A stretch of DNA of 64,000 nucleotides. Source: an uncultured Pseudomonadota bacterium. GTDB lineage: Bacteria; Pseudomonadota; Gammaproteobacteria; Methylococcales; Methylomonadaceae. Made by a program: the position numbers and the translations under genes. The stretch spans positions 62,001-126,000 of the forward strand of contig CAIQDI010000028.1 of NCBI GenBank assembly GCA_903870545.1, written 5' to 3'. Below the pieces are notes generated by a model. The model searched no databases. It saw only the letters and a program-made list of their open reading frames with translations, and was not told the DNA's origin. Positions 1 to 64,000 of the stretch are shown here, one piece after another; within the stretch, counting starts at the first letter, position 1; each line of letters begins with the position of its first letter.

Positions 1-988
1 CGCTTCAGTGGTGTTTTCGCGCGACGAACGGTTTGCATACGTTTTTGGACGTGACGGCGGATTGACTAAAATTGATTTGCTCGAAGATGAAATTGCGGCG
101 CGAATCGTTCAAGGCGGCAATTCAATCGGCGGCGCGATTTCACAAGACGGAAAAATTATTGCGGTGTCGAATTATCAACCAGCGGGCGTGAAATTATTTT
201 CATCAGACACGCTGGAATTGCTGGCGGAAATCCCCGCAATTGACGCAACAGGTCAACTTTCAAAAACCGTGGGTTTGGTCGATGCGCCGAATCAAAAATT
301 TGTGGTGAGTTTATTTGATGCCGGTGAAATTTGGGTGATTGATGCGAAAAATCCTAAATCACCGCAAATCGAAAAATTTACCCACATCGGCAAACAACCT
401 TACGACGCGCTAATTTCACCTGACGGACGTTATTATATTGCGGGTTTGTTTGGTGAAAAAGGTTTGGCATTGTTGGATTTATGGCATTCTGAATTGGGTG
501 TCAAACGCATTTTGGCGGATTATGGCAAAGACGATGAGCAATTACCCGTTTATAAAATGCCGCATTTTGAAGGCTGGGCAATGACTTCGGATTACGTTTT
601 TGTGCCTGGAATTGGGCGGCACGAGGTTTTGGTGGTCGATAAAAAAACGTGGCAATTAGTCAAAACGATTCCCGTGGTCGGGCAACCGGTTTTTGTAATG
701 GCGCGACCTGACGGGCGGCAGATTTGGGTCAATTTTGCGATGCCAGATAATTCGCAAATTCAAATTATCGATGCGAATTCGCTGAACGTTTCAAACACGT
801 TTAGCGCGGGAAAAGCGGCGTTGCATTTTGAATTTACACCACGCGGCGAACAGGTTTGGATTGCGTTGCGGGATGATAATACGGTCGCCGTTTATGACAC
901 GAACACGTTGAAAGAAGTGGCGCGTTTGCCTGCCGAAAAACCGAACGGCATTTTCTTTTCCGCGCGAGCGCATCGGATTGGAATGTAA
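1..988 (+). CDS. nirF: NirF, heme d1 biosynthesis protein (5' end outside window)
   Basis: Reading is open from the first base, so the N-terminus, including any signal peptide, lies outside the window. About 328 residues are visible against roughly 390 for the family. The protein is a run of beta-propeller blades with recurring segments of the kind 'ISPDGRYYIAGLFG' and 'VFVMARPDGRQIWVNF', and NirF-like blocks such as 'KMPHFEGWAMTSDYVFVPG'. NirF proteins are homologous to the d1 domain of nitrite reductase NirS and act in the periplasm on a heme d1 precursor. The gene is followed after 3 bases by two siroheme-decarboxylase-type genes, the usual order in nir clusters, which supports the call. 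The nirS gene itself is not in the window. Confidence 0.88.
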   Translation, partial: ASVVFSRDERFAYVFGRDGGLTKIDLLEDEIAARIVQGGNSIGGAISQDGKIIAVSNYQPAGVKLFSSDTLELLAEIPAIDATGQLSKTVGLVDAPNQKFVVSLFDAGEIWVIDAKNPKSPQIEKFTHIGKQPYDALISPDGRYYIAGLFGEKGLALLDLWHSELGVKRILADYGKDDEQLPVYKMPHFEGWAMTSDYVFVPGIGRHEVLVVDKKTWQLVKTIPVVGQPVFVMARPDGRQIWVNFAMPDNSQIQIIDANSLNVSNTFSAGKAALHFEFTPRGEQVWIALRDDNTVAVYDTNTLKEVARLPAEKPNGIFFSARAHRIGM

Positions 989-991
989 TAG

Positions 992-1450
992 GTGCTAACA
1001 AATTTACAAAAAAAATTATTGAACGATTTTCAGCGTGATTTTCCGCTCACGCTCACGCCTTACGCGGATATTGCCGCGCAATTGAATGTGACTGAAAACG
1101 AGGTGTTGCAAGCGTTGCACGAATTAAACCAGCGACAATTTATCAGTCGAATTGGCGCGATTATTCCCCCGAATCAGATTGGCGTGAGTACATTGGCGGC
1201 GATTTCGGTGCCTGAAAATGAGCTGGAATTTGTCGCCGCGCAAATCAATCGTTTTAGCGAAGTGAATCACAATTATGAACGTGAAAATGCGTTGAATTTG
1301 TGGTTTGTGCTGATTGCGACGGATGCCACGCATTTGAATAACGTGATTGGCGCGATTGAAAATGAAACAGGTTATGACGTGTTACGTTTTCCGCTGGAGA
1401 AAGAGTTTTTTATCGATTTGAGTTTTCAGTTGGATTTAACGAATGTTTGA
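992..1450 (+). CDS. Siroheme decarboxylase-type subunit, NirD/NirG-like (AsnC/Lrp fold)
   Basis: A 152-residue protein with an N-terminal winged helix-turn-helix of the AsnC/Lrp type (about residues 5-55, with 'FISRIGAIIPPNQIG' at its end) and a C-terminal alpha/beta half. This is the architecture of NirD/L/G/H and AhbA/B, which decarboxylate siroheme to 12,18-didecarboxysiroheme on the way to heme d1. It starts with GTG 3 bases after nirF and overlaps the next gene by 8 bases, so the three are very likely one operon. Which of the four Nir letters applies cannot be decided by eye. It lacks the CYxRP/YNLYCMIHG segment seen in its partner and so looks like the NirD/NirG (AhbA-like) half of the pair. 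Confidence 0.8.
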   Translation: MLTNLQKKLLNDFQRDFPLTLTPYADIAAQLNVTENEVLQALHELNQRQFISRIGAIIPPNQIGVSTLAAISVPENELEFVAAQINRFSEVNHNYERENALNLWFVLIATDATHLNNVIGAIENETGYDVLRFPLEKEFFIDLSFQLDLTNV

Positions 1451-1919
1451 CGCAATCAATCAACAATTACTCGCGCACGTCGCGGAAGGCTTGCCCATTT
1501 GTGCGCGTCCTTATGCCGTTATTGGCGAGCGTTTGAATATCAGCGAAACCGACGTGATTGAACGGCTAAAACATTTGCAAGCGAGCGGAATTATTAAACG
1601 TTTTGGGGTGATTGTGAAACACGCGGCGTTGGGTTATCGCGCTAATGCGATGTGTGTTTGGCACGTTCCCGAAGAGAAAATTGACGAAATCGCCCAGTAT
1701 TTATTGGAATTTCCATTCGTGACGCTGTGTTATCAACGTCCGATGTTGCCCGAATGGCGTTACAATTTATATTGCATGATTCATGGCAAAGATAAATCGA
1801 CCGTTCTCGCACAACTTGCGCGAATCAATTCGCGCCCACAGATGCAACCGTTTGAACATCAAGTGTTATTTAGTCGTCGCTGTTTTAAACAGCGTGGCGC
1901 GATTTATAATTTGAACTGA
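1443..1919 (+). CDS. Siroheme decarboxylase-type subunit, NirL/NirH-like (AsnC/Lrp fold)
   Basis: A 158-residue paralogue of the preceding gene. It has an N-terminal winged helix ('LQASGIIKRFGVIVKHAALG') and then the diagnostic 'CYQRPMLPEWRYNLYCMIHG' block found in AhbB and the NirL/NirH side of siroheme decarboxylases. It probably forms a heterodimer with the NirD/NirG-like subunit. The start codon lies inside the end of the upstream gene (8-base overlap), suggesting translational coupling. It ends 4 bases before the convergent bioC gene, with no terminator hairpin visible in that tiny gap. Paracoccus and Pseudomonas carry more nirDLGH copies. Here only one pair follows nirF, so either this pair suffices or others lie elsewhere. 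Confidence 0.8.
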   Translation: MFDAINQQLLAHVAEGLPICARPYAVIGERLNISETDVIERLKHLQASGIIKRFGVIVKHAALGYRANAMCVWHVPEEKIDEIAQYLLEFPFVTLCYQRPMLPEWRYNLYCMIHGKDKSTVLAQLARINSRPQMQPFEHQVLFSRRCFKQRGAIYNLN

Positions 1920-1923
1920 GTTT

Positions 1924-2712
1924 TTAGCGTGAGCGAATTTTTTTTCGTGCCACGATTTGAATCACGTCAAACGTCGCCACAATTTCGCCAGATTCGTTGC
2001 GGGGATAATTTTCCATCATGGTTTTTAACGATTTTTTGGAAGTTAAATTTTTGCGACGTTGCGAATTTACATTATGTGCGCCGATGTGTTTCAACTCGTG
2101 CATCAAATCCAAAACCGAATCGTAACGCGAAATGTATTGTTGATTTTTAATTTCAACGTCAACAAAACCAGCCTTTTCCAACGCATTTTGTAATTGTGGC
2201 GCGGTGTAAAACTCATTAACGTGGTCGAAATCATCAACCTTTTTCCACGCAGTTTTTAATTCCCACAGCGTTTCCGAACCAAATGTGCTAAAAATAAATT
2301 CACCGTCGGATTTTAAAACGCGGTGTAATTCGCGTAACGCTTCATCAATCGGCTGACACCATTGCAACGCTAAATTTGAAAAAACCGTGTTAATTTTCTC
2401 GTTTAAAAACGGCAATTTTTCCGCATCGGCACAAACGACTTTTACTGAATCGCCTAATTTTTCGCGCGTTGTTTGCAACATCGAAAACGCCAAATCTAGC
2501 GCAATCAAATCAACATTTTCACAATGCCGCACTAATTCCTGCGTTAAAAATCCCGTGCCACAGCCTAAATCTACGACCACGCCATTCAATTTTTCGGGTA
2601 AAAACGAGCGCAAAAAATCACGCCCGACGTTGCGCTGCAATTCTGCCACGCGGTCGTAAGTGTGCGACGCATTGCCAAATGATTGTTTGATTTTGGTTTT
2701 ATCTAATGCCAT
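1924..2712 (-). CDS. bioC: BioC, malonyl-ACP O-methyltransferase
   Basis: A 262-residue class I SAM methyltransferase. Motif I is 'VVDLGCGTGFLT' near residue 47, the acidic end of strand 2 is 'IALDLAF', and 'NLALQWCQ' is the BioC version of motif IV. The N-terminal 'SFGNASHTYDRVAELQR' and C-terminal 'HELKHIGAHNVN' blocks are typical of BioC. The enzyme methylates malonyl-ACP so that it enters fatty-acid elongation as a primer for the biotin pimeloyl chain. Its start overlaps the end of bioH by 14 bases on the same strand. BioH removes the methyl ester that BioC installs, so the two genes bracket the same pathway segment. bioD is found separately at 10.5 kb, and bioA, bioB and bioF are not in the window. 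Confidence 0.93.
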   Translation of the reverse strand: MALDKTKIKQSFGNASHTYDRVAELQRNVGRDFLRSFLPEKLNGVVVDLGCGTGFLTQELVRHCENVDLIALDLAFSMLQTTREKLGDSVKVVCADAEKLPFLNEKINTVFSNLALQWCQPIDEALRELHRVLKSDGEFIFSTFGSETLWELKTAWKKVDDFDHVNEFYTAPQLQNALEKAGFVDVEIKNQQYISRYDSVLDLMHELKHIGAHNVNSQRRKNLTSKKSLKTMMENYPRNESGEIVATFDVIQIVARKKIRSR

Positions 2713-3415
2713 TAAAAAAAGCGTGAATCGCGTTTAAGCAATTTTCAGGTTGTGTGATGAACGGAATATGACCGGCATTTTGTAAAACGGTGAGTTGTAA
2801 ATTCGGTTGCAATGTTTGCATTGATTCGCTGATTGAAACGGGAATCAGCGTGTCGTTGTCGCTCAAAATTGCGGCAATTGGACACGTTAAATTTGCTAAA
2901 ACTGAACGTAAATCACTGGTTTTGAGCAACGTTAAACCAGCTTCTAACTCGGATAATTCTGGCGTGATTTGTGTGGCGGAACACGTTTTTATGCCTTTCA
3001 AAAACACGCTAGAATTCGGCACGCCTTGACATTGCAACGCTAAAAAACGCGCCAATGTCGCCGTTAGATTGGCGTGTAATTGTTCAGAGAAAGCGTGAAA
3101 TGTTTCGACTGACATGCCTGCCCACGTTTCAGCGGCAACAAAACACGGATTCGCCGCCAGTAATATCACGCCTTTTACCCGATTGAAATACCGCGCCGCC
3201 ATATCCAACGCCACCGTACCGCCAAACGACCAACCCAATACATAAAAAGGTTCGTTGTCTAATTCGGCAATCACGGCATCGCTGATTTCTGCCAAATTAT
3301 CGCGCCACGGCAAATCAATCAGCGTCACACGATAATGTTGCGAAAGTTGCGTGGCAAAATCGCCCCACCATCCGCTGTGTGCTGCCCAACCGTGTAATAA
3401 AACGAGGTGTTTCAC
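2699..3415 (-). CDS. bioH: BioH, pimeloyl-ACP methyl ester carboxylesterase
   Basis: A 238-residue alpha/beta hydrolase. The oxyanion 'HGWAAHSGWW' block is at the N-terminus, the nucleophile elbow 'GWSFGG' puts the catalytic serine at residue 63, the acid lies in 'LSDNDTLIPV' near residue 190, and the histidine lies in 'NAGHIPF' near residue 217. It hydrolyses pimeloyl-ACP methyl ester, ending the BioC-protected cycle of biotin precursor synthesis. The start is GTG, with only a weak ribosome binding site, 6 bases after the stop of the ABC-F gene. It overlaps bioC by 14 bases. The direct pairing with bioC makes this BioH rather than another small esterase. Confidence 0.92.
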   Translation of the reverse strand: MKHLVLLHGWAAHSGWWGDFATQLSQHYRVTLIDLPWRDNLAEISDAVIAELDNEPFYVLGWSFGGTVALDMAARYFNRVKGVILLAANPCFVAAETWAGMSVETFHAFSEQLHANLTATLARFLALQCQGVPNSSVFLKGIKTCSATQITPELSELEAGLTLLKTSDLRSVLANLTCPIAAILSDNDTLIPVSISESMQTLQPNLQLTVLQNAGHIPFITQPENCLNAIHAFFNGIR

Positions 3416-3421
3416 CGCTGA

Positions 3422-5011
3422 CTATTTCGCCTGACTGGCTAAATAATCTTCGTAATTGCCGCTAAAGTCGATAATGCCGTGCGCGGTAATTTCAATAATA
3501 TGCGTCGCTAAAGACGACACGAATTCACGGTCATGACTCACGAAAATCAACGTGCCAGGATATTGTTCCAACGCGGTATTGAGCGATTCAATCGATTCCA
3601 TATCCAAATGGTTTGTCGGTTCGTCCATTACCATCACGTTGCGTTTTTGCAGCATCAATTTACCAAACAACATCCGTCCTTGTTCACCACCCGACAGGAC
3701 TTTCACCGATTTGTTAATGTCATCTTGCGAAAATAATAAGCGTCCCAACGTGGCGCGAATCGTTTGATCGTCGTCACTTTCTTTGCGCCATTGCGTCATC
3801 CATTCAACCAATGTCATGTCTTCAGCAAAATCGGAAGCGTGATCTTGCGCGAAATAACTGACTTCAGCATTTTCAGCCCATTTCACTTCGCCAGTATCCG
3901 GCAACAATTCGCCGACTAACGTTTTTAATAACGTCGTTTTACCAATCCCGTTTGCGCCAATCACGGCAACTTTTTCACCCGCTGCAATCATTAAATTCAA
4001 CTTTTTGAATAACGGTTCGCCGCTGTAACCTTTGCTAACATTGTCTAATTCAACCGCTAAACGATGCAATTTTTTACTTTCATCAAAGCGCATAAAGGGA
4101 TTTACACGACTCGATAATTTCACTTCATCAAGTTGAATTTTGTCCAATTGTTTGGCGCGTGAAGTGGCTTGTTTCGCTTTGGAAGCGTTGGCAGAAAAAC
4201 GTCTGACGAAGGCTTGTAATTCGACAATTTGGGTTTTCTTTTTAGCATTTCCTGCCAGTAACCGTTGACGAACTTCGGTCGAAGCCACCATGTAATCGTC
4301 GTAATTGCCGGGATAAACGCGCAATTCACCAAAATCCATATCGGCAACGTGCGTACAAACGCTGTTTAGAAAATGGCGATCATGCGAAATAATCACCATT
4401 GTGCAATCGCGGTCGTTCAACATATCTTCTAACCAGCGAATCGTGTTGATGTCCAAGTTGTTGGTCGGCTCGTCAAGTAATAAAATATCAGGATTTGAAA
4501 ACAACGCTTGCGCCAATAAAACTCGCAATTTCCAACCGGGAGCCACTGCGCTCATCAAACCGTAATGTTGCTCAACTGGAATATCCAAACCGAGCAATAA
4601 TTCGCCCGCGCGAGATTCGGCGGTGTAGCCATTAAATTCAGCAAACACCGTTTCCAATTCTGCGGCGTGCATATAATCGTCTTCGGTGGCTTCTAAATTG
4701 GCGTAAATGGCATCACGTTCTGACATTGCCGCCCACATTTCTTTGTGACCCATTAGCACTACATCGATGACGCGGTAATCTTCAAAAGCGAATTGGTCTT
4801 GGCGTAAATTACCGAGGCGTTCGTTCGGTGAAATACTGACATTGCCGGCGGAAGGTTCTAAATCACCGCTCAAAATTTTCATGAATGTGGATTTACCACA
4901 GCCGTTTGCGCCAATTAAACCGTAGCGATTTCCGTCGCCAAATTTAACAGAAATGTTTTCAAACAATGGCTTTGCGCCAAATTGCATGGTGATATTTGCG
5001 GTAGAAATCAA
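3422..5011 (-). CDS. ybiT: ABC-F family ATPase, YbiT-like
   Basis: A 529-residue soluble protein with two ATP-binding cassettes and no membrane segments. Walker A motifs are 'GANGCGKST' in the first half and 'GANGIGKTT' in the second. Walker B/DEP segments are '[11 protein letters not shown]' and '[10 protein letters not shown]', and the second signature is 'LSGGEQGRM'. The first signature is the atypical '[16 protein letters not shown]', characteristic of the YbiT branch. ABC-F proteins bind the ribosome and modulate translation; the specific role of YbiT is poorly defined. The only start that keeps the family N-terminus is TTG at 5011, with AGGAAAA placed 9 bases before it. bioH and bioC follow closely and may share its transcript. 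Confidence 0.9.
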
Positions 5012-5029
5012 AATGGTTTTCCTAAATGT

Positions 5030-5054
5030 AAGGGCGGGTTCTAAACCCGCCCTT
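5030..5054. repeat. GGGCG-type palindrome, copy A1
   Basis: A perfect hairpin with 11-base arms (AAGGGCGGGTT / AACCCGCCCTT) and a 3-base loop, in the 121-base gap between ppnP and the ABC-F gene. It belongs to a family seen at four places in this window, most often as two hairpins a few tens of bases apart. It could act as a transcript end for ppnP, but no T-run follows directly. Confidence 0.8.
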
Positions 5055-5101
5055 TAAAATGTTGTAAATGTTTTTGTCGTGAATGTTATTGCTGTTATAC
5101 A

Positions 5102-5122
5102 GGGCGAGTTTGGAACTCGCCC
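5102..5122. repeat. GGGCG-type palindrome, copy A2
   Basis: A hairpin with 9-base arms (GGGCGAGTT / AACTCGCCC) and a TGG loop, 48 bases from copy A1. The arm sequence differs from A1 by compensatory changes that keep the pairing, as expected for a dispersed REP-like or MITE-like element rather than a chance repeat. Confidence 0.75.
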
Positions 5123-5132
5123 GTACAGAAAT

Positions 5133-5441
5133 TTAAACAAATGAACAAATATAATCGGTCGGCTGATGAACGCGCACGGTGAATTGTGAATTTTCTGGAA
5201 CGTTAAATGTTTCGCCGCCTTTAATCGGTTTCCATTCTTCGTTTGGCAACAAAACGTCCAATTCGCCGCTTTGAATTTCCATGATTTCGGGTACGCCAAC
5301 GTTAAAAACATATTCGCCAGCCAGCATAAAACCTAACGTTTTCGTTGAACCGTCGGCAAATTTAATCGTGCGGCTGCTGACATTGCCACCAAAATAAACG
5401 TTGGCTTTTTTGACGACGCTGACATTGTCGAATTCTGACAT
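5133..5441 (-). CDS. ppnP: PpnP, pyrimidine/purine nucleoside phosphorylase (DUF1255)
   Basis: A 102-residue single-domain cupin, slightly longer than the roughly 94 residues of the E. coli protein. The family pattern is clear: 'VYFGGNVSSRTIKFADGS', 'KTLGFMLAGEYVFNVGVPE', 'MEIQSGELDVLLP', and an ending in 'TDYICSFV'. PpnP phosphorolyses a broad range of nucleosides to free bases and ribose 1-phosphate in the cytoplasm. The gene stands between an HD-GYP gene upstream and the ABC-F gene downstream, separated from the latter by two palindromes, so it is likely expressed on its own. Confidence 0.92.
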   Translation of the reverse strand: MSEFDNVSVVKKANVYFGGNVSSRTIKFADGSTKTLGFMLAGEYVFNVGVPEIMEIQSGELDVLLPNEEWKPIKGGETFNVPENSQFTVRVHQPTDYICSFV

Positions 5442-5472
5442 AAGTTTTTCCTTTTTTGTTTGTGTTTAAAAT

Positions 5473-6246
5473 TTAAGAAGATTCGGGAACGTAAATAATT
5501 TTTTGCCCTGGATACGTCGAGCGAATGTTATCAAGCGTGTGTTGCGTTAATTCCGCACCTTGTTTAACCAAAACAGTGCCATATTGATCGCACAAATCGC
5601 CTTCTTCTAATTTTCCTGGCGATAAATAAACGATTTTATACAAATTCATGTCGTTATTTTCAACGGGCAAATAAAATACCGGATTACGTTGCAACAATCC
5701 TAGAAATGTTTTGACTAATTCTGGATCAAGTTCTGCACCGCTGGCGGTGTAACTGAAATAATGAATAATATCTTGTGGAATAGAACGTTCTTCGCCAAAC
5801 ATTTCACCAATCATCATGGCATCGTACAAATCGACGACCGCCATAATGCGTGAGGCTAACGAAATTTCTTCGCCTTTCAATTTATCAGGATAACCTTCAC
5901 CGTTAAATTTTTCATGATGATGGCGCACGATTTCTAAAATTTCGACATCGGTAATCACTTTGGACAATAATTTTTCCCCCTCGATAACGTGACGCTGAAT
6001 CAAATCGACATCCGTGTGAAGCGTCATATCATGAGAAATTTTGGCAAAATCTATATCCAATTTTAAAAAACCAATGTCGTGAACCAAGCCACTCAAAAAA
6101 ATTCGTTTTTTAAATTCCGACGATTGATTTAACGCTTTTGCCAACTCGAAAGCGTAACACGCCACACGCTTGCAATGCAGTCCAAGTTTAACGTCGGCTT
6201 TGTGTTGCGCCAACAGTAAAATCTCTAATAAACCACTGTTTATCAT
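5473..6246 (-). CDS. HD-GYP domain protein, probable c-di-GMP phosphodiesterase
   Basis: The frame is open to 6468, but the extra stretch overlaps the next gene and is not HD-like. The ATG at 6246 has an upstream AGGCGA and gives a 257-residue protein. It holds a compact HD-GYP domain: metal-binding 'GLVHDIGF', then 'HHEKFNGEGYPD', in which GYP is intact, and 'VVDLYDAMM'. HD-GYP enzymes hydrolyse cyclic di-GMP in a metal-dependent way. A C-terminal segment of about 60 residues ('LSPGKLEEGDLCDQYGTVLV') follows, with no domain I recognise. There is no N-terminal receiver or sensor, so its input is unknown. The window also has a GGDEF-EAL protein and a degenerate GGDEF, so c-di-GMP signalling is well represented. 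Confidence 0.85.
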   Translation of the reverse strand: MINSGLLEILLLAQHKADVKLGLHCKRVACYAFELAKALNQSSEFKKRIFLSGLVHDIGFLKLDIDFAKISHDMTLHTDVDLIQRHVIEGEKLLSKVITDVEILEIVRHHHEKFNGEGYPDKLKGEEISLASRIMAVVDLYDAMMIGEMFGEERSIPQDIIHYFSYTASGAELDPELVKTFLGLLQRNPVFYLPVENNDMNLYKIVYLSPGKLEEGDLCDQYGTVLVKQGAELTQHTLDNIRSTYPGQKIIYVPESS

Positions 6247-6277
6247 AATAAAAATCGCCTGATAAAATGAAAACGGC

Positions 6278-6760
6278 TTATAACCGAACGAATGTGTGAT
6301 TGTGGCAAGTCGGACAATTTGGAATTCGGCTGGTTGCTTTAAATGCGATTTCTTTGCCGCAATCGTTACAAATAAACGTGCCAGCAATGGTAATATCGCC
6401 ACTTTGATATTTGTGTGTTTCGGCAAGAAATTCGATTTTAGCGAGTTCGATGCGTGTTTTATCGGCAACGCTTAAAAACGCATCCCACGTTAAATTCTCA
6501 ATCAATTCAATGTCGAATTTCAACCAGTCGGACAATGAATTATTATCATGAGCCGGTAAATTCTGCGCCGCGTGTTCAACATCACGTTTTACTTGCGCGG
6601 AAACATGATCCAATTCTTCAGTCGTTAATTCGCTGCTTTCATTGGTTTTTTCTTTAGAAATTTCAAACGCATCCGTGAACGAATGCAGCGTGTCTTCCAT
6701 CGTTTCATGCAAATGGCGCATGAATTCACTGTAAGCGGTAATCAATTTTTGTGTGTTCAT
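6278..6760 (-). CDS. Zinc ribbon-containing protein, DUF1451/YbeL family
   Basis: A 160-residue protein with an acidic, helical N-terminal part resembling YbeL ('TAYSEFMRHLHETMEDTLHS') and a C-terminal zinc ribbon made by 'CNDCG' and 'CPTCH' in the last 30 residues. The family is common in gammaproteobacteria and has no firm function; the ribbon suggests nucleic-acid or protein contact. It lies 31 bases upstream of the HD-GYP gene on the same strand and 133 bases downstream of pabB. That 133-base gap is AT-rich and shows no clear terminator. Confidence 0.82.
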   Translation of the reverse strand: MNTQKLITAYSEFMRHLHETMEDTLHSFTDAFEISKEKTNESSELTTEELDHVSAQVKRDVEHAAQNLPAHDNNSLSDWLKFDIELIENLTWDAFLSVADKTRIELAKIEFLAETHKYQSGDITIAGTFICNDCGKEIAFKATSRIPNCPTCHNHTFVRL

Positions 6761-6893
6761 AAAGTTCTCTCAAAGGTTAATTATCATCGTGGCTATTCTA
6801 ACCGCTTTAGAAAAAAAAAGTGTAACCACTCGCAAAGTATCAAAAAATTGATTCAATAACGGCAATTGAAATCCGCCGAAAACCAGTTTCATG

Positions 6894-8276
6894 TTAGAAC
6901 TTCTGAAACCGCCGTAAAACTTGAAACATTGCCGCTGCTTTGTCGAAACTTTCTTGGTATTCGTCTTCGACTTTTGAATCATGCACAATGCCGCCGCCCG
7001 CCCAAAACCGAATCGTATCGTGCGATTGAACCAAGGTGCGAATGGCGATATTGGTGTCCATGTTGCCATTGAAATCGATGTAACCCATCGCACCACAATA
7101 AACACCGCGCCGATTTGGTTCGAGTTCTTCAATCACTTGCATGGCGCGAATTTTCGGTGCGCCGGTAATCGAACCGCCTGGAAAACAATGTTTTAACAAA
7201 TCCAGCGCGTGCTGATTGGCATTTAATTCGCCCGTCACGGTGCTAACCAAATGATGTACGGTGCTGTAACTTTCGATTTCAAACAGCTTCGGCACGCGCA
7301 CTTTTTGACACACTTTGCTGATGTCGTTTCGCAACAAATCGACAATCATCACATTTTCCGCACGGTCTTTGGGACTGGTTTTTAAATCCAAACAAGCGCG
7401 TTCATTTTCAAGCGCGTCAGATTTACGGGGGCGCGTGCCTTTAATCGGTTTCGTTTCGACGTACCGCCCAGTCAATTTTAAAAAACGTTCGGGCGATGAA
7501 CTCAAAATTTTCACGTCAGGGAAATTCAAATAGGCACTAAATGGTGCAGCGTTAATTTCGCGCAACGCTTGATACGCTTGCCAAGTATCGCCTTCGCACG
7601 TTGCTGAAAAACGTTGCGTTAAATTGACTTGATAACAATCGCCTTCTCTGAGGTAATGCTTAATTTTTTGAAAAGCGTGCGCGTAACCATTTTGCGAAAA
7701 ATTGGCGTTTATTTCGCTAGTGACAGAAAATAATTCCGTTTCGTCTGGCGTGGCTACTCCGCTTAAATCACGCAGAATTTCATCGTGGCGCGTTTCATCG
7801 TACAAAATCAGAAAGCTTTTTTTAGTTTTATGATCCACAATTAACGCCCAATCATAAATTCCGACTATCATTTCAGGAATCGCTTCGGCATCTTCAGCGA
7901 GATTCGGAAAATCTTCTAAGCGTCGTGCCAAATCGTACGAAAAATAACCGATTGCGCCACCGACAAACGGCAAATCAAATTCCGCCAAAGGGCTGGAATT
8001 CAACATTTCACTGTGGTGCGCCAATTCACTTTGGAGTAAATCAAACGGATTTTCGTTTGAAACAATGACTTTGTTGCCGCAAGTAATGGTCGTTTGATTG
8101 CCTTGCGTCACCAAGGTGCAAATGGGTTTTGCGGCAATAATATCGTAGCGTCCTTGCGTGCTGCGGGGATGACCGCTGTCTAAAAAGACCGCCCACGATT
8201 GTGCCGAAAAGGGTGCAAATAAAACCGCACTGTCTGAAAAATAAGGAAGAGAATGAAGTACCGCGTTTAATTGCAT
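6894..8276 (-). CDS. pabB: PabB, aminodeoxychorismate synthase component I
   Basis: A 460-residue chorismate-utilising enzyme. It carries the N-terminal anthranilate-synthase-like half and a catalytic C-terminal half with 'SSSPERFLK', 'KPIKGTRPR', 'DLLRNDISKVC', 'HHLVSTVTGEL' and 'CFPGGSITGAPK'. The lysine-containing PIKGT motif marks PabB, whereas TrpE has PIAGT. It converts chorismate with ammonia from PabA to 4-amino-4-deoxychorismate for folate synthesis. It starts 6 bases after the YVTN propeller gene, so it appears to be the last member of an operon with that gene and the MxaD-like gene. No pabA or pabC was seen nearby. Confidence 0.93.
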   Translation of the reverse strand: MQLNAVLHSLPYFSDSAVLFAPFSAQSWAVFLDSGHPRSTQGRYDIIAAKPICTLVTQGNQTTITCGNKVIVSNENPFDLLQSELAHHSEMLNSSPLAEFDLPFVGGAIGYFSYDLARRLEDFPNLAEDAEAIPEMIVGIYDWALIVDHKTKKSFLILYDETRHDEILRDLSGVATPDETELFSVTSEINANFSQNGYAHAFQKIKHYLREGDCYQVNLTQRFSATCEGDTWQAYQALREINAAPFSAYLNFPDVKILSSSPERFLKLTGRYVETKPIKGTRPRKSDALENERACLDLKTSPKDRAENVMIVDLLRNDISKVCQKVRVPKLFEIESYSTVHHLVSTVTGELNANQHALDLLKHCFPGGSITGAPKIRAMQVIEELEPNRRGVYCGAMGYIDFNGNMDTNIAIRTLVQSHDTIRFWAGGGIVHDSKVEDEYQESFDKAAAMFQVLRRFQKF

Positions 8277-8282
8277 AAGTTT

Positions 8283-9242
8283 TTAGCGGCTGAAAAATTG
8301 ACCGAAAGCTCGACTGCCTGAGCCGGTTTTGATGGTTTCGACGACGGCGAGGGTGTTCGCGTCAATCACAGAAACCGTGTTGTCAAACCAGTTGGCGACG
8401 TAAACATGAATATCATCCGACTGCGTGGCGATGCCTTCGGGTTTATCGCCAACGGTGATTATTTTAATTTCTTTTAAGGTTTGGGTGTCCACGACAGAAA
8501 CGTTGCCATCTTCTTGATTTGTGACAAAAAGGAGCGCGTCGTTTTTCGCTAATGTCACCGCGTAAGGCATTTTTTGAACGGGAACGGTCGCGATTAAGTG
8601 CATCGTTTTGGTATCCAAAACGCTCACATCGTCGCTTTGCACATTCGCCACATAAAGCCGTTCGTTTTTAGCATCCAACGTTAAACCAAACGGATGTTTG
8701 CCGACGGGTGTCACGTTTCGCGTTTGCAGCGTTTTCAAATCAATTTGCGAAACCGAATTGCTCAATCGATTCGCCACATACAAAAAACGATTATCCGAAC
8801 TAACCATCAAACCAGACGGCGATTTTTCAACTTCAATCGTGGCGATAATTTGCAACGTTTTTGCATCAATCACGCTGACGCTGTTTTGATACCAATCCGC
8901 GACGTAAAGCCGTTGATTATCAGGAGAAACCGCAATTCCTAACGCGCCTTCGCTGAGTTTAATCGTCGAAATCACGGCATTTTTTGTCGTATCAATCACG
9001 GCGATACCTTGCGCTTCGGGCGTTGAAACATAAACCCGTTCACCATTCGGCGAAACGGCAACGCCCGCAGGTTTGCCCAAAACAGAAATCGTATTTTCAA
9101 CCGCGTTAGTGTGCGGATTGATGACCGAAATACTGTCGCCCAATTGATTGGTAATGTAGGCGAACGGCGCGGCGTAAGTGGGAGAATATAAAAAAACGGC
9201 GGCGATTCCCATCGCTACCGTCCATTTGAAATTTTTTAACAC
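8283..9242 (-). CDS. Exported YVTN-family beta-propeller protein
   Basis: A 319-residue protein with a signal peptide ending near 'SPTYA' (residue 24), followed by about seven YVTN-type blades of roughly 42 residues. Recurring features are 'VAVSPNGERVYVSTP', 'ADWYQNSVSVIDAKT' and 'VANVQSDDVSVLDTKT'. There is no heme-binding CxxCH. Similar surface or periplasmic propellers accompany quinoprotein dehydrogenase and cytochrome genes, and the fold is distantly like NirF/NirN, but a substrate cannot be inferred. The start is GTG at 9242, placed directly against the TAA stop of the MxaD-like gene. An ATG 10 codons in would cut into the signal peptide. Confidence 0.78.
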   Translation of the reverse strand: MLKNFKWTVAMGIAAVFLYSPTYAAPFAYITNQLGDSISVINPHTNAVENTISVLGKPAGVAVSPNGERVYVSTPEAQGIAVIDTTKNAVISTIKLSEGALGIAVSPDNQRLYVADWYQNSVSVIDAKTLQIIATIEVEKSPSGLMVSSDNRFLYVANRLSNSVSQIDLKTLQTRNVTPVGKHPFGLTLDAKNERLYVANVQSDDVSVLDTKTMHLIATVPVQKMPYAVTLAKNDALLFVTNQEDGNVSVVDTQTLKEIKIITVGDKPEGIATQSDDIHVYVANWFDNTVSVIDANTLAVVETIKTGSGSRAFGQFFSR

Positions 9243-9806
9243 TTATTTTTCAGCCAACGTTTTCAAATTTGCCAAACCTTCTTTCAAAACCGCTGTCACC
9301 GCTGTTTTTGCGGCTTCTTCATTCATTTCAGCTGGCGGATTATTGTTCATGTAAGCGCGGTAATAACCGGTTTTCCACGACACAACCGTGGCGCCGTCTT
9401 TGCTTTCAACGTCAATGCTCGCGGCATAATTATCAACCGGAAAAACAGGCACTTTTTCTTCTACGCCAGAATGCGTAATGGTTTTAGCGGTGCTGATGTC
9501 AGTGATTTTGTAAGCGTACGACATTTTTTCTGCGTCGTATTTTTTCAATTCTTCCGTAATGGTGCCGCCATTTTTCAACGTCAACACGCGCGTTGCGCCT
9601 TTTTCGTTTCCACCCGTCGCTGCCACGCTTTTAATCGCCGGCAACCAAGACAAATCTTTGTATTCTTTGATAATGTTCCAAACTTTGTCAGCTGGCGCGT
9701 TGATGGTGATTTCTTCATCGAGTTTTTGACGAACTGGCCCGTGTGCGCTGGCAACGGAGGTGAATAGAAATGCGCCAAGCGACAACAAAAGGGTTAATTT
9801 TTTCAT
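9243..9806 (-). CDS. Exported SRPBCC-family protein, MxaD-like
   Basis: A 187-residue protein with a signal peptide ('LLLSLGAFLFTSVASAHG') and a START/polyketide-cyclase-like SRPBCC domain. The domain opens with 'EITINAPADKVWNIIKEYKD' and closes with a long amphipathic helix ending in 'EGLANLKTLAEK'. This exported version matches the MxaD family, linked in methylotrophs to electron transfer between methanol dehydrogenase and cytochrome cL. The gene is preceded by a good ribosome binding site (TAGGAAAAAT) and followed with zero spacing by a propeller protein. The role here is inferred from family only; no mxaF or xoxF lies in the window. Confidence 0.75.
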   Translation of the reverse strand: MKKLTLLLSLGAFLFTSVASAHGPVRQKLDEEITINAPADKVWNIIKEYKDLSWLPAIKSVAATGGNEKGATRVLTLKNGGTITEELKKYDAEKMSYAYKITDISTAKTITHSGVEEKVPVFPVDNYAASIDVESKDGATVVSWKTGYYRAYMNNNPPAEMNEEAAKTAVTAVLKEGLANLKTLAEK

Positions 9807-9908
9807 GCTGATTTTTCCTAAAATGAAAGTGTTTAAAAGTTACCGCGCAATTATAAGTCAACTTACGCGCCTGAGCATTAGTTAAAATTTTAGCGATTAT
9901 GCGCGTTA

Positions 9909-9923
9909 TTTGTTACGAACAAA
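9909..9923. promoter_or_regulatory. Palindrome in divergent promoter region (possible operator)
   Basis: The 184-base gap between the divergent MxaD-like and MfnE-like genes contains a perfect palindrome, TTTGTT-ACG-AACAAA. The gap must hold promoters for both directions, and a compact dyad of this type is a plausible repressor or activator site. No regulator gene is adjacent, so the binding protein is unknown and the site could be fortuitous. Confidence 0.3.
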
Positions 9924-9990
9924 CTGTTAGTATCAATCGATTTAACCACCGATTAGAATTATCCAAAACACACACACGGAATTTTGAAAG

Positions 9991-10536
9991 ATGAGAGTTG
10001 TAAAATTAGGCGGCAGTTTGCTGGAAAATGGACGACTGTTTGAGTGCCTAAAACACATTGTGAAAGCCGGCGAATCGACGATTGTAGTGTGTGGCGGCGG
10101 CGATTTTGCCAATCACGTTCGACAAGCGCAGAAAAAATGGCAATTCGACGACACTGTCGCGCACAAAATGGCGATTTTAGCGATGCAACAAATGGCGACA
10201 ATGTGTCAAAATTTACAGCCTGAATTTGTGATTGCGTCATCGGTTTCAGAAATTAAAAATAATCGCTTTGGCATTTGGTCGCCGAATATCGCGGAATTAA
10301 ACGCCGCAGAAATTCCCGCAACGTGGGCTATAACGTCCGACAGTTTGGCGGCGTGGTTGGCAACTCAATTAAATGCCGCAGAATTGGTCGTGGTGAAATC
10401 GTGTGACGTTGATTCCACGCTTACGGTGGTTGAATTACGCGAACAAGAAGTGGTGGATGCAACTTTTGATGCGTTTATCGAAGAAGCAGAATTCAAGGTT
10501 ATTGTCATTTCAGCAGGAGATTTTTTAACGTCATGA
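9991..10536 (+). CDS. Amino-acid-kinase-fold protein, MfnE-like
   Basis: A 181-residue protein of the aspartate/glutamate/uridylate kinase superfamily. It begins 'MRVVKLGGSLLENG' (phosphate loop), continues 'VVCGGGDFANHVRQ' and has 'TWAITSDSLAAWLATQL' in the middle. These blocks resemble archaeal MfnE, the aminomethylfuran phosphate kinase of methanofuran synthesis. Bacterial homologues occur in methylotrophs that use tetrahydromethanopterin and methanofuran cofactors. It is shorter than typical carbamate or acetylglutamate kinases, and no other mfn gene is nearby. The last four bases overlap the bioD start (ATGA), so the two are translationally coupled. The function as an MfnE enzyme is inferred from sequence resemblance. 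Confidence 0.7.
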   Translation: MRVVKLGGSLLENGRLFECLKHIVKAGESTIVVCGGGDFANHVRQAQKKWQFDDTVAHKMAILAMQQMATMCQNLQPEFVIASSVSEIKNNRFGIWSPNIAELNAAEIPATWAITSDSLAAWLATQLNAAELVVVKSCDVDSTLTVVELREQEVVDATFDAFIEEAEFKVIVISAGDFLTS

Positions 10537-11192
10537 AACAACATTATTTCGTCACTGGCACCGATACAAACGTCGGCAAAACGTGGGCAACGCTGGCGTT
10601 AATGACCTATTTTAAACAGCAAAATTTGTCCGTCATTGGAATGAAACCGGTGGCTTCGGGTTGCGAAAAAATCAATGGCGAATGGCAAAATGCCGATGCG
10701 TTGGCGATTCAAAAAACCAGTTCGCAACGTGTCGATTATTCGTTGATTAACCCGTTCGCTTACGAATTGCCGATTTCGCCGCATTTGGCTGGCAAAGATA
10801 ATCCCGCGAATTTAGACACGATTTTTGCTCATTTTCAAACCTTGCAAAATTTAGCCGATGTGCTGATTGTTGAAGGGGCGGGCGGTTGGTACGCGCCATT
10901 GAATGAACACGAAACGATTGCAGATTTGGCGAAAAAGTTAAATGTGCCGATTATTTTGGTGGTGTCGATTAAATTAGGTTGCATCAATCACGCTCAACTC
11001 ACGGCGGAAGCGATTCAAAATGCAGGATTGGATTGCGTGGGTTGGTTGGCGGTTTGTAACGATGCCGATTTTGATTGTGTCGATTTAACAATTTCGAGTT
11101 TGGTGGTGCGATTACGAATGCCATTATTGGGCATTTTACCGTATTCGGAACACGCTGATTTTGCGTGTTTGGCGCAACAAATCACGTTATAA
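10533..11192 (+). CDS. bioD: BioD, dethiobiotin synthetase
   Basis: A 219-residue P-loop enzyme. '[17 protein letters not shown]' contains the Walker A, '[10 protein letters not shown]' the diaminopelargonate-contacting lysine, and '[13 protein letters not shown]' the typical BioD motif; a length near 220 fits. It closes the ureido ring of dethiobiotin using ATP and bicarbonate. It shares an ATGA overlap with the MfnE-like gene. Biotin made by this pathway is the prosthetic group of AccB, which is encoded 0.6 kb downstream with AccC. bioC and bioH are about 7 kb upstream on the other strand, so the biotin genes are split. Confidence 0.93.
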
Positions 11193-11215
11193 ACGCTTCA
11201 AATTGGCGAAAACAG

Positions 11216-11249
11216 CCACAAAATTTGCAAATTCAAACACATTTTGTGG
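11216..11249. other. Inverted repeat between bioD and aroQ
   Basis: A 9-base inverted repeat (CCACAAAAT / ATTTTGTGG) with a 16-base spacer, 24 bases after bioD and 72 bases before the aroQ start. It could be a weak transcript end for bioD or a regulatory dyad. No T-run follows, so a rho-independent terminator is not supported. Confidence 0.35.
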
Positions 11250-11320
11250 TTAAACTGGACAAACTGTCACAACACGGTAAAATTAGCCCGTTTTTTAACT
11301 ACTTATCTAAGAAGAACGTC

Positions 11321-11767
11321 ATGGCGATAATTACTGTTTTAAATGGCCCGAATTTGAACTTGTTGGGCATACGCGAACCCAGTCTTTATGGCAATAAAAC
11401 GCTCGCGGATATTCAACACACGCTTGAACAAGAAGCCCAATTTTTACAGCATTCGCTGACTTTTCACCAAAGTAACGCAGAACACGAACTCATCGAGCTG
11501 ATTCATTTGGCGTACGCTAATCGGGTCGATTTTATTATCATCAATCCTGCCGCATTTACGCATACCAGCGTAGCGTTACGCGATGCGTTATTGGCGACAA
11601 AAATTCCGTTTATTGAAGTGCATTTATCAAACGTTCACGCACGCGAACCATTTCGCAAATACTCCTATTTTTCCGACATCGCGCAAGGCGTGATTTGCGG
11701 ATTAGGCGCAATAGGCTATGAATTGGCGTTACAAGCCGCTCACCGATTATTAACAGAGAAAACTTAA
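11321..11767 (+). CDS. aroQ: AroQ, type II 3-dehydroquinate dehydratase
   Basis: The open frame begins at 11165 inside bioD, but the family N-terminus '[21 protein letters not shown]' requires the ATG at 11321, which has AGAAGAA just before it; this gives 148 residues. '[15 protein letters not shown]', '[18 protein letters not shown]' and '[17 protein letters not shown]' carry the catalytic histidine and arginine and the active-site tyrosine loop. The enzyme converts 3-dehydroquinate to 3-dehydroshikimate in the shikimate pathway. The aroQ-accB-accC-prmA order is common in gammaproteobacteria. The gap to accB is 5 bases, so they are probably cotranscribed. Confidence 0.95.
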
Positions 11768-11772
11768 ATCAC

Positions 11773-12213
11773 ATGGACATTAGAAAAATAAAAAAACTCA
11801 TTGAGATTATTGCCGCCTCAGACATTGCTGAAATAGAAATTAAAGAAGGGGAAGAATCCATTCGTATCAATCGGTACACCAGCACATCGCCTGCCCCGAT
11901 GATGACTTACGCGCCAGCTACTACACCGTCTTCTACGATTATCAACTTGGTCGGCGAACCGGTAAAACCTGAAATTAAAGGTCACATTGTCAAATCACCG
12001 ATGGTTGGCACGTTTTACCGTTCAGCATCACCCGGCAGCAAATCATTTGTGCAAATCGGTCAAGCCGTGCAAGCGGGCGATACGTTGTGCATTATTGAAG
12101 CGATGAAAATTTTGAATCAAATTGAAGCCGATAAAAGTGGCATTATTACCCAAATTTTGGTGGAAAACGTCGAACCCGTGGAATACGGTCAACCGTTGTT
12201 TGTCATTGAATAA
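11773..12213 (+). CDS. accB: AccB, biotin carboxyl carrier protein of acetyl-CoA carboxylase
   Basis: A 146-residue protein with an N-terminal dimerisation segment ('[20 protein letters not shown]'), a Pro/Thr/Ala-rich linker around residues 36-58 that is short for the family, and a biotinyl domain with '[18 protein letters not shown]' and the target motif '[12 protein letters not shown]', in which Lys112 carries biotin. It shuttles the carboxyl group between AccC and the carboxyltransferase AccAD in fatty-acid synthesis. The accC gene follows after 11 bases with a GAGG ribosome binding site in the gap. Confidence 0.96.
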
Positions 12214-12224
12214 AGCGAGGCGTT

Positions 12225-13571
12225 ATGTTTGATAAAATCGTTATCGCTAATCGCGGTGAAATCGCGTTGCGAGTGTTACGCGCGTGTCGTGAATTGGGCG
12301 TTAAAGTGGTGGCAGTTCATTCAGAAGCGGATCGTGATTTAAAGCACGTTCGGTTGGCTGATGAATCTGTTTGTATCGGTCCCGCTGCGTCGGCAGACAG
12401 TTATTTAAACATTCCGGCAATTATCAGCGCAGCGGAAGTGACGGACGCGCAAGCGATTCATCCCGGTTATGGATTTTTGTCTGAAAACGCCGATTTTGCT
12501 GAAAAAGTTGAACAAAGTGGATTTGTCTTTATTGGCCCAAAAGCAGAAACCATTCGCATGATGGGCGATAAAATTTCTGCTAAAAGAGCCATGCTCGCGG
12601 CTGGTATTCCGTGCGTTCCAGGCAATAACGACCCGTTGACAGACGATTCAAAAACCAATTTAAAACTCGCGCAAGAAATCGGTTATCCCGTGATTATTAA
12701 AGCAGCGGGCGGCGGTGGTGGACGTGGGATGCGAACAGTTCATACCGAGGCGGCGTTATTAAACGCCATTGCGATGACCAAAGCCGAAGCCGGCAGTGCG
12801 TTTGGTAATTCGACCGTTTACATGGAAAAGTTTTTGGAAGATCCACGCCACATTGAATTTCAAGTGATGGCGGATTCACACGGCAACGCGATTCATTTAG
12901 GTGAGCGCGATTGTTCGATGCAACGTCGTCATCAAAAAGTGGTTGAAGAAGCACCCGCCCCGTTTATCACCGAAGCACAACGTAAATTTATTGGCGAACG
13001 TTGCGCGAAAGCCTGCGTGGACATTGGTTATCGTGGCGCGGGAACGTTTGAATTTTTGTACGAAAAAAACGAGTTTTTCTTTATCGAAATGAATACGCGC
13101 GTGCAAGTTGAACATCCTGTGACAGAAATGGTGACGGGGTTTGACATTGTAAAAGAGCAGTTGCGAATTGCTTTTGGTGAAAAATTATCGATGACGCAAG
13201 ACCAAATTAAAATTCAAGGTCACGCGATTGAATGCCGTTTAAATGCCGAAGATCCGCGTACGTTTATGCCTTGTCCTGGCACGATTGAACAATTTCACAT
13301 GCCGGGCGGCCCTGGAATTCGGTGCGAAACGCACATTTATAACGGCTACAAAGTGCCACCGTATTACGATTCGATGATTGGGAAATTGATTGCTCATGGT
13401 GAAAATCGTGAAAGTGCGATTGCGCGAATGAGAACTGCGCTCAATGAAATTATTATCGACGGCATCAAAACGAACATTCCGTTGCAACACGACATTATGA
13501 TGGACAGCGCGTTTGCGCTGGGTGGGCAGAATATCCATTATTTAGAGAAAAAATTGGGCATTTATAAATAA
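12225..13571 (+). CDS. accC: AccC, biotin carboxylase
   Basis: A full-length 448-residue ATP-grasp enzyme. The N-terminal domain begins '[20 protein letters not shown]', the glycine-rich ATP loop is '[12 protein letters not shown]' near residue 165, '[18 protein letters not shown]' is the biotin/bicarbonate-site block, and '[16 protein letters not shown]' holds the metal-binding and catalytic residues. It carboxylates the biotin on AccB using ATP and bicarbonate. It is followed by a palindromic element that may end the transcript before prmA. Confidence 0.97.
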
Positions 13572-13589
13572 CCATTTTATTCGGTTTGT

Positions 13590-13646
13590 GTGGGCGCGAT
13601 TTATTCGCGCTTTCCAAATCCAACTGCGCGAATTTGTCGCGCCCAC
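13590..13646. repeat. GGGCG-type palindromic element, copy B
   Basis: A nested inverted repeat in the 100-base gap between accC and prmA. The outer arms are GTGGGCGCGA / TCGCGCCCAC and the inner arms ATTCGCGC / GCGCGAAT, around a 15-base centre. The outer GGGCG/CGCCC ends match the palindromes at 5.0, 37.0 and 58.3 kb. Here the two half-elements appear merged into one larger foldback. It may double as the accC transcript end. Confidence 0.75.
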
Positions 13647-13671
13647 CTATTAAATTTCCTCACTTCCTATT

Positions 13672-14550
13672 ATGTCTTGGCACCAACTTTCTGTTATTAG
13701 CACCGAAAAATCCGCGCCGAAAATCGCAAAACATTTCTCCCATTTAGGCGCAGTTTCCGTGACTTACATGGATGCTGAAGACGAACCCGTTTATGAACCG
13801 CGCATTGGCGAAACCAAAATTTGGACAAATACGCAAGTTATCGCGTTGTACGAATTGGACGTTGAACCCGAAACGGTGACAGCGGCGATGAATGCGAAAT
13901 TTAAACATCACGCGCTTGAAAACTGGCAATACGAATTCATCGAAGATCAAGCGTGGGAACGCGCGTGGATGGAATTTTATCATCCGATGAAATTCGCCGA
14001 CCGTTTGTGGGTTTGCCCGACCGACCAAGAACAACGCGAAGAAGGCACCGTTTGTTTAACGCTCGATCCAGGTTTGGCGTTTGGCACTGGCACACATCCG
14101 ACCACGGCGTTGTGTTTGGAATGGTTAGCGAGCCATGATTTGACTGACAAAACCGTGATTGATTACGGTTGTGGTTCGGGAATTTTAGCGGTTGCCGCGA
14201 TTTTACTCGGTGCAAAAGTCGCGCACGCCGTGGATATTGACCCGCAAGCTCTCACCGCAACACGCGATAACGCGCTGAAAAATAATGTTTCGGACAAAAT
14301 CCACTGCTATTTGCCAGAAGATTTCACACCGTTTCAAGCCGACGTGGTTTTGGCGAACATTTTGGCAAAACCGTTGATTGATTTATCTGCGTCAATTAGC
14401 GCGTTAGTGATTGAAAACGGCGATTTAGTTTTGTCGGGAATTTTAGCTGAACAAGCCGATTCCGTAATTGTCGCCTACGCGGAAAAAATCGATTTCGCGC
14501 CGCGCGTTCAACAAGAAGATTGGATTCGGTTAAACGGTCGCAAACGCTAA
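13672..14550 (+). CDS. prmA: PrmA, ribosomal protein L11 methyltransferase
   Basis: A 292-residue protein with the PrmA substrate-recognition N-terminus and a C-terminal SAM methyltransferase domain. Diagnostic blocks are 'DPGLAFGTGTHPTTALCLEW', 'VIDYGCGSGILAVAA' (motif I) and 'VVLANILAKPLIDL' (NxL catalytic motif). It trimethylates the N-terminus and lysines of ribosomal protein L11. A 58-codon reading frame starts on the base after its stop codon, which suggests tight coupling. Confidence 0.95.
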   Translation: MSWHQLSVISTEKSAPKIAKHFSHLGAVSVTYMDAEDEPVYEPRIGETKIWTNTQVIALYELDVEPETVTAAMNAKFKHHALENWQYEFIEDQAWERAWMEFYHPMKFADRLWVCPTDQEQREEGTVCLTLDPGLAFGTGTHPTTALCLEWLASHDLTDKTVIDYGCGSGILAVAAILLGAKVAHAVDIDPQALTATRDNALKNNVSDKIHCYLPEDFTPFQADVVLANILAKPLIDLSASISALVIENGDLVLSGILAEQADSVIVAYAEKIDFAPRVQQEDWIRLNGRKR

Positions 14551-14727
14551 ATGTCTGCATCAAAAAATGAAAAAAAAACCGCTTGTACATTGTGCGGTTT
14601 ACCTGTGCTAATCAACGGTTTCACACTCCAAAACTCGTCCGGTGAAAAAAAATTTTGTTGTGCGGGTTGTTTAAGTATTTATCAATTATTTCATGGCGAG
14701 GAATTAACCACGCCCCATTTTAAATAA
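14551..14727 (+). CDS. Small standalone heavy-metal-binding domain protein (58 aa)
   Basis: A short reading frame from the ATG at 14551 to the TAA at 14725-14727. The 58-residue product has a basic N-terminal tail, then 'CTLCGLPV' and 'KKFCCAGCLSIYQL'. This CxxCG followed by FCCxGC is the pattern of the cysteine-rich metal-binding domain found at the N-terminus of CtpA/FixI-type cation-transporting ATPases. Here it stands alone with no ATPase attached. It abuts the prmA stop with no gap, and is followed after 18 bases by an unrecognised membrane protein with a CxxCH near its start. A role in copper handling is plausible but inferred. Confidence 0.7.
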   Translation: MSASKNEKKTACTLCGLPVLINGFTLQNSSGEKKFCCAGCLSIYQLFHGEELTTPHFK

Positions 14728-14745
14728 TAACCAAAGGAAAAAACT

Positions 14746-15282
14746 ATGAAAAAAGCCTGTGAAAATTGTCATCGTGTCGCTATCGGCAAACATTATAAAG
14801 ACGTTCCCGTATGGAAACGCGCCATCGGCATGGTAATGATTTATTTGCCTATTTTGACGTTGCCGTTTATTTTTCTGAGCGCGTATTGGTCGTATTGGCA
14901 TTTGCTAATGATGGGCGCAAAAGACGTTAGAACATTGCGCGATTATTTGCCCGCGAAAGAAAGTCACCGTTACGATTTGAAAACCCAAATCAAAATGGAC
15001 GGTTCATTTGCTTTGAGTACCTCGCAATCCAAATTGTTTTGGATTTTGAATTGCTCTTGGTATTGCCCGGTGAGCGTAGCGTTGTTTGAATGGCATTCCT
15101 ATTTAGTAAAATTAGTCGAAAATTTTTGGTGTCCGTTCACCCACGCCGAAAAAGAAAATTACAGCAATGCGTCTATCGATAAATCGTTTTGGCATATTTA
15201 CCCCGCCGACGCGGCAAAATTACATCCAGATGATTTGAAAAATCCGATTTGGAATGAAGACGAAGCCGCTAAAAAAGATTAA
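14746..15282 (+). CDS. Unrecognised membrane protein (178 aa)
   Basis: I do not recognise this family. The protein starts 'MKKACENCHRVAIGKHYKD', with a CxxCH that lacks a signal peptide in front of it, so covalent heme is unlikely; metal binding is possible. One long or two short hydrophobic stretches follow ('IGMVMIYLPILTLPFIFLSA' and the next 15 residues), and there is a Trp/Cys-rich patch 'FWILNCSWYCPVSVALFEW'. The C-terminus is hydrophilic and acidic. The ribosome binding site is AAAGGA. The position after the metal-binding peptide and before dusB hints that the two unknown genes work together. Confidence 0.65.
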   Translation: MKKACENCHRVAIGKHYKDVPVWKRAIGMVMIYLPILTLPFIFLSAYWSYWHLLMMGAKDVRTLRDYLPAKESHRYDLKTQIKMDGSFALSTSQSKLFWILNCSWYCPVSVALFEWHSYLVKLVENFWCPFTHAEKENYSNASIDKSFWHIYPADAAKLHPDDLKNPIWNEDEAAKKD

Positions 15283-15294
15283 ACACCTTTAAAA

Positions 15295-16257
15295 ATGCAC
15301 ATCGCCCATCATCAACTTTCTAACAATTTAATTCTCGCGCCGATGGCGGGAATTACCGACGCGCCATTTCGAGAAATTTGCACCCAATTCGGTGCGGGTT
15401 TAGCTGTTTCCGAAATGGTCGCGTCAAATCCTATTTTACGTCACCATCCGCGCACTTTATTACGCGCCGAACACAGCGCAAACAGCGGTTTACGTTCGGT
15501 GCAAATTCTCGGTACCAATCCGCACGATTTAGCCGAAGCCGCGCGTTTCAATGTTGAAAATGGCGCACAAATTATCGACATCAACATGGGTTGTCCCGCA
15601 AAAAAAGTGTGTTCGGTGGCAGCGGGTTCGGCGTTATTGCGTGATGAAACGCTCGTGAAACAAATTCTCGAAGCTGTAGTAAATTCGGTCAATGTGCCAG
15701 TGACATTGAAAATTCGCACTGGTTGGGATTCTGAAACGCGCAACGCAATCACGATTGCGAAAATTGCCGAAGAGGCTGGCGTGGCGGCGTTGACGATTCA
15801 CGGACGGACTCGCGCGTGTAAATTTGAAGGTTTTGCCGAATATGAAACCATTAAACAAGTGAAACAAGCCGTGAACATTCCGATTATTGCCAATGGCGAT
15901 ATTGATTCGCCCGAAAAAGCGCGGTTTGTTTTGAATGAAACGGGCGCAGATGCGATTATGATTGGACGCGCTGCACAAGGAAATCCGTGGTTATTTCAAC
16001 AAATTTCACATTTTTTAACGCACGGCATTTTGCTCGAACCGCCGTTAATCGATGAAATTTATCGTGTTATGACGCTGCATTTAGAAAATTTATATTCATT
16101 TTACGGGTCTGGTTTGGGCGTGCGATTAGCGCGAAAACACGCGAGCTGGTATTTTCGCCACGTTGACGGAGTCGATTTACAGCTTAAAAAACAAATCAAT
16201 GAAACCTTAGAACCCGCCAAACAACTGAAACTGGTGCGTTTGGCGTTGCATTTGTAA
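15295..16257 (+). CDS. dusB: DusB, tRNA-dihydrouridine synthase B
   Basis: A 320-residue FMN-dependent TIM-barrel enzyme. It shows 'NLILAPMAGITDAPFREIC' at the start, the catalytic cysteine in 'IIDINMGCPAKKVCSVAAGS', the FMN-binding 'VTLKIRTGWD' and 'LTIHGRTRACKFEG', and 'IANGDIDSPEKA'. It reduces uridine to dihydrouridine in the tRNA D-loop. The prmA-dusB neighbourhood is typical of gammaproteobacteria, where fis usually follows. Here fis is absent, and a convergent FliK-like gene begins 11 bases later. Confidence 0.95.
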   Translation: MHIAHHQLSNNLILAPMAGITDAPFREICTQFGAGLAVSEMVASNPILRHHPRTLLRAEHSANSGLRSVQILGTNPHDLAEAARFNVENGAQIIDINMGCPAKKVCSVAAGSALLRDETLVKQILEAVVNSVNVPVTLKIRTGWDSETRNAITIAKIAEEAGVAALTIHGRTRACKFEGFAEYETIKQVKQAVNIPIIANGDIDSPEKARFVLNETGADAIMIGRAAQGNPWLFQQISHFLTHGILLEPPLIDEIYRVMTLHLENLYSFYGSGLGVRLARKHASWYFRHVDGVDLQLKKQINETLEPAKQLKLVRLALHL

Positions 16258-16268
16258 AACAAAAACCG

Positions 16269-18125
16269 TTACACCCGCTCATTTAAAAACGATTTTGCAT
16301 CCACCGAATACGCGGATTTCATCGGGTGAAAATTATTGTGTGCGCTCATCAATCCCGCTATCAATCCCACTTTTTGCAACTGCTGTTTTAAATTCTCCAG
16401 ATGCTGACTAATCAACGCGGTGGTGTGCGGTTGTTCATTTTTAAAATAAGTATTCACCACGCCATTTTGATACGAAATCACACATTGCACTTCGCCTAAT
16501 TTGGGCGGCGTGAGCGTCAAATTCACCGACCAATGCTGCGCCTGTTCTTCCGCCGATGGCTTGTTTTTATCGCGTTGAATTTCCATTTTTAACGTTTCCG
16601 CCTGATTGCCCATCAAAAAAGGCAATTCAAATGCCCAAACTTGTTTACCGCCGTCTTCTTTGGGCAGCGAATGCAATTGATCAATCACAATTTTCGCCAG
16701 CGAATTCTCCGTTTTATTTTGTAATTGCTGCAAACTATCGACTTGCGTATCGGTCAACGCCAATTCATTTTGTTGGGCGATACCGTGCTTCAGCGTGTCC
16801 ATCAATTTGAACAAATCGTTTTTAAAATCTGTCGGAATCGATTCTTCTGGCGCATTTTCAACTATCACAGGCAAAGCAATTTCTGCGTCATCATCACGCA
16901 CGTTTAAATTCGGCAAAATTTCTGTCGCGAGCATTTTTAATGATGGCGGAATGTTTTCAGCACGCGAAAGTTGTAAAAGTTGCGTGTGCAATTCAGTTTC
17001 ATTTTGGTCAATCAATTGCGCGACTTCAGGTGTGGGTGCGGATTCTTGTTTCAATAAATTTTGCAATAATGTCGAAACCAGTTGTTTTAACGTGGTCGAA
17101 ACGCTGGTGTGTTGCAGCAAATTTAACAACGGCATTTTTAAATCTAATATCGGAATCGAAGCAGACGTTTTAATAATCGCTGACGGCAATGCTGCAGTCG
17201 CTTTAAGAACATTATTTGCGGCATTTTTTGCTTCAAAAAATAGCCCCGACGAATAAAGTAAATGTTTCAGTTTTTGCGGATTGAACAACTGGTCATTCGG
17301 CTGTAAATGCTCAAATAAAGCGGCGGCATTTTGTTTTAACGTGGTCGCGAGCGTGTCATTTTTAATTTCTAACTGCGGTAAATCGGTGCGTAATTGGTTC
17401 AGTAAAACAGCCGGCGATTCGTGGCGCGGCAAAAGTTGTTTCATAAATGCCGCAATTTTTTCTTCCTGAATCTCGGCTGGCGTGGCAGGTGTGGGCGATA
17501 ATTGTTTAAATTCCGGTGTTGCGCCAATTTTCGTAATCGCTAATGTCAACGTTTGCCCAATTTTCAGCGGTTCGCCCGCTTGCGAAGGCAATAATTGCAA
17601 TTGATTCCGCTCAAGGCTGACCAACATTTTTTTGCCAGTCGCTGCACCTTGATGATCGTCAACCACTAATTCGAGTTGAATTTTATGCCCGACTAAACCG
17701 ACAATTTTCGCTTCAATCGGTCGCTGACCTTGCGCGTGAGTGGCAAAACTTTTCAACGATTCATCAATTCGATTCACCAATGGCGCGGTAGCGAGCGTCA
17801 AGCGCATGGCGTTCATTTTTTCTGCGCTTGGCGTAATACTTTCGTGAATTTGCGTGTCGAGCGCGACCAATTTAAACTCTAATTCGGGCGTGATTTTAAC
17901 GACTTGTAGCATGGCGTTTTGACCCAGAAAGGGGGTAAACATCGCTCGCGAATTTTGATTTTCGACGGTCAGCGTTTGTGCGCCCCATTTAAGTGTAATG
18001 CCGTTAGCGTTAATCGCCGTCACTTTCACGTCGAGTTGTTGCCCAACCATTAAATTCAAATTACTTTCTACCAGCGTTTTCATGGCTTGCAGTATTTGAC
18101 TGTTGAACGAGGTTTGAATATCCAT
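16269..18125 (-). CDS. Flagellar hook-length control FliK-like protein
   Basis: About 618 residues from the ATG at 18125; a GTG at 18170 would add 15 residues but lacks support. The N-terminal region is compact ('LDVKVTAINANGITLKWG'), the middle is long, Gln/Pro/Thr/Ala-rich and low in complexity, and the last 120 residues match the FliK C-terminal domain ('LTPPKLGEVQCVISYQNGVV', 'LKQQLQKVGLIAG'). FliK measures hook length and switches flagellar export specificity. No other flagellar gene is in the window, so a related role in another secretion context cannot be excluded. Confidence 0.7.
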   Translation of the reverse strand: MDIQTSFNSQILQAMKTLVESNLNLMVGQQLDVKVTAINANGITLKWGAQTLTVENQNSRAMFTPFLGQNAMLQVVKITPELEFKLVALDTQIHESITPSAEKMNAMRLTLATAPLVNRIDESLKSFATHAQGQRPIEAKIVGLVGHKIQLELVVDDHQGAATGKKMLVSLERNQLQLLPSQAGEPLKIGQTLTLAITKIGATPEFKQLSPTPATPAEIQEEKIAAFMKQLLPRHESPAVLLNQLRTDLPQLEIKNDTLATTLKQNAAALFEHLQPNDQLFNPQKLKHLLYSSGLFFEAKNAANNVLKATAALPSAIIKTSASIPILDLKMPLLNLLQHTSVSTTLKQLVSTLLQNLLKQESAPTPEVAQLIDQNETELHTQLLQLSRAENIPPSLKMLATEILPNLNVRDDDAEIALPVIVENAPEESIPTDFKNDLFKLMDTLKHGIAQQNELALTDTQVDSLQQLQNKTENSLAKIVIDQLHSLPKEDGGKQVWAFELPFLMGNQAETLKMEIQRDKNKPSAEEQAQHWSVNLTLTPPKLGEVQCVISYQNGVVNTYFKNEQPHTTALISQHLENLKQQLQKVGLIAGLMSAHNNFHPMKSAYSVDAKSFLNERV

Positions 18126-18279
18126 GTAAAATCCCGAAAAAATCGATGGGTGAATCGTAAAGAATGGCACTGTATCGTAAGACGGACGAAAAACTAAAGT
18201 TTAACGCACGTTTACAATGACTTTAATCCGCAATTTGCTTACTCTATGCGTACTATTTTCATACACACGGTGAGGCGTT

Positions 18280-18516
18280 ATGACACAAAAAGAATCATTA
18301 AATGAACAAATTGAAAAGATTTTAGCGGAAGAATCAGCGCAAGCGGAACAACGCAGTTGGCGCGGAAAATTAAAACGTATTTGGCGGGCAGAAAGTCGCA
18401 AAGCCGCCTTCAAAGCAGAACTATTTGCCATCGGGCGTGGATTGAGTAAAAAGGCATTATTTACTTTGTTTTTAATCGTGGCTTTCGTGTTTGCGCTGAC
18501 GTTTTCGGTTTTATAA
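18280..18516 (+). CDS. Small membrane protein of unknown function (78 aa)
   Basis: A 78-residue protein with a charged helical N-terminal half ('NEQIEKILAEESAQAEQRSW'), a basic middle and a single C-terminal membrane segment ('KALFTLFLIVAFVFALTFSV'), i.e. a tail-anchored arrangement. The start has a strong GAGG ribosome binding site 5 bases upstream. It lies between the divergent FliK-like gene and the NirN-like gene, 48 bases before the latter. I recognise no family. Confidence 0.6.
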   Translation: MTQKESLNEQIEKILAEESAQAEQRSWRGKLKRIWRAESRKAAFKAELFAIGRGLSKKALFTLFLIVAFVFALTFSVL

Positions 18517-18564
18517 GCTCAACGATTTATACTATCAATTCAACTTAAACAGGAAGGTTAAATC

Positions 18565-20133
18565 ATGAAAATAAAAATAAAAATAAAAATCTTATCCGCT
18601 GCGATGTTCGGTATTTTATCGTTTGGCGCGACGGCGGCGGATGATTCCAAAAAAATGAATGCGCTTTTTCAAGAAAACTGCGCCGGTTGTCACGGTGCGG
18701 ATCAAGGCGGTTACATTGCGCCCGCGTTGAATTCGGAAACGTTGAAAGGACGCAGCCCGACCGCATTACGCAGTTTGATTATGACGGGCAGTTTCGATAC
18801 GTTGATGCCTCCGTTTTATGGAAAATTAGCGGACGATGATATTCGCAGTTTGGTCAAACATCTGCAAACTACGCCGAAACAACCCAATCCCGCGTGGACA
18901 ATCGACGACATGAAAAAATCGTTGCACGTTCACATCAAAGATGAAAGTACCTTGCCGAATAAACCGACTTACACCATCGACAGCATGGACAACGTTATTG
19001 GCGTGGCGGCGCGGGGGAAATATGGGCGCGGCGACGCTTCAAAAGCGGTATTTATTAACAGCGTCACGCACGAAAAAATAGGCGAAGTTCACACTGGAAC
19101 TGCCGCGCATATTATCGAATTCAATCCGACCAATCCGCGTTGGGCGTATGTTAAAACCGATACGGCGGAGATTTTCAAAATCGATTTGTATTCGATGCAA
19201 ATTGTTCGCAGCATTAAAACTGGCATGAATGGCCCAAGTATTGGTATTTCACGCGACGGTAAATATATTATGGCGGGTTCATTTGTGCCACATAACGCCG
19301 TGATTTTGAACGCCGACACGCTCGAACCCTTGAAAACGTTTGAACTCGAAGGTGTTGATCCAGACGGAAAGCAAGTCAGTTCTGATTCGGGCATGATTAT
19401 CGGCACGCCGTTTGCGGATATTTTTGCGATTGCGTTGGAAAATGCCGGTCAAGTTTGGATTGTCGATTTGAAAGACGACTTTCCTGTCACCAAAATTACC
19501 AACGTTGGTCGCCATTTGCACGATGCGTTTTTAACGCACGGCGGTCGAAATTTGATGGTTGCGTCTTACGATGACAGCATTGTTGCGGCGATTGATTTGA
19601 AAGAACGCAAAATTATCAAAAAATTACCCGCTGGTTGCGTGCCACACGTTGGCGGAGGTTCGGCGGTAAAAGTAGACGGTCGAACCTTGGGTTTTGGCAC
19701 GAATTTCGGTGATTGCGACAAAATGGTCGTCAGCGTTTGGGATTTGGACAAAATGGAATTGGTCAAACAAATTCCTGTTTTAGGCGGTACGGAATCGCCC
19801 GCCGCTCATGCTAACGCGCCGTATGTCGCGGTGGATATTATTTCAAAAGATACTCGCGCTCGTGCGATTCAATTGATTGATAAAAAATCGCTCGAAGTCG
19901 TGAAAACATTGGACGTGGGCGGTCACGCTTATTTCCCTGAATACAGCGCAGACGGCAAATTTTTGTATGTTAGCGCAGGTTATGACGGCAATGAAGTTGT
20001 AGTTTATAACTCGCACACATTAGAAAAAGTGGCGACGTTGCCAATGGAAAGTCCAGCGGGAATTTTTTCGCGCGGACGAGTAAAATATATGACGCGCGGT
20101 CTTGCGCCAGATGAAATGAAAGGAGCGAAATGA
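18565..20133 (+). CDS. nirN: NirN-like cytochrome c with d1-type propeller
   Basis: A 522-residue protein with a signal peptide ending at about residue 25 ('FGATAADD'), a cytochrome c domain (CAGCH at residues 39-43, probable Met ligand in 'LMPPFYG'), and an eight-bladed cytochrome cd1-type propeller. His182 in 'GTAAHIIEFNP' matches the proximal heme d1 ligand of NirS. His319 in 'GRHLHDAFL' matches one distal-pocket histidine, while the position of the second NirS histidine is Asn380 ('GTNFGDCD'). Loss of one catalytic histidine, a small cytochrome partner and nir genes in the window favour NirN (dihydro-heme d1 dehydrogenase) over a nitrite reductase. The start has a strong AGGAAGG. It overlaps the next cytochrome gene by 4 bases. 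Confidence 0.7.
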   Translation: MKIKIKIKILSAAMFGILSFGATAADDSKKMNALFQENCAGCHGADQGGYIAPALNSETLKGRSPTALRSLIMTGSFDTLMPPFYGKLADDDIRSLVKHLQTTPKQPNPAWTIDDMKKSLHVHIKDESTLPNKPTYTIDSMDNVIGVAARGKYGRGDASKAVFINSVTHEKIGEVHTGTAAHIIEFNPTNPRWAYVKTDTAEIFKIDLYSMQIVRSIKTGMNGPSIGISRDGKYIMAGSFVPHNAVILNADTLEPLKTFELEGVDPDGKQVSSDSGMIIGTPFADIFAIALENAGQVWIVDLKDDFPVTKITNVGRHLHDAFLTHGGRNLMVASYDDSIVAAIDLKERKIIKKLPAGCVPHVGGGSAVKVDGRTLGFGTNFGDCDKMVVSVWDLDKMELVKQIPVLGGTESPAAHANAPYVAVDIISKDTRARAIQLIDKKSLEVVKTLDVGGHAYFPEYSADGKFLYVSAGYDGNEVVVYNSHTLEKVATLPMESPAGIFSRGRVKYMTRGLAPDEMKGAK

Positions 20134-20435
20134 TGAAAAAATTATTATGGTTGTTGTGTATTTCGAGCAGTTGTTTAGCGGCTGAACCGGCTGCGGAACG
20201 TCAAACCGAGATTCGCACGTTGTTACAAAATAGTTGTGGTGGCTGTCACGGCGCGTCGTTGCAAGGTGCGATGGGACCGTCTCTTCAACCAGCGGCATTA
20301 GCGAGTAAAGCCGATGATTTATTGATTGAAACGATTACAAACGGACGCAAAGGCACGATGATGTCGTCGTGGAAAGCAACGTTTGAACCCGACGAAATCA
20401 AATGGTTGGTCAAAACGTTGAAAAGCGGCAAATAG
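20130..20435 (+). CDS. Small periplasmic c-type cytochrome (NirC-like)
   Basis: A 101-residue protein with a cleavable signal peptide ('LLWLLCISSSCLAAEP') and one class I cytochrome c domain. CGGCH near residue 37 binds the heme, and a Met ligand is likely in 'KGTMMSSW'. It overlaps the NirN-like gene by 4 bases (ATGA), so the two are coupled and it is probably the electron acceptor or donor of that protein. NirC has this size and role in nir clusters, but small cytochromes are hard to assign further. A strong terminator follows 9 bases after the stop. Confidence 0.75.
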   Translation: MMKKLLWLLCISSSCLAAEPAAERQTEIRTLLQNSCGGCHGASLQGAMGPSLQPAALASKADDLLIETITNGRKGTMMSSWKATFEPDEIKWLVKTLKSGK

Positions 20436-20444
20436 TTTTTTTGA

Positions 20445-20478
20445 AAAGGGCTTCCAATGATTGAAAGCCCTTTTTTTA
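20445..20478 (+). terminator. Rho-independent terminator after the cytochrome pair
   Basis: A hairpin with GGGCTT / AAGCCC core arms extended by A-T pairs, an 8-11 base loop and a run of seven T on the plus strand. It ends the NirN-like/cytochrome transcript. The minus-strand sacsin-like gene ends 20 bases further on and may use the same hairpin, though its T-run is shorter in that direction. Confidence 0.85.
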
Positions 20479-20498
20479 GGTTTAGCGAATATGGATGA

Positions 20499-23400
20499 TT
20501 ACGATAAAACCGCTTTCAAATCCATTAAATGTATACGTCTAAATTGTAACGTTTCGATTTCCCCCGCCAACTCAATTTCAAAACAATTATCGTCTTCGTC
20601 GCTGTCGTTTATCTCGTCTACCGAACGATTACTGGTCAACTTATCGACCAAACCACCGATTTCAGATTTTGATAGATTTGCATATTGGAACTTAGCCGCA
20701 TCGGTTGGGCAAAGTGCGATGTAGTTTTCTTTGTATCTTTTTTGCGTATCGCTAATCAACTGAACCGTTTCAAAATAGTAACTGCCATCGGATAATTTAA
20801 ACGGCATTTCTTGGTTGCAGATTTGGCAATACAAAATTTTGTCATCGTCTGTGTAATGGTCGCGTAAATACGACTTAGCCGCTTTTTTAGTTTCGGAGTT
20901 ATCAACTGCAACGCTGCGTTCACGCATTTCGGTACGTTTCTCAGGCGCATTAGCAGTCGCGTCTTTAATTTTTTCATTACGTCGTTCGGGATTTGATGAA
21001 TAATCATCTTCAAAGTTTGGAATTGTTTTTTGCTCCCAAGATGCCCGAACATCATCTGCGGATTTTCCATGAGCTTTCATTTCACGAAAGAGTTTTACCG
21101 CTTCTTTCACTTCATCGACAGAATCGGCACCCAATTCTTTTGCGATTTTTTCTTTTTCTTCAAATGAGATAGTTGACTGTTCATTTTTTAGACGTTGTTC
21201 TTCTGCTAAATCAATTGCATTTTTACCAAATTCAATAGCTGTTAATAAACCGTTTCTATCATCAAAAATAAAATCATCACACAACATTTCACGAGTCACC
21301 GCTTGAGGCTTGTGAAAACTATAATCTTTAGCTGGTATCCAAGATGTATTTTTTAAATGCCAAATTAGCAAAGAATCAAATTCTGCTTCGGGTTTTCGAT
21401 TCGGTTTAAATGAAGCCTTTGCATTAGCACTATATTCACGGAAGCTCCCACCTCGCCATCCAATTAGCACATCCCAAACAAGTTTACTGGCTGATTGTTT
21501 TTTAACATTTAGATATTCTGGTAGCTTTTCAATAGAATAATCAAAGCCACTTTCTGCGTTTAAACCTTTATCTTTATATGGATTATTTGGATTTTTATTT
21601 GCTGCATCCGAATCCAGCCGCACAATTTCTAATTTGTGCATTACACCGAATGATTTTAAAAATTCAACAAAATCCTTCAGCTCATCTTCGTTTAATTTAG
21701 CTGAATAGTTATGCCAAATTGGTAGTTTCTGATGAATTCTTGTAAATTCAGCTAATCCAGTTTTAAAAATCGAACCATCTAAACAAATGTCTGATGCTTT
21801 TCGCCAAACAGATTTGTTATCTAGCGTGCATAACAAAAAACTTTCTGTTTTAAAACGCTCTTTAATTTCAGCAAATCCAGTTGGTTGATTCCATGAGTAT
21901 GGAGTAGTGTGTTCTTTTAAATAATAAACAAATTGTTTAATATCATCATAATGGTCATAAGAATTGAAATCTGGAGGAGGCGTTTTATATCGATTTAACA
22001 ATTGCCCAATTGCCGCAGTCGTATCAAATGGTCTTACACCAATACATTCTAAAAAAGTTTCGGCATTTTCATCAATGTCACGCTTTGCATTGTCTTTGGT
22101 ATAAACTTCTCGCTTAACAGTTTGAATGCCATTTGCAGAAATATCACTATGTGTCGGTTCAAAATAGGCTTGGTCAGCTTTAACGTGTTTTGCACCATCT
22201 TCGGAATTAACGCGAACAAGTGGGAAATTGAGGTTTTTCCATTCCGATTTGTTATTAGCATCGTTTAATAATGCGTAAAATCGCATCATCCAGTTGTCAT
22301 CTTTTTGTTCAAACCATAATTTTATTTTTGGATTTCTAACAAAGTTTGCATCTATCCATTTTTGATAATCCCCTTCATAAATTTCAGTTGAATACAGCAA
22401 AGGATGAAAAACAGCTAATAACTCTTCAAAATTCCATTTTTTAATATCCAAACTTTCAATAAAATTATCTTCGCGGCTATTGCGTTGCGGTGCATTTGCT
22501 ACCCACTCAGCATGTTCTGCGTATTGAACATTTATGAGCAGTTTTAAATCTGCATCACTGATGACATCAGATATTTTTGATGAACTACGATAGAGAAAGC
22601 AGCCACAAGAATAATCTCCGCTTTTTATTGGCGTTAATGAACTATATTTGAATGCGTCAACAATCTTCGCGCGTATCGGCTCGTAAAATTCAGCTAATTC
22701 ATCTTTGGGCGTTGGCAATACAGCTAAGAAACTCATCACTAACATTTCTTGGTCACGAATCGCCGTGAATGATTCAACAATCAATTCGGCAAGATGGTCA
22801 CGCAATTGTTGGTTATCGTCGCAATCCCGCACACTGTCACGCGCTACCGTTGACGCAAATGGCGCGTGAATATGAAAACGCAGTTTTGAGGTTTCTTTTT
22901 CAGCAGGGAAATAAATAGAAACTTGTCCGCCACCGTGAACAGGAATGATTTTCCACGCTTCGGAATCTTTGTTTTTGTCGGCTACTTTTTCAAGTTGGTA
23001 AGCCATCGCCACGCGGCAGTTTTTGATATTTTCGTCCGCGTCGGTAACGTCTACATCTTTATGGAAATGTAACCAATGTGAAACCGTTTCTTCACTGTGC
23101 GGATGTTTCGCGCGAATTTCAATGCGTCCGTTTTCATGATCGATACGCTCTAACGAACCTTCTGAGCCGTCGGGTAATGAATAATTGATTTTGCGAATGT
23201 GACTGAGGAACAGAAGCGTGTTGTCGCCCAACGCACATAGTCCTTTTTCAACTTCGTTCGCCGCAAGAATGGATGATTTTTTAGGATTATCAAACGGAAA
23301 TACAAATCGCGTTTTATTTTTGCCAATGGATGTTTGCCTTACTTTTTTCGTTTCAGGCACAACTAAATCATGAATCTGAAAATGGAAGTCGCCTGAATGA

Positions 23401-23759
23401 ATTTCTGGCGTGTTGGTGTAAGCAAAAACCGCTTTAAAACCCACGCCGAATTTACCAATGCTCGTTGCATCGTCACGTTTGGTACTGTTGCCAATACTGG
23501 TAATTGATTCGACATCTTTGAATTCAAACAAACGTTTACCGTTATGTGTAAATTCTACCGCCGATTCAGTTAGTTTAAAGGTAACTTCGGTTGCTTGCGG
23601 GTCTTCGGCATTTTGCAGTAGTTCGTAGATAAAATGCGCGTTGTCGGGGTAAAGCTCTGTTAGTAAACGATTGATACCTTCGTCAAAACCATTTTCACGG
23701 TTTGCTTCAACCCATTTGACGCGCCTCTGTTTTAGTTCCGTTAAATCATTACTACTCAT
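20499..23759 (-). CDS. Sacsin/Hsp90-type (GHKL) ATPase, large, candidate defence protein
   Basis: A 1086-residue protein. Its N-terminal 250 residues form a Bergerat-fold ATPase like sacsin and Hsp90: N-box 'YELLQNAED' (46-53), 'SIGNSTK' and glycine-rich 'IGKFGVGFKAVF' (101-112). A long middle follows with no domain I recognise, then a helical charged segment around residues 880-960. Near the C-terminus a CxxC at 978-981 and a Cys at 1017 in 'ALCPTDAAKF' resemble an HNH/treble-clef module whose catalytic histidines are missing. It starts 4 bases after an SNF2 helicase gene on the same strand. Large GHKL-helicase pairs occur in bacterial defence islands; the role here is inferred. The interior looks more AT-rich than the housekeeping genes around it. 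Confidence 0.75.
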   Translation of the reverse strand: MSSNDLTELKQRRVKWVEANRENGFDEGINRLLTELYPDNAHFIYELLQNAEDPQATEVTFKLTESAVEFTHNGKRLFEFKDVESITSIGNSTKRDDATSIGKFGVGFKAVFAYTNTPEIHSGDFHFQIHDLVVPETKKVRQTSIGKNKTRFVFPFDNPKKSSILAANEVEKGLCALGDNTLLFLSHIRKINYSLPDGSEGSLERIDHENGRIEIRAKHPHSEETVSHWLHFHKDVDVTDADENIKNCRVAMAYQLEKVADKNKDSEAWKIIPVHGGGQVSIYFPAEKETSKLRFHIHAPFASTVARDSVRDCDDNQQLRDHLAELIVESFTAIRDQEMLVMSFLAVLPTPKDELAEFYEPIRAKIVDAFKYSSLTPIKSGDYSCGCFLYRSSSKISDVISDADLKLLINVQYAEHAEWVANAPQRNSREDNFIESLDIKKWNFEELLAVFHPLLYSTEIYEGDYQKWIDANFVRNPKIKLWFEQKDDNWMMRFYALLNDANNKSEWKNLNFPLVRVNSEDGAKHVKADQAYFEPTHSDISANGIQTVKREVYTKDNAKRDIDENAETFLECIGVRPFDTTAAIGQLLNRYKTPPPDFNSYDHYDDIKQFVYYLKEHTTPYSWNQPTGFAEIKERFKTESFLLCTLDNKSVWRKASDICLDGSIFKTGLAEFTRIHQKLPIWHNYSAKLNEDELKDFVEFLKSFGVMHKLEIVRLDSDAANKNPNNPYKDKGLNAESGFDYSIEKLPEYLNVKKQSASKLVWDVLIGWRGGSFREYSANAKASFKPNRKPEAEFDSLLIWHLKNTSWIPAKDYSFHKPQAVTREMLCDDFIFDDRNGLLTAIEFGKNAIDLAEEQRLKNEQSTISFEEKEKIAKELGADSVDEVKEAVKLFREMKAHGKSADDVRASWEQKTIPNFEDDYSSNPERRNEKIKDATANAPEKRTEMRERSVAVDNSETKKAAKSYLRDHYTDDDKILYCQICNQEMPFKLSDGSYYFETVQLISDTQKRYKENYIALCPTDAAKFQYANLSKSEIGGLVDKLTSNRSVDEINDSDEDDNCFEIELAGEIETLQFRRIHLMDLKAVLS

Positions 23760-23763
23760 GCGC

Positions 23764-26700
23764 TCAATTCCTAATCTCTAAAATTCCAAATAACACGGCT
23801 TGCGCGAGTATATCACCCGAATCACGGTCAACCTCCAACTGTTTGACACGTTGTTGAAAATCCGCCTCAGCATTATGCAATTGCGATTCTTTCATAAGTT
23901 TAATTTTCGGATTCGCGTTGCGTCGAATAATATCTTTTAGTATTGCAATTCGAGCCGCGTGACTGCTCTGCAAACTTTGTAAACGATGTTCAACCCGCTG
24001 ACGATTTTTAGCTTGGTGTTGGGCTTGGGTTTGTTGCCATAATTGATAATGATGCTGTTCTAAATCATCAAATACAGATTGTTCGGGTAAATTCGCCGTG
24101 CCTGTTTCGGAACTCGCCAACAGCGTCATCAACTGTTCACGCAATACCGCATTCTCTGTTACAGCAATAAATTCTTGATCAGCTTTTACGCCTTTACTGT
24201 CCCAACGGTAAATTGCAAAGGGATAAATTCCAGCGGCAATATCGTTGCTGGTAGCGATTACAGAAGTAAAAATCTGTTCTTCATGCGCCACAGCTTGTGT
24301 CGCCAAACGAATCAATGGATGTAATGTGTCAATTTGGGTAACACGATTATTTTCAGCCGCGCCTTCCTGACTAAAACTAATCGCTAACGTGGATTCATTT
24401 CCTTTGAGCCATTGCTCCCATTCTTTAGCGACGATTTCTCTATTACGCCCAAGTTGTTTTAAATCTTGTAAGAGTAGCTGTCTTGATTCATGGCTTAATC
24501 GCAACGTTTTAATGGGTTTATCGCCCAATATGAATGCTTGCTCTTTTTCTAATCGCTGTTGAAGATAATGCGAAACCAAACCTTGCAATGCTTCGGCAGA
24601 TAAAAATGGGCTGGTGGCTTGCTTTAACATCTCATTCCACGAGGCTTGCGCTATATCGATGCCAAACAATTCAGATTCACGACTTTCCAATTCTTCTTGT
24701 TCGTGCAAAATACGAATATCGTTATCGGCGAGCTGTTGCAAGCGTTCTTGGCGATCAGCATCGGTTAAAGTAAATTGTTCGCAGATGCTGTGAATTTGTT
24801 GAGTGATTTCACCCAATATGGCTTCACAACCACCAATCGCAGACTCAAATACACCAATACGCTTAAAACAACGCTCATAAATATCGGCATCCACCGTGCC
24901 GGACACGATGAAATTAACAATCGCGACGGCTTCACTTTTTTGTCCGTAACGGTCAATTCGTCCAATGCGCTGTTCAATTCGCATGGGATTCCACGGCAAA
25001 TCGTAATTCACTAAATAATCGCAGAATTGGAAATCTAAACCTTCACAACCGACTTCCGAAGAAAGCAGCAAATCAATGGCATCTTCATTTTCTCGTGGCA
25101 ATGAAAAACGACGACGTAAATCAGCGCGTTCTTCATGACTTACCTCGCCATGAATTAGCCCAAAACGGACGGCATTTTCAGGCATATTACTGACTAAATA
25201 ACGTAACGTGTGACGAAAGCTCGAAAACAGTAGAATTTTGTTATTGGTTTGATATTGTTTGTCGGCGATTAACAGCAACAACTGTTCTACTTTTGGATCG
25301 TCATCAGGCAAGTTTTCCGCCAACTCAATTACTTTATAAATATCATTTTTGAGAGCTTCAGGAAGCTCTTCATAATTATCTTCTTCATCGTCCGAAAGCT
25401 CTGAAAATTGCAAAGCGTTTAGCTTATTTTCGAGCATATCTTTCAATAATGGCGCGAGACCGTGCAAACAACTAGCGGCTTGACGGCGAATCGTAGACAG
25501 CATGAAATTGACACTTTTTTCACCATGAACATGAGCGTAAATGCCTGCCATAATGTCCAGCAATTGGTTATGTAATTGACGTTGTGACGCGGTGAAATCT
25601 ACCTCAACGGTTTGGGGTTTGCGTTGCGTGAAATTGCCAATATCACGCCGGCGAGTTCGGTTAATCAGGTCGTTAAACGTATAAAAAGATTCGATGTTAC
25701 GGATAAGTTTTACACGTTCAATTTCGGTTAACTCGGTTTCCGCTAATGCTGTTTGAATTACGTTAAAGTCGGGGTCGTTTCTTAAAAATCGTAATCCCCA
25801 CTCCGTAGTGTTTGCTGCATTGCGTAACGCTTCAGCGGCTCGATGTTTCCAATCTTCAGACTTTTTACGACAGTGATAAATCGCGGTATTGAGATATGGA
25901 TTTGGCGCAGTCATCGCTTTAAAACTTTCACCATCGATAATCAAATCGGGGCGTAATAAATTGAGCAATGTGTATAAATCCGCTTGTCCTAATTGAATCG
26001 GCGTGGCGGTTAAAAATACAACTGCTTGAGCTTGTTCACACAGCAAACTTACGCCTTTATGCAACCACGTTTCACTGTTTCGCAAATGATGCGCTTCATC
26101 CACAATAATTAAGTCGAATTTGGGTGGCGAGTCTAATGTTGATAAGCCTTTATAACCATTTTTACCTGTCTTTCCTTCAACTAATTCACTGTCAAATAAT
26201 GAGAACGGCAGAATTGAGTAATTATCTTTTTTGGGCCATTGTCCTTCTAAATCGGTTTCTTTAAGACAATTCCGTAAGCGTTCACCATCCAGCGCACGAA
26301 AATCTTCATCGAAACGTTTCATTTCTTTGTGCCACTTTTGTTCCGCGACCAAAGCCTTTGGGCAAATAATCAGTACCGAATTTATATCCATTCGGGCTTT
26401 GAGTTCTTTGATGATTAAACCCGATTCGATGGTTTTACCCACACCGACTTCGTCAGCAATTAGTAAACGTGGTCTGTCAGCACGAATGAGCTTTAAAACG
26501 GGACGATATTGGTAAGGAACAAATTGAATGCGCCCAGAATTTAGTGAGTAAATGCGTGAGTTTGATGGTGTTTGCAATTGCAATGCCGTAACTTTAGCTT
26601 TCAATTCGTTGGCAGTTAAAGTGCGTCTGATTTCAGCTTTATTTTCAACAGCGATAAGCTGACTTTGATAATAGGTAGCGAAATTATTATCGACAAATAC

Positions 26701-26808
26701 TTTGTAACGAGTTTCACCGTGTAGCATCGGTAAAATCTCAAAAATTGGGAATTGTTTATTCGGATTTGATTTTAACGAGACTATTTGTTTTTCTTTAAAA
26801 ATAGACAT
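23764..26808 (-). CDS. SNF2-family helicase (RapA/DrmD-like), candidate defence protein
   Basis: The frame is open to 26856, but the ATG at 26808 has AAGGGG 8 bases upstream and gives 1014 residues. Helicase motifs: I 'ADEVGVGKTIESG' (about 119-126), II 'IVDEAHHLRN' (DEAH near 237), III 'FLTATPIQ', and C-lobe 'SSEVGCEGLDFQ' and 'RIEQRIGRIDRYGQ' (motif VI). A helical C-terminal third of about 400 residues has no domain I recognise. This is the SNF2/RapA type of double-stranded DNA translocase, similar in design to helicases of DISARM and other defence systems. It is immediately followed by the sacsin-like ATPase. No methylase, nuclease or DrmABC partner lies beside it. Confidence 0.8.
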   Translation of the reverse strand: MSIFKEKQIVSLKSNPNKQFPIFEILPMLHGETRYKVFVDNNFATYYQSQLIAVENKAEIRRTLTANELKAKVTALQLQTPSNSRIYSLNSGRIQFVPYQYRPVLKLIRADRPRLLIADEVGVGKTIESGLIIKELKARMDINSVLIICPKALVAEQKWHKEMKRFDEDFRALDGERLRNCLKETDLEGQWPKKDNYSILPFSLFDSELVEGKTGKNGYKGLSTLDSPPKFDLIIVDEAHHLRNSETWLHKGVSLLCEQAQAVVFLTATPIQLGQADLYTLLNLLRPDLIIDGESFKAMTAPNPYLNTAIYHCRKKSEDWKHRAAEALRNAANTTEWGLRFLRNDPDFNVIQTALAETELTEIERVKLIRNIESFYTFNDLINRTRRRDIGNFTQRKPQTVEVDFTASQRQLHNQLLDIMAGIYAHVHGEKSVNFMLSTIRRQAASCLHGLAPLLKDMLENKLNALQFSELSDDEEDNYEELPEALKNDIYKVIELAENLPDDDPKVEQLLLLIADKQYQTNNKILLFSSFRHTLRYLVSNMPENAVRFGLIHGEVSHEERADLRRRFSLPRENEDAIDLLLSSEVGCEGLDFQFCDYLVNYDLPWNPMRIEQRIGRIDRYGQKSEAVAIVNFIVSGTVDADIYERCFKRIGVFESAIGGCEAILGEITQQIHSICEQFTLTDADRQERLQQLADNDIRILHEQEELESRESELFGIDIAQASWNEMLKQATSPFLSAEALQGLVSHYLQQRLEKEQAFILGDKPIKTLRLSHESRQLLLQDLKQLGRNREIVAKEWEQWLKGNESTLAISFSQEGAAENNRVTQIDTLHPLIRLATQAVAHEEQIFTSVIATSNDIAAGIYPFAIYRWDSKGVKADQEFIAVTENAVLREQLMTLLASSETGTANLPEQSVFDDLEQHHYQLWQQTQAQHQAKNRQRVEHRLQSLQSSHAARIAILKDIIRRNANPKIKLMKESQLHNAEADFQQRVKQLEVDRDSGDILAQAVLFGILEIRN

Positions 26809-26920
26809 TTTAATTTTCCCCTTTGCCATCAAAAAATCACAATCCAGATAAATCAACTCATCTGAAACCTGTCTGTTTTCATTAGACTATTACATCTCGT
26901 TGGATAAAAAATAAATGTGT

Positions 26921-26960
26921 AAAAAAGGCTCAGAAACCGTTTAAAAATAGGCGATTTCTG
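26921..26960 (-). terminator. Rho-independent terminator after purD
   Basis: Read on the minus strand, arms CAGAAATCG and CGGTTTCTG (one G-T pair) enclose a 12-base loop and are followed by GAGCC and six T. It lies just after the purD stop and ends the purH-purD transcript. The SNF2 gene's promoter must lie between here and 26808, in an AT-rich stretch where I see no convincing boxes. Confidence 0.75.
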
Positions 26961-26971
26961 AACTGATAGAT

Positions 26972-28246
26972 TTAGCGAATCGCTTTAAAGCCAATATCGG
27001 TGCGGTAATAAATACCGTTCCAAGTGATTTTATTTGCTAATTCGTAGGCTTTAGTTTGCGCGTCTTGAATTGAATCGCCCAACGCACACGCGCATAAAAC
27101 ACGCCCGCCATTCGTGACAATATCGTCGCCCATTTGCGCGGTGCCAGCGTGAAACACTTTGCAAGTGTCGCTTTCTTCGGTTGGCAAACCCGAAATAACT
27201 TGTCCTTTTGCGTAATGATCGGGATAACCGCCCGCTGCTAATACCACGCCTAATGCGGGACGTTCATCCCATTCTGTTGTCGTTTTGTCGAGTTCACCAG
27301 CGAGCGCGGCTTGGCACAATTCCACCAAATCGCTTTTCAAACGCATCATAATCGGTTGCGTTTCAGGGTCGCCAAAACGGCAGTTATATTCCAATACTTT
27401 CAGCGTGCCATTCGGTGAAATCATCAAACCAGCGTACAAAAACCCTGTGTACGGATGTCCTTCAGCCGCCATTCCGGCAAGCGTTGGCGCGATAATGTCA
27501 CGCATAACGCGCTCATAAATTTCAGGCGTAACAATCGGCGCAGGCGAATACGCGCCCATTCCACCGGTGTTAACGCCTTTATCGCCATTAAAAATGGCTT
27601 TGTGGTCTTGCGACGTTGCCATTGGCAGCGCATTTTTACCATCCGCAATCACAATGAAACTGGCTTCTTCGCCGTCCAAAAATTCTTCCACCACCACGCG
27701 ATGACCGGCTTCACCAAACGCATTTCCCGCCAACATATCGTTTACCGCAGCAATCGCTTCGGCGGTGGTTTGCGCGACAATTACGCCTTTTCCCGCCGCT
27801 AAACCATCCGCTTTTACCACAATCGGTGCGCCGTGTTTTTCAATGTAGGCAATCGCTTTGGTTGCGTCGGTGAAACTTTCGTAAGCCGCCGTCGGAATGC
27901 CGTAGCGAATCATGAAATCTTTGCAAAAAGTTTTCGAGCCTTCCAATTGTGACGTGTACGCCGACGCGCCAAAACACGCCAAACCGGCAGCTTGGAATTG
28001 ATCCACAATGCCTAAAGTCAAAGGCACTTCGGGACCAACGATGGTTAAACCAATCGCGTTTTGTTCAGCAAAATTTTGTAAACCATTCAAGTCATCCACC
28101 GCAATCGCGACATTGGTCATGCCGATTTCTAACGCAGTGCCTGCATTTCCGGTCGCTACAAAAACGTGGCTGACTTTTGGGGATTGTTTCACTTTCCACG
28201 CCAAAGCGTGTTCGCGTCCGCCGTTACCAATAATTAAAACGTGCAT
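26972..28246 (-). CDS. purD: PurD, phosphoribosylamine-glycine ligase
   Basis: A full-length 424-residue ATP-grasp enzyme. It shows 'VLIIGNGGREHALAWKV' at the N-terminus, 'PIVVKADGLAAGKGVIVAQT' (ATP loop), 'DHKAIFNGDKGVNTGGMGAY' and 'EYNCRFGDPETQ' (metal site). It makes glycinamide ribonucleotide, the second step of purine synthesis. It starts 14 bases after purH in the common purH-purD operon and is followed by a terminator. Confidence 0.96.
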   Translation of the reverse strand: MHVLIIGNGGREHALAWKVKQSPKVSHVFVATGNAGTALEIGMTNVAIAVDDLNGLQNFAEQNAIGLTIVGPEVPLTLGIVDQFQAAGLACFGASAYTSQLEGSKTFCKDFMIRYGIPTAAYESFTDATKAIAYIEKHGAPIVVKADGLAAGKGVIVAQTTAEAIAAVNDMLAGNAFGEAGHRVVVEEFLDGEEASFIVIADGKNALPMATSQDHKAIFNGDKGVNTGGMGAYSPAPIVTPEIYERVMRDIIAPTLAGMAAEGHPYTGFLYAGLMISPNGTLKVLEYNCRFGDPETQPIMMRLKSDLVELCQAALAGELDKTTTEWDERPALGVVLAAGGYPDHYAKGQVISGLPTEESDTCKVFHAGTAQMGDDIVTNGGRVLCACALGDSIQDAQTKAYELANKITWNGIYYRTDIGFKAIR

Positions 28247-28260
28247 GATTTTTCCTTTTT

Positions 28261-29826
28261 TTAATGACGGAAGTGGCGCATTCCAGTGAATAACATGGCA
28301 ATGTCATATTCATTCGCTGCGTCAATCACTTCCTGATCACGCATCGAACCGCCGGGATGAATAACGGCGGTAATTCCCGCTTCTGCCGCCGCGTCGATAC
28401 CGTCACGGAATGGAAAAAACGCATCCGAAGCCATCACGGAACCGCCCACTTCAAAACCCGCGTCATTGGCTTTAATACCCGCAATTTTCGCCGAATAAAT
28501 GCGGCTCATTTGACCTGCGCCCACGCCGATTAACTGCCCATTTTTACAATAAACAATCGCGTTTGATTTCACGAATTTTGCCACTTTCCACGCAAATAAT
28601 AAATCTGCCCATTCTTGTTCTGTCGGAGCGCGTTGCGTGACAACTTTCATGTCGGCAGGCAACACAAATCCAACGTCTTTGTCTTGAACCAATAACCCAC
28701 CGCCCACACGTTTGTAATCTAACGCACCCCGCGATGAAGCGTCATTCGACCAATCGCCCGTCGCTAAAACGCGCACATTTTGTTTTGCCGCCAAAATGTG
28801 TTTTGCCGTTTCGCTGACGCTAGGCGCAATAATCACTTCGACAAATTGTCGCGCCACAATCTCAGTCGCGGTTTGTTCGTCTAATTCCCGATTAAACGCA
28901 ATAATTCCACCAAATGCCGAAGTCGAATCGGTTGCATAAGCCAAATTGTAAGCGGTTAAAATATCATCTGCTTCAGCGACACCGCACGGATTCGCGTGTT
29001 TGACAATGACGCACGTTGGTTTTTCTGTGAACGATTTGACGCATTCCAACGCCGCATCCGCATCGGCAATGTTGTTATACGATAATTCTTTGCCTTGTAA
29101 TTGTTTTGCGCTGGCGATGGTGCCAATTGCCGGATGTTTTTCAACATAAAAGGCGGCATTTTGATGGGGATTTTCACCGTACCGCAACGTTTGTTTTTGA
29201 TAGAATTGCAGGTTTAACGTTTCGGGAAAGGGCGTAACATTTAAGCCATTTAAATATGTGGCAATCGCCGCGTCATAACTAGCGGTGTGTTGAAAACTTT
29301 TTAACGCTAAACGAAAACGGGTTGCGCTCGATAATTTACCTTTCGTTTCGCTCAATTCATTTAAAACATCGGCGTAATCGCTTGGATTAACCACCACCGC
29401 AACGTCGGCGTGATTTTTTGCAGCGGCACGAATCATGGTCGGCCCGCCAATATCGATATTTTCAATGGCGGTGTCAAAATCGCAATCGTGTTTCGCAATC
29501 GTTTGTTCAAACGGATACAAATTCACCACGACTAAATCAATCGCGTGAATAGCATTTGCCGCCATAATCGCCTCGTCAATGCCACGTCGTCCTAAAATAC
29601 CGCCGTGAATTTTGGGATGTAACGTTTTCACGCGCCCGTCCATCATTTCGGGAAAACCGGTGTAATCCGACACTTCAATCGCGGCAATGTTATTGTCAAT
29701 CAGCGTTTTGAACGTACCGCCGGTTGATAAAATCTCGATGCCAAGCTGATTGAGGATTCGGCAAAATTTAACAATGCCAGTTTTGTCTGAAACACTAACA
29801 AGAGCGCGAGTAATTTTTTTATTCAT
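28261..29826 (-). CDS. purH: PurH, AICAR formyltransferase/IMP cyclohydrolase
   Basis: A 521-residue bifunctional enzyme. The N-terminal IMP cyclohydrolase domain (MGS-like, '[19 protein letters not shown]') spans about residues 1-190. The formyltransferase domain carries '[14 protein letters not shown]', '[15 protein letters not shown]' (catalytic Lys-His) and '[20 protein letters not shown]'. Together they perform the last two steps of IMP synthesis. It is the first gene of the purH-purD pair; the upstream 49-base gap before the yaiL-like gene must carry the promoter. Confidence 0.96.
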
Positions 29827-29874
29827 TTAAAGTTTCAAGAGTTAATTAAGAAAAAAGGGAGGAAATGGGTTGCG

Positions 29875-30429
29875 TTACCACATCAAATCATCAGGAATTT
29901 CAAACGCCGCATACGGATCTTCTTCGACGGAAGATTCGGATTTTGGTTCGTTCCACGCCAACACTTTCGTGGCATCGCGCTCTTTAATTTTTTGCGCGAT
30001 GTCACTATTCACCAGCGCGTAACCCGATTCGGCTTTCACAATCGCCAATTTTCCTTTTGCCAATTGGTCACGCAAAATTTCCGTCACATAAAGCGTTTTG
30101 ACTTTGGGCGCGTCGGTGAAATGATAGGCAATTTCCGCATTTTTGCTATCAATCGACACGCGATTTTGCTCAATCATTTGTTTGACTTGCGCCAACACTT
30201 CTTTTTGCGTGGTTTGCGCTTGATGCTGTTGATTTAACACTTTATCGCGTTCAATTTTTTCAGCTTGCGCCAATTGCACGAGTTGTTTCGCTTCGTCCAC
30301 GATTTCAACTTTGTGATGGCGTTGCTGTTGAACTTGTTTGTGTTTTTCAGTTTTGATGCTTTTTGCTTTTGCGTTACTCACCAAACCCGATTTAAGTAAT
30401 TGTTCTTGCAACGATAACGGTTTGCTCAT
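29875..30429 (-). CDS. DUF2058 family protein (YaiL-like)
   Basis: The ATG at 30429, four residues inside the open frame, matches the family start 'MSKPLSLQEQLLKSGLVSNA' and gives 184 residues. The N-terminal half is Lys/Gln-rich and predicted helical or coiled ('QVQQQRHHKVEIVDEAKQLV'), and the C-terminal half is a compact domain with 'KVKTLYVTEILRDQLAKGKL'. The family is described as nucleoprotein or polynucleotide-associated, with no firm function. The start overlaps the mtnC stop by 4 bases (ATGA), which couples it to the methionine-salvage operon. Confidence 0.85.
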   Translation of the reverse strand: MSKPLSLQEQLLKSGLVSNAKAKSIKTEKHKQVQQQRHHKVEIVDEAKQLVQLAQAEKIERDKVLNQQHQAQTTQKEVLAQVKQMIEQNRVSIDSKNAEIAYHFTDAPKVKTLYVTEILRDQLAKGKLAIVKAESGYALVNSDIAQKIKERDATKVLAWNEPKSESSVEEDPYAAFEIPDDLMW

Positions 30430-31115
30430 GAATTTAAACACTCCACTTCAATTGCATCAAAATCAGCAACTTGCCAATGTGTTGCACTGGATTCGGGGGC
30501 TTCGTCGCGCGTCAGCCAAATCGTTTGTAATCCAGCGGCTTGCGCGGCGTTTAATTCGCCTTCTATATCTGACAAAAACAACACATTTTCTGCGGGCAAA
30601 CCAATGTACGCGACGATATTTTCGTACGAACTCGATTCTTGTTTATTGCCAATATGCGTGTCGAAATAACCTGAAAATAACGGTGTTAAATCGCCGACTT
30701 CGGTGTGGGAGAACAACAATTTTTGCGCGTAAACCGACCCCGACGAATAAACGTACAAATCAAAACCTTGCGCTTTCCACGTTTGTAAATTGCGAATCGC
30801 ATCGGCGTATAAATGACCGGTTAATTCGCCGCGATGATAACCCACTTCCCAAATCAAACCTTGTAACGCTTTCAACGGCGTAATTTTTTTATCGTCGTCA
30901 ATCCATTGAATTAACTGCTCGGTCGCTTGATTCAAATCCAATACCGCGCTGACTTCGGCATTCACTTCCGCCAGTAATTTTTTCACCGTTTCGTTATTCA
31001 CATTCGCCCGCAAAAACGAACCCATATTCGCGCGGGCGTAAGGAAAAAGACACTCTTTCACAAAGGATAACGATGACGTGGTGCCTTCAATATCGGTAAC
31101 AATCGCCTTAATCAT
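30426..31115 (-). CDS. mtnC: MtnC, enolase-phosphatase E1
   Basis: A 229-residue HAD-superfamily protein. Motif I is 'AIVTDIEGTTSSLSFVKE', with the DxEGTT form specific to E1. 'YVYSSGSVYAQKLLF' is motif II, and 'NVLFLSDIEGELNAAQAAG' is motif IV. In methionine salvage it enolises 2,3-diketo-5-methylthiopentyl-1-phosphate and removes the phosphate to give the acireductone used by MtnD. It overlaps mtnD upstream and the DUF2058 gene downstream by 4 bases each, forming one tightly packed operon. Confidence 0.94.
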   Translation of the reverse strand: MIKAIVTDIEGTTSSLSFVKECLFPYARANMGSFLRANVNNETVKKLLAEVNAEVSAVLDLNQATEQLIQWIDDDKKITPLKALQGLIWEVGYHRGELTGHLYADAIRNLQTWKAQGFDLYVYSSGSVYAQKLLFSHTEVGDLTPLFSGYFDTHIGNKQESSSYENIVAYIGLPAENVLFLSDIEGELNAAQAAGLQTIWLTRDEAPESSATHWQVADFDAIEVECLNS

Positions 31116-31675
31116 GCTGCCAATTCCCGTTGTAATTCATCCAGCGTAGGAAATAATTTGGCGATGTCGTTGTCGGTGAAATCGGCGACCCAGCCTTCGG
31201 GATTGGTGAATAATCGAATGCACGCTAAATGCGGATGTTCGCCGGTATCAAACCAATGCGTGACATTGGCTGGCACGCTGATTAAATCGCCTTGTTCACA
31301 CAATACGCCAAAAACCTGTGCGCCCACATGCAAATAAAATAGCCCGCGTCCTTCGACAAAAAAGCGCACTTCAAATTCGCTGTGCGTGTGTTCCGCGAGA
31401 AATCTTTGACGGATTGCCACTTTATCCGGATGCGTTGCATCGAGTTTAATCACGTCCGCCGATTGAAAACCGTATTGGTGTTTTAACCGGTCAATCGAAT
31501 CACCATAAACAGTCAACACCTCGTCATTGCTGGCGTGAGTCGTCAACACTTGCGCCGCTGTCCACCGTTCAAATTGCACGCCAATCGCGTTTAATTTCGC
31601 TTTAATGTCGGTAAATTCGGTAAATAGTTCGCCGTTTTTGGGCGAATTTTCATCATAAATTGTTAATGCGCTCAC
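31112..31675 (-). CDS. mtnD: MtnD, acireductone dioxygenase
   Basis: The frame is open to 31711, but the family start 'SALTIYDENSP' follows a GTG at 31675, which has GAGG 8 bases upstream inside the end of mtnB; this gives 187 residues. It is a cupin with the metal-binding 'EHTHSEFEVRFFVEGRGLFY' block (His, His, Glu) and the later histidine in 'VPANVTHWFDTG'. It oxidises the acireductone with O2 to the 2-keto precursor of methionine and formate (or an off-pathway product, depending on the metal). Gene order mtnB-mtnD-mtnC matches the pathway. Confidence 0.93.
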   Translation of the reverse strand: MSALTIYDENSPKNGELFTEFTDIKAKLNAIGVQFERWTAAQVLTTHASNDEVLTVYGDSIDRLKHQYGFQSADVIKLDATHPDKVAIRQRFLAEHTHSEFEVRFFVEGRGLFYLHVGAQVFGVLCEQGDLISVPANVTHWFDTGEHPHLACIRLFTNPEGWVADFTDNDIAKLFPTLDELQRELAA

Positions 31676-31679
31676 AGTT

Positions 31680-32300
31680 TTAACCTCGTTTAATGTGCAA
31701 TTCACACGCAAATAAGAAATCTAACGCCTCCAAATAACGCAACGTCTCATCCACCGAACTTCCCCATGTGTACAAACCGTGACCGGCGAGTAAATACGCA
31801 TAAATTTCTTCGTGGCTATCCATGTAGGATTCAACCTGTTCGGCTAATCGGGGAATGTTTTGATCATTGGCAAACGACGGAATCACAATGCGTTGTTCGT
31901 GTGTCGTGACACCGCTAAACGCTTTTAACAATTCGTAATTTTTCAGCGTGATTTTTTTCTTATTCTTCATCGAAATTAAAACGCTGTTCAACGAATGCGG
32001 GTGTAGCACGACATTCACGTCAGTGAAACGTTGATAAAGTTGAATATGTAACATTGTTTCTGCGGACGGAACTTTGCCATCGAGTGCGTTACCTTGCGCG
32101 TCGATAAGCATAATATCGCCGTGTTGCAATTGTCCTTTGTGTTTACCCGAAACCGTAATCGCAATCGTGCCGTCAGATAATCGAGCCGAAAAATTGCCGC
32201 TCGTAGCTGGACACCAGCCTCTGTTATCAATAACTTTTCCGGCGTAAATGAGTGCGTCGGCTAGGCAGTAAAACTCTTCGGGGTAATTATATTGATTCAT
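31680..32300 (-). CDS. mtnB: MtnB, methylthioribulose-1-phosphate dehydratase
   Basis: A 206-residue class II aldolase-fold enzyme. It has 'GWCPATSGNFSARLSDG' near the start, 'PSAETMLHIQLYQRF', the metal-binding 'NVVLHPHSLNSVLIS' (HxH), and 'YAYLLAGHGLYTWG' with the third histidine. It dehydrates 5-methylthioribulose 1-phosphate in methionine salvage. It leads the mtnB-mtnD-mtnC operon. The upstream steps (mtnN or mtnP, mtnK, mtnA) are not encoded in the window. Confidence 0.94.
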   Translation of the reverse strand: MNQYNYPEEFYCLADALIYAGKVIDNRGWCPATSGNFSARLSDGTIAITVSGKHKGQLQHGDIMLIDAQGNALDGKVPSAETMLHIQLYQRFTDVNVVLHPHSLNSVLISMKNKKKITLKNYELLKAFSGVTTHEQRIVIPSFANDQNIPRLAEQVESYMDSHEEIYAYLLAGHGLYTWGSSVDETLRYLEALDFLFACELHIKRG

Positions 32301-32327
32301 TTGACTCTCAAAATAGGGTGATAAAAA

Positions 32328-35300
32328 TTAACTCTGTTGTTTCCATTCTTCGGGAATTTGCCAATTACTTGCCCACGCCTCAAAAGTTTTTGCCGGCATA
32401 GGTTTGGCAATCGCGTAACCTTGCGCGTAATGACAATTCAATTGCGATAATGCCACGCCGTGTTCAATCGATTCAACGCCTTCAGCAATCACATTGCGTT
32501 TAAACGATTTTGCCAAACCGATAACGCCTTCAACAATCGCTAAATCGTCCGCGTTGTGCAACATATTACGAACAAATGATTGATCGATTTTTAAAATATC
32601 CGCCGGCAAATACTTGAGATAACTCAAGGAGGCGTAGCCGGTACCAAAATCATCGAGTGCAAATTTAACGCCCAATTTTTGGCACTCCTGCATCACTTTC
32701 GACGTTTGCGTTAAATCATCTAACGCTTCTGTTTCTAAAATTTCTAACTCAACATAATCTGATTTTACGCTAGGATATTTTGCCAGCAATTCCTCTAATT
32801 GGTTTGCAAAATTTGGCACTTGTAACGAACGCGCTGATAAGTTCACACTAATTGTCCATATCAACCCCTGCTTATGCCAGTCTGCTATTTGTGCCAACGC
32901 GGCGTTTAGCACCCAATTATCGAGCAAAATAGCGAAATCATGATGTTCAACCAACTCTAAAAATTCATTCGGCATCAGCAAACCGCGTTCAGGATGTTGC
33001 CAGCGAATTAAAGCCTCCGCCCCTAAAATCGTTCCTTTACGCATATCGACTTTGGGTTGAAAAAACAACTCAAATTCATTTTGCATTAACGCTTGTTCAA
33101 TACGATTTAACGCAATTTGATTATTTTGAAACTCGTGTGCCTCCAATACGTCGTAAATTTTAAAACAATTTTTCTGTATTTGTTTACTTTCAAACATCGC
33201 TTGATCGGCATGGCGCAGCAATGTATCCGCGTCAACATTATCATTCGGGAAAATAGTCACACCAATACTGGCAGAAATCGACATCAAATGATGCTCGACC
33301 TGAAAGGGCGTATTGATGGCTTCAAGTAAGCACTGTAACATTTGCTCGCATTCTTGCACCGATGTTAATTCTAACAGCAAAAAGACAAATTCATCGCCGC
33401 CTAATCGCGCCACCGTATCACCTTCACGCAACGTATTTTTAATGCGGGTCGCGGCTTTAATCAACAAATAATCGCCTGATTTTCGTCCAATACGTTCATT
33501 CACGCTTTTAAAATTATCTAAATCAATATAGCCCACTGCCATCAAACACTGTTTGTGTTTAGTATGCGCCAGAGCTGCTTGCATTGTATCAGCAAGCAAT
33601 AATCGATTCGGCAAACCGGTTAGCATATCATGATATGCAATGTATTCCAGTTGCTGCGCGTGCGCTTTGATGTCGGTAATATCTTCGTAAATACCCAACA
33701 CACCAATGACATTTTTGTTTTCGTCGTGCAACGGCACTTTCGACGTGCGTGACAATATTGTTCGACCGTTCGGCAACATCAATAATTTTTCATAATGCAG
33801 TTTAGGCGCATTCGATTTCATCACCGATTGATCATCGACACGAAAACTGTCGGTACTTTTCTGCCAATGTAATTCATAATCGTTTTTGCCAATCAGTTCA
33901 TCTATGGAGTGTAATCCGGAGTCCTTCACAAATTCCAGATTGCCGCCCAAATAACGCCCGTTAGTATCTTTCCAAAAAATACGAATCAAGGGCGCGTTAT
34001 CGAGAACCGATTTAAACAAATGAATCGAATGTTGTAACGCCTTTTCCAGTCGTTTGCGTTGGTTGATTTCACGACGTAAACGAAAATTCCAATACATCAC
34101 AAGTAGCAGCAGAGCCAACAACGGCGAACCGTATGTAATTAAACGTTTCCAACTCAAATGAGTTTCCACCTTTAAACTTAACCACCGATTTTGAATCTGC
34201 ATTTGCTCAGTTTCAGGAATGGCTTTTAGAGATTTTTCTAATAAACTAATCAATTCAGGATGAATTTTGAGTGCGCCCATGCGGTGATTATTACGATATT
34301 CGGTTTCGCCAGCAAAACGTAAATTAAGCATTCCCGATTTACGAATTTCATAATTCACCGATGCGGCATCACCCACATAGGCATCGACTTCGCCTTTGCT
34401 GACGAGTTGCAAGGCTTCTTGTTCATTTTCGGTGGCGATAATTTCAATTTCGGGATAATCATGCGCCATCAATTCACCAATGAAATGGCTTTTTTCAATC
34501 GCCACTCGTTTACCTGAAATTTGCGCTAAACCACCAATAAAATTATTAGTGCCATTATCCACAATAATAATCGGGTTGCTGATATACGGTTCGGTGAAAT
34601 TTAAATACTGCTCTCGATTGGGCGTTTTATCAACATCCGTCATCATGTCTAATTCGCCGTGTTCCGCCATAAGTAGGGTTTCAGCGAACGATTTAGTTTT
34701 TACAATTTCAAATTTAACACCTAATTGCGCTTCGACTAAATGTAAATAATCGACGCTAAAACCGATATATTCATTTTTTTCATTTATCCATTGATAAGGC
34801 GCAAAATGCGGATCAATACCGACACGAATAACGGGATGGTCTTTGAGCCAAGCCATTTCAGCTTCGGTGACAACCAATTGCGTATTTTGTTGTCCATAAA
34901 TAAAACCTTTAAGATTGTCGATGGATTTGACCAAACCTAACGCTTGATACGTTGCGGCAGTACGTTCAAAACGTTTGCTTTCAGCGTGTCCAACAGAAAC
35001 ACCATTGGGTGCAATCATTTTGATGGTTTCCCGTGCTTCAAATTGCAAATGTTCCCGCGTCACCTGTTGCGTATTGTAGTGCGTCAAAATCAATTCAATG
35101 ATTTCGTCAGGGTGATTGATGGCATAGTTCCACCCTTTAAGCGACGCGCGGAGAAAACTTTTCACTCGTTCAGGATGCGCGGTAATTTCTTGTTCCGTGG
35201 TGAATAAATTGTCGCCCAAAAAATCTACGCCATAATTGCGCGGATTGATGATATTGATGTCGATGCCACGTTGTGTGAAAAAATCAATTTCATCGGTAAT

Positions 35301-35843
35301 GTAGCCGCTCATCACATCGGTTTTACCTTGAATTAAATTATCGATATTGCCTGCATTTTTTAAATGTGTGAAATCCGTTTCGGTTAATCCGGCTTCGTAC
35401 AACATGGTACGAAGTGAGGAATTGTCGTCGCCATCGTCCATAATTCGCTTGCCTTTCATTTCATAAGGACTGACGATGCCAGACGATTTTAACGTGAAAT
35501 AAACGAGTGGATTATGTTGAAAAATAGACGCTAGCACGACGACGGGAACGCCATTTAATCGATTGACTAACAAGGCGGTATCGGCAACGCCGTATTCACA
35601 TTCACCCGACACCACTTTACGAACCGTATTCACCCCAATAGTATGTTCGCGCAATTCCACGTCTAAATTTTCTTCTGCGTAAAAACCTTTTGCTTTTGCT
35701 GCGTAATATCCTGCGAATTGAAACGAATGTAGCCATTTGAGTTGTAAGGTAATTTTTTCAAGTTGCGACGTTATCGGAATTGCCGAAACGGAAAAACTGA
35801 CCATAATCAATAATCCCAAAATAATAAAACGCAGTAGAAACAT
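32328..35843 (-). CDS. Double-sensor GGDEF-EAL protein (NMT1-like + SBP3 + PAS)
   Basis: 1171 residues. A signal segment ('IILGLLIMVSFSVSAIP') leads an NMT1/THI5-like binding domain ('LQLKWLHSFQFAGYYAAKAK', about 30-300), then a family-3 solute-binding domain (about 330-560, 'IRVGIDPHFAPYQWINEKNE'), one membrane helix near 575, a PAS domain (about 605-730), GGDEF (about 740-890) and EAL (about 905-1155). The cyclase site 'ARLGGDEFVF' is intact, with an RxxD inhibitory site (REGD) five residues before it. The EAL side keeps 'GAEALIRWQHP' and 'FALDDFGTGYASLSYLK'. Both c-di-GMP synthesis and hydrolysis are therefore possible. The two periplasmic domains imply control by small ligands, perhaps a pyrimidine- or amino-acid-like compound. 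It is divergent from the DUF475 gene. Confidence 0.88.
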   Translation of the reverse strand: MFLLRFIILGLLIMVSFSVSAIPITSQLEKITLQLKWLHSFQFAGYYAAKAKGFYAEENLDVELREHTIGVNTVRKVVSGECEYGVADTALLVNRLNGVPVVVLASIFQHNPLVYFTLKSSGIVSPYEMKGKRIMDDGDDNSSLRTMLYEAGLTETDFTHLKNAGNIDNLIQGKTDVMSGYITDEIDFFTQRGIDINIINPRNYGVDFLGDNLFTTEQEITAHPERVKSFLRASLKGWNYAINHPDEIIELILTHYNTQQVTREHLQFEARETIKMIAPNGVSVGHAESKRFERTAATYQALGLVKSIDNLKGFIYGQQNTQLVVTEAEMAWLKDHPVIRVGIDPHFAPYQWINEKNEYIGFSVDYLHLVEAQLGVKFEIVKTKSFAETLLMAEHGELDMMTDVDKTPNREQYLNFTEPYISNPIIIVDNGTNNFIGGLAQISGKRVAIEKSHFIGELMAHDYPEIEIIATENEQEALQLVSKGEVDAYVGDAASVNYEIRKSGMLNLRFAGETEYRNNHRMGALKIHPELISLLEKSLKAIPETEQMQIQNRWLSLKVETHLSWKRLITYGSPLLALLLLVMYWNFRLRREINQRKRLEKALQHSIHLFKSVLDNAPLIRIFWKDTNGRYLGGNLEFVKDSGLHSIDELIGKNDYELHWQKSTDSFRVDDQSVMKSNAPKLHYEKLLMLPNGRTILSRTSKVPLHDENKNVIGVLGIYEDITDIKAHAQQLEYIAYHDMLTGLPNRLLLADTMQAALAHTKHKQCLMAVGYIDLDNFKSVNERIGRKSGDYLLIKAATRIKNTLREGDTVARLGGDEFVFLLLELTSVQECEQMLQCLLEAINTPFQVEHHLMSISASIGVTIFPNDNVDADTLLRHADQAMFESKQIQKNCFKIYDVLEAHEFQNNQIALNRIEQALMQNEFELFFQPKVDMRKGTILGAEALIRWQHPERGLLMPNEFLELVEHHDFAILLDNWVLNAALAQIADWHKQGLIWTISVNLSARSLQVPNFANQLEELLAKYPSVKSDYVELEILETEALDDLTQTSKVMQECQKLGVKFALDDFGTGYASLSYLKYLPADILKIDQSFVRNMLHNADDLAIVEGVIGLAKSFKRNVIAEGVESIEHGVALSQLNCHYAQGYAIAKPMPAKTFEAWASNWQIPEEWKQQS

Positions 35844-35908
35844 GGATGAATTTGTAAAAATAGGTGAATTTCAAAGTTTGATTTTAGCATTTTTAATCCG
35901 TTTCACTA

Positions 35909-35936
35909 TTGATTTAAACCTAAATCGACTTATAGT
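35909..35936 (+). promoter_or_regulatory. Predicted sigma-70 promoter of the DUF475 gene
   Basis: TTGATT, a 16-base spacer and TATAGT, located 33 bases before the start codon, which has AGGAAC as its ribosome binding site. It sits in the 125-base divergent gap with the GGDEF-EAL gene. The match is to consensus only. Confidence 0.5.
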
Positions 35937-35968
35937 GACGCGATTCAACACTAAATCTTAGGAACTTT

Positions 35969-37003
35969 ATGAAGCATTTTCGATTATCTTTTATGGTCGC
36001 CATTATCTGTTTGAGCATCGCATTTTATTGGGGATTTTCAAAAGGCGGTATCACAGCCGCTACAACAAGCGTGATGATTGCGCTCATTTTAGGGGTGTTA
36101 GAAGTCAGTTTGTCGTTTGATAACGCGGTGGTCAATGCGTCAATTTTGAAACGCATGGATGATAAATGGCAGCAGTATTTTTTGACCTGGGGAATTTTGG
36201 TCGCGGTATTTGGAATGCGTTTATTATTTCCGATTGCGATTGTGGTTTTCGCGACAGGCATTGATTTTGTTGCCGTTGCACAAATGGCGTTGAACGATTC
36301 AGCGACTTACGCGCATCATTTGACCGGCGCACACGTTCAAATTGCAGCCTTCGGCGGTATGTTTTTGTTGATGGTCTTTTTTGGATTCTTATTCGACAAC
36401 GACCGCGAAATTCATTGGCTCGGTTATTTAGAACGGAAATTCGCGAGCTTTGGCAAATTGGAATCCATCGAAATCATTTTATCGCTTTCCATCTTGCTGG
36501 GAATGCAAAATTTCGTTAATCCCGAAGATCGTTTAACGTCTTTAGTCGCGGGCATTTCAGGCGTAGTTTTATTCGTTATCGTGGACAGCATGTCGGCGTT
36601 ATTTGAAAACGAAGAAGAAGGCGCAGAAGTGTCAGATGCTATTAAACGTGGCAGCATGATGAGCTTTATTTATTTGGAAATTTTGGACGCTTCGTTTTCA
36701 TTCGACGGCGTGATTGGCGCGTTTGCGATTACTCAAGACGTGGTTATTATTATGTTGGGTTTAACGATTGGCGCGATGTTTGTGCGGAGTTTGACGGTAT
36801 ATTTGGTGCGTCAAGGCACGCTCGATGAATATGTGTTTTTAGAACACGGCGCACATTATGCGATTGGCGCGTTGGCGGGCATTATGTTGGTCAGTATGAA
36901 ACACGAAATTCCTGAAGTCATTACAGGATTAGTCGGCGCAATGTTCATTGGTTTATCGATATTGTCGTCTATTTTTTACAAACGCAAACTGGCAAAAATT
37001 TAA
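35969..37003 (+). CDS. DUF475/TerC-superfamily membrane protein
   Basis: A 344-residue integral membrane protein with about nine hydrophobic segments. The paired acidic motifs 'LEVSLSFDNAVVNASIL' (near 45) and 'LEILDASFSFDGVIGAFAI' (near 235) are those of the DUF475 branch of the TerC superfamily. The conserved Asp and Glu lie inside membrane helices and are thought to handle metal ions; TerC relatives export manganese or protect against tellurite. It is a single-gene unit between its own promoter and a pair of palindromes. Confidence 0.82.
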   Translation: MKHFRLSFMVAIICLSIAFYWGFSKGGITAATTSVMIALILGVLEVSLSFDNAVVNASILKRMDDKWQQYFLTWGILVAVFGMRLLFPIAIVVFATGIDFVAVAQMALNDSATYAHHLTGAHVQIAAFGGMFLLMVFFGFLFDNDREIHWLGYLERKFASFGKLESIEIILSLSILLGMQNFVNPEDRLTSLVAGISGVVLFVIVDSMSALFENEEEGAEVSDAIKRGSMMSFIYLEILDASFSFDGVIGAFAITQDVVIIMLGLTIGAMFVRSLTVYLVRQGTLDEYVFLEHGAHYAIGALAGIMLVSMKHEIPEVITGLVGAMFIGLSILSSIFYKRKLAKI

Positions 37004-37010
37004 GCCGTAG

Positions 37011-37072
37011 GGGCGAATAACATTCGCCCTCTAATTAAGTAATCATATTGGTTGGGCGAATGTTATTCGCCC
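37011..37072. repeat. GGGCG-type palindrome pair, copy C
   Basis: Two hairpins in the 106-base gap between the DUF475 gene and moxR: GGGCGAAT-AAC-ATTCGCCC at 37011-37029 and GGGCGAAT-GTT-ATTCGCCC at 37054-37072, with 24 bases between them. The two loops are reverse complements, so the whole unit is also an inverted repeat. The same two-hairpin plan is seen at 58.24-58.33 kb, and in looser form at 5.03-5.12 kb. Confidence 0.8.
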
Positions 37073-37109
37073 TTACATTTAAAACATTTAAAACGGGCTA
37101 AATTGTTTT

Positions 37110-38081
37110 ATGTCAGAGATTCAAAACGCTTTAATAGCTTTAAAAAATCACATTTCCGAAGAAATTATTGGGCAAGATGTGTTGGTCGAACGCATGTTGA
37201 TTGGCTTGTTGGCGGATGGGCATATTTTAGTTGAAGGCGCACCAGGGTTGGCGAAAACGCGAGCGATTAACGTGTTAAGTCGCGGTATTGAAGCGGATTT
37301 TCACCGCGTACAATTTACACCGGATTTATTGCCCGCCGATTTGACCGGCACGGAAATTTATCGTCCGCAACAAGGTACTTTTGAATTTCAAAAAGGGCCG
37401 TTGTTTCATAATTTGATTTTGGCGGACGAAATCAACCGTTCGCCGGCGAAAGTTCAAGCCGCATTATTGGAAGCGATGGCGGAGCGGCAAATTACGGTAG
37501 GGCAGGCGACCTATCCGTTATCGGCGTTGTTTATGGTGATGGCGACGCAAAATCCGATTGAACAAGAAGGCACTTATCCATTGCCCGAAGCGCAATTAGA
37601 TCGGTTTTTGTTGCAAGTCAAAGTGGATTATCCAAACGCGGAACACGAAAAAGCGATTTTGCGATTAGTGCGAACCGAAGCGCGGCAAACCGAAAAAACG
37701 TTGAAAAAAGCGTTTACGCCAATTTCGCAAGCGACGTTATTTGAAGCACGAAATAACGTTTTAGATTTGTATTTGGCGGAACCGTTGGAAGATTATTTGT
37801 TGCAGCTAATTTTGGCGACGCGCAAACCAAAAGCGTATGGCGACGATTTGGCGAGTTGGTTGCAATACGGCGCAAGTCCGCGTGCGAGTATTGCGTTAGA
37901 TCGTTGCGCGAGGGCGAAAGCGTGGCTGTCTCAACGCGATTACGTTACGCCAGACGATATTCAAGATATGGCGTTTGACGTGTTGCGGCATCGGTTGATT
38001 TTATCTTACGAAGCGGAAGCGGAAGGCATGACGACAGACGACGTGATTAAAGTATTGATTGAACGGATTCCAGTGCCGTAA
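37110..38081 (+). CDS. MoxR-family AAA+ ATPase
   Basis: A 323-residue AAA+ protein. Walker A is 'VEGAPGLAKT' (41-50), the MoxR insert is 'HRVQFTPDLLPADLTGTEIY', Walker B is 'LILADEINRSPAKVQAALLE', and sensor 1 is in 'VMATQNPIEQEGTYPLPEAQ', followed by the lid domain. MoxR ATPases act as chaperones for complex maturation, classically of methanol dehydrogenase, usually with DUF58 and von Willebrand A genes just downstream. Those partners are absent here, and the next gene belongs to an unrelated block. It may act with partners elsewhere. Confidence 0.88.
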   Translation: MSEIQNALIALKNHISEEIIGQDVLVERMLIGLLADGHILVEGAPGLAKTRAINVLSRGIEADFHRVQFTPDLLPADLTGTEIYRPQQGTFEFQKGPLFHNLILADEINRSPAKVQAALLEAMAERQITVGQATYPLSALFMVMATQNPIEQEGTYPLPEAQLDRFLLQVKVDYPNAEHEKAILRLVRTEARQTEKTLKKAFTPISQATLFEARNNVLDLYLAEPLEDYLLQLILATRKPKAYGDDLASWLQYGASPRASIALDRCARAKAWLSQRDYVTPDDIQDMAFDVLRHRLILSYEAEAEGMTTDDVIKVLIERIPVP

Positions 38082-38105
38082 ACGCACATTGGAATGAATT
38101 AGACG

Positions 38106-38272
38106 ACCACCTGAATTTACCTGAAAAAATAAACAGGTGGTTGGTGCATTGATTCAATTTCACTAAGAGTGTTGTCACTTGGCATAATTACCCGAATAAT
38201 TGACATTCTTTCCACTCTAAAAGGCGGGAAGTATGTCAACCAACCACTAATAACACAGACTTAATGGTGTTA
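38106..38272. other. Nested inverted repeats before the AT-rich block
   Basis: The gap of about 190 bases between moxR and the J-like gene holds three dyads: ACCACCTG / CAGGTGGT (38106-38113, 38134-38141), GTGGTTGGT / ACCAACCAC (38137-38145, 38239-38247), and TAACAC / GTGTTA (38251-38256, 38267-38272). The first could end the moxR transcript, although no T-run follows. The second spans about 110 bases and overlaps the first, so alternative folds are possible. No transposase remnant is visible. Confidence 0.5.
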
Positions 38273-38274
38273 TC

Positions 38275-40182
38275 ATGCTGGCAATCTTAACGTTTCGACG
38301 ATTACAACTTCACATGGCAGCATCAAAAAATTATTACCAAGAAATTGACGTTTCTCAAAATGCTTCAACAGAGGAAATTATCAATGCTGTTAAACAGCTT
38401 GTAAAAGCAAATCAACCTGATAATTTCAGTGATGCTAAAGAACGTGAAAATGCCCAACAGCATCTACGCTTAATCAAACGTGCTTACGAAACGTTAAAAG
38501 ATGAAAATTTGCGTTTAGAATACGATTTGTCATTGGTCAATGATTCACAACCAAAATCATCGAATACCCAAAGCAAAACCCGTAGTTTTAAATTCATTTC
38601 GAGTTTGATTTTAGGAACAGTTGCCGTTACTGCGGGTGCTACTGTTTATTTGTCGAACTTAGACTGCAGTAATCAACGTAATGTTGTTGACGCTACAATC
38701 TGTGAAAAAACAAAACCTATCAGAGAAATTTTTGGTTCAACTGAAACCGCCGCCCCTGTTGTCGTTACAGCTGAATCGGCTCATCAAACACCATCCGAAA
38801 AACCTGTAGAAACAGCATCAGCACCAGCGGCAACAAAAGAACCAACACCAGTATCAAAAGAACCTGATGTTAAAAATACAGAACCCGTAAACGTTCAAGT
38901 TAATGTAGCGACCGACAATTCTGTAAATAACACAATCCCAGTTGCTGCAACCGTATCTCAAACACAAATTCAACCCGCCGTTACTTTCCAACAATCACAG
39001 CCAGTTGTTCAACAACCTATAAATACAGGCTCTGCTCCTGCGATACAAACTGTTATTGTAGAAGGCGTTGGCACTACACCTCAAGATGCCGCTCAAAACG
39101 CCGCTCAAAATGCTTTGACCAATGTTGTTGGTACTTTCATTGATGCGAATACGATGTTACAGAAAAGAACACTCATCACGGACGGCATTAAATCCGAAAC
39201 GAAAAACATTTCAAAAGACATCAAAGATTATTCTCAAGGTTCAATCAAAAGTTTTGAACTTCTCGATACACAACAGCAAAATGGATTGTTCCGCGTTAAT
39301 GCTAAAGTCACGGTTAGAAATGAAAATTTTAGTGCGTACATTAAACAAATTGCTCAAGGCGAAGTGAAAGTAGAAAGTGCATTGTTTGCTGAAATGGCTA
39401 CGGAGGCAAAACAAAAAGATAATCTTGCCGATATTCTGAAAGACAATGTTATTTTGCCGATTATGTCTGGCGAGGCACAGGAATTTATTGTTGAAAAGCC
39501 AATGTTATTGACACAATTGTCAAAAATAGAAAAATTTCAAGATTTATCTAATGCTTTGAAATCTGAATTTGGAAATGGAATTTTGTCGGATCCTAATTTT
39601 ATAATTTTCAAAGTAACTGCACAGTTAAAAAATGGTTTTATTGACAATTTAAATAAAACCCTTAAAGAAACGGCTATTAATCACACCGTAGTTAAAGCAA
39701 ATAAAATTATATATACCGACCATAATCGTGTTAGCGAATGGTCTGTCCTGAAAGCATCGAATCCTACTGATACACAATATAATTTTTATGATTTTTTTGA
39801 GTTTAATGTTTCAAAAGACGAATTGATAAAAAAAATAGCAGATAAATGTAGTAAGAATTGTTTATCACAAACTTTACAAGTCACTGTGAATAATAGTGAA
39901 AATAAAACGTTAATTATTAAAAATCTTACCAATGAACATCGTATAAGAAACCACCCAAGCAATTATTCAATATGGAGTGATGACGGAATAATTGTAGTAG
40001 GGCAAGAAAATATTTTAATCAATGATCATTCACTAAGTGCGTCACCACAATGGGGATTATTAAAAGCCGTTTCTCAACATCCATCTGTTATAGTTGAGCG
40101 AGATGGTTTTTATGTCTTATTAAAATTAAGCACTGAAATAATGAAAGATGCTGGAAAAATTGTAGTTTCACTTGAGAAATAA
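38275..40182 (+). CDS. J-like domain, membrane helix and FlgT_N-like domain protein
   Basis: 635 residues (or 622 if the ATG at 38314 is used; neither start has a clear ribosome binding site). Residues 18-90 look like a DnaJ J-domain ('YYQEIDVSQNASTEEIINAV', 'RAYETLKDENLRLEYD'), but the HPD motif reads QPD (47-49). One membrane helix follows at about 107-127, then a Pro/Thr/Ala/Val-rich linker to about 260. Next is a segment resembling the FlgT N-terminal/LPP20 fold ('GVGTTPQDAAQNAAQNALTN', 'GSIKSFELLD', 'LFRVNAKVTVRNE'), and finally about 280 residues I do not recognise. The J-like part is predicted cytoplasmic and the rest periplasmic. It is the first gene of a compact, AT-rich block of four. 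Confidence 0.65.
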   Translation: MLAILTFRRLQLHMAASKNYYQEIDVSQNASTEEIINAVKQLVKANQPDNFSDAKERENAQQHLRLIKRAYETLKDENLRLEYDLSLVNDSQPKSSNTQSKTRSFKFISSLILGTVAVTAGATVYLSNLDCSNQRNVVDATICEKTKPIREIFGSTETAAPVVVTAESAHQTPSEKPVETASAPAATKEPTPVSKEPDVKNTEPVNVQVNVATDNSVNNTIPVAATVSQTQIQPAVTFQQSQPVVQQPINTGSAPAIQTVIVEGVGTTPQDAAQNAAQNALTNVVGTFIDANTMLQKRTLITDGIKSETKNISKDIKDYSQGSIKSFELLDTQQQNGLFRVNAKVTVRNENFSAYIKQIAQGEVKVESALFAEMATEAKQKDNLADILKDNVILPIMSGEAQEFIVEKPMLLTQLSKIEKFQDLSNALKSEFGNGILSDPNFIIFKVTAQLKNGFIDNLNKTLKETAINHTVVKANKIIYTDHNRVSEWSVLKASNPTDTQYNFYDFFEFNVSKDELIKKIADKCSKNCLSQTLQVTVNNSENKTLIIKNLTNEHRIRNHPSNYSIWSDDGIIVVGQENILINDHSLSASPQWGLLKAVSQHPSVIVERDGFYVLLKLSTEIMKDAGKIVVSLEK

Positions 40183-40197
40183 AAAGGATTTTCGAGA

Positions 40198-40992
40198 ATG
40201 AGCAATAAAAATAATGCAAAAGTTTTAATCGAGCAGATTAGAGAAACATACGAATTAACAGGTCGAAATTTAGAATGTGACATTTGTGAGCTAGCTCAGG
40301 TTGCAGCCTTTGAAAAAAGAAATTCTGGTAAAGAATTTACTTTTAGCGAGCATCTTCAAGGTGTGATTTTAGCTCAGTTAAGCAATCAAAGAGTTTGGCG
40401 TGGCATTTCAAGGAATTTAAACAATGGTAACATTCAAAAGATTTTCTGTAATTTTGATTCAAAAAAGCTAAAACAAAAAGAATCTCAATCGATTGTTAAT
40501 GAACTAAAGAAAATCCAGTGTGGTAATAGACGAATAAACCAACAAATGAAGGTTTTGAGTGAAAATATTGTGAAACTTGAGTCTATTGCAACTCAATCTG
40601 GTTCTTTAGACAAATTCGTTTCACATAGTAATCCGAGCGATGTTGCTCAATGTATATCGGTGGCTAGGAGCAATTTTAAGCTGAAAGAAATGGGTTTTAC
40701 CTTAGCAACTGAGTATTTAAAAAATGTTGGTATTTCAGTAGCCAAACCAGACACACATATTCGACGTATATTAAGTAATGAGAGATTAAATTATTTTGAC
40801 CGTATACCAGATGAACAACAGGCGGTTGATGCAATGAAAAAATTAGCAAAAGAGGCTGACATTTCTGAAGTTTATCTTGATAATGTTTTGTGGTTATTTT
40901 GTGCTAAAGATTATGGAAATATATGCAGTGCAAAACAGCCAAAGTGTGATGGATGTGCAATTAAAATGTGCGTTAAAAATTCTAAAATTTAA
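40198..40992 (+). CDS. HhH-GPD DNA glycosylase-like Fe-S protein
   Basis: A 264-residue protein resembling the endonuclease III/MutY/AlkA superfamily. A helix-hairpin-helix-like segment 'LKEMGFTLATEYLKNVG' (162-178) is followed by 'KPDTHIRRIL', in which Asp185 sits at the expected catalytic aspartate. The C-terminus has four cysteines (243, 250, 253, 258) spaced x6-x2-x4, close to the endonuclease III 4Fe-4S pattern x6-x2-x5. Base excision from DNA is the family activity; the target base is unknown. It begins 15 bases after the J-like gene (AAGGA ribosome binding site) and is followed 17 bases later by an exported protein, an odd setting for a repair enzyme. Confidence 0.65.
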   Translation: MSNKNNAKVLIEQIRETYELTGRNLECDICELAQVAAFEKRNSGKEFTFSEHLQGVILAQLSNQRVWRGISRNLNNGNIQKIFCNFDSKKLKQKESQSIVNELKKIQCGNRRINQQMKVLSENIVKLESIATQSGSLDKFVSHSNPSDVAQCISVARSNFKLKEMGFTLATEYLKNVGISVAKPDTHIRRILSNERLNYFDRIPDEQQAVDAMKKLAKEADISEVYLDNVLWLFCAKDYGNICSAKQPKCDGCAIKMCVKNSKI

Positions 40993-41009
40993 TTTTAAAA
41001 AAAGGTGTA

Positions 41010-41663
41010 ATGATGAAGTGCAATAAAAAATCAATTTTTACAACTGCTGCTTTTTTAGGGCTTGTGTCAGTATCCTCTTTGGCATTTTCTGCGTCATGTG
41101 ACGAATATCCGTACACTGACGGTATCAATGTTGAAAATGTTCAAGGTGGGGTCAAAATTATTTCAACGGCTTCTACATCGGTTTCGTTTGATGATGTCAG
41201 CGCAATTAAAAGTGCTAGAGATGAAGCCATGATGGAAGCTAAATCGTATATTTCTAAATTTTTGAATGAAGGAATTAAGAGCGATGAAACCATTTCAAAG
41301 GCGATTAACGAAACCGTCACGATGAAAGGTCAATCGAAAGAAGCGGAACGAAAAGAAGTAAAAGAAATCTTGAAAAAAATGCAAAATTCTTCACAGGCAT
41401 TATTGCGCGGTGTAGTGCCATTGGGTGATTGTTATACCAAAGCTCGTGAACTTCGTGTGAGTGTTGGTGTAAAACCCGATACGATTAACCAAGCAGGAAA
41501 TTTAGCTACGGGAATGGGTAATTCTCTTTCATCACAACCAACACCTAATAATGCTCAGGGCATTAGCAATGGTTCTACAGGTGGCGCGTCAAATGGTGCT
41601 ACGGGTGGAAACTTACAAGGTAGTGAAGGGTTTAGCAATACAACACGTTTGCAGAACTTTTAA
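41010..41663 (+). CDS. Exported protein with LPP20/FlgT_N-like segment (217 aa)
   Basis: A signal peptide ('FTTAAFLGLVSVSSLAFSAS') is followed by a domain (about 40-155) with 'DVSAIKSARDEAMMEAKSYI' and 'ELRVSVGVKPDT'. This helix-then-strand pattern resembles the LPP20/FlgT_N-like domain of the first gene in the block. The last 50 residues are Gly/Asn/Ser/Thr-rich and low in complexity ('NGSTGGASNGATGGNLQGSE'). No lipobox is seen. The ribosome binding site is AAGGTG. I cannot assign a function; a periplasmic or surface role with its neighbours is likely. Confidence 0.6.
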   Translation: MMKCNKKSIFTTAAFLGLVSVSSLAFSASCDEYPYTDGINVENVQGGVKIISTASTSVSFDDVSAIKSARDEAMMEAKSYISKFLNEGIKSDETISKAINETVTMKGQSKEAERKEVKEILKKMQNSSQALLRGVVPLGDCYTKARELRVSVGVKPDTINQAGNLATGMGNSLSSQPTPNNAQGISNGSTGGASNGATGGNLQGSEGFSNTTRLQNF

Positions 41664-41685
41664 GCCTTTTATCCGCTGGTGATGA

Positions 41686-42138
41686 GTGACTTTTATTAAG
41701 ATACTTTTTTCAGTTTGTATCGCAATTTTTTCATTGCCATTACAAGCTGAGAATTGCACTCATCACCCGATTGGTTTGAGTAAATATCACGACGATAAAA
41801 ATGTCGAGATTACACTTGCTGTCGCAAAAGTGGTTGCAAATAGTTCAGTGGATTTAGCAGAAAGTGAAGCCAGAATAGATGCACGGGCATTGTTATTAAC
41901 TGACCCATTATTCAAGTCAGACGATAAAAAATTGGTGGGTGCAATAGATGTTTTAACTTGTGCCGAAGGTGATTCGGTTTTCGCAGTGGTTAAAATCAGT
42001 GAAGAATCTGTTAAACAAGCCAGAGAAATGAAACGTCAACTTGATGAATCATTAAAAAATTCCCCTGTGCCAGTGCCAGAAAATTTACCTAATGAACCTG
42101 AAATGAAGACTGAATTTGAAAGGTTGATGAGGCAATAA
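41686..42138 (+). CDS. Exported small protein of the same block (150 aa)
   Basis: It starts with GTG at 41686, preceded by GGTGA; an ATG four bases upstream is out of frame and stops after five codons. The signal peptide is 'ILFSVCIAIFSLPLQAEN'. The mature part has 'VDLAESEARIDARALLLTDP' and 'SVFAVVKISEES', a helix-strand pattern again similar to LPP20-like proteins, then a Pro-rich, charged tail. Two Cys residues could form a disulphide. It ends the block, three bases before a strong bidirectional terminator. No function can be assigned. Confidence 0.6.
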   Translation: MTFIKILFSVCIAIFSLPLQAENCTHHPIGLSKYHDDKNVEITLAVAKVVANSSVDLAESEARIDARALLLTDPLFKSDDKKLVGAIDVLTCAEGDSVFAVVKISEESVKQAREMKRQLDESLKNSPVPVPENLPNEPEMKTEFERLMRQ

Positions 42139-42140
42139 AA

Positions 42141-42173
42141 ACGGCGCGGCAAACAATGAATTTTCCGCGCCGT
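42141..42173. terminator. Bidirectional rho-independent terminator
   Basis: A 9-base GC-rich stem (ACGGCGCGG / CCGCGCCGT) with a 15-base loop lies between convergent genes. On the minus strand it is followed by TTTTTATT, a good terminator for the small membrane protein gene. On the plus strand the following bases are only moderately T-rich. It marks the right border of the AT-rich block. Confidence 0.85.
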
Positions 42174-42183
42174 GATTTAGATT

Positions 42184-42393
42184 TTAATGCGTAATCAGTT
42201 TGTCTTGAACGGTGTGAATCGCTTTGTCTGCCAATTCATCAATGATGGAATGTGGATGCTCTTCGTTGTGTTCAAATTGATCAAAAGGACTTTCGCCTTT
42301 TTTCGTATAAATATAAATAAAATAAGCCAACGGCGCGAACGCGATTGACGCGGCAATCAACATGAAAACTGATATTTCAATCACTGTACCCAT
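42184..42393 (-). CDS. Small single-pass membrane protein (69 aa)
   Basis: A 69-residue protein with one N-terminal membrane segment ('SVFMLIAASIAFAPLAYFIY') and an acidic, His-containing cytoplasmic tail ('EHNEEHPHSIIDELADKAIH'). The start has a strong AGGAGA ribosome binding site, and a terminator follows, so it is an independent gene. I recognise no family. Confidence 0.65.
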   Translation of the reverse strand: MGTVIEISVFMLIAASIAFAPLAYFIYIYTKKGESPFDQFEHNEEHPHSIIDELADKAIHTVQDKLITH

Positions 42394-42484
42394 AATGTTC
42401 TCCTTTTAAGATTTATTTCAACTTTTGGGTGAAGGTCAATAGTACACCGTTTTTTTTTACAGACCAATTACGTTGAAAATTCTT

Positions 42485-43327
42485 CTAATCTTGCGCTAAC
42501 AATGTTTCCACGTCGGCATCGTAAAATTGGTACGTTTCGCTGCAAAATTCACACGTCACAGCAATGACTTCCTGTTCGCTCAAAATGGCGTGCAATTCTT
42601 CGTCGCCCATTGCGCGTAAGGTTTCTTCAATTTTAGAACGTGAACACGAACATTCAAACGCTACATTTTCAGCGTCAAATAGTCGCACATCTTCTTCGTT
42701 AAATAAGCGATATAACAAATCCTGACAATCCAACTCAAACATTTCTTTTGAGGTTACGGTGTTCGCCAGCACTTCAATCGTTTCCCAATCGTTCGGCAAA
42801 TCTTCCGCGCTCGGTAACTCTTGCAACAACAATCCGGCAGCGTGTGTGTCATTCGCAAATAGCCACAAACGGGTTTTCAATTGTTCGGATTGCTCAAAAT
42901 ACGTTTGCAATGCCGCCGCTAAATTTTCACCTTGCAACGGCACAATGCCTTGATACGGTTTGCCATTTCCGGCTTCAATCGTTAAAACTAACCGACCTTC
43001 GCCAAACAAATCGGTCAACGAATCGCCCATAATCGGCGCGTGACATTTCACTACACCACGAATTTTTCGGGCATTGGTGGCTTGCGCGACCAACGTTTTA
43101 ATCGCGCCATCGCTTTGCGCTTGCATAATCAACGCGCCGTCAAACTTCACTGTCGTTGATAACATCGACACGCACGCCAGAGCTTGTCCTAATTGATTCA
43201 GCGCAATGTCGGGCTGTTGCTGATGTTGTTTCGCGGCTTGCCAACTGTCGGTGAGTTTTACCCACACGCCACGAATTCCGTGTTGTTCAAATAAAAAACG
43301 TCGTAAGCAATCTTGTTCTTCTGGCAT
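42485..43327 (-). CDS. hslO: HslO (Hsp33), redox-regulated chaperone
   Basis: A 280-residue protein with the Hsp33 core ('GALIMQAQSDGAIKTLVAQ', 'GEGRLVLTIEAGNGKPYQG') and the C-terminal zinc switch CxC ('FECSCSR') and CxxC ('CEFCSE') about 28 residues later. Oxidation releases the zinc and activates the holdase. All four zinc cysteines are present. It lies downstream of trkA-trkH on the same strand, 33 bases after trkH, and may be cotranscribed. Confidence 0.95.
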   Translation of the reverse strand: MPEEQDCLRRFLFEQHGIRGVWVKLTDSWQAAKQHQQQPDIALNQLGQALACVSMLSTTVKFDGALIMQAQSDGAIKTLVAQATNARKIRGVVKCHAPIMGDSLTDLFGEGRLVLTIEAGNGKPYQGIVPLQGENLAAALQTYFEQSEQLKTRLWLFANDTHAAGLLLQELPSAEDLPNDWETIEVLANTVTSKEMFELDCQDLLYRLFNEEDVRLFDAENVAFECSCSRSKIEETLRAMGDEELHAILSEQEVIAVTCEFCSETYQFYDADVETLLAQD

Positions 43328-43360
43328 AGTTTTTTGTTGAAAGGTGAAAAGGTTGAAAAA

Positions 43361-44818
43361 TTATTTGCGCCAAAATTCAGGCACAAACAGAATAACAATT
43401 GAGAAAATTTGGACTCGTCCGAGCAACATCGCAAAGGTACAAACTGCAGTTTGAAAATCGCTCAAAACAGAATAATTTGACGCAGGACCGACTAAATTTA
43501 AACCTGGCCCCGCGTTATTGAAGCACGCAATAATCGCTGAAAATGAGGTCAGAAAATCCAGCCCAGATAATAACAACGCAAAAATTAAAATCACAATGCA
43601 AATAAAATACAGGAAAATAAATCCCATCACCGACGTGATAATGTTGTTACTAATGACCGTGTCGCCAATTTTCATCGGGCGAATCGCAAACGGATGAATG
43701 AATTTGAACATTTCCAGCCGTGCTTGTTTAATCAAAATAATCGTCCGAATCATCCGAATACCGCCACCGGTTGAACCCGATGAAGCCGATAAACAACTCA
43801 AAAATAACATCCAAATGGGAACAAAAATCGGCCATTGATTAAAATCTTGAGTGGCAAAACCCGAATCGGTGGCAATCGTCACAAGATTAAATGACGCATG
43901 ACGCAACGCTGTCCAAAAATCGGGATAGGTTCCTTGATATTGCAAAACGCCTGCGGCTAAAACGCAACTGCTCAACACCAAAATAAGAAAACCACGCGCT
44001 TCCATATCGTCACCATAAGGTCTTAACGACTGTTTGCGTAAGGCGACAAAATGTGTAGCAAAGTTAATTGCGGCAATCAATTGAAAAATTGTTAAAACCA
44101 CTTCAATTGGCACCGAATCGAAAAAACCAACGCTATTATCGTGCGTAGACATTCCGCCTAAACTCATCGCTGAAAACGCATGACAAATCGCATCAAACCA
44201 ACTCATTCCCGCCAATTTCAACGAAATAATACACGCCAACGTAATGCCCGCGTACACAATCCATAAGGCTTTCGCCGTTTGGGCAATACGCGGCGGTAAA
44301 TCGGATTCTTTCACCGAACCGGGAGCTTCGGCTTTGTACAATTGCATGCCACCAATGCCTAACATCGGTAAAATCGCGATGGCGAAAATAATAATCCCCA
44401 TTCCTGCAATCCAATTTAATTCGGTTCGCCACAAGTTAATCGACATCGGCAACGAATCCAAACCGCTTAAAATCGTTGCGCCGGTGGTGGTTAAGCCTGA
44501 CATCGTTTCAAAATACGCATCAATGAAACTCAAATTTGGTATGAAAAACAACAGGGGCAACGTACAAATCATTGGACTGAGTGACCACGTCATCGCGACC
44601 AACATAAAACCGGCTTGGCGTGACAATTTTTTGTTTACTTTTAGCGTGGGTAAAAACATCAATGCACCCACCGAAAACGTAATGATCGTCGCATCTGAAA
44701 AAGCCTGTGTTGCGCCGTCGTCGTTAAAATAAGACGTTAATAAACAACTCGTCATCAAGCCACTAAAACCCATCGTGACCAACCCTATAATATGCACCAG
44801 CGTAAAAATCGAACTCAT
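43361..44818 (-). CDS. trkH: TrkH potassium uptake protein
   Basis: A 485-residue membrane protein with the TrkH/KtrB four-pore-loop plan. Segments such as 'ETMSGLTTTGATILSGLD', 'HAFSAMSLGGMSTHDNSVGF', 'VTIATDSGFATQD' and 'ACFNNAGPGLNLVG' are the four filter loops, and 'SASSGSTGGGIRMIR' is the intramembrane gate region. It forms the channel part of the Trk K+ system with TrkA. It starts 9 bases after trkA. Confidence 0.95.
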   Translation of the reverse strand: MSSIFTLVHIIGLVTMGFSGLMTSCLLTSYFNDDGATQAFSDATIITFSVGALMFLPTLKVNKKLSRQAGFMLVAMTWSLSPMICTLPLLFFIPNLSFIDAYFETMSGLTTTGATILSGLDSLPMSINLWRTELNWIAGMGIIIFAIAILPMLGIGGMQLYKAEAPGSVKESDLPPRIAQTAKALWIVYAGITLACIISLKLAGMSWFDAICHAFSAMSLGGMSTHDNSVGFFDSVPIEVVLTIFQLIAAINFATHFVALRKQSLRPYGDDMEARGFLILVLSSCVLAAGVLQYQGTYPDFWTALRHASFNLVTIATDSGFATQDFNQWPIFVPIWMLFLSCLSASSGSTGGGIRMIRTIILIKQARLEMFKFIHPFAIRPMKIGDTVISNNIITSVMGFIFLYFICIVILIFALLLSGLDFLTSFSAIIACFNNAGPGLNLVGPASNYSVLSDFQTAVCTFAMLLGRVQIFSIVILFVPEFWRK

Positions 44819-44827
44819 TCCGCCGCC

Positions 44828-46195
44828 TTAATCTTGAATCGGTTGAAAGGATTTTTCGATGTAATGAATCAGTTTTTTATTCATCGCAAACATGATGACG
44901 TGATCGTCTTCTTTGAAAACCGTATCGTGATGAATCGCAATAACTTCGCCATCTCGAATCAGTGCGCCGATGACAATGCCGTCGGGAAATTTAATGGAAT
45001 CTACCCGTTTTCCCACCACCGAATCGTCGCGTCCATTATGATGCGCGACGGCTTCAATCGCTTCCGCTGTGCCGCCGCAAAGCGAACTGACTTGCGCGAC
45101 ATCGCCTTTGCGAACGTGTTTTAAAATGCTGCCCAGTGTTTCTTGGTTGGGCAAAATGGCCACGTCGATATTCGTACCTGCCAATAATTTGAGGTACGAA
45201 TTATGATTGAGCAAGCAAATCGTTTTGCGTGCGCCCAAACTTTTCGCTAATGAGGCAGAAATAATGTTCACACCATCGTTATCGGTAATCGCGCAAAATA
45301 AATCCGTGTCTTCAATTGATTCATCCAACAGCAATTTTTCTTCGGCACAATCGCCCAACAACACAACGGTTTTATCCAAATCATTGGCAATTTTTTTCGC
45401 TCGACGAGAATCTTTTTCGATAATTTTTACTTGGTGATTATCTTCCAACGCTAATGCCAAACGCTTGCCGATGTGACCGCCGCCCGCAATAATAATGCGT
45501 TTAATCGGTGCTTCTAATTTACCCAATTCCTCTAAAACACGCCGCACTTCTTTGCGTGGCGCGACAAAAAAGACTTCGTCATCGGTTTCAATAGTCGCTT
45601 CACCGTTCACGCATAACGGTTCACCGTGACGAAAAATAGCCACCACGCGCGTTTTGCCGCTGACTAAACGCTCTTTCAACGTTTTGATTTTTTTGCCAGT
45701 CAAATCGCCATTAGCCACCACTTTAACCGAAAATAAACGCACCAAACCGTTGGCGAATTCGGTCACTTGCAACACGCCAGGGAATTCAATCAGATTACGA
45801 ATAGAATTCATCACAATTTGTTCGGGGCTAATCACAATGTCAACGGGAATGCCGTTTGGACTGAATAAACTAGGATGTTTAAGGTAATCGATAGCTCGAA
45901 CACGGGCAATGGTTTTCGGTTTGCTGTAAAGCGCGTTAATAATTAAACACGCTAACATATTGGTTTCGTCACGATCCGTCACCGCAATAACCATGTCCAT
46001 CGTGCTGATACCGGCTTGTTCTAACACACTGGGATGGGCGGCATTTCCGGTGACGGTGGCAATATCGAACCGCTCTTTTAACGCCTCAAGTAAATCATCT
46101 CTGAAATCGACGACGACAATGTCATTTTCTTCACTGGCTAATGCTTCTGCAACCGAGGCACCGGTCACACCCGCGCCTAAAATTAGTATTCTCAT
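44828..46195 (-). CDS. trkA: TrkA, NAD-binding regulator of Trk potassium uptake
   Basis: 455 residues in two tandem RCK units. Each has a Rossmann domain ('ILILGAGVTGASVAEALA' and 'IIIAGGGHIGKRLALALE') followed by a C-terminal ligand-binding subdomain. TrkA gates TrkH in response to NADH and ATP. It directly precedes trkH. The upstream gap of 216 bases, shared with the ABC permease gene, should hold the promoter. Confidence 0.95.
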   Translation of the reverse strand: MRILILGAGVTGASVAEALASEENDIVVVDFRDDLLEALKERFDIATVTGNAAHPSVLEQAGISTMDMVIAVTDRDETNMLACLIINALYSKPKTIARVRAIDYLKHPSLFSPNGIPVDIVISPEQIVMNSIRNLIEFPGVLQVTEFANGLVRLFSVKVVANGDLTGKKIKTLKERLVSGKTRVVAIFRHGEPLCVNGEATIETDDEVFFVAPRKEVRRVLEELGKLEAPIKRIIIAGGGHIGKRLALALEDNHQVKIIEKDSRRAKKIANDLDKTVVLLGDCAEEKLLLDESIEDTDLFCAITDNDGVNIISASLAKSLGARKTICLLNHNSYLKLLAGTNIDVAILPNQETLGSILKHVRKGDVAQVSSLCGGTAEAIEAVAHHNGRDDSVVGKRVDSIKFPDGIVIGALIRDGEVIAIHHDTVFKEDDHVIMFAMNKKLIHYIEKSFQPIQD

Positions 46196-46355
46196 TAAAA
46201 AATAACCACAGGATAAGGATTCAAGTCACGAATTTTACCGAAGTTTGTAGTTTTAGCCACGTTTAATAGGAAATGCTAAGACCGTTTTTGTTTTTACGTT
46301 AGAATTCGGTGAAGTTATCGCAACACTCGTTTTTCTTTATTCAAAGGATTTAAAA

Positions 46356-46409
46356 ATGGCAATTAGACGTAAAAAAAGCCGCTCATTTCATGTCAAAACG
46401 AGCCTCTAA
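46356..46409 (+). CDS. Possible 17-codon leader peptide before the ABC permease
   Basis: An ATG at 46356, with AAAGGA 5 bases before it, opens a 17-residue, very basic reading frame (MAIRRKKSRSFHVKTSL) that ends with TAA two bases before the ATG of the permease gene. Size, position and ribosome binding site fit a leader peptide that couples translation to the downstream gene. It could also be a chance frame or a truncated remnant. Confidence 0.35.
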   Translation: MAIRRKKSRSFHVKTSL

Positions 46410-46411
46410 TT

Positions 46412-47704
46412 ATGGTGATTTTGTGGACGGACGCGCTGATTTTTGGGCTGTTGATTTTGGGAGTGGTTTCGACTTATTTTTTGCGCGGAAAAGAACATTT
46501 AAAACGCCCGATGACCACGTTGAAACAAAGTTCAACGGCAATGTCGTCGCTGATTATTTTGTTATTTTTTATCACGATTGGGCTGTTGGATTCGATTCAT
46601 TTCAAACTGTCCACGCAAAATAATGAAATCATCAGCGTGTTGGATTATGGTGCGACATCGTTGCGTGAACACGGCGAAAAAACCTATTCCGAACCGTTTG
46701 CGACCACGCTTTATAACAAAGAAATGATTGTTGAATTGAACGGCAGCACGCGCTGGGATTATCCGCGTTTAGCGTTCGGCGGAAAGCATTTAAACCATGA
46801 ATCACAAAAATCTTCCGATATTTTTCAGAAAACAGCGACAGGATTTTTCATTGGCGTTGGTATTTTCGTGTTGCTGGCGTTCGGGTTTAAATTCAAGTTC
46901 AACGCGGCAAATGTGACTGTTTTCGTTTTAATCACGTTGAGTTCAACGCTGATTTATTTGTCGAATTATTATCACGTTTTCGGCACGGATAAAGTCGGTG
47001 AAGATGTGTTTTATCAAACCGTTAAAAGCATTCGCACGGGTTTAGTTTTAGGCACGTTGACGACGCTGATTTTATTGCCGTTGTCGTTGGTTTTAGGCAT
47101 TTTGTCGGGCTTTTTTCGCGGTTGGTTGGACGATGCCATTCAATTTTTATACACCACGTTAAACTCGATTCCGAGCGTGTTATTGATTGGCGCGTCGGTG
47201 TTAATGGTGCAGGTTTACATGGCGAATCACGAAAGCGATTTCACCAGCTTAATTGTCCGCGCCGATATGCGTTTGTTGTTTTTATGTTTAATTTTGGGCA
47301 TGACGAGTTGGACGGGTTTGTGTCGATTATTACGCGCGGAAACGTTGAAATTACGCGAAATGGAATATGTGCAAGCCGCGATTTCATTGGGCGTAAAACC
47401 ACACACTATTTTATTTCGGCATATTTTGCCGAACGTGATGCACATTGTGTTGATTTCGATTGTGTTGGATTTTAGTTCGCTGGTTTTAGCCGAAGCGGCG
47501 TTGGCGTATATCAACATTGGCGTGGATTCCAGCACTTATAGCTGGGGAAATATGATTAACGGCGCACGTTTAGAAATGGCACGCGAACCGGTTGTGTGGT
47601 GGTCGTTATCAGCGGCATTTTTATTTATGTTCGCGTTGGTGTTGGCGGCGAATTTATTTGCGGAAACGGTGCAAACTGCGTTTGATCCCCGACGCAGCCA
47701 ATAA
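46412..47704 (+). CDS. OppC/DppC-type ABC transporter permease, orphan
   Basis: A 430-residue membrane protein. A hydrophobic N-terminus and an extracytoplasmic segment (about 60-145, 'YNKEMIVELNGSTRWDYP') precede the permease domain (about 205-425), whose 'EYVQAAISLGVKPHTILFRH' is the EAA loop that contacts an ATPase. The end 'FAETVQTAFDPRRSQ' is typical of OppC/DppC proteins. These normally pair with an OppB-type permease, two ATPases and a binding protein, none of which is adjacent. The N-terminal region is longer than in typical OppC. A role in peptide or other solute uptake is inferred from family only. Confidence 0.8.
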   Translation: MVILWTDALIFGLLILGVVSTYFLRGKEHLKRPMTTLKQSSTAMSSLIILLFFITIGLLDSIHFKLSTQNNEIISVLDYGATSLREHGEKTYSEPFATTLYNKEMIVELNGSTRWDYPRLAFGGKHLNHESQKSSDIFQKTATGFFIGVGIFVLLAFGFKFKFNAANVTVFVLITLSSTLIYLSNYYHVFGTDKVGEDVFYQTVKSIRTGLVLGTLTTLILLPLSLVLGILSGFFRGWLDDAIQFLYTTLNSIPSVLLIGASVLMVQVYMANHESDFTSLIVRADMRLLFLCLILGMTSWTGLCRLLRAETLKLREMEYVQAAISLGVKPHTILFRHILPNVMHIVLISIVLDFSSLVLAEAALAYINIGVDSSTYSWGNMINGARLEMAREPVVWWSLSAAFLFMFALVLAANLFAETVQTAFDPRRSQ

Positions 47705-47782
47705 TTCGCCAACGAAAAGTTTGACACATTTCTTAATCGCGACACAATGCTATTTTTACTTTTAACCTTTCACCTCTCGCAA

Positions 47783-49537
47783 ATGACCATACTTTATTAT
47801 CAAGGCGTAAAAAAAACCATCGTGCCGCGTCCCGTTTTAGAACAAAGCGACGATTTTGGCGAATTACCGCCAATTTTAAAACGCATTTTTTTAGCGCGTG
47901 GTTTAACCTCGAACGAACAATTAGACCGCAGTTTATCGGCGTTGCCGTCGCCGTGGTTATTTTCAAATATGGAAGCGATGGTGGCGCATTTAGTCACGGC
48001 ATTGGAACAACAACAACTCATTTGCATCGTGGCGGATATTGACGCAGATGGCGCGACGAGTTGCGCGGTGGCAATGAAAGGCTTTCATTTATTGGGTGCG
48101 AAAAATGTCGATTTTGTCGTGCCGAATCGTTTTGAACATGCTTACGGATTAACACCCGAAATCGTCGAACTCGCCGCGCAGAAAAACGCGCAAGTGATTA
48201 TCACCGTCGATAACGGTATCAGCAGTCACGAAGGCGTTTTGGCAGCTAAAGAGCGCGGCATGACGGTGTTAATTACCGATCACCATTTGCCCGCGAAAAC
48301 TTTGCCAGCCGCCGATGCGATTGTGAATCCGAATTTAGTTTTTGATAATTTCCCGAGTAAATCTGTGGCGGGCGTGGGCGTAATTTTTTATGTGTTATCC
48401 GCGTTGCGAAGTCGCTTGCGTGAACGGCATTGGTTTGAATCGCAAAACATTCCTGAACCCAATCTAGCGCAATTGCTCGATTACGTTGCGCTGGGAACGG
48501 TCGCGGACGTGGTCACGCTAGACAAAGTGAATCGTAGTTTGGTGCATCAGGGATTGTTGCGAATTCGGAATGGCAAAGGTCACGCGGGCATTTTAGCGTT
48601 AATCGAAATCGCGGGGAAAAATGCGGCAACGTTGCACGCCAGCGATTTTGGTTTCAGCGTCGCGCCACGTTTGAATGCGGCAGGGCGCATTCAAGATATG
48701 TCGCTGGGCATTCACTGTTTGCTGGAAGACGATTTTGCGACCGCGCTAAAAATGGCGACGGATTTAGATTCGTTGAATAAAGAACGGCGCGAAATTGAAC
48801 ATACCATGAAACAAGAAGCCATGAGTCTGCTCGCCGATACGTTTGCGCTCGATAAGCCGCATGAAAAATGGGGCGTGTGTTTGCATGATGCAAACTGGCA
48901 TCAAGGTGTGATTGGTATTTTAGCAGCGCGAATTAAAGACCGTCTGCATCGTCCGGTAATTACCTTTGCGACGGCGGGACATGATTTGCTCAAAGGTTCG
49001 GGGCGTTCTATTGAAGGCGTGCATTTACGCGACGTGTTAAGTGACATTGCCACCGAACACCCAAACTTAATTTTGCAATTCGGTGGTCACGCGATGGCGG
49101 CGGGTTTGAGTATGCACGCGCATCATTTGCCGTCGTTTACGATTGCTTTTAACGAAGTCGTTGGGCGGCGATTAAGTGAAATCGATTTACAGCAAAAAAT
49201 TCTGTCTGATGGTGAATTAACCGAAGCGGATTTGAGTTTGGAATTCGCGGATTTGCTGCAAAACGTGACAACGTGGGGACAACATTTTCCCGAGCCGATT
49301 TTTCACGGCATTTTTGAAGTGGTGAACGTGCGAATTTTAAAAGATGCCCATTTGAAATTATTGGTGCGAATCAATGCGGCTGGAAAAGAGTTGGAAGCGA
49401 TTGCTTTTAATGTTGATAAACCTGAAATGTGGCAAGGAATGCGGCGCGTGTTGTTAGCGTACAAATTAGACATCAATCAATATCGCGGCAATCGCTCGGT
49501 GCAATTGATGGTGCAGTATTTGGAAAAAACATTGTAG
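47783..49537 (+). CDS. recJ: RecJ, single-stranded-DNA-specific exonuclease
   Basis: The open frame begins at 47747, but the RecJ-like sequence starts with 'MTILYYQGVKKTIVPRPV' at 47783, giving 584 residues. DHH-family motifs: I 'CIVADIDADGATSCA', II 'VIITVDNGIS', III 'LITDHHLPAKTLP' (the DHH), IV 'VAGVGVIFYVL', and the DHHA1 domain with 'GGHAMAAGLSM'. The C-terminal OB-like domain is present. RecJ degrades 5' ends of single-stranded DNA in recombination and repair. It lies 78 bases after the ABC permease gene. Confidence 0.93.
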   Translation: MTILYYQGVKKTIVPRPVLEQSDDFGELPPILKRIFLARGLTSNEQLDRSLSALPSPWLFSNMEAMVAHLVTALEQQQLICIVADIDADGATSCAVAMKGFHLLGAKNVDFVVPNRFEHAYGLTPEIVELAAQKNAQVIITVDNGISSHEGVLAAKERGMTVLITDHHLPAKTLPAADAIVNPNLVFDNFPSKSVAGVGVIFYVLSALRSRLRERHWFESQNIPEPNLAQLLDYVALGTVADVVTLDKVNRSLVHQGLLRIRNGKGHAGILALIEIAGKNAATLHASDFGFSVAPRLNAAGRIQDMSLGIHCLLEDDFATALKMATDLDSLNKERREIEHTMKQEAMSLLADTFALDKPHEKWGVCLHDANWHQGVIGILAARIKDRLHRPVITFATAGHDLLKGSGRSIEGVHLRDVLSDIATEHPNLILQFGGHAMAAGLSMHAHHLPSFTIAFNEVVGRRLSEIDLQQKILSDGELTEADLSLEFADLLQNVTTWGQHFPEPIFHGIFEVVNVRILKDAHLKLLVRINAAGKELEAIAFNVDKPEMWQGMRRVLLAYKLDINQYRGNRSVQLMVQYLEKTL

Positions 49538-49566
49538 TTTTTAACAGATTCGCCTTCGTTAAAATT

Positions 49567-49935
49567 TTAATCCGGCTGGTCATCGTCCTCAGGAACGAAA
49601 TCGACACAAATTTTTACGTTAATTTCTTCACCGGAATCTTGCGTTAAAGCCAACAAATGCGATAGATTTTCGATAAGTGAATCGGCAACTTTTTGAGCGT
49701 TACCTAATGTTCGAATATTGTCGATTAACACGATGAAACTGCCATCGCTTATTTTGGCGACAGAATCACCATCTCGTAAGCGTTGACGCATGGATTGTTC
49801 AACACGTTTCAGAAATTCATTACTTTTAGCGTGATTAAGACCTTCGTGTAACGCTTTAATATCCAGCGTTAGCATCGCAACATTTTTACCACGTTGCCGT
49901 TGATCTACATCGAAATTTGGGGTGGATTGGTTCAT
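49567..49935 (-). CDS. Degenerate standalone GGDEF-like protein (122 aa)
   Basis: The protein consists almost only of a shortened GGDEF-like domain: 'VAMLTLDIKALHEGLNHAKS', 'RVEQSMRQRLRDGDSVAKIS', 'GSFIVLIDNI'. The GGDEF signature position reads SDGSF, so cyclase activity is not expected, but an RxxD (RDGD) is kept five residues upstream, where the c-di-GMP inhibitory site sits. The last third of a normal domain is missing. A c-di-GMP-binding or decaying remnant are both possible. It converges with recJ and lies downstream of no obvious partner. Confidence 0.6.
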   Translation of the reverse strand: MNQSTPNFDVDQRQRGKNVAMLTLDIKALHEGLNHAKSNEFLKRVEQSMRQRLRDGDSVAKISDGSFIVLIDNIRTLGNAQKVADSLIENLSHLLALTQDSGEEINVKICVDFVPEDDDQPD

Positions 49936-50017
49936 AATAACGGCTCCTTAATTTTCAATAAGACTTAGTCAGTGATAATAACGATTATCGCGTTTAAATA
50001 TTCAAGCTCCGATTTTA

Positions 50018-52285
50018 TCACCTTAGTGAAAAATTCCAATACTTTCCCACTGTGTCGCGCAAACTTTCAATTTTTACGCCGTCCGAATTTAATTTCACCG
50101 TCAACGCGCCATCGTTCGCGCTCGTTAAAATTTTCGCGTTAATGGTTTGATAACGAGCTAAAACTTCTTTGCTCGGATGATGAAATGGATTGCGATAACC
50201 AGCGGGAATTAAAATAGTTTCGGGTTTTACCGCGTCTAAAAATGCCGCTGTCGAGGACGTTTTACTACCATGATGGGGCGCGATTAAAACATTGGCGCGT
50301 AATGCTTCGCCCACATTTTCAACTAACCAATTCTCCGCCGTTGCTTCAATATCGCCCGTCAATAAAACGCCATTCTGCGCCGTTTCGATTTTCAACACGC
50401 ACGAATTATTATTATGATTCGCTTCAAAGGTTTTTGCCGGTGACAAAATGGTGAACGTCACTTCATCCCACGTCCACGTTTGTCCTGCGTGACACATTGT
50501 CGTTTGATACGGAATAAATTTTTCAGGAACGCTGGTTAAAATTTGTTGCACCGGCAATGTTTGTAAAATCGATTTCGCGCCACCAATGTGATCATTGTCG
50601 CCGTGACTAATCAACAGCGTGTCCAGTTGTTTCACGCCTTCATAACGAAAAAACGGCAACACCACATTTTTACCCATATCGCCGCCATTTGGAAATTTCG
50701 CACCGGTGTCATAAAGCAACTGATGATGTTGCGTTTGTACGCTCACCGCCAAACCTTGCCCGACATCTAAAAGCGTAATGATTGCGTCGCCCTGATTCAA
50801 CTTCGCCACGACAGGAAACAGCAACGGTAAATTTAAAATCAAGCCGAGCCAACGAGCAGGAATTCCACGCGGCGCAAATAACCACAACAATCCCACGCAC
50901 GACAAAATTAAGCCCAAAATCGACGGTTGCGAATAATCCATTGACGCATTTGGCACCGTCGCGGCGAATTCCAGCCCCGTCATCAACCAGTGCAAAATGT
51001 GATTCAACGCAAAAAATAATTTGTCCGCCAACCACGGCGCGACAAAAATCAGCGGAATCAGCAACAACGCAAACGGCATCAGCAACAATTCCACTATCGG
51101 CACGGCGACGAAATTCACCAACGGCGAAATCAACGACGTTTGTTGAAAAAAGAACAGCAATAATGGCGACAAACCGAGCGACACCGTGAGTTGAATATCG
51201 ACACCATTCCACGCATTCGGCGTTGATTTCAACCGTCCTGCCAGCCGATATAAAATCAGCGCAACGGCTAAAAATGACAACCAAAAACCAATCGACAATA
51301 ATATCGTCGGGTTGAAAATTAACATCGCTAACAACGCGACCGCAAAACTGTGTAAATGGCTGAGTTGTCGCTGATAAAAACTCGCCACCATGACGATTCC
51401 CAACATTATCACCGCGCGTTTTGTCGGCACCACAAATCCTGCCAAACTCGCGTAACCAATCGCCGTGATTAAACTTGCCAACGCAGCGGCGCGGGGCGGT
51501 GAAAAGCGTAACATGTTCAAGCGTGTCCACAGTTTCAACGTCAACCAATAAATTAAACCGGCGATTAACGCAATGTGTGAACCTGAAATCACGATTAAAT
51601 GCGTCGTGCCGGTAATCCGAAAAACGTCCCAATTTTCAGGCGTTAAACCGTTGTCGTCGCCAATTGTTAAGGCTTTCAATAAAGCGACGCTGCTGTTTTC
51701 GCCGTAATTTTTTGTTAACGTATCGCCGATGATTTGCCGCCAATGGTCGATATTCCATGACGCAGCGGAAGCGATAAAAACGGGCGGGATTTTCGCGTAA
51801 ATTGTGCCGGTCGCGCCGATGTTTTGCGTGAATAACCAGCGTTCAAAATCTTGGCTACCGAGATTAAACGTGGCGTGCGGACGTTTTAATTTAACTGTGA
51901 AAGTCCATGTTTCGCCCGCGTGTAAAATGGCGGTGGGTTCGTACCACGACAATTTCAGGTTGCTGGGCAATTTTTCAGTGGCTTCTGTGACGGTGAATTC
52001 AAAGTTGGCGCGTTGGGTGTTTTGGTCGGGTAAATTAGAAATTTTTCCGGTTATGACAAGTGGAACGCCTTCAAATTCAGGCGATAATCGCTCGTTTAAT
52101 TGATAATAACCGAACGCACTCGCCCATAAAAACCCGATTACAAAAAAGAGCGAATGCCAATAACGCAACCGTGCCATAATTGCCGCTAAAACGCCTAAAA
52201 TAAGCAATGCGGAAACGGGTGGCAAGTGGGAAAACTGTTGTAAAACTAAATCGCCGCCCGCAAATGCTAACGCACGACCTATCAT
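50018..52285 (-). CDS. comEC: ComEC/Rec2 DNA uptake channel protein
   Basis: 755 residues. An N-terminal DUF4131 region is followed by the competence membrane domain with 'THLIVISGSHIALIAGLIYW', many hydrophobic segments, and a C-terminal metallo-beta-lactamase domain ('DTLLISHGDNDHIGGAKSIL', 'VLIAPHHGSKTSST'). ComEC carries single-stranded DNA across the inner membrane in transformation, and the hydrolase domain is proposed to degrade the other strand. It is divergent from the DUF2062 gene across a 35-base gap. Confidence 0.92.
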   Translation of the reverse strand: MIGRALAFAGGDLVLQQFSHLPPVSALLILGVLAAIMARLRYWHSLFFVIGFLWASAFGYYQLNERLSPEFEGVPLVITGKISNLPDQNTQRANFEFTVTEATEKLPSNLKLSWYEPTAILHAGETWTFTVKLKRPHATFNLGSQDFERWLFTQNIGATGTIYAKIPPVFIASAASWNIDHWRQIIGDTLTKNYGENSSVALLKALTIGDDNGLTPENWDVFRITGTTHLIVISGSHIALIAGLIYWLTLKLWTRLNMLRFSPPRAAALASLITAIGYASLAGFVVPTKRAVIMLGIVMVASFYQRQLSHLHSFAVALLAMLIFNPTILLSIGFWLSFLAVALILYRLAGRLKSTPNAWNGVDIQLTVSLGLSPLLLFFFQQTSLISPLVNFVAVPIVELLLMPFALLLIPLIFVAPWLADKLFFALNHILHWLMTGLEFAATVPNASMDYSQPSILGLILSCVGLLWLFAPRGIPARWLGLILNLPLLFPVVAKLNQGDAIITLLDVGQGLAVSVQTQHHQLLYDTGAKFPNGGDMGKNVVLPFFRYEGVKQLDTLLISHGDNDHIGGAKSILQTLPVQQILTSVPEKFIPYQTTMCHAGQTWTWDEVTFTILSPAKTFEANHNNNSCVLKIETAQNGVLLTGDIEATAENWLVENVGEALRANVLIAPHHGSKTSSTAAFLDAVKPETILIPAGYRNPFHHPSKEVLARYQTINAKILTSANDGALTVKLNSDGVKIESLRDTVGKYWNFSLR

Positions 52286-52320
52286 AAAAGAAAAATAATA
52301 ATTATTGAGGAGACCAGAAA

Positions 52321-52887
52321 ATGGCTAAAGAATTGATTGAAAAAATGATGCACAGATTTATTCCCGACCCGAATGTGATTAAACGTCACAAAAGTTTACA
52401 GTTTTTAGGCGAAAAGTTACACGACCCCAATTTGTGGCATTTAAATCGACGGTCGATTTCGCTGGCGTTTGCGGTAGGATTATTTTGCGCGTGGATTCCA
52501 ACGCCGACACAAATGGCGATTGCCGCAGCGGGCGCGATTTATTTTCGAGCGAATTTACCGGTTTCCGTCGCGTTGGTGTGGGTGACGAATCCGTTGACGA
52601 TGCCGCCGTTATTTTATTTTGCGTATCAAATTGGCTTGGATGTGATGAATCAACCCGCCATGGAAGGTGATTTTTCGTTGACGAGCGTATTATCGGGCTT
52701 GGGCGACGTGTGGCAACCGTTTTTACTGGGTTGTTTGATTATGGGTGTGATTTCTGCAACCGTTGGTTATTTTGGTATGAAAAATTTTTGGGCATATCAC
52801 GTCAAGAAAAAATGGACGCATCGCCACGAAAAAAGTCATAAAAAACAAACGCACTCACTCTTTCATGCGATAGAATGGCGGCATTAA
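52321..52887 (+). CDS. DUF2062 membrane protein
   Basis: A 188-residue protein. 'NLWHLNRRSISLAFAVGLFC' and 'PTPTQMAIAAAGAIYFRANL' with 'VWVTNPLTMPPLFYFAYQIG' are the conserved DUF2062 blocks, with about four membrane helices and a basic His/Lys-rich C-terminal tail. The family often sits next to comEC in gammaproteobacteria, as here. The function is unknown. Its start has a good purine-rich ribosome binding site (GAGGAGACC). Confidence 0.88.
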   Translation: MAKELIEKMMHRFIPDPNVIKRHKSLQFLGEKLHDPNLWHLNRRSISLAFAVGLFCAWIPTPTQMAIAAAGAIYFRANLPVSVALVWVTNPLTMPPLFYFAYQIGLDVMNQPAMEGDFSLTSVLSGLGDVWQPFLLGCLIMGVISATVGYFGMKNFWAYHVKKKWTHRHEKSHKKQTHSLFHAIEWRH

Positions 52888-52911
52888 AATAGGTTACGAA
52901 GGTTTTTTGAA

Positions 52912-55014
52912 ATGAAAAAGAGAATTTCTCCGCTTTTGGTTTTTATGACGTTGATGAGCGTGGCACAAACGATTTACGCGCTTCAACCTGAACAAGCGTT
53001 TTTGATGTTGCCGCCTAGCGCACCGCCACTTCCGACAAATGCTTCGGTGTTATTTACTTGGGGAAACACTCCCGTTGCACAAATTATAAGTTATCGGCTC
53101 GTGGTTTCCAAAACGCCTGATTTTAGCGGTTATAACGCCACAACAAAGGCGTGTAACAACACTTGTTTTACAACGACGGTGCAAAAAACCAATTATTTAT
53201 TACCCATTTCAAACGCGATTTTGAAAGCGGATAACAATTATTATTGGCGAATTGAAGCCACGAACACGGGCGGCGCGAGTTTATCGGATATTCACGCTTT
53301 TTCATTTGGAGCTGCCGCGCCCGCACTCGATCCCAAATTTCTGGTGCCGATTCCTAACCTGACCGCCGTGAGCGTTTTACCGACTTCGGTTATTCAAGGT
53401 ACGCCGTTGACGATTTCCGCGACATTGGATATTCCTTTGCCGGCTGGTTTTGTTGCTAAAGTTGATTATGGCACCGGCAATGGTTTACTTTTAATGACGG
53501 GTTCGGGAACCAGTTACAGTCTTGCCCAAACGCCGACAAAATTAGGCACGCAATCGTTTAACGTCGGTATTTATGATAATAAAGGCGTGTTAAAAAGTAA
53601 AAAATTAGCCGGCAGTTTTAAAGTCACCGCCCCCGTTTTATTACCGGTACCGCCTGTTTTAAGTTTGGTCAGTAAAGTGAGTATGATTTTAAAAGTAGAC
53701 GTGAACAACGTTTACACGATTCAATTTTCTGCCACAGACAAAAACAGCGATTTACGGTTAATTAGCATCGATTGGGGCGATGGTTCGAGTGATTCGAGAA
53801 ATGTTGCTGACGGTAAAACGGTGCCATTCACACACACTTACACCGCAGCAGGTTCGTTTACTTGGAGCGCAACCGCTTACGATTACACTGACCCAGCGAG
53901 CAACATTATTTCTCAAACGGTGACTGTTTTATTACCTGAACCGCCTGTTTTAAGCTTGGTCAGTAAAGATATGATTTCAAAAGTAGACGTGAACAACGTT
54001 TATACGATTCAACTTTCAGCCACAGACAAAAATAGCGATTTACGGTCAATCAGCATCGATTGGCTGGATGGTTCGACTGATTCGAGAAATGTTGCGGATG
54101 GTGCAACGGTGTCATTCACACACACTTACACCGCAGCAGGTTCGTTTACTTGGAGCGCAACCGCTTACGATTATACGCATGCAGCGAGCAATATCATTTC
54201 TCAACCGGTGACCGTTTCAGTGCCAGTTGATCCAACGACTGGGATTGTTACACCGCCACGCTATTTTGAAGTAGCGGAAGATGGCACAGATTTGCCCGAT
54301 CAAGCGATTTTGATGAAGAACGCGGGTGCTAAAACCGATGCACTTGTTGGCGCGGGGGCAAACGGTTGGGCGTGTACTCGTGACGATAAAACCAAACTCA
54401 TTTGGGAATTGAAAACCAATAACGGCGATTTACACGACAAACGTTGGACTTACAGTTGGTACGAACCCGATGCTACCAAAAATGGCGGTTATGCCGGAGC
54501 GCAAAATGGCGGTTCATGTCGAGGAAGTGATTGCGACACGGCGGCGTATATTAAAGCCGTGAATGCTCAAACATTGTGTGGCGCGAGTGATTGGCGATTG
54601 CCAACGAATGAAGAATTAAAAGGATTGGTTTATTGTGCCGACGGCGAATCTAAAGGATTTGACGCAGTAAAAGGCGGTTATATTTGTACGACTCCTTCGT
54701 CGCCCACGATTGATTCGATTTATTTTCCAAATACGCTGAGTGATTGGTTTTGGTCATCGACAACGTATGTCGCGCCTGCTTATGTACCGATTCCGCCTAA
54801 AACGAAAGTCAGCACCACCAAGCCTCCCAAACAATTGCCGATACCGAAAATTTATGCCGATTCGGCGTGGGATACGTCGTTTTACTACGGTTATAATTAT
54901 CGACACAGCAAAAGTAATTATGCGGGCGTTCGTTTAGTGCGTAACGCAGCGGCTACGACCGGAACAACAGCAACAACTAAAGCGACGACTACAGCAACAA
55001 CCACTACACCATAG
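52912..55014 (+). CDS. Exported PKD-repeat and DUF1566 (Lcl C-terminal) protein
   Basis: 700 residues. The signal peptide is 'LLVFMTLMSVAQTIYALQP'. A fibronectin-like region (about 30-130) and a second beta domain (to about 240) are followed by two nearly identical tandem PKD-like units of about 97 residues (roughly 245-440, each with 'HTYTAAGSFTWSATAYDYT'), then a DUF1566 domain ('TKLIWELKTN', 'ASDWRLPTNEELKGLVYC', 'FWSSTTYV', 'GVRLVRN'). A Thr/Ala-rich tail closes it ('TTGTTATTKATTTATTTT'). Such proteins are secreted or surface proteins; DUF1566 is related to C-type-lectin-like folds. Binding of a partner or surface sugar is inferred. Confidence 0.75.
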   Translation: MKKRISPLLVFMTLMSVAQTIYALQPEQAFLMLPPSAPPLPTNASVLFTWGNTPVAQIISYRLVVSKTPDFSGYNATTKACNNTCFTTTVQKTNYLLPISNAILKADNNYYWRIEATNTGGASLSDIHAFSFGAAAPALDPKFLVPIPNLTAVSVLPTSVIQGTPLTISATLDIPLPAGFVAKVDYGTGNGLLLMTGSGTSYSLAQTPTKLGTQSFNVGIYDNKGVLKSKKLAGSFKVTAPVLLPVPPVLSLVSKVSMILKVDVNNVYTIQFSATDKNSDLRLISIDWGDGSSDSRNVADGKTVPFTHTYTAAGSFTWSATAYDYTDPASNIISQTVTVLLPEPPVLSLVSKDMISKVDVNNVYTIQLSATDKNSDLRSISIDWLDGSTDSRNVADGATVSFTHTYTAAGSFTWSATAYDYTHAASNIISQPVTVSVPVDPTTGIVTPPRYFEVAEDGTDLPDQAILMKNAGAKTDALVGAGANGWACTRDDKTKLIWELKTNNGDLHDKRWTYSWYEPDATKNGGYAGAQNGGSCRGSDCDTAAYIKAVNAQTLCGASDWRLPTNEELKGLVYCADGESKGFDAVKGGYICTTPSSPTIDSIYFPNTLSDWFWSSTTYVAPAYVPIPPKTKVSTTKPPKQLPIPKIYADSAWDTSFYYGYNYRHSKSNYAGVRLVRNAAATTGTTATTKATTTATTTTP

Positions 55015-55021
55015 GAAAACA

Positions 55022-55975
55022 GTGAACAAAAGACAACGAAATCCGTTCGCGTCAGGCGATAAAACGAAACTCAATAAAATTCATAAACCGCAGTCGCGCA
55101 ACGATAAAGTGCGTCCGGTCGTGACGAAAAAATCCGTTCAAAAACACGCAGGGAAAACAGAACTGGTCGGCGACGGTGAGCGCGTGCAAAAAGTATTGGC
55201 GCGAGGCGGCGTGGCTTCGCGGCGTGAAATTGAACGCTGGATTACCGAAGGACGTTTTAAAATTAACGGCGTTTTAGTGACGCAAGGCGCACACCTCAAA
55301 ACGGGCGATTATTTGCAATTGAATGAGCGCGTGGTGCATTGGGAAAAATTTGCAGTTCAACCGACGCGCGTGTTGATTTATCACAAACCCGCTGGCGAAA
55401 TCGTTTCGCGCAAAGATCCACAAGGTCGTCCGACGATTTTCGCTAAATTACCGGACATCGAAACGTCGCGTTGGATTGCGGTGGGACGATTAGACGTGAA
55501 CACGTCCGGCTTGTTGTTGATTACGAATAACGGTGAATTGGCGAATAAATTGATGCACCCGTCGAGCGAAGTCGAACGGGAATACGCCGTGCGAATTTTG
55601 GGCGAAGTGCCAGACGCAAAATTAGATTTGTTGAAACAAGGCGTGCAATTGGAAGACGGGCTAGCGAAATTCGATCAAATGTATTTCATGGGGGGCGAAG
55701 GCGCGAATAAGTGGTATCACGTTGTGGTTAGCGAAGGACGAAATCGTTTGGTACGCCGTTTGTGGGAATCGCAAAACGTGGTGGTGAGTCGGTTAATGCG
55801 CGTCCGTTATGGACCCGTCGTGTTATCGGATGGTTTACGCACCGGAAAATGTCAGGAATTAAACGTCAAGGAATTGGAATTATTATTTGAATTTGCAGGG
55901 TTGCCTGCGGAAACAACCAGCGCAGTCAGAGGAGATAAAAAAGATGTCAAAACCAAGCATCCTACAAGTCGCTAA
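55022..55975 (+). CDS. rluB: RluB, 23S rRNA pseudouridine synthase B
   Basis: A 317-residue protein. A basic N-terminal tail precedes an S4 RNA-binding domain ('RVQKVLARGGVASRREIERW') and the RsuA/RluB/E/F catalytic domain with 'WIAVGRLDVNTSGLLLITN', where the Asp is the nucleophile. It makes pseudouridine 2605 in 23S rRNA. The start is GTG with AGGAAA just upstream. RluB rather than RluE or RluF is chosen for the length and the 'RKDPQGRPTIFAKLP' block. The last 32 bases overlap the DUF2970 gene. Confidence 0.88.
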   Translation: MNKRQRNPFASGDKTKLNKIHKPQSRNDKVRPVVTKKSVQKHAGKTELVGDGERVQKVLARGGVASRREIERWITEGRFKINGVLVTQGAHLKTGDYLQLNERVVHWEKFAVQPTRVLIYHKPAGEIVSRKDPQGRPTIFAKLPDIETSRWIAVGRLDVNTSGLLLITNNGELANKLMHPSSEVEREYAVRILGEVPDAKLDLLKQGVQLEDGLAKFDQMYFMGGEGANKWYHVVVSEGRNRLVRRLWESQNVVVSRLMRVRYGPVVLSDGLRTGKCQELNVKELELLFEFAGLPAETTSAVRGDKKDVKTKHPTSR

Positions 55976-56129
55976 AAGTATTCTTGCGGCAGCGACAGGG
56001 ATTCAAAGCAATAAAAATCGTGAACAAGATTTTCAACACGGTTCGCTTTCAAGTTACGTTATCGGTGGCATTATTTTCACGATTGCGTTTATTTTTCTAA
56101 TTGTGTTTGTGGTGTCGATGGTGCTTTAA
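55944..56129 (+). CDS. DUF2970 small membrane protein (61 aa)
   Basis: The open frame begins at 55887, but the family start 'MSKPSILQVAKSILAAATGI' is at 55944, with AGAGGAGA in front of it. The 61-residue protein has a helical first half ('NREQDFQHGSLSSYV') and a C-terminal membrane segment ('IGGIIFTIAFIFLIVFVVSM'). DUF2970 is common in gammaproteobacteria and of unknown role. It begins inside the end of rluB, which suggests coupling. Confidence 0.85.
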   Translation: MSKPSILQVAKSILAAATGIQSNKNREQDFQHGSLSSYVIGGIIFTIAFIFLIVFVVSMVL

Positions 56130-56148
56130 TCGGTCAATTTCAAACAAA

Positions 56149-56176
56149 AAACGCGACTTTTTAGGGTCGCGTTTTG
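56149..56176 (+). terminator. Rho-independent terminator after the DUF2970 gene
   Basis: Arms AAAACGCGAC and GTCGCGTTTT enclose an 8-base loop, and the 3' arm ends in TTTT. It closes the rluB-DUF2970 transcript. The symmetrical A/T ends mean it may also work for transcripts from the minus-strand nuclease gene. Confidence 0.75.
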
Positions 56177-56248
56177 CGTGCTAATACAAACCAATCCAAT
56201 CGCTCACTCAAATAAACAACCATTCAACGCTTGCAAAATTTGGCGAAA

Positions 56249-57094
56249 TTAAGACAAATTTTGAATTTCAGCAAACGTTAAACCCGTTGTTTCTGCAATT
56301 GTTTCAACGTTTAAACCTTTGGATAACAAATTTTTAGCGATGTCGTAAGTGGCTTTTAGTTTTCCAACTTGTTTACCTTCTAATTTTCCCTCTAATCGCC
56401 CAAGTTCTTTGCCTTCCTGCCAACTTTCTAACGCTTCTTTGCGTGCTAATTCAGCACGACTATATTCTTCAATCATATCCGCACGTTCTTTGGGCGTGAT
56501 ACTCGATTTTTCGATAGACGTAAAAATTTTCTGAATCGCTAAATGATGATAATAAGTTTCGTCAACTTCCTCGTCTAATGTGTCTTGAATCGCATCCATC
56601 CATTCACGATAAGCCTCAGGCGTTTTGTCATTCGCATATTTTGGGCAAAGGTAAATCACTTTATGTGCAATTTCATCTACGCCATTACCGTCTAAATCTT
56701 TGGGATCACAATCAATCGTTAAAACATCTTTTCTGTAACGGTCTCCAGACGTTAAAACCACAATCGTAAAGACGCGCATGTCAGGGCGATAACTTTTTGA
56801 ACTGTCGATTAAATCCAAAATTGCCGCGCAATGATAATGAAAAAATCGATCGTAATGATCTTCGTAACGCGCGTGTTGAATATCAACAATAATGCGGTTT
56901 TTCACGTCTTCGGCAAACAAATCAAACCGTAAATCCACTTTGCCGATTAACGGATTAAACGATTTTTCGGTTTCAACGTAGTCGATTTCTAAATCAATTC
57001 CTAAAATCGCTTTGACAAATGCTGTAAAAACATCAGGTTGTGAAAAGGCTTTTTTAAAAATTACGCCGTAGCGTAACGAGGCAACTTTTTTCAT
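56249..57094 (-). CDS. Rpn-family PD-(D/E)XK nuclease
   Basis: A 281-residue protein of the Rpn/'PD-(D/E)XK nuclease family transposase' group. It starts 'SLRYGVIFKKAFSQPDVFTA', has 'DLRFDLFAEDVKNRIIVDIQ', where the Asp and the ExxQ-like end form the nuclease core, and carries a charged C-terminal tail with short repeats of the type 'LEGKLEGKQVGK'. Members promote RecA-independent recombination or act as toxic nucleases and are often numerous per genome. It lies between rluB-DUF2970 and the restriction-methylase, 86 bases downstream of the latter. Confidence 0.85.
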   Translation of the reverse strand: MKKVASLRYGVIFKKAFSQPDVFTAFVKAILGIDLEIDYVETEKSFNPLIGKVDLRFDLFAEDVKNRIIVDIQHARYEDHYDRFFHYHCAAILDLIDSSKSYRPDMRVFTIVVLTSGDRYRKDVLTIDCDPKDLDGNGVDEIAHKVIYLCPKYANDKTPEAYREWMDAIQDTLDEEVDETYYHHLAIQKIFTSIEKSSITPKERADMIEEYSRAELARKEALESWQEGKELGRLEGKLEGKQVGKLKATYDIAKNLLSKGLNVETIAETTGLTFAEIQNLS

Positions 57095-57180
57095 GGTAGT
57101 TTTTTGATGAAGGGTTGAAAATAATAAATGTTTTTTCCACTTAAAATTTAAATAGAGCTATTTCTGTAACGCGCCCATTT

Positions 57181-60144
57181 TTATTTCCCCGCTCGTTCTA
57201 AATTCAGTTTCAATAATCGCCGCAAAATTTCTTCGTCAGCCATTTCGGGCGTGTAATCGTCCCAATCGTAAGCACGCGCCACCGCTTTGTCTACCATTTC
57301 ATGCGCGGATTTTAACCAATTCGGTTTTAGGTTGTACAAATTCGTCAGCGTGCGTTTTTTCAAATCCGCTTCGTGTCCCACTTTCGCAATCGGACGTTTT
57401 GGAAAACCCGCTGTTTCTTCGGCTGGCGAAATCACCCAATCCACCCAAATTTCAGGATTCAACCACGCTTCACGCAGTTGATTGAGTTTTATCGCCGCGT
57501 CGGAAATCGCAACATTTTCAGCATTATCCGCAGGCGTTAAACCGTTTGGAAATGGGAAGGTTTCAAAACAAGAAACTGCGTTATACGTTGGGTCATTTCC
57601 TACGCCATGCCAAGAGCAAGTTGCCAAAGACCACAATTGATGAAAACGTGAATGCAAAATGCCGAAAGTTGTGTCGTCAGAACGAGCAATTACAGTTAGG
57701 CGCGTATCTGGCAAAACAGCAACTGGCAACCAAACAAAAAATCGATGTTTTGAAACGCGCGGCGTTGCAATAAAGCGTTTGAGCGGAGCAATTTCTTTTC
57801 TTAATTCAGGACGCGAGCGTTGATGAATCCACCATTTTTCGTTAGCTTTTTCTTCACGCTTGCCAATTCGCACAGGTTTAACGTTTTCTAAAATGTGTTC
57901 AAAAGGCAATTCAAACAAACTCGCATCGGCTTCCGTCATCGACACGCCAAAATCAATAATCCAAGTATCGGAAGAACGGCGCGTAATATCCATGCCATTT
58001 GACCACGGTTTGACGACTTCGCTATTGGGTTTTCCGTTTGGATTTGGTTGCGTTAGCCATACACGCGCCATTTCACCAGTGACATCAAACGCGCCACTTT
58101 TTTGCGTGCCGATAAAAGACGTTTTTGCATTTTCGAGCAGGATTTTTGCTTGCGTAATGTTGGTATTTTCTTCGCCATTTCCTGCGGTCAAATCGGCATG
58201 AATCACCGCGACGGGTTGACCATTTAGGCGCATCGTTCGTAAGGGCGGGTTCGTAACCCGCCCTCCTTTTTCAGAATATGACGTATCCAATCGGTTGTCA
58301 TTCAGGGCGGGTTTAGAACCCGCCCTTACACCTGCTCTTGCACCTGCCCTTACACCAAAACACACCATCGAAACTCGAACCGCCGCGCCATTATCAAACC
58401 AATTTTCATCTGACCACGCCTCGAAAATCGTCAATTTTTTGCAAATGTTGTCGAGAACGGTGCGATTTGAACCGCCGCGAATAGAATTAGTAGAAACCAA
58501 ACCAGCGGCTTGAGTTTTACCCGATTCGATTTGTTTGCGTGCTTTATCAAACCAATAACAAACCAAATCCGCGCCACCTGCCACGCGCCCTTTGTAGCAT
58601 TTTCGCAATTTTGCAACGTAATCATCGCCCAATTCTTTGAGCATTTTTTTATCGCCCAAAAACGGCGGATTGCCAACAATCACATCGGCTTTTGCCCATT
58701 TTGTTTCGGTTCCGTCGGAATTTAAAAGCGCGTCTTTGTGTTGAATGCCGTCCAAACTTCGTAAAATCGGATTTTTATCAAACAACCGTCCGTTACGTTG
58801 CGACCATTGCAAATCACCAATCCACACCGTGACACGCGCCAACTCAGCGGCATATTCGTTGATTTCCATGCCGAGAATGTTGTCGGTTCCCGTTGAAAGC
58901 AAAATTTGTTTTTGAAAACCAAGCGTTTCTGCGTCGAGTTGCGCGGCGTGTTCCAAATCTTTGAGCGCGTGCAACGACAAATACAAAAAATTGCCCGAAC
59001 CGCACGCCGCGTCTAAAACCCGAAAATTGCGGAGTTGTTCTAAATAACCGAAATACAAATCTTGAGCAGCTTTATGATGTTGTTTTTTTGCGGCGGCGGT
59101 TTTAACGGTTTTTTCTTTGGCTAAAAATTCCAACATTTCAGCTTTGACGATTTGCCATTTCGCCGTCAACGGTTCGGTAATCAGCGGGTCAATAATTTTT
59201 TTAATCGTGGCAACATCGGTGTAATGTGCGCCGAGTTGCGCTCGATTTGACGGATCCAATCCGCGCTCGAATAACGTGCCAAAAATTGTCGGGTCAATCG
59301 CTCGCCAATCTAAATTATGGGCAGCGTTAAACAAGACGGCTAAATCGTTGGCGGTGAGTTCGGGAATCTCGATTTTTTTAAACAAACCGCCGTTAAACCA
59401 ATGAATATCATCGTTGCCATATTCCCCGCCTTTGTTTTGCATCGCTAAAAATAACGATTTCAACCGATTTGCCGCTTTTTTTTCATCCGTGAGTGTGGCT
59501 TTTAGCAAGTGCGTAAAAATGTGAATATCGTCGGTGGCGTTAGCATTTAATAAACCTTCGTCTTCAGCAAACATACAAAAAATACACTGCGTTAGAAAAT
59601 GCGCGACGATTTGCGGTTTAATGCCACGTTCACGCATTGCCGTTGCCAATGTTGAAAATTCGCCAGCCGCTTGCGCGGTAATGGCGGCGCAGGATTTTAA
59701 CGGTTTGAGCTTGTCGGGATCGGTGAAAACCCAACGCAGAATTTGCAGGTTTTGCGGCTCGCCAATATCGGGCAACAAAATCGTGCGCGGCTCGTCGGGA
59801 TAACCTCGAAATACGGTGTGAATTTCAATGCGTTCACGGTCACAAACAACCAACAGCGGCGGATTTCCTAAATGCCCGGCATATTCGCGCAATTGCGCTA
59901 AGGCTCGCGTGAGATTTCCGCCAGTTTTTTTGTTTTCCCAACCAAAATGGTCGCGTTTCCAAACATCTGCCCAACCATTTTTGCCGCTGTCTTTAATCGC
60001 GCCTTTTTCATAACAAAAATCATCCGAACTGCGCGGCTTTTCGAGTTGCAATAATTCGCATAAATCTTCAATAAAAGCCTGTGCGCCAGCGCGTTCGGTC
60101 AAATCGTTTGCTGTCCAAACTTGAACAAATTTCTCAGGTATCAT
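57181..60144 (-). CDS. MmeI-like (type IIL) restriction-methylase fusion with palindrome insertion
   Basis: 987 residues. The N-terminal nuclease site is D60-x9-E70-x-K72 ('GWADVWKRDHFGWENKKTGG'). A helical connector leads to the methylase with motif I 'LDAACGSGNFLYL' (about 380) and motif IV 'VIVGNPPFLGDKK', then the specificity domain ('WSLATCSWHGVGNDPTYNAV'). One protein thus cuts and methylates DNA, as in MmeI; the recognition site cannot be read by eye. Residues of about 597-635 ('[19 protein letters not shown]...') are encoded by a palindromic repeat pair and short tandem repeats and interrupt an otherwise conserved region between 'VSMVCFG' and 'LNGQPVAVIHADL'. The gene begins on the base after the M48 protease stop. 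Confidence 0.85.
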   Translation of the reverse strand: MIPEKFVQVWTANDLTERAGAQAFIEDLCELLQLEKPRSSDDFCYEKGAIKDSGKNGWADVWKRDHFGWENKKTGGNLTRALAQLREYAGHLGNPPLLVVCDRERIEIHTVFRGYPDEPRTILLPDIGEPQNLQILRWVFTDPDKLKPLKSCAAITAQAAGEFSTLATAMRERGIKPQIVAHFLTQCIFCMFAEDEGLLNANATDDIHIFTHLLKATLTDEKKAANRLKSLFLAMQNKGGEYGNDDIHWFNGGLFKKIEIPELTANDLAVLFNAAHNLDWRAIDPTIFGTLFERGLDPSNRAQLGAHYTDVATIKKIIDPLITEPLTAKWQIVKAEMLEFLAKEKTVKTAAAKKQHHKAAQDLYFGYLEQLRNFRVLDAACGSGNFLYLSLHALKDLEHAAQLDAETLGFQKQILLSTGTDNILGMEINEYAAELARVTVWIGDLQWSQRNGRLFDKNPILRSLDGIQHKDALLNSDGTETKWAKADVIVGNPPFLGDKKMLKELGDDYVAKLRKCYKGRVAGGADLVCYWFDKARKQIESGKTQAAGLVSTNSIRGGSNRTVLDNICKKLTIFEAWSDENWFDNGAAVRVSMVCFGVRAGARAGVRAGSKPALNDNRLDTSYSEKGGRVTNPPLRTMRLNGQPVAVIHADLTAGNGEENTNITQAKILLENAKTSFIGTQKSGAFDVTGEMARVWLTQPNPNGKPNSEVVKPWSNGMDITRRSSDTWIIDFGVSMTEADASLFELPFEHILENVKPVRIGKREEKANEKWWIHQRSRPELRKEIAPLKRFIATPRVSKHRFFVWLPVAVLPDTRLTVIARSDDTTFGILHSRFHQLWSLATCSWHGVGNDPTYNAVSCFETFPFPNGLTPADNAENVAISDAAIKLNQLREAWLNPEIWVDWVISPAEETAGFPKRPIAKVGHEADLKKRTLTNLYNLKPNWLKSAHEMVDKAVARAYDWDDYTPEMADEEILRRLLKLNLERAGK
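58243..58325. repeat. GGGCG-type palindrome pair, copy D, inside a coding region
   Basis: Two hairpins, GGGCGGGTT-CGT-AACCCGCCC (58243-58263) and GGGCGGGTT-TAG-AACCCGCCC (58305-58325), 41 bases apart, inside the restriction-methylase gene. The arms are identical to the core of copy A1. The reading frame passes through without a stop. The layout matches the intergenic pair at 37.0 kb. Confidence 0.85.
58323..58356. repeat. 12-base tandem repeat next to palindrome copy D
   Basis: Three near-identical 12-base units (CCCTTACACCTG, CTCTTGCACCTG, CCCTTACACC-) run directly out of the second palindrome. On the coding strand they give the peptide repeat VRAG-ARAG-VRAG. Because 12 is a multiple of three, copy-number change would keep the frame. 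Confidence 0.8.
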
Positions 60145-61392
60145 TTATTTTGACGCTGAATTATTCAAATGTGCGATACGAATTGCCGCCGGTGGATGGC
60201 TGTAATAAAACGATGCAAAAAGTGGATCTGGCGTTAACGTGCTGGCATTTTCTTCGTACAATTTCACCAACGCACTGACCAATTTACTGGCTTGCGCGTG
60301 TTGTGACGCGAAATCATCCGCTTCAAATTCAAATTTACGTTGGAAATACGCGCTGATGGGTTTCATGAAAAAAGTAAAAATGGGCGCAATTAAGGTGAAT
60401 AACAATAACGCCGCCGCATTCGACGCATGATGCACGCCCAATCCCGCGAAAAACCATTCTTTATCAATCATCCAACCCAATATCGCAAAACCGATGAACA
60501 TGGTAATCGACGTGGCAATCAGCATTTTGATAACGTGTTTGCATTTGAAATGCCCCAATTCGTGCGCCAAAACGCCTTCCAATTCTTCGTCATCGAGCGA
60601 CGCGACTAAATTATCGTAAAATACGATGCGTTTGTTTTTTCCTAAACCAGTGAAATAAGCGTTGCCGTGACCCGAACGTTTTGAGCCGTCCATAATGAAA
60701 ATGCCTTCGCTGTGAAATCCGCACCGTTCCAACAAACTCGAAATGCGCGTTTTTAATGCGCCGTCTGCCATCGGCGTAAATTTGTTGAATAACGGTGCAA
60801 TCACGGTGGGAAATAACCAGCTCATCAAAAGTGAAAAACTGATTAAAATCGCCCACGCCCATATCCACCAAGTGCTGCCGACGCTGTCCATAATCCACAA
60901 AATTAACGCCAAAATCGGCAAACCAATCGCCGCTCCCAGACCTAATTGCATGATTTCATCTTTGATAAATTGCGCGGGCGTGTTTTTGTTGAAACCGAAT
61001 TTTTCTTCGATGACAAATGTGCCGTACCAACTGACGGGAATTTCAAATAACGACATTAAAACGGTCAATAACGCAATCGCGCTAACGCCCGCCATTAAAG
61101 GCGATTCAATGCGAGCGGCGCAAAATTCAAACGCCGCATTGATGCCGCCAAATAACGTTAAAATCAAAATCAAAGCCACACCCAAACCGCGTTCGATGTC
61201 GCCCAATTTGGATTTTGCCAACGTGTAATCCGCTGCTTTTTGATGCGCGGTTAACGGAATGGTTTTCGCAAAGGCTTCCGGCACTTCGTCGCGATGCGCC
61301 AAAACATAAGCCGCTTGGCGTTTCGCTAACCAAAATTGAGTCGCCGTCACAATGGCAAACGCGAGTAAAAATATCAACGTAAAAGAATTCAT
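60145..61392 (-). CDS. M48-family (Ste24-type) zinc metallopeptidase
   Basis: A 415-residue membrane protease. The N-terminal half has several membrane helices, 'GVLAHELGHFKCKHVIKM' carries the HExxH zinc site, and 'EFEADDFASQHAQASKLV' supplies the third ligand (ExxxD). The plan is that of Ste24/CAAX-type peptidases, which in bacteria act in membrane protein quality control. The gene ends directly against the start of the restriction-methylase, with zero spacing. Confidence 0.93.
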   Translation of the reverse strand: MNSFTLIFLLAFAIVTATQFWLAKRQAAYVLAHRDEVPEAFAKTIPLTAHQKAADYTLAKSKLGDIERGLGVALILILTLFGGINAAFEFCAARIESPLMAGVSAIALLTVLMSLFEIPVSWYGTFVIEEKFGFNKNTPAQFIKDEIMQLGLGAAIGLPILALILWIMDSVGSTWWIWAWAILISFSLLMSWLFPTVIAPLFNKFTPMADGALKTRISSLLERCGFHSEGIFIMDGSKRSGHGNAYFTGLGKNKRIVFYDNLVASLDDEELEGVLAHELGHFKCKHVIKMLIATSITMFIGFAILGWMIDKEWFFAGLGVHHASNAAALLLFTLIAPIFTFFMKPISAYFQRKFEFEADDFASQHAQASKLVSALVKLYEENASTLTPDPLFASFYYSHPPAAIRIAHLNNSASK

Positions 61393-61459
61393 GTGTTTTG
61401 TTTTAAAATTAGGAAAATAAAAAATAAAAAGCGGAGGTTGCGGTCAATTCAGCCAGATT

Positions 61460-62392
61460 TTAATCCGCCGTCCAAAATGTCCCCGTGGCTAAATTTGCGG
61501 TGCTGCCGATTTTGGAATTCAAACTGAATAACACGCTGTAAAGTTGTTGAGCCGCTTGTTGATTGGCATTTGTCCACGCTGTCACCCGCCCATTACAATA
61601 ACGCTGCCGCAAAATTTCTGGCGTAAATTGCATTTTGACGGTGGTTTGTTGCCACAAAACGGCATCGTCGCACAACCTATTTTTGGCTTCCGCCGTGGCG
61701 GCAAAAAACGCTTTTAACGCCTCTTTATGACTGTCCGCCCACGATTGTTTAAATACATAACCGAGCGTCGGCACGTTTTCAGAAATCCCCAGACTTTGCT
61801 GTAATTCTTTGCCGTCGAGTAATTGCCGATAACCTTGCGCTTCCAATTGCGCGGCAAAATGCCAATGCGTCAACACCGCATCAACGCGCTGATTTTTAAT
61901 TTGCTCATTGATTAACGGCGGCGCACCAAAGGCTTTTTCGACGGTTTTATTTAAATCGACGTTTTGTTTTTTGCCGACGGCTTGCAACAATAACCAATTT
62001 TTATCCAATTCCCCGCCCGCAATTCCCAGTCGTTTTCCGACCAAATCTTTGACATCATGAATCCCGCTGCTAACCGGAACCACCAATGCGCCCGACGTGT
62101 TGGAATACGGATAAAAGGTGAAATCGGTTCCCATGTTTCGGGTTTGTGAGACCCACAAAAAATCCGACACAATCATATCGACTGCGCCTGATTGCAACGC
62201 AATTTTTGCAGCTTCGGCGGTGGCGACCGATTGCGCTTGAATTTGAAAATCGGGCGATTCGGGCAAAACGGACAGCTCCCAATCCAACGTGCCAGACGCT
62301 TGTACCGCGATTCGCAACGGCATTTTTTCGGCGGAAAATCCAGTGTGTGCCGCGCATAAGCTGGCGGCGATAAAAAGAGTGCTTAATTTCAT
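61460..62392 (-). CDS. Periplasmic substrate-binding protein (SsuA/NrtA/NMT1-like)
   Basis: A 310-residue protein with a signal peptide ('LFIAASLCAAHTGFSAEK') and a type II periplasmic binding fold. It shows 'ALQSGAVDMIVSDFLWVSQT', 'IHDVKDLVGKRLGIAGGELD' and 'NQRVDAVLTHWHFAAQLEAQ'. No ABC permease or ATPase for it is adjacent. Stand-alone homologues occur in methylotroph quinoprotein or PQQ-related gene sets, where their ligand is not settled. The start overlaps the stop of the RTX gene by 4 bases (ATGA), so the two are coupled. Confidence 0.8.
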   Translation of the reverse strand: MKLSTLFIAASLCAAHTGFSAEKMPLRIAVQASGTLDWELSVLPESPDFQIQAQSVATAEAAKIALQSGAVDMIVSDFLWVSQTRNMGTDFTFYPYSNTSGALVVPVSSGIHDVKDLVGKRLGIAGGELDKNWLLLQAVGKKQNVDLNKTVEKAFGAPPLINEQIKNQRVDAVLTHWHFAAQLEAQGYRQLLDGKELQQSLGISENVPTLGYVFKQSWADSHKEALKAFFAATAEAKNRLCDDAVLWQQTTVKMQFTPEILRQRYCNGRVTAWTNANQQAAQQLYSVLFSLNSKIGSTANLATGTFWTAD

Positions 62393-64000
62393 GTTGCGTC
62401 TAATCCTGTCAAAATAACTGAAACGTTGTGCGTGTCGCCGTCGGCGAATTGCAAAACTTCAATATCGGTTAAAATATCTTTGCCGTCGCGAATGTTGTCG
62501 TCATTGCCTTTATATTCGACTACCAGTTGATCGACGACCTCTGCATCGGGGTTGTGTGTAATTTGATAGTCGCTGAATTCGCCGGTAAAAATCGCCGTGT
62601 CGTTTCCGTCGCCCCCGTTTAATTCATCGTCACCATCGCCGCCTTCTAACGTATCGTTTCCGCCTTCGCCGTTAATGGTGTCATCGCCCGCGCCGCCGAT
62701 AAAATTATTTTTCACTTTGCCGCCGTCTATTTCTTGAAGTAAATCATTGCGCGATGTTCCCGTGCCGTTAATCGCTTTCGCACCGGAAAGTGTCAACACT
62801 TCGATATTCGCACTTTGGTTTAAATCAAAATCCACTTGAGCAATAATTTGGTCTTTGTCGCCACCGTCTTCTTTTTCAACAATTTTATCTTCCAAATTGT
62901 TCATGTAATATAAATCCGAACCGTTGCCGCCGATGAGCGTGTCCATGCCCAAACCGCCGTCCAGCGTGTCGTCACCGTCGCCCGCGTCCAATTTATCATT
63001 CCCCGCCATGCCTTTGAGAAAGTTGTCACCGACGCTGCCCGTTATTACATTATTGCCCGCATTGCCCGTGCCATTATTGCCTTTGCCTTGTTCGTCTTTC
63101 AGAATCAAATTCTCAATGTTCACGCTCAATGTGTAACTGCTCGACGTACTTTCGACCGTGTCATTGCCGCCCAAGGTGACATTTTTGGCATCTTTACTGT
63201 TTTCAACTACCACGTCTTTGATATTATCAACGTAGTAATAATCGTCGCCATCACCGCCACTCATGCTGTCAGACCCCACGCCACCGATTAACGTATCGTT
63301 ACCAGAACCCCCGTCAATACTGTCGTTTCCTTTGCCACCGTCTAATTTATCGTTGCCACTGCCGCCGAGTAATTTATCGTTACCGTCGCCACCGATTAAC
63401 TCATCGTTGCCGTTGCCGCCTTCTAACGAATCATTGCCCGCGCCACCGTCTAAGAAATCATTTCCAGCGTTGCCGCGTAAGGTATCTGCCCCTGCCATGC
63501 CGGCTAAAGAATCATTTTTTTCGGCACCAATCATCAATTCATTCGCGACGGTGCCGGTTTGTTTTTTGCCATCAACAATGACAGACACACAATAACTTTC
63601 GCCACCCAAACCATCAGTGCAGTAAATCCATTTCAATGCGGCTAAATCAAATGCCTGAAACGTGGTTTTATAATCGCCTTCGCTGACGAGAGACATCACG
63701 GTATTGTTAGAACTATTTTGACTTTCTAGTAACGGTTTTGCCGATTCAAAAGGATTATTTAAACCTAAAACTTGCGCCACGCCACGCAATAACCGTTCGT
63801 AACCGAGCGTGCCGGCTGTAGGTGTTTCATTCTCGTCACGCCATTCCGCATTATCCAAATACACATAGGAATCGGGGGTGTAACTGGTCACGATATTTTT
63901 ATTGTATTGATAGGTGTAGCCGGTACTGAAAGAATCTGTGATGGTTTCGTTTTCTAAATCGGTGTTAGCAAAATGAATATCCGCCTCTTTCGTCGAAGGC
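62389..64000 (-). CDS. RTX protein with degenerate serralysin-like domain (5' end outside window)
   Basis: The frame stays open to the window edge; a GTG at 63891 is unlikely to be the start because homologous sequence continues upstream. The visible N-terminal part aligns with the end of an M10 serralysin catalytic domain, but 'GYERLLRGVAQVLGLNNPFE' stands where HExxHxxGxxH is expected, with every zinc histidine and the catalytic Glu replaced. 'NTVMSL' matches the Met-turn region. Three blocks of calcium-binding RTX nonapeptides follow ('AGNDFLDGGAGNDSLEGG', 'GNDKLDAGDGDDTLDGG', 'GNDTLEGGDGDDELNGG'), separated by beta segments. Type I secretion is likely, but no transporter is in the window. 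It overlaps the binding-protein gene by 4 bases. Confidence 0.8.
   Translation of the reverse strand, partial: PSTKEADIHFANTDLENETITDSFSTGYTYQYNKNIVTSYTPDSYVYLDNAEWRDENETPTAGTLGYERLLRGVAQVLGLNNPFESAKPLLESQNSSNNTVMSLVSEGDYKTTFQAFDLAALKWIYCTDGLGGESYCVSVIVDGKKQTGTVANELMIGAEKNDSLAGMAGADTLRGNAGNDFLDGGAGNDSLEGGNGNDELIGGDGNDKLLGGSGNDKLDGGKGNDSIDGGSGNDTLIGGVGSDSMSGGDGDDYYYVDNIKDVVVENSKDAKNVTLGGNDTVESTSSSYTLSVNIENLILKDEQGKGNNGTGNAGNNVITGSVGDNFLKGMAGNDKLDAGDGDDTLDGGLGMDTLIGGNGSDLYYMNNLEDKIVEKEDGGDKDQIIAQVDFDLNQSANIEVLTLSGAKAINGTGTSRNDLLQEIDGGKVKNNFIGGAGDDTINGEGGNDTLEGGDGDDELNGGDGNDTAIFTGEFSDYQITHNPDAEVVDQLVVEYKGNDDNIRDGKDILTDIEVLQFADGDTHNVSVILTGLDAT

Follow-up and report, generated by a model that had tools for sequence, protein, structure and literature searches.

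The 64-kb window (the whole stretch of DNA that we analysed) carries a restriction-modification gene related to MmeI, within which lies a pair of inverted palindromes read in frame (Table 1). The Pfam scores of MmeI_N, MmeI_hel and MmeI_Mtase exceed the cut-off in the 987-aa protein, PADLOC labels it REase_MTase_IIG (E 1.1e-269), and its top PDB fold match is MmeI itself (5hr4, Foldseek E 5.5e-32). Nuclease, spacer, methylase and TRD follow one another in a single chain, as in Type IIL enzymes, the MmeI_TRD score of 23.2 bits being just under its cut-off of 27. In domain order, methylase motifs and fold the window enzyme resembles MmeI as described in the portion of PMC4833311 available to us and in 5hr4, but the two are only about 21% identical, and the sequence alignment stops at the FG turn, where window residue 597 corresponds to MmeI 588, with the linker lying beyond it. 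Residues D60, E70 and K72 and the motifs DAACGSGNFL and NPPF, all invariant in a 38-row alignment, are retained. The Type IIL assignment, made from sequence and fold, predicts an enzyme that would cleave at a distance and methylate.

Table 1. Features of the window, with coordinates counted from its first nucleotide
Feature	Position	Strand	Basis or other coordinates
MmeI-like Type IIL/IIG restriction-modification gene, 987 aa	57181..60144	-	Pfam, PADLOC, fold match
REP dimer (REPIN-like), in frame, residues 606-636	58239..58329	-	palindromes, homologue comparison
Hairpin toward gene end, GGGCGGGTTCGTAACCCGCCC on + strand	58243..58263	.	perfect palindrome
Hairpin toward gene start, GGGCGGGTTTAGAACCCGCCC on + strand	58305..58325	.	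perfect palindrome
Two degenerate tandem 12-mers like the REP head (GTAAGGGCAGGT, GCAAGAGCAGGT), coding VRAGARAG	58330..58353	-	read by eye
Gly597 codon, final residue of conserved VSMVCFG ahead of the insert	58354..58356	-	
Intergenic copy of the in-gene REP (core 5032-5052)	5028..5053	.	
Decayed partner of the intergenic REP copy (GGCGAGTTTGGAACTCGCC, 2 mismatches)	5103..5121	.	C28:67103-67121

The first-pass annotation had reported two perfect hairpins inside this gene and a related intergenic palindrome at 5.03 kb, and all three are present. Each in-gene hairpin has 9-bp arms and a 3-nt loop without mismatch, which is the stem-loop of a REP. The two are mutually inverted (58239-58264 and 58304-58329 are 92% complementary), so that the unit is one REP dimer, and both of its ends read GTAA. 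The reading frame remains open throughout the 987 codons, the insert included, as had also been claimed. An extra segment is indeed present in the predicted protein, although its size had been put at about 38 residues and the net gain is 34, the stretch from VRVS to IH being 61 aa long in the window gene and 27 aa in the homologues L031 and L162.

The REP family of the host genome

The motif GGGCGGGTT occurs six times in the window against 0.36 expected, and none of 100 shuffles got to six. When we searched the host genome (2.68 Mb, 39 contigs), we found 26 perfect GGGCGGGTT..AACCCGCCC palindromes and none in a reversed-pattern control; together with the window shuffles, this rules out palindromes that arose by chance. 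A slightly shorter form of the palindrome gave 27 perfect cores at 17 places. Since allowing up to three mismatches yielded a smaller excess (40 cores against 25 in the control), we counted perfect cores alone.

Examination of about 3 kb surrounding each of the 17 places put 16 of them outside any credible gene, a mostly extragenic distribution typical of REPs, and the genome search for other in-gene copies that had been suggested thus returned the MmeI-like gene as the sole exception; one further dimer overlaps a 113-aa ORF that is apparently spurious. Inverted pairs make up 10 of the 17 places, and ten of the 60 reading frames across these genomic dimers are free of stops. Most units start with GTAAGGG or GTAGGGG, some copies being of the GTAG and others of the GTAA kind.

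The palindromic elements of Rickettsia (RPEs) are likewise palindromic repeats read in frame within proteins, and the window repeat had been compared to them. The likeness holds for the in-frame reading but not for the spread: RPEs have many in-frame gene copies per genome, whereas here one place of 17 is in a gene, and we dropped this class for that reason. Another parallel is offered by REPINs and their RAYTs (NF047646 and the part of PMC3116915 available), with two inverted REPs per unit and a RAYT gene in the same genome. Three matches to PF01797 were found in the host. NF047646 identifies the one at C23:12738 as a REP-associated tyrosine transposase, at 181 bits where the cut-off is 80; it is flanked on both sides by inverted GTAG-type repeats of another subtype that we recognized by eye and that were absent from the output of the repeat finder at the settings used. 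The match on contig C28 is an IS200/IS605 transposase (NCBIfam), and the one on C9 has a TnpB-like neighbour, again read by eye. The RAYT adjoins a different GTAG subtype and is at most a candidate for the mover of the in-gene REP subtype; this association and the low copy number (17 places) also set the family apart from the REPINs and RAYTs described in the available text.

Repeat insertions at one linker of MmeI-like enzymes

The segment is missing from the alignment rows of L031, L034, L036 and L038-L043, so that the gap in relatives foreseen by the first-pass annotation was indeed observed among the homologues compared. None of them carried the same segment minus the palindromes, which would have spoken against an insertion; several have other palindromic repeats at that very position. 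In the nearest relative (L037 in genome G005, 85-87% aa identity) the flanks align around a linker without the palindrome. Comparison with the nearest intact relatives, which are 75-77% identical in the N-terminal and methylase part, allowed us to define neither a target-site duplication nor an exact empty site. As the dimer and the 12-mers together measure 115 nt and the net gain is about 102 nt, part of the ancestral linker was lost or replaced. Judging by these alignments, the segment is an insertion of a dispersed palindromic repeat. An assembly artefact is unlikely for the phenomenon overall, since one of the other insert-bearing loci, L161, sits in a single-contig genome of 5.2 Mb (G586).

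One could argue that the gene is becoming a pseudogene and that the repeat is harmless in a dead enzyme, given that the gene of the nearest relative is frameshifted just upstream of the linker through the loss of about 10 nt (read by eye). We find this decidedly improbable, for the window gene keeps its full frame and the invariant residues listed above, and a pair with another insert at the same site, L032 and L033, has a pN/pS of 0.25 (61.7 synonymous and 54.3 non-synonymous changes in the stop-to-stop frame, with 1075 codons aligned), so that the insert-bearing gene seems to be maintained there.

Homologues were gathered from a contig scan of genomes (20 loci), a scan of viral contigs (71 loci) and overlapping searches of 61, 369, 311 and 398 genomes with differing E-value limits, of which the best 30 loci or fewer were kept each time; five plasmid homologues (L230-L234) were taken from 30 among the matches listed. 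This gave 133 ORFs spanning the linker, 131 after dropping those at least 90% identical, and 60 of these were close kin (profile score of at least 750). The VRVS..IH linker has 25-31 aa in 48 of the 60 non-redundant close homologues, which rules out a native ancient loop common to them, 34-42 aa in four (L088, L164, L069 and L234), and 47 aa or more in the remaining eight, the group defined by linkers of at least 45 aa; of the plasmid homologues, L230-L233 have linkers of 27-29 aa and L234 one of 42 aa. The long linker of L172, one of the eight, arose from an insert at model position 563 that the alignment had misplaced, and it was dropped, as was that of L171, likewise misplaced in the automatic table.

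Linkers made of repeats thus occur in seven of the 60 close homologues (the window gene, L032, L035, L045, L161, L165 and L185), with 20-158 extra residues, and consist of mutually unrelated repeats. The insert of L032, common to L033, combines a VRPELVEG..LRQAQHER repeat with a separate 26-nt palindrome; that of L035 is a FDSAQPT..LSEVETG repeat, that of L161 a PPFTKG repeat and that of L165 a GTAGGCTGGGTTGAGC..GCAACCCAGCCTAC repeat. L185 has about four tandem HAEEGAQRPSR units, its inverted repeat being no longer than 11 nt; 4 kb of this locus, searched against plasmids, returned nothing of use. In L045 a DUF559 domain (Pfam 4.8e-37) lies within 44-nt inverted repeats between methylase and TRD. 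On a tree of 58 rows, eight of them labelled and L032/L033 counted as one insert, the insert-bearing states need at least six changes; this tree excluded the linker columns and was a quick build without bootstrap in which 12 of 55 inner branches are open. The unlike inserts and the number of changes rule out a single ancestral insert, and as the sisters L045 and L035 bear unlike inserts at the linker, seven events are likelier than six. The site seems, from these comparisons, to be a recurrent insertion hot spot for unrelated repeats.

In each of the seven close homologues the insert comes after the conserved VCF(G) codons, whose DNA is TGTTTTGGT-like, and the transposase or the repeats might favour this DNA site, tolerance by the protein being secondary. 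However, unrelated families would all need one target, a distant member of the MmeI class with different flanking DNA (L024) also bears an insert, made of GTAGGAGCGGGCC..GGCCCGCTCCTAC, at the same FG turn, and inserts are found at three other loops too; we regard such targeting as very improbable.

The cores of five foreign families were searched in their hosts; apart from GTAGGCTGG, their labels (RPELVEG, FTKG, SPSP, LSEVE) were coined from translations. Exact RPELVEG cores number six in G664, seven in G661, two in G586 and two in G1055. With one mismatch allowed, LSEVE has six matches in G1054, SPSP four at three places in G1055, FTKG two in G586 and one in G1055, and GTAGGCTGG two in G465, five in G586 and one in G664. 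Reversed-pattern controls gave zero for all families but GTAGGCTGG, with one match each in G664 and G451 (two of six genomes). Dispersal in the host is clear for RPELVEG, LSEVE and SPSP; it is weak for GTAGGCTGG in G465, where the sole second copy has one mismatch and the control also matches at that tolerance, and for FTKG in G586, with one further copy bearing one mismatch.

We examined 53 places of these five families and of the window genome (17 places), leaving out the G664 match of GTAGGCTGG. Ten lie well inside credible genes, namely eight MmeI-like genes, one HsdS and one phage Mu F-like gene, and seven of the eight MmeI-like places are the index cases, so that among the 46 non-index places three are internal to genes, two of them R-M specificity genes. 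Another five fall within the first 20 codons of ORFs of at least 315 aa, where the start is uncertain, and for five more the only ORFs are 105-148 aa long. In plasmids, for which the gene table is incomplete, the best place of the RPELVEG dimer was free of listed genes in all 8 records (16 places in total), and that of the SPSP repeat in 17 of 22 (41 places in total), the other records comprising three with a gene and two without annotation.

Other loops and the borders of the TRD

In MmeI the methylase ends at residue 620 and the TRD starts at 621, according to the part of PMC4833311 available; strictly, the alignment would thus put the insert in the final portion of the methylase domain, close to the TRD seam. 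A structure model of the window protein built from 38 aligned proteins (mean pLDDT 86), which replaced a poor earlier model from 13 rows (mean pLDDT 65), gives residues 601-634, flanked by strands 587-597 and 638-640, a pLDDT below 50 and no secondary structure. The structural check proposed in the first pass accordingly returned a predicted disordered loop. Mean pairwise identity among the homologues, in windows from model position 441 on, has its minimum of 29% at 591-610; it is 32-35% at 831-860 and 33-34% at 711-740 within the TRD.

Further repeat inserts were found at three other loops, at model positions 469, 563 and 844. In the window protein the first two correspond to residues 475 and 569 and the third lies just after 877, all at loops or helix ends of the model. 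Both L165 and L161 have repeats at 595 and 844 (the latter, in L161, with arms under the scan length and read from the sequence), L183 at 469 and 844, and L045 and L035 at 469 and 595, while L227, a second MmeI-like gene of the L045 genome, carries one GC-rich repeat type at the 469, 563 and 595 loops.

We scanned 152 distinct MmeI-like ORFs (those not contained in another; 373 kb; L230-L234 outside the scan) for perfect inverted repeats with arms of at least 11 and loops of at most 90, a search to which the short-armed repeat of L161 and the long-range ones of L045 are invisible. It returned 31. With arms of at least 13, 15 of 16 fall at model 469, 578-595 or 844, site windows that were chosen after the inserts had been seen; the remaining one is in L122 at model 688. 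These 15 stem from nine loci, and six of them belong to the common insert of L032 and L033. Another of the 15, the inverted repeat of L126 at 578, is native-looking sequence and was not counted as an insert. With arms of 11-12, five of 15 are at the site windows and ten are scattered. As a control, 334 other stop-to-stop frames of at least 250 aa from the same loci (410 kb, frames not confirmed as genes) gave 45 inverted repeats, eight with arms of at least 13. Five of these eight lie among the first 50 residues, a region in which the real start is in doubt; the other three are internal: one in HsdS (L211), one in the C-terminal specificity domain of a Type ISP enzyme (L207, PF18135 2e-93) and one in L126. 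Since L211 was fetched for its own repeat and L207 for another repeat nearby, the control count is not unbiased.

The sites at 595 and 844 bracket the hypervariable TRD, and the repeats at its seams might be kept for TRD exchange or diversification, by giving otherwise unrelated genes short stretches of homology or sites of breakage in common. Several loci have repeats at two sites, TRD identity is far under that of the rest (L031 and L166 share 87% before the TRD and 39% in it), and the single extra cases from HsdS and from the specificity domain of a Type ISP enzyme point the same way. However, pairs without inserts (L031/L166 and L162/L034) diverge equally in the TRD, no recombinant with a repeat at the breakpoint was found among the homologues compared, and neither 469 nor 563 is a border of the TRD. 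We consider it quite unlikely that the repeats are kept for this purpose, a role of the inserts in specificity exchange being possible from their positions.

Probable tolerance of repeats and its meaning

The explanation that we favour, and hold to be probable, is that the host's own dispersed family supplied a REP dimer that was inserted in a tolerant loop and is read as disordered residues, as has recurred elsewhere. The loop that it would have entered comes after a long beta strand near the end of the methyltransferase domain, shortly ahead of the TRD; the movement of such dimers is probably due to RAYTs. With the frame remaining open, the repeat would be translated as about 34 extra disordered residues. 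Unrelated families would land in the same loop of other lineages, presumably near-neutral there, and insertions elsewhere would mostly be purged by selection. The likeliest cause of the recurrence is this tolerance of extra residues, the loop being variable and able to grow without spoiling the fold. A broader proposal, that R-M specificity proteins are preferred coding refuges of mobile palindromic repeats, whose TRD-seam copies would act as handles for swapping and resizing modules and even for importing DUF559, seems to us unlikely.

Intragenic REPs of the GTAG/CGTC type are already known: in the accessible part of PMC3733652 (BMC Genomics 2013) they are dispersed, often dimers, add 20 to 30 or more residues, and occur in genes of several categories, many of them in replication or repair; two Xanthomonas species have different REPs at roughly the same position of recB. 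The window repeat is likewise a dispersed palindromic dimer within coding sequence, but here many unrelated repeat families have entered one loop of one enzyme family across lineages. That a repeat can add protein sequence, as the first-pass annotation had stressed, is not a new lesson, being in print in that same portion of the source. The word "restriction" is absent from the main text of PMC3733652, the part compared, with the target-gene list of its Additional file 3 lying outside, and neither "intragenic" nor "restriction" had a match in the portion of PMC12306157 that was available. Among the matches listed, subscription papers and supplements excluded, no title or start of abstract pointed to a study of repeat insertions in Type IIL enzymes, and a multi-family repeat hot spot in these enzymes appeared in no literature listing.

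One loop used repeatedly, and apparently independently, by unrelated repeats amounts to natural replicates of a domain-insertion experiment. In Type IIL enzymes this loop can apparently accommodate 20 to 158 extra residues, which is useful for enzyme engineering, and its repeated use raises the testable question of whether mobile repeats have a hand in how restriction specificity evolves. Dispersed repeats, and a repeat-flanked DUF559 unit, can turn into protein sequence.

Inserts and repeats in MmeI-like loops

Three MmeI-like genes (in the fetched loci L171, L172 and L168) carry an insert near profile position 563, preceding AIFNAWSDE, and in all three it is similar to a small CCDC90-like ORF. 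Against PF07798 the L171 insert, the only one of the three that was run, gave 2.1e-7, slightly below the family cut-off. In L171 the CCDC90-like ORF overlaps the host gene and is open in a different frame from it. At position 595 of the same profile, the linker of another homologue, L185, holds about four near-identical tandem copies of a HAEEGAQRPSR-coding repeat, and this linker stretch totals 135 aa.

Repeats in other specificity proteins and in the window

The REP of the HsdS protein lies at residue 320, directly after the first Methylase_S domain and, by our reading, before the second. Among the window features, the PDDEXK_2 family gene has a repetitive tail, EGKLEGKQVGKL.

Coordinates of inserts, repeats and associated genes
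Record	Position	Feature
L171	2513-2761	Insert near position 563
L211	1098-2996	HsdS protein, 633 residues
L207	2581-3852	Type ISP C-terminal specificity domain containing a perfect 28-nt palindrome
Window	36994-37089	GTAG-type dimer of a second kind, GTAGGGGCGAATAACATTCGCCC plus mirror copy
Window	53682-54224	255-nt sequence present twice, near-tandem, copies 89% identical, within a 700-aa ORF
Window	56249-57094	PDDEXK_2 nuclease-family gene adjoining the MmeI-like restriction gene
L045	5792-6279	In-frame DUF559 domain in an MmeI-like gene

A repeat-flanked DUF559 domain

The DUF559 domain of L045, a close MmeI-like homologue, is bordered on both sides by perfect 44-nt inverted repeats. A similar repeat immediately adjoins a gene annotated 'endonuclease domain-containing protein' in Deinococcus aetherius (L235). 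The L045 domain together with its flanking repeats could perhaps constitute a mobile repeat-flanked unit.
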